From Verrucomicrobia bacterium UBA7008 (GTDB lineage Bacteria; Verrucomicrobiota; Kiritimatiellia; RFP12; UBA1067): 10,923 bases of DNA. The DNA is taken from positions 1-10,923 of the forward strand of contig DJXI01000004.1 in NCBI GenBank assembly GCA_002449695.1, read 5' to 3'. A program made the position numbers and the translations under genes. The notes under the pieces are model-generated. The model was not told the DNA's origin and made no database searches. It saw nothing but the letters and a program-made list of their open reading frames with translations. Shown piece after piece: positions 1 to 10,923 of the stretch (position 1 is its first letter; the number at the start of each line of letters is the position of its first letter).

Positions 1-6
1 GAACAA

Positions 7-25
7 CGCGGGGACAGACCCCACG
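7..25 (-). other. Hairpin downstream of hisA, possible weak terminator or REP-like palindrome
   Basis: Read on the minus strand, CGTGGGG and CCCCGCG form a 7-bp stem (one T-G wobble) around the loop TCTGT. It is followed by the weakly T-rich TTGTTC. It lies 26 bases past the hisA stop, so it could end the smc-hisB-hisA transcript, although the T tract is poor. The core GGGGACAGACCCC also resembles the short palindromes of REP-like interspersed repeats. One copy at a window edge cannot decide between the two readings. Confidence 0.4.
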
Positions 26-50
26 ATCGTCTTTTGAGAAAGCGCCGTCT

Positions 51-776
51 TCAGAGCGCGGCGAGGTTCATGTCGCGGAGCGTCGTGCGCCCGTCATAGA
101 GCGCCTTGCCGACAATCGCCGCGCGCAGGTTGGGCTGTTCGAGCGCCTTCAGGTTCTCGACGTCGTAGGGCGAGCTCACCCCGCCCGACGCCGTGATCTG
201 GCATGTCGGCGCGGCATCGCAGATCGCCGCCATCTGGGTGAGGTTCGGCCCGCCCAGCATCCCGTCCGTCGCCGTGTCGGTGTAGATGATCGTCTGAATG
301 CCGATCTTCGCGACAGCCGCCGCGAGATCCGTCGCCCGGACCTTCGTCGTCTCGACCCAGCCCTTCGTCTGGACGAATCCGTCGCGCGCGTCGATGCCGA
401 CCGCGAGACGGTCGCCGTACAGGTCGAAGGCCTGCGTGAGGAACGACGGATCCTCCAGCGCCGCCGAACCGATGATCGCGCGCGCCGCGCCCGCCTCCAG
501 CACCGCGCGCAGCGCGTCGGGCGTGCGGATGCCGCCGCCGACCTCCACGGGGCCGCCGAACGCGGCGATGATGCGGCGGATGACGTCCAGATGCTTCGGC
601 ACGCCCGCGAACGCGCCGTCGAGGTCGACGACATGCAGCTCGCGGCCGCCCTGCGCGCGCCAGTCGCGCGCCTGCGCGGCGGGATCGTCGCCGTAGACCG
701 TCACATCGTCCGCGCGCCCCTGCCGCAGGCGCACGCACTGCCCGTTCTTCAGATCGATTGCAGGAAGGATGATCAT
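51..776 (-). CDS. hisA: HisA, phosphoribosylformimino-AICAR phosphate isomerase
   Basis: Cytoplasmic (beta/alpha)8-barrel enzyme of histidine synthesis that isomerises ProFAR to PRFAR by an Amadori rearrangement. The 241-residue length is normal for HisA. Visible family motifs are the N-terminal strand MIILPAIDLKNG with the catalytic Asp8, the phosphate-binding VEVGGGIRT (78-85), IIGSAA (101-106), GIDARDG with the second catalytic Asp129, and the YTDTATDGM stretch (165-173) with Thr166. A second phosphate-binding GGV is at 198-200, and IVGKALYDG (221-229) closes the barrel. The shorter loops and VETTKV segment fit HisA rather than HisF. The ATG overlaps the hisB stop as ATGA (773-776), so translation is probably coupled to hisB; no clear Shine-Dalgarno is seen. 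HisH, which often sits between hisB and hisA, is absent here. The identification is firm. Confidence 0.96.
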   Translation of the reverse strand: MIILPAIDLKNGQCVRLRQGRADDVTVYGDDPAAQARDWRAQGGRELHVVDLDGAFAGVPKHLDVIRRIIAAFGGPVEVGGGIRTPDALRAVLEAGAARAIIGSAALEDPSFLTQAFDLYGDRLAVGIDARDGFVQTKGWVETTKVRATDLAAAVAKIGIQTIIYTDTATDGMLGGPNLTQMAAICDAAPTCQITASGGVSSPYDVENLKALEQPNLRAAIVGKALYDGRTTLRDMNLAAL

Positions 777-1357
777 ATCACGCCCTTCGACGAGGGCACG
801 CCTTTCTCATTCGGGTCGATCGCCTTCGCCGCGCGCAGCGCCCGCGCGAACGATTTGAAAAGGCCCTCGCAGACATGGTGCGCCTCGTCGCCGTAGATCT
901 GGCGCAGGTGGATGTTCGCGCGCGCCTCCACGGAGACGGCGCGGAAGAACTCCTCGACCAGCTTCACCTCGAAGTCGCGCACCGACTGGTGCTTCATCGC
1001 GCACTGCATCACGAGGAACGGCCGCCCGCCGAGATCGAGCGACGTTTCGCAGAGCGCCTCGTCCATCGGGATCGACGCGAAGCCGTAGCGCGTCAGCCCC
1101 GTGCGGTCGCCCAGCGCCCGGTCGAGCGCCCGGCCGAAGACGAGCCCCGTGTCCTCCACCGTGTGGTGGTAGTCGACGTCCAGATCGCCCGTCGCCTTGA
1201 CCGTCAGATTGATGAGCGCGTGCTTCTTCAGCAGCTCCAGCATGTGGTTGAAGAACCCGATGCCGGTGTCGATCACGCCCTCGCCCGAGCCGTCGAGGTC
1301 GAGCGAAAGCGCGATCTGCGTTTCCTTCGTGGTGCGTTCGAGTGTCGCTTGTCTCAT
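773..1357 (-). CDS. hisB: HisB, imidazoleglycerol-phosphate dehydratase
   Basis: Manganese-dependent cytoplasmic enzyme that removes water from imidazoleglycerol phosphate to give imidazoleacetol phosphate, the step after HisF/HisH. The 194 residues match the monofunctional dehydratase; no histidinol-phosphatase domain of the enterobacterial type is fused. Metal and active-site motifs are complete: FFNHML (35-40), DYHHTVED (62-69), the internal repeat around SVRDFEVKLVEEFF (125-138), and DEAHHVCEGLFKSFARAL (158-175). The ATG is 6 bases after the smc stop codon, and AGGA overlapping that stop (1362-1365) is a plausible ribosome-binding site with a 4-base spacer. The gene is therefore very likely co-transcribed with smc, and its own stop overlaps the hisA start. 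A smc-hisB-hisA order is not one I recognise as standard. Confidence 0.96.
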   Translation of the reverse strand: MRQATLERTTKETQIALSLDLDGSGEGVIDTGIGFFNHMLELLKKHALINLTVKATGDLDVDYHHTVEDTGLVFGRALDRALGDRTGLTRYGFASIPMDEALCETSLDLGGRPFLVMQCAMKHQSVRDFEVKLVEEFFRAVSVEARANIHLRQIYGDEAHHVCEGLFKSFARALRAAKAIDPNEKGVPSSKGVI

Positions 1358-1363
1358 AAAGTC

Positions 1364-4300
1364 CTACTTCTTCGCCTTGACGCCGAGATCGCTCAGGCGC
1401 ATCGAGATGATCCGCGAGACGCCCTTCTCCTGCTGGCTGACGCCGTAGACGAGGTCGCTGCCCGCGATCGTGTGCTGGTTGTGCGTGATGATCAGGAACT
1501 GCGACTGCACGAGGAACGCCTTGAGCTGCTCCACGAAGCGGCCGATGTTCGCGTCGTCCAGCGCGGCGTCCAGCTCGTCCAGCATGCAGAACGGCGCGGG
1601 CTTGATCATGAAGATGGAGAAGAGCAGCGCGACCGCCGTCATCGTACGCTCGCCGCCGGAGAGGAGCGTCACCGACTGCGGCCGCTTGCCGGGCGGGCGC
1701 GCGATGATGTCGATGCCGCATTCGAGCGGATCCTCCTCGTCCTCCAGCAGCACGAGGCGCGCCTCGCCGCCGCCGAAGAGCTTCGTGAACATCGTCTGGA
1801 AGTTTTTGTTCGCCTGCTCGAACGTCGTCTTGAACATCTCGCCCGACGTCTGGTTCAGGTTGCCGATCAGCTCCATCAGCTGCGCCTTCGCGGCGATCAG
1901 GTCCTCCTCCTGCGCCTTCTCGCGCGTGTAGCGCTCCTCCAGCTCGCGGCACTCCTCGATGGCGACCATGTTGACGGGGCCGAGCGCGGCGATTTCGCCC
2001 TGGAGCCGGTTGACCGTCCCCTCCAGCTCGGCCATCGGCGGCACGACGCCCTTCTTCCATTCGGGGTCGGGCTCGCGCAGCACGGCGTCGGCGAAGAGGC
2101 CGTACTCGTCCTGCAAATGGTCGTAGATGTTCTGCCGCCGCATCGTCGCCTCGGCCGCCTGCACCTCCAGCTTGCCGCGGAAGTCGCGCGCCTGGTCGAG
2201 CCCCGCGCGCTTCGTCGCCACCGCGCCGTCGGCGGCCGCGATGCGCGCCATCATCTCGGTACGCTTCGCGCGCTCCTCGTCCATCCGCACGTGGCAGTCC
2301 GCCGCGCGCGCCTTCAGCTCTTCGAGGCTGTCGAGCAGTTCGCCGCTCTCCTCCGTCAGCCGGCGGATGGAATCCTCGTAGCCGCGGATGCCGCTCTCGC
2401 GCCCGTCGATCGACCGCTGCAGCTCCTCGCGCCGCCGCGCCGAACTTTCGCGCTGCTGGCCGACGAACGACAGCTCCTGCTCCATGCGGCTGGCCGCGAT
2501 CCGGCGCTCGGTCAGCTTCTGCGACTCGACGACGCTCTCCGTCTCGCACACGCGCAGCTCGTCCTGCTTCGCGCCCACCGCGTCCATGAGCGCGTCGCGC
2601 TTCGCGAGCGTCGATTCCAGCTCCTCCGCGAGCGCCGCGCGCCGCGCCGTGTCGTCCGCGTTCGCCTGCGCGACGCGCTGAAGCTCCGCCGACACGGCCG
2701 CGAGCCGCGCCGCGGACGCCGCCGCGTCGCGCGCGACCATCGCCTCCTCGCCCTCCGCCTGCGCCGCCGCGCGCCGCGCCTCGGCGAGCTGCGCGCCGCT
2801 CGCCTCCAGCCGCGCGTTCAGCTCCGCGCCGCGCTCCGCGCCCGTCGCGAGCGTTTCGCGCGCCTCGTCGATCTTCGTCCGGAGCTCGGCGAGCGTCAGT
2901 TCCGCCTCGGTGATCGGCGACCTGCGCCCCGACGACGATTCGACGGAGGCCGACAGCGCATATTCGCCGTTCGCGCCGCCGACCAGCACCACGTCGCCGA
3001 GCAGGTCCTCGGCCGTCGCGCGGCTGTCGTCGTCCACCGTGACATGGTCCACCAGGCGGTCGCCCGTCTGGAGCGCGGCGCCCTCCCGGCGCTGGTCGAT
3101 CGCCACGACGCGCACGTCGCCGTCGGCCGATTCCAGAATCCCTTCGAGGACGATCTTGGCCTTCGCCTCGTCCTTCATCATCGCGAGCTGCGCTTCCTTC
3201 GCGGCCGCGGCGCTCTGCATGTCGCCCAGGTGCTCGCGCGCCTCGTCGATCTTCGCGCGCAGCGTCTCCAGCTCCGTCTTCGCGGCCGCGTGCGCCTCGG
3301 CGCAGCGCGCTTCCTCCGCGCGCGCCGCGTCCGCGCGCGCCTTGATCTCCGCGAGGCTCGCCGCCGCCGCGGCCGCCGCCGCCTTGAGCTGCGCCTCCTC
3401 CGCCGCGAGCCGCTCGTTCGTGATGATCGCCTCGCGGGCCGCCGCCTCGCGCCGCGCGATCTCGTCGCGGATCTCGGCCGCGCGCCGGTCGCACTGCACC
3501 GATTCCGTGCGCGACGTCTGGACTTCGAGGCGCAGGCGGTCGATCCGCTTCTGCGACTCGCTGAACGCGGCCTCCGCCTCGTCGAGCGCGTCCTGCGCGG
3601 CGGCGAGGCCCTCTTCGAGCAGCTGCGTCTTCTGCGACAGCGACTCCACCTGAAGCTTGATTTCGTCGAGCTGCACGCGCGTGTCGGCGATCTCGCGCCC
3701 GTCGCGCTCGGCGAACATGCGGTATTCCTCGATGCGCTGCGCGTTGACGCCGATGACTTCGTTCGCGCGCTGGTAGGCGCCGTCCGCGGCGGCCTGCTCC
3801 TGCGCGAGCTGCTGAAGGCGCTCCTCCAGCTCGTGAATCTCGCGGTGGAGCTGCTGCTGGGCCGCTTCGGCCGCGGTCACGGCTTCGCTCGCCTCCGCGA
3901 TCGCCGCCTCGATCTCCTGGCGGTTCGCCGCGTTCGCCGTCAGCGTCTCGTCGAACTCGTGGATCTTCTGCTTGGAAACGTAGATGTCGAGCCCGCGCAG
4001 CTGGTCGCGCAGCTCCTTGTATTTCTCGGCCTTGCCGACCTGGCGCTGGAGCGAACCGATCTGGCGCTTCATTTCGCGCAGGACGTCGGCCTCGCGCAGC
4101 AGGTTCTGCTCGGTCTGTTCGATCTTCCGCAGCGCCTCCTTGCGGTCCGCCTTGAACTTGGTGATGCCGGCGGCCTCCTCGAAGACGGCGCGGCGGTCCT
4201 CGGGCTTGGACGAGAGGATCGCGTCGATCTGGCCCTGCGCCATCACCGAATAGGAGCTCGTGCCGATGCCCGTGCCCATGAAGAGGTGCTGGATGTCCTT

Positions 4301-4663
4301 GAGGCGGCTCGGCTGCTTGTTGATGAAATATTCGCCCGAGCCGTCGCGGTAGACGCGCCGTGTGATCGTGACCTCGTGGTAGTCGGTGCCCAGCTCCTTT
4401 TCGCAGTCGGCGAAGGTGATCGAGACTTCCGCGAGGCCGAGGGGCTTGCGCGTGTCGGTGCCGTTAAAGACGACGTCCACCAGCTTCGAGCACCGCAGCG
4501 CGGTCGGGCGCTGCTCGCCGAGCACCCAGCGGATGGCGTCGGAAACGTTTGATTTTCCGCAGCCGTTGGGTCCGACGATGGCGATCAGTCCCGGTTCAAA
4601 CGTCAGCCGCGTCTTGTCCGCGAAACTCTTGAACCCGATGACGTCTAGTTGCTTCAGATACAT
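1364..4663 (-). CDS. smc: SMC chromosome condensation ATPase with a reduced hinge
   Basis: Core ATPase of the bacterial condensin complex, which organises and segregates the chromosome with ScpA and ScpB (neither is in this window). The 1099-residue frame has an N-terminal head with Walker A GPNGCGKS (31-38) and Q-loop AQGQID (142-147). Coiled coil runs from about 170 to 500, a short hinge-like segment from about 502 to 590, and the return coil from about 590 to 930. The C-terminal head carries signature LLSGGE (1000-1005), Walker B with catalytic Asp1029-Glu1030, D-loop Asp1032 and the switch His1061. All ATPase residues are intact. Typical bacterial SMC is about 1150-1190 residues; the deficit is mostly in the hinge, because both coil arms have ordinary length. 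An alanine run at 428-435 sits in the first arm. The ATG follows an extended -10 promoter by only 8 bases and lacks a Shine-Dalgarno, suggesting a near-leaderless message. The identification is firm; the hinge biology is open. Confidence 0.95.
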   Translation of the reverse strand: MYLKQLDVIGFKSFADKTRLTFEPGLIAIVGPNGCGKSNVSDAIRWVLGEQRPTALRCSKLVDVVFNGTDTRKPLGLAEVSITFADCEKELGTDYHEVTITRRVYRDGSGEYFINKQPSRLKDIQHLFMGTGIGTSSYSVMAQGQIDAILSSKPEDRRAVFEEAAGITKFKADRKEALRKIEQTEQNLLREADVLREMKRQIGSLQRQVGKAEKYKELRDQLRGLDIYVSKQKIHEFDETLTANAANRQEIEAAIAEASEAVTAAEAAQQQLHREIHELEERLQQLAQEQAAADGAYQRANEVIGVNAQRIEEYRMFAERDGREIADTRVQLDEIKLQVESLSQKTQLLEEGLAAAQDALDEAEAAFSESQKRIDRLRLEVQTSRTESVQCDRRAAEIRDEIARREAAAREAIITNERLAAEEAQLKAAAAAAAASLAEIKARADAARAEEARCAEAHAAAKTELETLRAKIDEAREHLGDMQSAAAAKEAQLAMMKDEAKAKIVLEGILESADGDVRVVAIDQRREGAALQTGDRLVDHVTVDDDSRATAEDLLGDVVLVGGANGEYALSASVESSSGRRSPITEAELTLAELRTKIDEARETLATGAERGAELNARLEASGAQLAEARRAAAQAEGEEAMVARDAAASAARLAAVSAELQRVAQANADDTARRAALAEELESTLAKRDALMDAVGAKQDELRVCETESVVESQKLTERRIAASRMEQELSFVGQQRESSARRREELQRSIDGRESGIRGYEDSIRRLTEESGELLDSLEELKARAADCHVRMDEERAKRTEMMARIAAADGAVATKRAGLDQARDFRGKLEVQAAEATMRRQNIYDHLQDEYGLFADAVLREPDPEWKKGVVPPMAELEGTVNRLQGEIAALGPVNMVAIEECRELEERYTREKAQEEDLIAAKAQLMELIGNLNQTSGEMFKTTFEQANKNFQTMFTKLFGGGEARLVLLEDEEDPLECGIDIIARPPGKRPQSVTLLSGGERTMTAVALLFSIFMIKPAPFCMLDELDAALDDANIGRFVEQLKAFLVQSQFLIITHNQHTIAGSDLVYGVSQQEKGVSRIISMRLSDLGVKAKK

Positions 4664-4671
4664 TTCGACAT

Positions 4672-4685
4672 ATTATACCAAAAAA
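4672..4685 (-). promoter_or_regulatory. Extended -10 promoter of smc-hisB-hisA
   Basis: The minus strand reads TTTTTTGGTATAAT. This has a perfect TATAAT (4672-4677) with the extended element TGG directly upstream (4678-4680) and a T6 tract. No good -35 match sits 17 bases upstream. Only 8 bases separate the -10 box from the smc ATG, so the predicted start of transcription is within a few bases of the start codon. The T tract is shared with the terminator immediately upstream. Confidence 0.75.
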
Positions 4686-4704
4686 CGCCGCAGTCGTGCG
4701 GCGT
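4680..4704 (-). terminator. Intrinsic terminator of the rdgB operon
   Basis: On the minus strand ACGCCGCA and TGCGGCGT form a perfect 8-bp GC-rich stem with the loop CGAC, followed at once by six T residues. This is a textbook Rho-independent terminator for transcripts arriving from the metalloenzyme gene. The opposite strand has no T tract after the stem, so it acts in one direction only. Its T tract is also the upstream edge of the smc promoter. Confidence 0.85.
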
Positions 4705-4720
4705 CTTGAGGTCGAACCAC

Positions 4721-4739
4721 CGTGAAGCGCTTCGTCACG
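4721..4739. other. Small palindrome between terminator and CTAG array
   Basis: CGTGA and TCACG flank the perfect 10-bp palindrome GAAGCGCTTC (4724-4733), giving two alternative small hairpins. It lies in the putative 3' untranslated region of the metalloenzyme gene. Apart from this hairpin I see nothing in 4705-4743. Confidence 0.4.
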
Positions 4740-4743
4740 CCGA

Positions 4744-4909
4744 CTAGAGGAGCTAGACCGCTCGCTTCGCTCGCTACGCTAGACCGCGCCGCAAGCGGCG
4801 CTAATCTAGTACGCTCGCGCAGAGCGCGAGCTAATCTAGAATATCTAGACAAGCGAACGCAGTGAGCGATCTAGAACAGCGAGCACAGCGAGCGGTCTAG
4901 CCCCTCTAG
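4744..4909. repeat. Modular CTAG palindrome array
   Basis: Nine CTAG tetranucleotides start at 4744, 4753, 4779, 4806, 4836, 4845, 4871, 4897 and 4906, giving spacings of 9, 26, 27, 30, 9, 26, 26 and 9. Three of the long modules (4753-4778 forward, 4845-4870 and 4871-4896 reversed) share the pattern CTAGAYCGCTCRCT, two free bases, GYTCGCT, three free bases. The other two long modules contain perfect hairpins: 7-bp arms 4786-4792/4795-4801 and 8-bp arms 4813-4820/4824-4831. As a whole, 4744-4787 pairs with 4866-4909 at 37 of 44 positions. Short CTAATCTAG words recur at 4801 and 4831. There is no open frame of interest. The array would be transcribed as the 3' untranslated region of the rdgB operon. 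It is most likely an interspersed structured repeat; its function is unknown. Confidence 0.85.
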
Positions 4910-4935
4910 AATTGCCCCGCATTGCGTCGCCCTGT

Positions 4936-5793
4936 TCACATTGCGTCAAAAGCCGCAAGCAGCGCGGGCGTCACGTCCTGAAGCGACGCGACGCGCGCGC
5001 GGATCGCCGCCGCGCGCGGGCCGACCGCGATGAACGGCACAGCGTTGCGCGTGTGGCCGCGCTCCGACATGTTCTCGATGTTGCCGTGGTCGGCCGTCAT
5101 CACGAGCGTGATCCCCGCCGCCTCGGTGAAGCGCACGAGCGAGGCGAGGAAGCGGTCGTACGTGCGCAGCACCGCGCAGGCGCGCGCATAGTCCATCGAA
5201 TGGCCCGACACGTCGGTCTGGAAGAACTCGTAGAGCGTGAAGTCGCTGCGCGTCGCGATCTGGAAGAGATGCTCGGCGGCGCGCTGCGGCGGGATCACCT
5301 CGACATCGGGATAGTGGTCCTGGATCGTCTCGCGCGTGAGGTCCTGCATCACCGCGCGGTCGTCGGCGAGATCGTCCACCGTCCGGATCGTCTCGGGCGC
5401 GGTGAGCGCCATGACCGTCGTCACCGACTTGAAGCGGCGCGCCGCGAGCTCCTCGGCGGAATCGACGAGGTAGGCGTCGGCAAAGCAGATCGTCTTGCCG
5501 CGCTTCTTGAGCTGGAGGAAGAGGTTGTTCTCCTCGATGATGTCGCGGAGCGCCGGGCCGGGAAAGCCCTCGCAGTGCTTGCCCATCGCGGCGGCGCAGT
5601 TGACGCCGGTGAACATCGTCGCCTGTCCCGTCGCCGACTGCGGCAGCCCCTCGACGCCGAGACAGGCGTCGATCGGCCGCGCGTGCTCGGCGATGAGGCG
5701 GCACAGCGTCGGGCAGACCTCCGGGTTCACCGGGTTGTCCGTCGCCGCGGGCCGCACGCCCACGCCGTCGATGAAGAGGAACAGTATTTTCAT
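4936..5793 (-). CDS. Phosphoglycerate-mutase-like metalloenzyme (alkaline phosphatase superfamily)
   Basis: A 285-residue protein with the two-metal fold of cofactor-independent phosphoglycerate mutase, phosphopentomutase and alkaline phosphatase. The metal and nucleophile set is visible in order: FIDGVG (Asp9), PQSATGQ (51-57, likely nucleophile Ser53 or Thr55), DVSGH (Asp194, His198), TADHGN (Asp235, His236) and HTRNAVP (His247). Authentic iPGM is about 510 residues and carries an inserted phosphotransferase domain; here the corresponding stretch is very short. A phosphomutase reaction on 2- or 3-phosphoglycerate is therefore doubtful, and a phosphatase or phosphotransferase on another small substrate is equally possible. 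No signal peptide is seen, so it is probably cytoplasmic. The ATG follows the TAA of the upstream gene with no gap and without a good Shine-Dalgarno, implying translational coupling. It is the last gene of the rdgB operon and is followed by the CTAG array and a terminator. Confidence 0.85.
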   Translation of the reverse strand: MKILFLFIDGVGVRPAATDNPVNPEVCPTLCRLIAEHARPIDACLGVEGLPQSATGQATMFTGVNCAAAMGKHCEGFPGPALRDIIEENNLFLQLKKRGKTICFADAYLVDSAEELAARRFKSVTTVMALTAPETIRTVDDLADDRAVMQDLTRETIQDHYPDVEVIPPQRAAEHLFQIATRSDFTLYEFFQTDVSGHSMDYARACAVLRTYDRFLASLVRFTEAAGITLVMTADHGNIENMSERGHTRNAVPFIAVGPRAAAIRARVASLQDVTPALLAAFDAM

Positions 5794-6600
5794 TTAGCGG
5801 CCGCGCCGTCCGCCGGGACCGCCCGGACCGCCGCCCGGACCGCCCGGACCGCGACCGACCCCGTTCGACGTCGCCTCGTAGATTTCGCTGATGGTGTCGA
5901 CGATCTCCGTCGCCTCGGCGCCCGAGAAGCCGAGCGCCTCGGCCGTCTGCTGCAGCAGGTTCTCGCGCTCCTGTTCGCTCGCCTCGCGGATCGCGCGGTC
6001 GGTCTCGTGCATCTGGCGGAAGATCTCGTCGCGCTGGTCGTCGGTCGTGCCCTCGGCGAACACCTGCGCCTCCAGCTCCTCGCGACGGGCGATGAGCGAC
6101 TGCAGATTCTCGTGCGTCTCCTTCGCCTTGCGGCTCATGCCCGACGTGTCGACGGACGCGAGGAAGTCGATCTTCGACTGCGCGCGCTCCGCCCGCCGCT
6201 GCATGAACTCCTGGCGGCGCTTCTCCATCCGCGCGAACTCCTCGGGGTTCTCCGCCTTCCACTTCTCGAAGTTCGCGCGCATCTCCTCGCGGCTCGGCCA
6301 GCCGCCGCGTTCGCCGCGCCCGCCGCGCCGCCCGTCCGCGGCCGGCGTCTCGTCGATCCGCGCCGCACCCGACGCCTCCTGCGTCCGGGCGAGCCGTGCC
6401 TCCAGCTCCGCGACGCGCGCGCGCAGGGCCGCCTCGCCCGCGCCGTCCACTTCGGCGATCAGTCCGCCGCCCGTGCGCGGCGCCTCGCCCGCGGCCGCAT
6501 CGGCGGGGGCCGCCGGACGGGACGATGACACGCCGCCGACATAGCCGACGGCAAGGCCGGCGGCCAGCGCGACGGCACCGATGATGAGCGTCTGTTTCAT
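5794..6600 (-). CDS. Membrane-anchored helical protein with Gly-Pro-Arg tail, function unknown
   Basis: A 268-residue protein that I do not recognise as a named family. Residues 4-24 form one hydrophobic segment (signal anchor or uncleaved signal peptide, no lipobox cysteine). Then comes an Ala/Pro-rich linker, a short predicted coil (56-75), an Arg/Gly-rich stretch (90-100), and a long charged helical region (103-245). The tail is low complexity, GPGG-type repeats ending GRRGR (251-268). The charged helices, rich in Glu, Arg and Gln and placed after a membrane signal, recall periplasmic Spy/CpxP-like helical chaperones, but no LTXXQ motif is evident, so this is only a suggestion. The ATG overlaps the rdgB stop (ATGA), and AGGGAG (6606-6611) lies 5 bases upstream, which fixes the start. 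The reading frame remains open further upstream, but that part overlaps rdgB and is rejected as a start. Confidence 0.8.
   Translation of the reverse strand: MKQTLIIGAVALAAGLAVGYVGGVSSSRPAAPADAAAGEAPRTGGGLIAEVDGAGEAALRARVAELEARLARTQEASGAARIDETPAADGRRGGRGERGGWPSREEMRANFEKWKAENPEEFARMEKRRQEFMQRRAERAQSKIDFLASVDTSGMSRKAKETHENLQSLIARREELEAQVFAEGTTDDQRDEIFRQMHETDRAIREASEQERENLLQQTAEALGFSGAEATEIVDTISEIYEATSNGVGRGPGGPGGGPGGPGGRRGR
5812..5850. repeat. Imperfect 9-bp tandem repeat in the coding tail
   Basis: GCCCGGACC occurs at 5821-5829, 5833-5841 and 5842-5850, with a variant at 5812-5820. It encodes the Gly-Pro-Gly-Gly tail of the membrane-anchored protein. Such a repeat may vary in copy number between strains by slippage. 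Confidence 0.7.
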
Positions 6601-7175
6601 TTCGTCTCCCTGTAGGCTGTCAGAATCTTCTTCGCGTCCGCGAGCGCGCGGCCGCGATGCGAAATCGCGTTCTTCTCGTCGGCGGTCAGCTCCGCGAACG
6701 ACCGCGTGTGGCCGTCGGGGATGAAGAGCGGATCGTAGCCGAATCCCGCGACGCCCGCCGCCGCCGTCGCGATGCGGCCGAAGCAGCGGCCGGTCACGAC
6801 ATGCTCCGCGCCGTCGGGATCGACGAGCGCGATCGCGCACGTGAAGTTCGCCGCGCGGTCGGCGACGCCCGCGAGGTTCGCGAGCAGCAGCGCGTTGTTG
6901 GCGGGCGTGTCGCCGTCGCGGCCCGCGTACCGGGCGCTGCGCACGCCGGGCGCGCCGCCGAGCGCGCGCACTTCGAGCCCGCTGTCGTCCGCCATCGCCC
7001 ATTCGCCCGCGTGCCGCCGGGCGATGGCGCGCACCTTGATGAGCGCGTTGCCCGCGAAGTCGGGCGCGTTCTCCTCCACGCCGACGGGGTTGTCGGCGAG
7101 GATGTCGACGCCGGGAAGGATCTGCGCGATCTCCCGGAGCTTGTGTGCATTGTGTGTCGCGACAAAAAGCTTCAT
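6597..7175 (-). CDS. rdgB: RdgB/HAM1-type dITP/XTP pyrophosphatase
   Basis: Cytoplasmic house-cleaning enzyme that hydrolyses dITP, ITP and XTP to monophosphate and pyrophosphate, keeping deaminated purines out of DNA and RNA. The 192 residues equal the usual family length. Motifs in order are ATHNAHKLREI (6-16; nucleotide and phosphate contacts Asn9, Lys12), FAGNALIKVRA (40-50), ADDSGLEV (62-69, catalytic Asp63/Asp64), GAPGVRSARYAG (74-85), GFGYDPLFIP (144-153) and SHRGRAL (172-178, base recognition). At the position where E. coli has a metal-binding Glu in its FIENA motif, this protein has Gly42, a variation that may be tolerated. It is the first gene of a three-gene operon. A TATACT box ends 7 bases before the ATG, no Shine-Dalgarno is visible, and the message is probably leaderless. 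The stop overlaps the next start. Confidence 0.95.
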   Translation of the reverse strand: MKLFVATHNAHKLREIAQILPGVDILADNPVGVEENAPDFAGNALIKVRAIARRHAGEWAMADDSGLEVRALGGAPGVRSARYAGRDGDTPANNALLLANLAGVADRAANFTCAIALVDPDGAEHVVTGRCFGRIATAAAGVAGFGYDPLFIPDGHTRSFAELTADEKNAISHRGRALADAKKILTAYRETK

Positions 7176-7182
7176 ATCCGGT

Positions 7183-7196
7183 AGTATATCAAAAAA
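7183..7196 (-). promoter_or_regulatory. Extended -10 promoter of the rdgB operon
   Basis: The minus strand reads TTTTTTGATATACT. The -10 box TATACT (7183-7188) is preceded by the extended element TGA (7189-7191) and a T6 tract. Just 7 bases separate the box from the rdgB ATG, placing the expected transcription start at or next to the start codon. The pattern is nearly identical to the smc promoter. No -35 consensus is evident. Confidence 0.7.
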
Positions 7197-7220
7197 TCAG
7201 AATCGCGCGCAGCGTCCGAC

Positions 7221-7253
7221 GCGCCGCATGGCGCGGGGACGGCCCCCGGCCGT
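7221..7253. other. Two hairpins after the fusion gene
   Basis: ACGGCC/GGCCGT (7239-7244 with 7248-7253, 3-base loop) starts 2 bases past the stop codon of the fusion gene, and GCGCC/GGCGC (7221-7225 with 7230-7234) follows. Neither is followed directly by a T tract, so they do not form a canonical terminator. They may stabilise the 3' end of the queA-fusion transcript or slow polymerase. The nearest T6 run is 25 bases further on, in the rdgB promoter. Confidence 0.35.
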
Positions 7254-7254
7254 G

Positions 7255-9882
7255 CTACGGCGCGAAAAAGCGGACGGTGCCGCCGTGCGCCGTCCAGCTC
7301 GGCGTGCCGCCGTCCTCGAACGGCACGGCGACGAGCCGGATCCGGCGCGCGTCGACCGGCTGATCGAAGCGGACATCCTGCCGCACGGGATTCGCGCGGA
7401 TGTTGCCGAACTCGCCCGACGCGACGCGGCGCCACGCCGTCCCGTCGTCCGACGCGAACGCCTCGTAGCCCTTCGGCAGCGCGTCCGCCGGCGTGCCGGG
7501 CGTGAACGCGAAGCCCGCGACCGTCACGCGCGTCGGGAACGCGGCGAGATACGCCACGCCGTCCTCTTCGACCGTCGCGCGATGCGCAAGCGCCGTCTCC
7601 TTCACCGGCGGCTCGTCCGCGACGGAGCCGTCCTGCGGCGGCAGGACGCGCAGCGACAGATGCAGCGCGGCGGGCCCTTCGCTTTCGATATCCACAAGAA
7701 GGACGCTCGCGGTGACAGGCGCGGCGAAGCGGACGATGCGGCGATAGCCGATCTGTCCGCCGCGCGCGATTTCGCGGCCATCGGCAAACGCCTTCCACGA
7801 ATGCACGCGCAGCCCCTTGCGGATGTCCTCCCGGATGTCGAGCGCGTCGAACGTGCGCGGCCCCGGGAGCCGCCAAACTTGTTGCCTGGATTCGCCCCTC
7901 GTCACACGCCGCGCGTCCCTGGCGAGGTCGACCTTGTTGAACCGGCGCACCCACGCGCCGAACTCCTTCAGCCGCGCGACGTCGCCGTCGTCGATGAGTC
8001 CGTCGCGGTTGGGCGCGAGCCCGAGATCGAGGATGCCGCTGCGCCCGACGCTTTCAAGGTAGCGGTCGGTCAGTTCCTTCAGGCTTTTCGCGCGGTCGCC
8101 CGGATGCCAGAACCATTTGCCGCGCAGGGGCGTGTCGGCCTCGGGCGGCTGGAAGACGCCGTTGCGGACGAGATCGTAGTTTTCCGGCACGATGCCGCGC
8201 TCGTTGCCGGGCCAGCGCAGCGTGCGGTCCGTGTCCATGCCGAAGATGGCGGCGAGCGGATACTTCGCCGTGAGCGCCTTCAGGAGGCGCGGGTGGTCGT
8301 AGTAGATGTGCGCGGCGGGAATCTTGCGCGTCTCCTTCGCGCCGCCGTACCAGCCGTCGCCGCCGTTCGCGCCGTCGAGCCAGATTTCGGAGATGGGCCC
8401 GTAGTCCTTCATGAGCTCAGCCCACTGGCGGTGGAAATACTCGGTGTAGGCGGGACGCGCGTAGTCCGCGTGATGGCGGTCCCACGGCGAGAGGTACGCG
8501 CCGAACTCGAGCCCGGCGGCGAGCGTCGCGTCGCGCACCTCCTTCACGAGATCGCCCCTGCCGCCCCGCCACGGCGTGTTCGCCACCGTGTAGTCCTTGT
8601 TGTGCGCGCTCGGCCACAGGCAGAAGCCGTCGTGGTGCTTGCAGACGAGCACGAGGCGGCGGATGCCGCCCGCCTTCGCGGCCGCCACCCACTGCGCGGC
8701 GTCGAGCTGCGCGGGGTTGAACACCGCGGCCGGCGTGTCGCCGTAGCCCCATTCGCGGTTCGTGAACGTGTTCGGGCCGAAATGGACGATGGCGATCACG
8801 CCCTTGTCGAGCGCGCTCAGCGTCGCCGCGCTCGGCACGGGGACCGCCGCGCCGCGCGCCGCGCCGCCGCCGAGGGCCGCGCCGAGGAAGAGGAGGAGCA
8901 GCGCGCCCTTCACGGCACCGCGCCGGGCGACGTACGCATCGGCCGCGTTGAAGACGCCCGCCATCAGCGCGCCGGAGATGGAATGCCAGACGCACGACAC
9001 CGCCGAGGCGATCGCCGCCTCGGGCAGAAGCGGGAAGTGGCGCGCCGCGAGCACGGTCGCAAGCCCCGCGTTCTGCATCCCGACCTCGATCGAGATCGTG
9101 CGGCGCTTCGACTGCGTGAAGCGCGCGGCGACGCCGGCCAGATAGCCGCCGAGGTAGCCGAGCGCGTTGTGCAGGAAGACGGCCGCGAAGACGAGCGCGC
9201 CTGACGCGGCGAACCGATGCCCGTGCGCCGAAACGACGCCGCCGACAATGCAGGCCAGCCCCAGCACCGCGACGCCCGGCATCACCTTCAGCGTCTCGCG
9301 GTAGGCCGCGCGGCGGCCCCACACGGCGTTCAGCGCGAAGCCGAGCGCGACGGGCGCGAGCGTGACGAGCAGGATCGACTGGAACATCCCGAGCGCATCC
9401 ACGTCCACGGTCTCGCCCGCGAGCGTCAGCATGAGAAACGGCGTCATGAGCGGCGCCGCCAAGGTCGAGAGCGTCGTCATGCCGACCGAGAACGCGACGT
9501 CGCCCCTGCAGAGGAACGTCATGATGTTCGACGACACGCCGCCCGGGCAGCAGCCGACGAGGATGAGGCCGACGCCCACGGCCCGCGGCAGTCCCATCGC
9601 GTGCACGAGCGTCCACGCGATCGCCGGCATCAGGAGGAACTGCGCCGCCGTGCCGATCGCGATGTCCAGCGGCCGCGACAGGAGGATGCGGAAATCCTCG
9701 CCCTTGAGCGTCATGCCCATCGACAGCATGATGACGCCGAGAATCGCGGTCTGCACCGTCCCGTGCACCCAGCTGAACGCGGCCGGCACGAAATACGTCG
9801 CCACCGCGACCGCCGTGATGAACGCCGGCGTGGCGCGCGCCAGCGCCGCCGACGCCTTCTGAATCCGAATCAAAAGTCCCAT
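7255..9882 (-). CDS. Fusion of BASS-family sodium symporter and GH29 alpha-L-fucosidase
   Basis: One uninterrupted 875-residue frame. Residues 1-323 are a complete bile acid:sodium symporter-type transporter (PF01758-like), with several hydrophobic helices, MGMTL (55-59), CCPGGVSSN (111-119) and the sodium-site motif EVGMQNAG (266-273). After YVARRGAVKG comes a hydrophobic segment (326-340) ending in a possible signal peptidase site (GAA, 344-346). The rest is a GH29 fucosidase: HFGPN (367-371), CKHHDGF (414-420), IWLDG with likely nucleophile Asp503, and RWPGNERG with Glu561 as candidate acid/base. C-terminal beta domains follow, the last resembling an F5/8-type C (discoidin-like) fold (about 775-875). 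The GNE motif and C-terminal form suggest the alpha-1,3/4-fucoside subgroup. The ATG is fixed by GGGGAGG at 9887-9893. Bacterial BASS proteins end in the cytoplasm, so the extra helix would place the fucosidase in the periplasm. Alternatively GTG 8911-8913 (Val324) or Met308 could start a separate fucosidase, but no Shine-Dalgarno supports this. Confidence 0.85.
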   Translation of the reverse strand: MGLLIRIQKASAALARATPAFITAVAVATYFVPAAFSWVHGTVQTAILGVIMLSMGMTLKGEDFRILLSRPLDIAIGTAAQFLLMPAIAWTLVHAMGLPRAVGVGLILVGCCPGGVSSNIMTFLCRGDVAFSVGMTTLSTLAAPLMTPFLMLTLAGETVDVDALGMFQSILLVTLAPVALGFALNAVWGRRAAYRETLKVMPGVAVLGLACIVGGVVSAHGHRFAASGALVFAAVFLHNALGYLGGYLAGVAARFTQSKRRTISIEVGMQNAGLATVLAARHFPLLPEAAIASAVSCVWHSISGALMAGVFNAADAYVARRGAVKGALLLLFLGAALGGGAARGAAVPVPSAATLSALDKGVIAIVHFGPNTFTNREWGYGDTPAAVFNPAQLDAAQWVAAAKAGGIRRLVLVCKHHDGFCLWPSAHNKDYTVANTPWRGGRGDLVKEVRDATLAAGLEFGAYLSPWDRHHADYARPAYTEYFHRQWAELMKDYGPISEIWLDGANGGDGWYGGAKETRKIPAAHIYYDHPRLLKALTAKYPLAAIFGMDTDRTLRWPGNERGIVPENYDLVRNGVFQPPEADTPLRGKWFWHPGDRAKSLKELTDRYLESVGRSGILDLGLAPNRDGLIDDGDVARLKEFGAWVRRFNKVDLARDARRVTRGESRQQVWRLPGPRTFDALDIREDIRKGLRVHSWKAFADGREIARGGQIGYRRIVRFAAPVTASVLLVDIESEGPAALHLSLRVLPPQDGSVADEPPVKETALAHRATVEEDGVAYLAAFPTRVTVAGFAFTPGTPADALPKGYEAFASDDGTAWRRVASGEFGNIRANPVRQDVRFDQPVDARRIRLVAVPFEDGGTPSWTAHGGTVRFFAP

Positions 9883-9886
9883 CTTT

Positions 9887-9893
9887 CCTCCCC
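9887..9893 (-). promoter_or_regulatory. Ribosome-binding site of the symporter-fucosidase gene
   Basis: GGGGAGG lies 4 bases before the ATG at 9880-9882 and is the strongest Shine-Dalgarno in the window. It settles the start of the fusion frame, whose open frame otherwise runs on into queA. No promoter-like box is seen in the 35-base gap, so the gene is probably read from the queA transcript. Confidence 0.8.
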
Positions 9894-9917
9894 TTTCACC
9901 GTTCGCCGCCGCGGCCG

Positions 9918-10923
9918 TCAGACGATCAGCATGCAGTCGCCGTAGCTGAAGAACATGTAGTTGTTCCGGACCGCCATCGCGTAGGCGCAGAGCACCCGTT
10001 CGCGCCCCGCGAGCGCCGAGATCATCATGAGCAGCGTCGACTGCGGCAGGTGGAAGTTCGTCAGCATCGCGTCGCACACCTTGAAGTCGTACGGCGGATA
10101 GATAAAGATGTCGCTCGCGCCCGAACCGGCCGTCACGACCTTCCCCGATTCATGCGTCGCCGCCGCGACCGTCTCGAGCGTGCGGACCGTCGTGGAGCCG
10201 ACGCAGAAGACGCGCCCGCCGCGCGCCTTGCACGCGTTGATCGCGTCCGCCGCCTCGGGCGGCACGGTGAACGCCTCGAAATCCATCTGGTGGTCTTCGA
10301 TGTTCTCCGCCTTGACGGGGCGGAACGTCCCCGGCCCCACGTGGAGCGTGACGGCGACGCGCGGCACGCCCTTCGCGTCGAGCGCGGCGAAGATCTCCGG
10401 CGTGAAGTGGAGCCCCGCCGTCGGCGCGGCGACCGAGCCGACGTGCTTCGCGTAGATCGTCTGGTAGCGTTCGCGGTCCGCCAGCTCCTCCTCGCGCGTC
10501 CCTTCGCGCTTGACGTACGGCGGCACGGGCGTGTGGCCGAATTCGTCGAGCAGCTCCATGAGCGGCCGCGTGCAGATGAACGCGGCCTTCCACATGCCGA
10601 TACCGGCGAGCGGTTCGAGGAGCTTCACGCGCAGCTCCCCGTTCGGGCCGAAGACGGCGACCTGCCCCGCGCGGCACCTGCGCCCCGAACCGATGATGCA
10701 GTTCCAGACGAGCGCCGTCGTGTCGGGCGCGGCCGAGACCATCAGCACCTCGATCGCGCCGCCCGTGTCGGGCCACGTGCCGATGAGCCGCGCCGGAAAG
10801 ACCTTCGTGTCGTTCACGACGAGGAGGTCGTTCGGCTCGATGTAGTCGACGATGTCCGCGATGTGGCGGTGCTCCAGGACGCCCGTCGCGCGGTGCAGCA
10901 CCATCATCTTCTCGGTGCCGCGC
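9918..10923 (-). CDS. queA: QueA, tRNA preQ1(34) S-adenosylmethionine ribosyltransferase-isomerase (5' end outside window)
   Basis: Cytoplasmic enzyme that transfers and isomerises the ribosyl part of S-adenosylmethionine onto preQ1-tRNA to form epoxyqueuosine. Family motifs are complete over the visible part, numbered from the Met codon ending at 10907: VNDTKVFPARL (31-41), HTPVPPYVKR (125-134), AKHVGSVAAPTAGLHFT (153-169), HVGPGTFRPV (189-198), GSTTVRTLE (237-245), NFHLPQSTL (284-292) and FSYGDCMLI (320-328). The frame stays open to the window edge as RGTEK before that Met, aligning with the usual R-(D/x)-x-S-R-L stretch. The real start therefore lies beyond 10923, with roughly 25 residues missing. 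The stop is 35 bases upstream of the symporter-fucosidase start, so the two are likely co-transcribed, although no functional link is apparent. Confidence 0.95.
   Translation of the reverse strand, partial: RGTEKMMVLHRATGVLEHRHIADIVDYIEPNDLLVVNDTKVFPARLIGTWPDTGGAIEVLMVSAAPDTTALVWNCIIGSGRRCRAGQVAVFGPNGELRVKLLEPLAGIGMWKAAFICTRPLMELLDEFGHTPVPPYVKREGTREEELADRERYQTIYAKHVGSVAAPTAGLHFTPEIFAALDAKGVPRVAVTLHVGPGTFRPVKAENIEDHQMDFEAFTVPPEAADAINACKARGGRVFCVGSTTVRTLETVAAATHESGKVVTAGSGASDIFIYPPYDFKVCDAMLTNFHLPQSTLLMMISALAGRERVLCAYAMAVRNNYMFFSYGDCMLIV

Follow-up and report, generated by a model that had tools for sequence, protein, structure and literature searches.

A single open frame joining a BASS-type transporter and a GH29 alpha-L-fucosidase in a Kiritimatiellia draft genome, possibly formed by the recent loss of a stop codon

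The stretch of DNA analysed here, referred to as the window, corresponds to contig C42, 10,923 bases long, of the draft genome of Verrucomicrobia bacterium UBA7008, which amounts to 2.52 Mb at 82% completeness and is divided into 94 contigs. Most of our attention goes to one open frame on its minus strand, which runs from an ATG at 9882 to a stop codon at 7257-7255 and encodes 875 amino acids. Along this chain are found, in order, a BASS/SBF transporter, a signal-like join, a GH29 fucosidase, and a discoidin-like end. The Pfam family SBF (PF01758) is matched at residues 47-222 (E 5.2e-37; 127.8 bits, above the gathering score of 24.3) and GH29 (PF01120) at residues 368-647 (E 6.6e-34; 118.3 bits, above 25.2); F5/8 type C (PF00754), at residues 786-854, reaches 27.2 bits, slightly below its cut-off of 28.2. 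Both halves match their homologues in the same 875-residue frame, and a chance open reading frame was rejected for this reason. The first-pass annotation had described exactly this arrangement, a transporter and a fucosidase in a single frame with no stop codon between them, and the open-frame and Pfam results confirm it; its coordinates were also correct, the transporter part ending at about residue 322 (8917).

Regarding the neighbouring genes, the BASS start lies 35 bases past queA on the same strand, and the two genes likely form one operon, while a HAM1-type gene comes after the fused frame. Among 31 loci compared, queA adjoins BASS only in the window and in its closest relative, described below, so that gene order provides no outside test of the arrangement. 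Four further GH29 matches occur elsewhere in the same genome. The features of the locus are collected in Table 1.

Table 1. Features of the queA-BASS-fucosidase locus, in window coordinates
Feature	Position	Strand	Basis
queA, first codons missing, frame runs off contig end	9918..10907	-	gene calls/domain matches
Shine-Dalgarno-like GGGGAGGAAAG (contains GGGGAGG) ahead of the BASS ATG at 9882	9883..9893	-	sequence scan
Single 875-aa open frame (BASS, signal-like segment, GH29 alpha-L-fucosidase)	7255..9882	-	open-frame and Pfam
BASS/SBF transporter part, residues 1-322	8917..9882	-	Pfam; phmmer alignment to 8oyf/3zuy
32-bp junction stretch, no blastn match to the BASS or fucosidase locus of the closest relative (G009)	8902..8933	-	blastn
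In-frame GTG, residue V324, facing Met 4 in the fucosidase of the relative (MSGMN...)	8911..8913	-	ungapped comparison
TGA in the +1 frame relative to BASS, sharing bases with the GTG (GTGA); a BASS ending here would have 323 aa	8910..8912	-	frame scan
Segment VKGALLLLFLGAALGGGAARGAA of signal-peptide character, residues 324-346; may be a cleaved signal or an 11th helix	8845..8913	-	hydropathy; similar to P0002/P0003 N-termini
GH29 catalytic domain (Pfam range)	7942..8781	-	Pfam; alignment to 3ues
F5/8 type C (discoidin-like) C-terminal module, sub-cut-off	7321..7527	-	Pfam

The best solved structure for the BASS half is that of ASBT-NM (8oyf/3zuy), which phmmer aligns over residues 8-312 with an E-value of 7.4e-73. 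In this alignment S118, N119, E266, V267, M269, and Q270 stand opposite S114, N115, E260, V261, M263, and Q264 of ASBT-NM, residues which we take to be its Na+ sites, and by this comparison the sodium-site residues are kept. An AlphaFold model of residues 1-361 (pTM 0.80) gives a helical BASS part, with a mean pLDDT of 81-97 per ten-residue block over residues 1-320. In spite of this likeness to the ASBT-NM/PanS-type members of the family (PF01758, TIGR00841), the protein differs from them in two ways: it runs on into an enzyme, and the whole 875-residue chain, as scanned, scores below the NCBIfam cut-offs, with 224.7 bits for TIGR00841 (bass; curated cut-off 326.3) and 211.1 bits for the PanS ketopantoate transporter model NF047939 (equivalog cut-off 400). 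One published account assigns ten helices to the bacterial BASS members, reports that ASBT-NM binds pantoate, and implicates PanS in pantoate/ketopantoate transport (PMC10645422). Uptake of fucose by the BASS half was also considered; this idea found no support, as nothing found ties this half to fucose.

The enzyme half gives long matches to several GH29 fucosidases of solved structure, namely the alpha-1,3/4-fucosidase 3ues/3mo4, 5k9h (0940_GH29), 4zrx, and 8ayr, and the match to 5k9h extends through the C-terminal region. D503 and E561 of the fused protein align with D172 and E217 of 3ues, presumably the catalytic nucleophile and the acid/base, respectively, so the catalytic residues are kept as judged from the alignment. 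What sets the fused protein apart from these enzymes is the transporter in front, together with a GTG at the position where its relatives have an ATG.

The closest relative found is G009, the Kiritimatiellae bacterium isolate RGIG4421 from roe deer omasum, and in this genome the two halves are separate genes. The reverse complement of its contig C123 is identical to the RGIG4421 record at every base. Its queA-BASS pair (contig C123, locus L037) is 98.4% identical to window positions 8934-10923 at the DNA level (blastn), and its BASS gene, which encodes 325 amino acids and has its own stop codon, precedes a GH43 gene. The fucosidase gene (L036), 97.3% identical over positions 7337-8901 (blastn), is found on a different contig, behind a mannitol-dehydrogenase gene, and has its own ATG with the promoter-like TTTTGATATAATG directly before it. 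The spacing of the promoter pattern was counted over 62 sequences; the exact pattern GATATAATN7ATG gave 3 matches in the window's genome against 0 in the control, too few to use. Fucosidases with their own start, and with the same signal peptide as a separate element, also make up the clusters P0002 (97%) and P0003 (91%). Compared with the relative, the window is a mosaic, with the two identities already given for the halves, 84% over 231 bases at the HAM1 gene, and 96% at a metalloenzyme gene. According to the first-pass annotation, close relatives with a stop codon and a separate start between the two parts would speak against the fusion; in the relative, BASS does end at a stop codon and the fucosidase does start separately, but on different contigs, so that this objection holds in part.

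At the join, the window protein reads ...NAADAYVARRG-AVKGALLLLFLGAALGGGAARGAAVPVPS..., that is, positive residues and then the 11-residue stretch ALLLLFLGAAL, of mean Kyte-Doolittle hydropathy 2.78. The ARR...K tail and this stretch resemble a classical signal peptide, one that would derive from the secreted enzyme. With a hydrophobic core of only some 11 residues and small residues after it (GGGAARGAA), cleavage would be expected near residues 341-346. The counterparts in the relative are NAADAFLARRKGDL, followed by a stop codon, at the end of BASS, and MSGMNRLLIFSFLGAALCGGAARGAPVPVPS in the fucosidase; some protein likeness to both remains on either side of the 32 bases that lack a DNA match. 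In the AlphaFold model of residues 1-361, residues 287-337 form one continuous straight helix with no hairpin, and pLDDT falls below 50 from residue 338 on, so the model neither favours nor excludes an eleventh membrane crossing. A full-chain model built from a mixed alignment was set aside for the join, its pLDDT being below 50 at residues 224-229, 236-330, and 336-343, probably as a result of MAFFT having aligned BASS C-termini with fucosidase columns.

The reading of the join turns on the GTG and the TGA that overlaps it, the latter being the first +1-frame stop after residue 312. The pairing of V324 with Met 4 rests on an ungapped protein comparison with the relative's fucosidase, in which 15 of 24 residues are identical, against 4 of 24 when counted from Met 1, and blastn puts a 3-base gap near the fucosidase start. 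The 22 bases upstream of the GTG contain neither a Shine-Dalgarno-like sequence nor TATAAT, and thus, should the given frame be correct, the fusion would be practically the only way to make the enzyme. The fused and the unfused states are as little as one base of length apart, which points both to a likely origin of the fusion and to its most serious rival.

Both halves are under purifying selection as estimated between the window and the relative, with dN/dS of about 0.22 for BASS (dS 0.040, dN 0.009) and likewise about 0.22 for the fucosidase (dS 0.062, dN 0.014). Parsimony with four outgroup sequences for each half placed 3 synonymous and 2 non-synonymous BASS changes on the window side, along with 5 synonymous and 2 non-synonymous fucosidase changes; the relative's side received 3 and 3 in BASS and 11 and 11 in the fucosidase, and 4 and 1 (BASS) and 4 and 5 (fucosidase) were assigned to neither. 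By these counts neither half appears decayed in the window, the changes behind the ratios not being datable against the fusion.

The same join was sought in genomes, proteins, and the literature. A 451-base junction query found matches in 46 of 61 genomes of the genus, the window's own included, and the match was end-to-end only in the window; none of the 60 other genomes, drafts of 56-93% completeness for which as a rule 10 candidates were scored per genome, gave a match running from BASS to fucosidase across the junction. Since these are drafts, with 10 candidates scored in each, and 15 of the 61 had no match to the query at all, absence from them is no proof. Within the window's own genome, where 10 of 352 candidates were scored, the other scored matches to the query were all short, with weak E-values of 4e-5 or worse, and plasmids gave no match to the junction DNA. 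In a database of 5.8 billion proteins, no BASS-GH29 join was present among the matches listed, which comprised the best 120 of 881 (7999 candidates scored), all 53 of 53 long BASS clusters (the 7994 candidates sharing most words scored), and 23 of 23 in a further set, of which four were read; the best 120 of 881 did not include the fused protein of the window itself. The join is known from one contig only; nothing else, whether an assembly, a fragment, or a protein cluster among those listed, was found to span it. The first-pass annotation knew of no described BASS-GH29 fusion and had proposed looking for homologues with PF01758 and PF01120 in one chain: the matches listed contain none, and the open-licence text of PubMed Central yielded no description of a BASS-GH29 fusion or of any transporter-glycoside hydrolase fusion; the papers that came up for Verrucomicrobia with fucosidases and transporter fusions concern hot-spring galactosidases and mucinolysomes. 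A conserved BASS-GH29 family was not seen in the genomes and proteins searched.

BASS proteins with other partners at the C-terminus place the window protein in a wider frame. The search for BASS proteins of 481-1531 amino acids returned the 53 clusters mentioned above, 29 of them with a C-terminal extension of at least 150 residues; once the plant and algal clusters P0154, P0156, P0157, and P0160 and cluster P0122 (tandem BASS, N-terminal caspase-like domain) were left out, 24 remained. The partner is normally cytosolic in 19 of these (8 YrdC, 4 HAD, 4 APH, an SDR, an adenine deaminase, and one ATPase piece, the last being P0135, counted here although its extension reads as a P-type-ATPase-like piece) and of secreted type in the other five: SH3_3 in P0107 and P0121, PAP2 in P0123, a phytase-like domain in P0124, and an alpha/beta hydrolase in P0127. 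All five secreted-type fusions have an 11-mer of hydropathy at least 2.4 at the join (2.40-3.05), as does the window (2.78), against none of the 19 cytosolic ones (highest value 2.09); the 2.4 threshold was set after the values had been seen, the side of the membrane was assigned to each partner from general knowledge, and domains were rechecked in 8 of the 24. Two of the clusters left out, the plant P0157 (3.11) and the tandem-BASS P0122 (3.15), also exceed 2.4. P0107 and P0121 share the same SH3_3 architecture at 66% identity, which means that such a fusion either lasted or arose twice.

In these fusions, as in the window, BASS ends at the same place and the chain runs on, and the partners of secreted type keep a signal-like segment. 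By sequence, the window join conforms to the pattern of BASS C-terminus, hydrophobic join, and extracytoplasmic-type domain. The difference is one of recurrence: two clusters carry the SH3_3 kind and eight carry YrdC, whereas GH29 is found in 0 of 53 and the window fusion is a singleton. How rarely BASS chains run on can be read from a second set of 97 C-termini, 26 of them from genomes of the genus, obtained from 123 matches by dropping one that ends before residue 300 and merging duplicates. An uninterrupted extension of at least 100 residues is absent in 94 of the 97 (two are cut at a contig end, and L134 has an in-frame stop first) and present only in the window, G006, and G050, the extensions of the latter two belonging, by sequence, to two kinds, HAD and YrdC, that are also represented by P0071 and P0076. 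The simplest rule to draw from these cases is that a BASS gene fuses with whichever gene happens to follow it, the partner retaining its own targeting, and this rule would explain the window case without any special purpose.

With an open frame, two domains with their key residues aligned, a signal-like join, separate genes in the relative, and no second example found, the reading that we prefer, at a probability of about one half, is a recent or single-lineage fusion by stop loss that yields a polyprotein, whose enzyme would leave the cytoplasm by means of the signal segment it has kept and would probably be released by cleavage. We infer that the join is present in the living genome. An ASBT-NM-like BASS gene and a secreted GH29 gene related to the alpha-1,3/4-fucosidases would have become neighbours in this lineage, and the loss of the BASS stop codon would then have fused them; the fucosidase, having lost its own promoter, would now be the tail of the queA-BASS operon. 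Ribosomes would make one 875-residue chain of about 94 kDa. The C-terminus of ten-helix bacterial BASS members is taken as cytoplasmic, and the transporter would insert accordingly, after which the retained signal segment would enter the membrane and take the fucosidase out. Signal peptidase would most likely free the mature enzyme, of about 58.5 kDa; the transporter would then keep a short additional helix, and the two proteins would be made in a fixed ratio. The cell would tolerate the fusion rather than maintain a conserved coupled machine. The proposal of the first-pass annotation that the fusion is geometrically sensible, with a cytoplasmic C-terminus, positive charges, a signal-like helix, and an extracytoplasmic enzyme, gains from the repetition of this layout in five other BASS fusions.

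The main rival, tentative and clearly the less probable of the two, holds that the genes are separate and overlap by the four bases GTGA, with BASS ending at the TGA, the fucosidase starting at GTG 8913 by translational coupling, and the fused frame arising from a one-base assembly error or a strain polymorphism. The BASS of 323 residues that results would be of the usual length, as the scarcity of extended C-termini indicates, the GTG has the relative's Met 4 opposite to it, and the join is present in a single assembly only. On the other side, the ARR tail fits the relatives in the given frame up to 8920, which confines any one-base slip to the few bases beyond, and the overlap is weak in itself, as a start codon followed by A always yields TGA one frame on. 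One-base errors are generally rare in short-read assemblies, which would count against a slip if this genome was assembled from short reads. An error of a coarser kind, a chimeric contig made by the assembler from one queA-BASS contig and one fucosidase-HAM1 contig, would agree with the different contigs and neighbours of the two halves in the relative, with the mosaic of identities, and with the window being a single contig of 10,923 bases among the 94 of a draft. We consider it the least likely of the alternatives: a chimera in the assembly graph generally depends on a word common to both contigs where they meet, and here 32 bp match neither partner, which argues against a simple chimera; the other scored junction matches in the same genome are short and weak; and the join is in frame and beside a start-codon position, which is rare for a random chimera.

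Between these two in rank, and itself unlikely, stands a true single-chain machine, in which the fucosidase is anchored by an uncleaved eleventh helix and hydrolysis is coupled to uptake. A hydrophobic join after a positive tail, an apparently intact BASS fold in the AlphaFold model, and the comparable BASS-signal-secreted-domain architecture shared by P0107 and P0121 would suit it. Yet the hydrophobic core is as short as in cleaved signals, the genome has its four other GH29 matches, and the fusion was not found in the relative or in the other genus genomes searched; moreover, in the published account, ASBT-NM and PanS point to pantoate/ketopantoate (PMC10645422), with nothing found for fucose. 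A conserved or purposeful coupling of hydrolysis to uptake, coupling being one of the possible purposes named in the first-pass annotation, is not supported: the fusion was not found in the relative or in the 60 other genus drafts searched, and the nearest solved structure is that of the pantoate-binding ASBT-NM, not of a fucose transporter. Similarly doubtful is the broader suggestion of a single-chain BASS carrier wearing a periplasmic GH29 on an eleventh helix, as one instance of a wider habit in which BASS C-termini serve as anchors or export platforms for extracytoplasmic enzymes, a role not met in the open-licence PubMed Central literature. If the anchored form were true, it would be an uncommon arrangement for holding a glycosidase at the inner membrane.

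Under the preferred reading of a stop-loss fusion, the window would capture a fresh-looking gene fusion whose unfused halves are still 97-98% identical in DNA in a relative. Together with the other BASS fusions, it would suggest a simple rule, namely that a transporter with a cytoplasmic C-terminus can accept almost any downstream neighbour, because each partner keeps its own targeting signal.

The identity between the window and the closest relative found, Kiritimatiellae bacterium RGIG4421, is mosaic: it reaches 98.4% in queA-BASS, 97.3% in the fucosidase, 96% over 5794-4753 and 84% in HAM1 (231 bases), and SMC, hisB and hisA are matched only by short pieces among the best 40 of 601 candidates. 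This pattern suggests that recombination has been extensive, or that the draft assemblies have gaps. Regarding the fucosidase family, the window's own genome holds three additional clustered GH29 matches (G000:C67:8530-15763) and another on contig C72, inside a 2021-codon frame.

Features of the window and members of the BASS-YrdC fusion
Feature	Position	Strand	Remarks
Palindromic CTAGA-type repeat	4733-4909		Intergenic, between SMC and a metalloenzyme gene
Protein starting MKQTLIIGAV	5794-6600		N-terminus signal-like, end glycine-rich
TATAAT-ATG arrangement	7176-7188	minus	Upstream of HAM1
BASS-YrdC fusion			L066/L204 (G050), P0076, P0079, P0084, P0085, P0088, P0090, P0091, P0094

The CTAGA-type repeat looks like a dispersed REP-like element, with at least 48 match segments in its own genome (self included, both orientations, among the best 40 of 57 candidates) and many matches in RGIG4421. 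Homologues of the MKQTLIIGAV protein adjoin HAM1 in two other genomes, G022 and G046 (41-45%), and no Pfam family matched the longer ORF that contains it (5794-7002).

The TATAAT-ATG arrangement also occurs at gene starts in the fucosidase and queA-BASS loci of RGIG4421 (L036 and L037). Across 62 sequences of the genus (310 kb, overlapping loci kept in), ATG is over-represented 6, 7, 8 and 9 bases after TATAAT, with counts of 5, 9, 8 and 8 against 1, 1, 0 and 0 for the control GTA, and this excess suggests that leaderless starts are widespread in the genus.

Other partners are also fused to BASS: a HAD-type phosphatase within the same genus (L064, in genome G006) and in protein cluster P0071, and a YrdC (Sua5-like) domain, which recurs across eight protein clusters and, judging from its sequence, is present in one genome of the genus. 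The BASS-YrdC fusion is more conserved than the BASS-fucosidase fusion, and it is perhaps the better lead.
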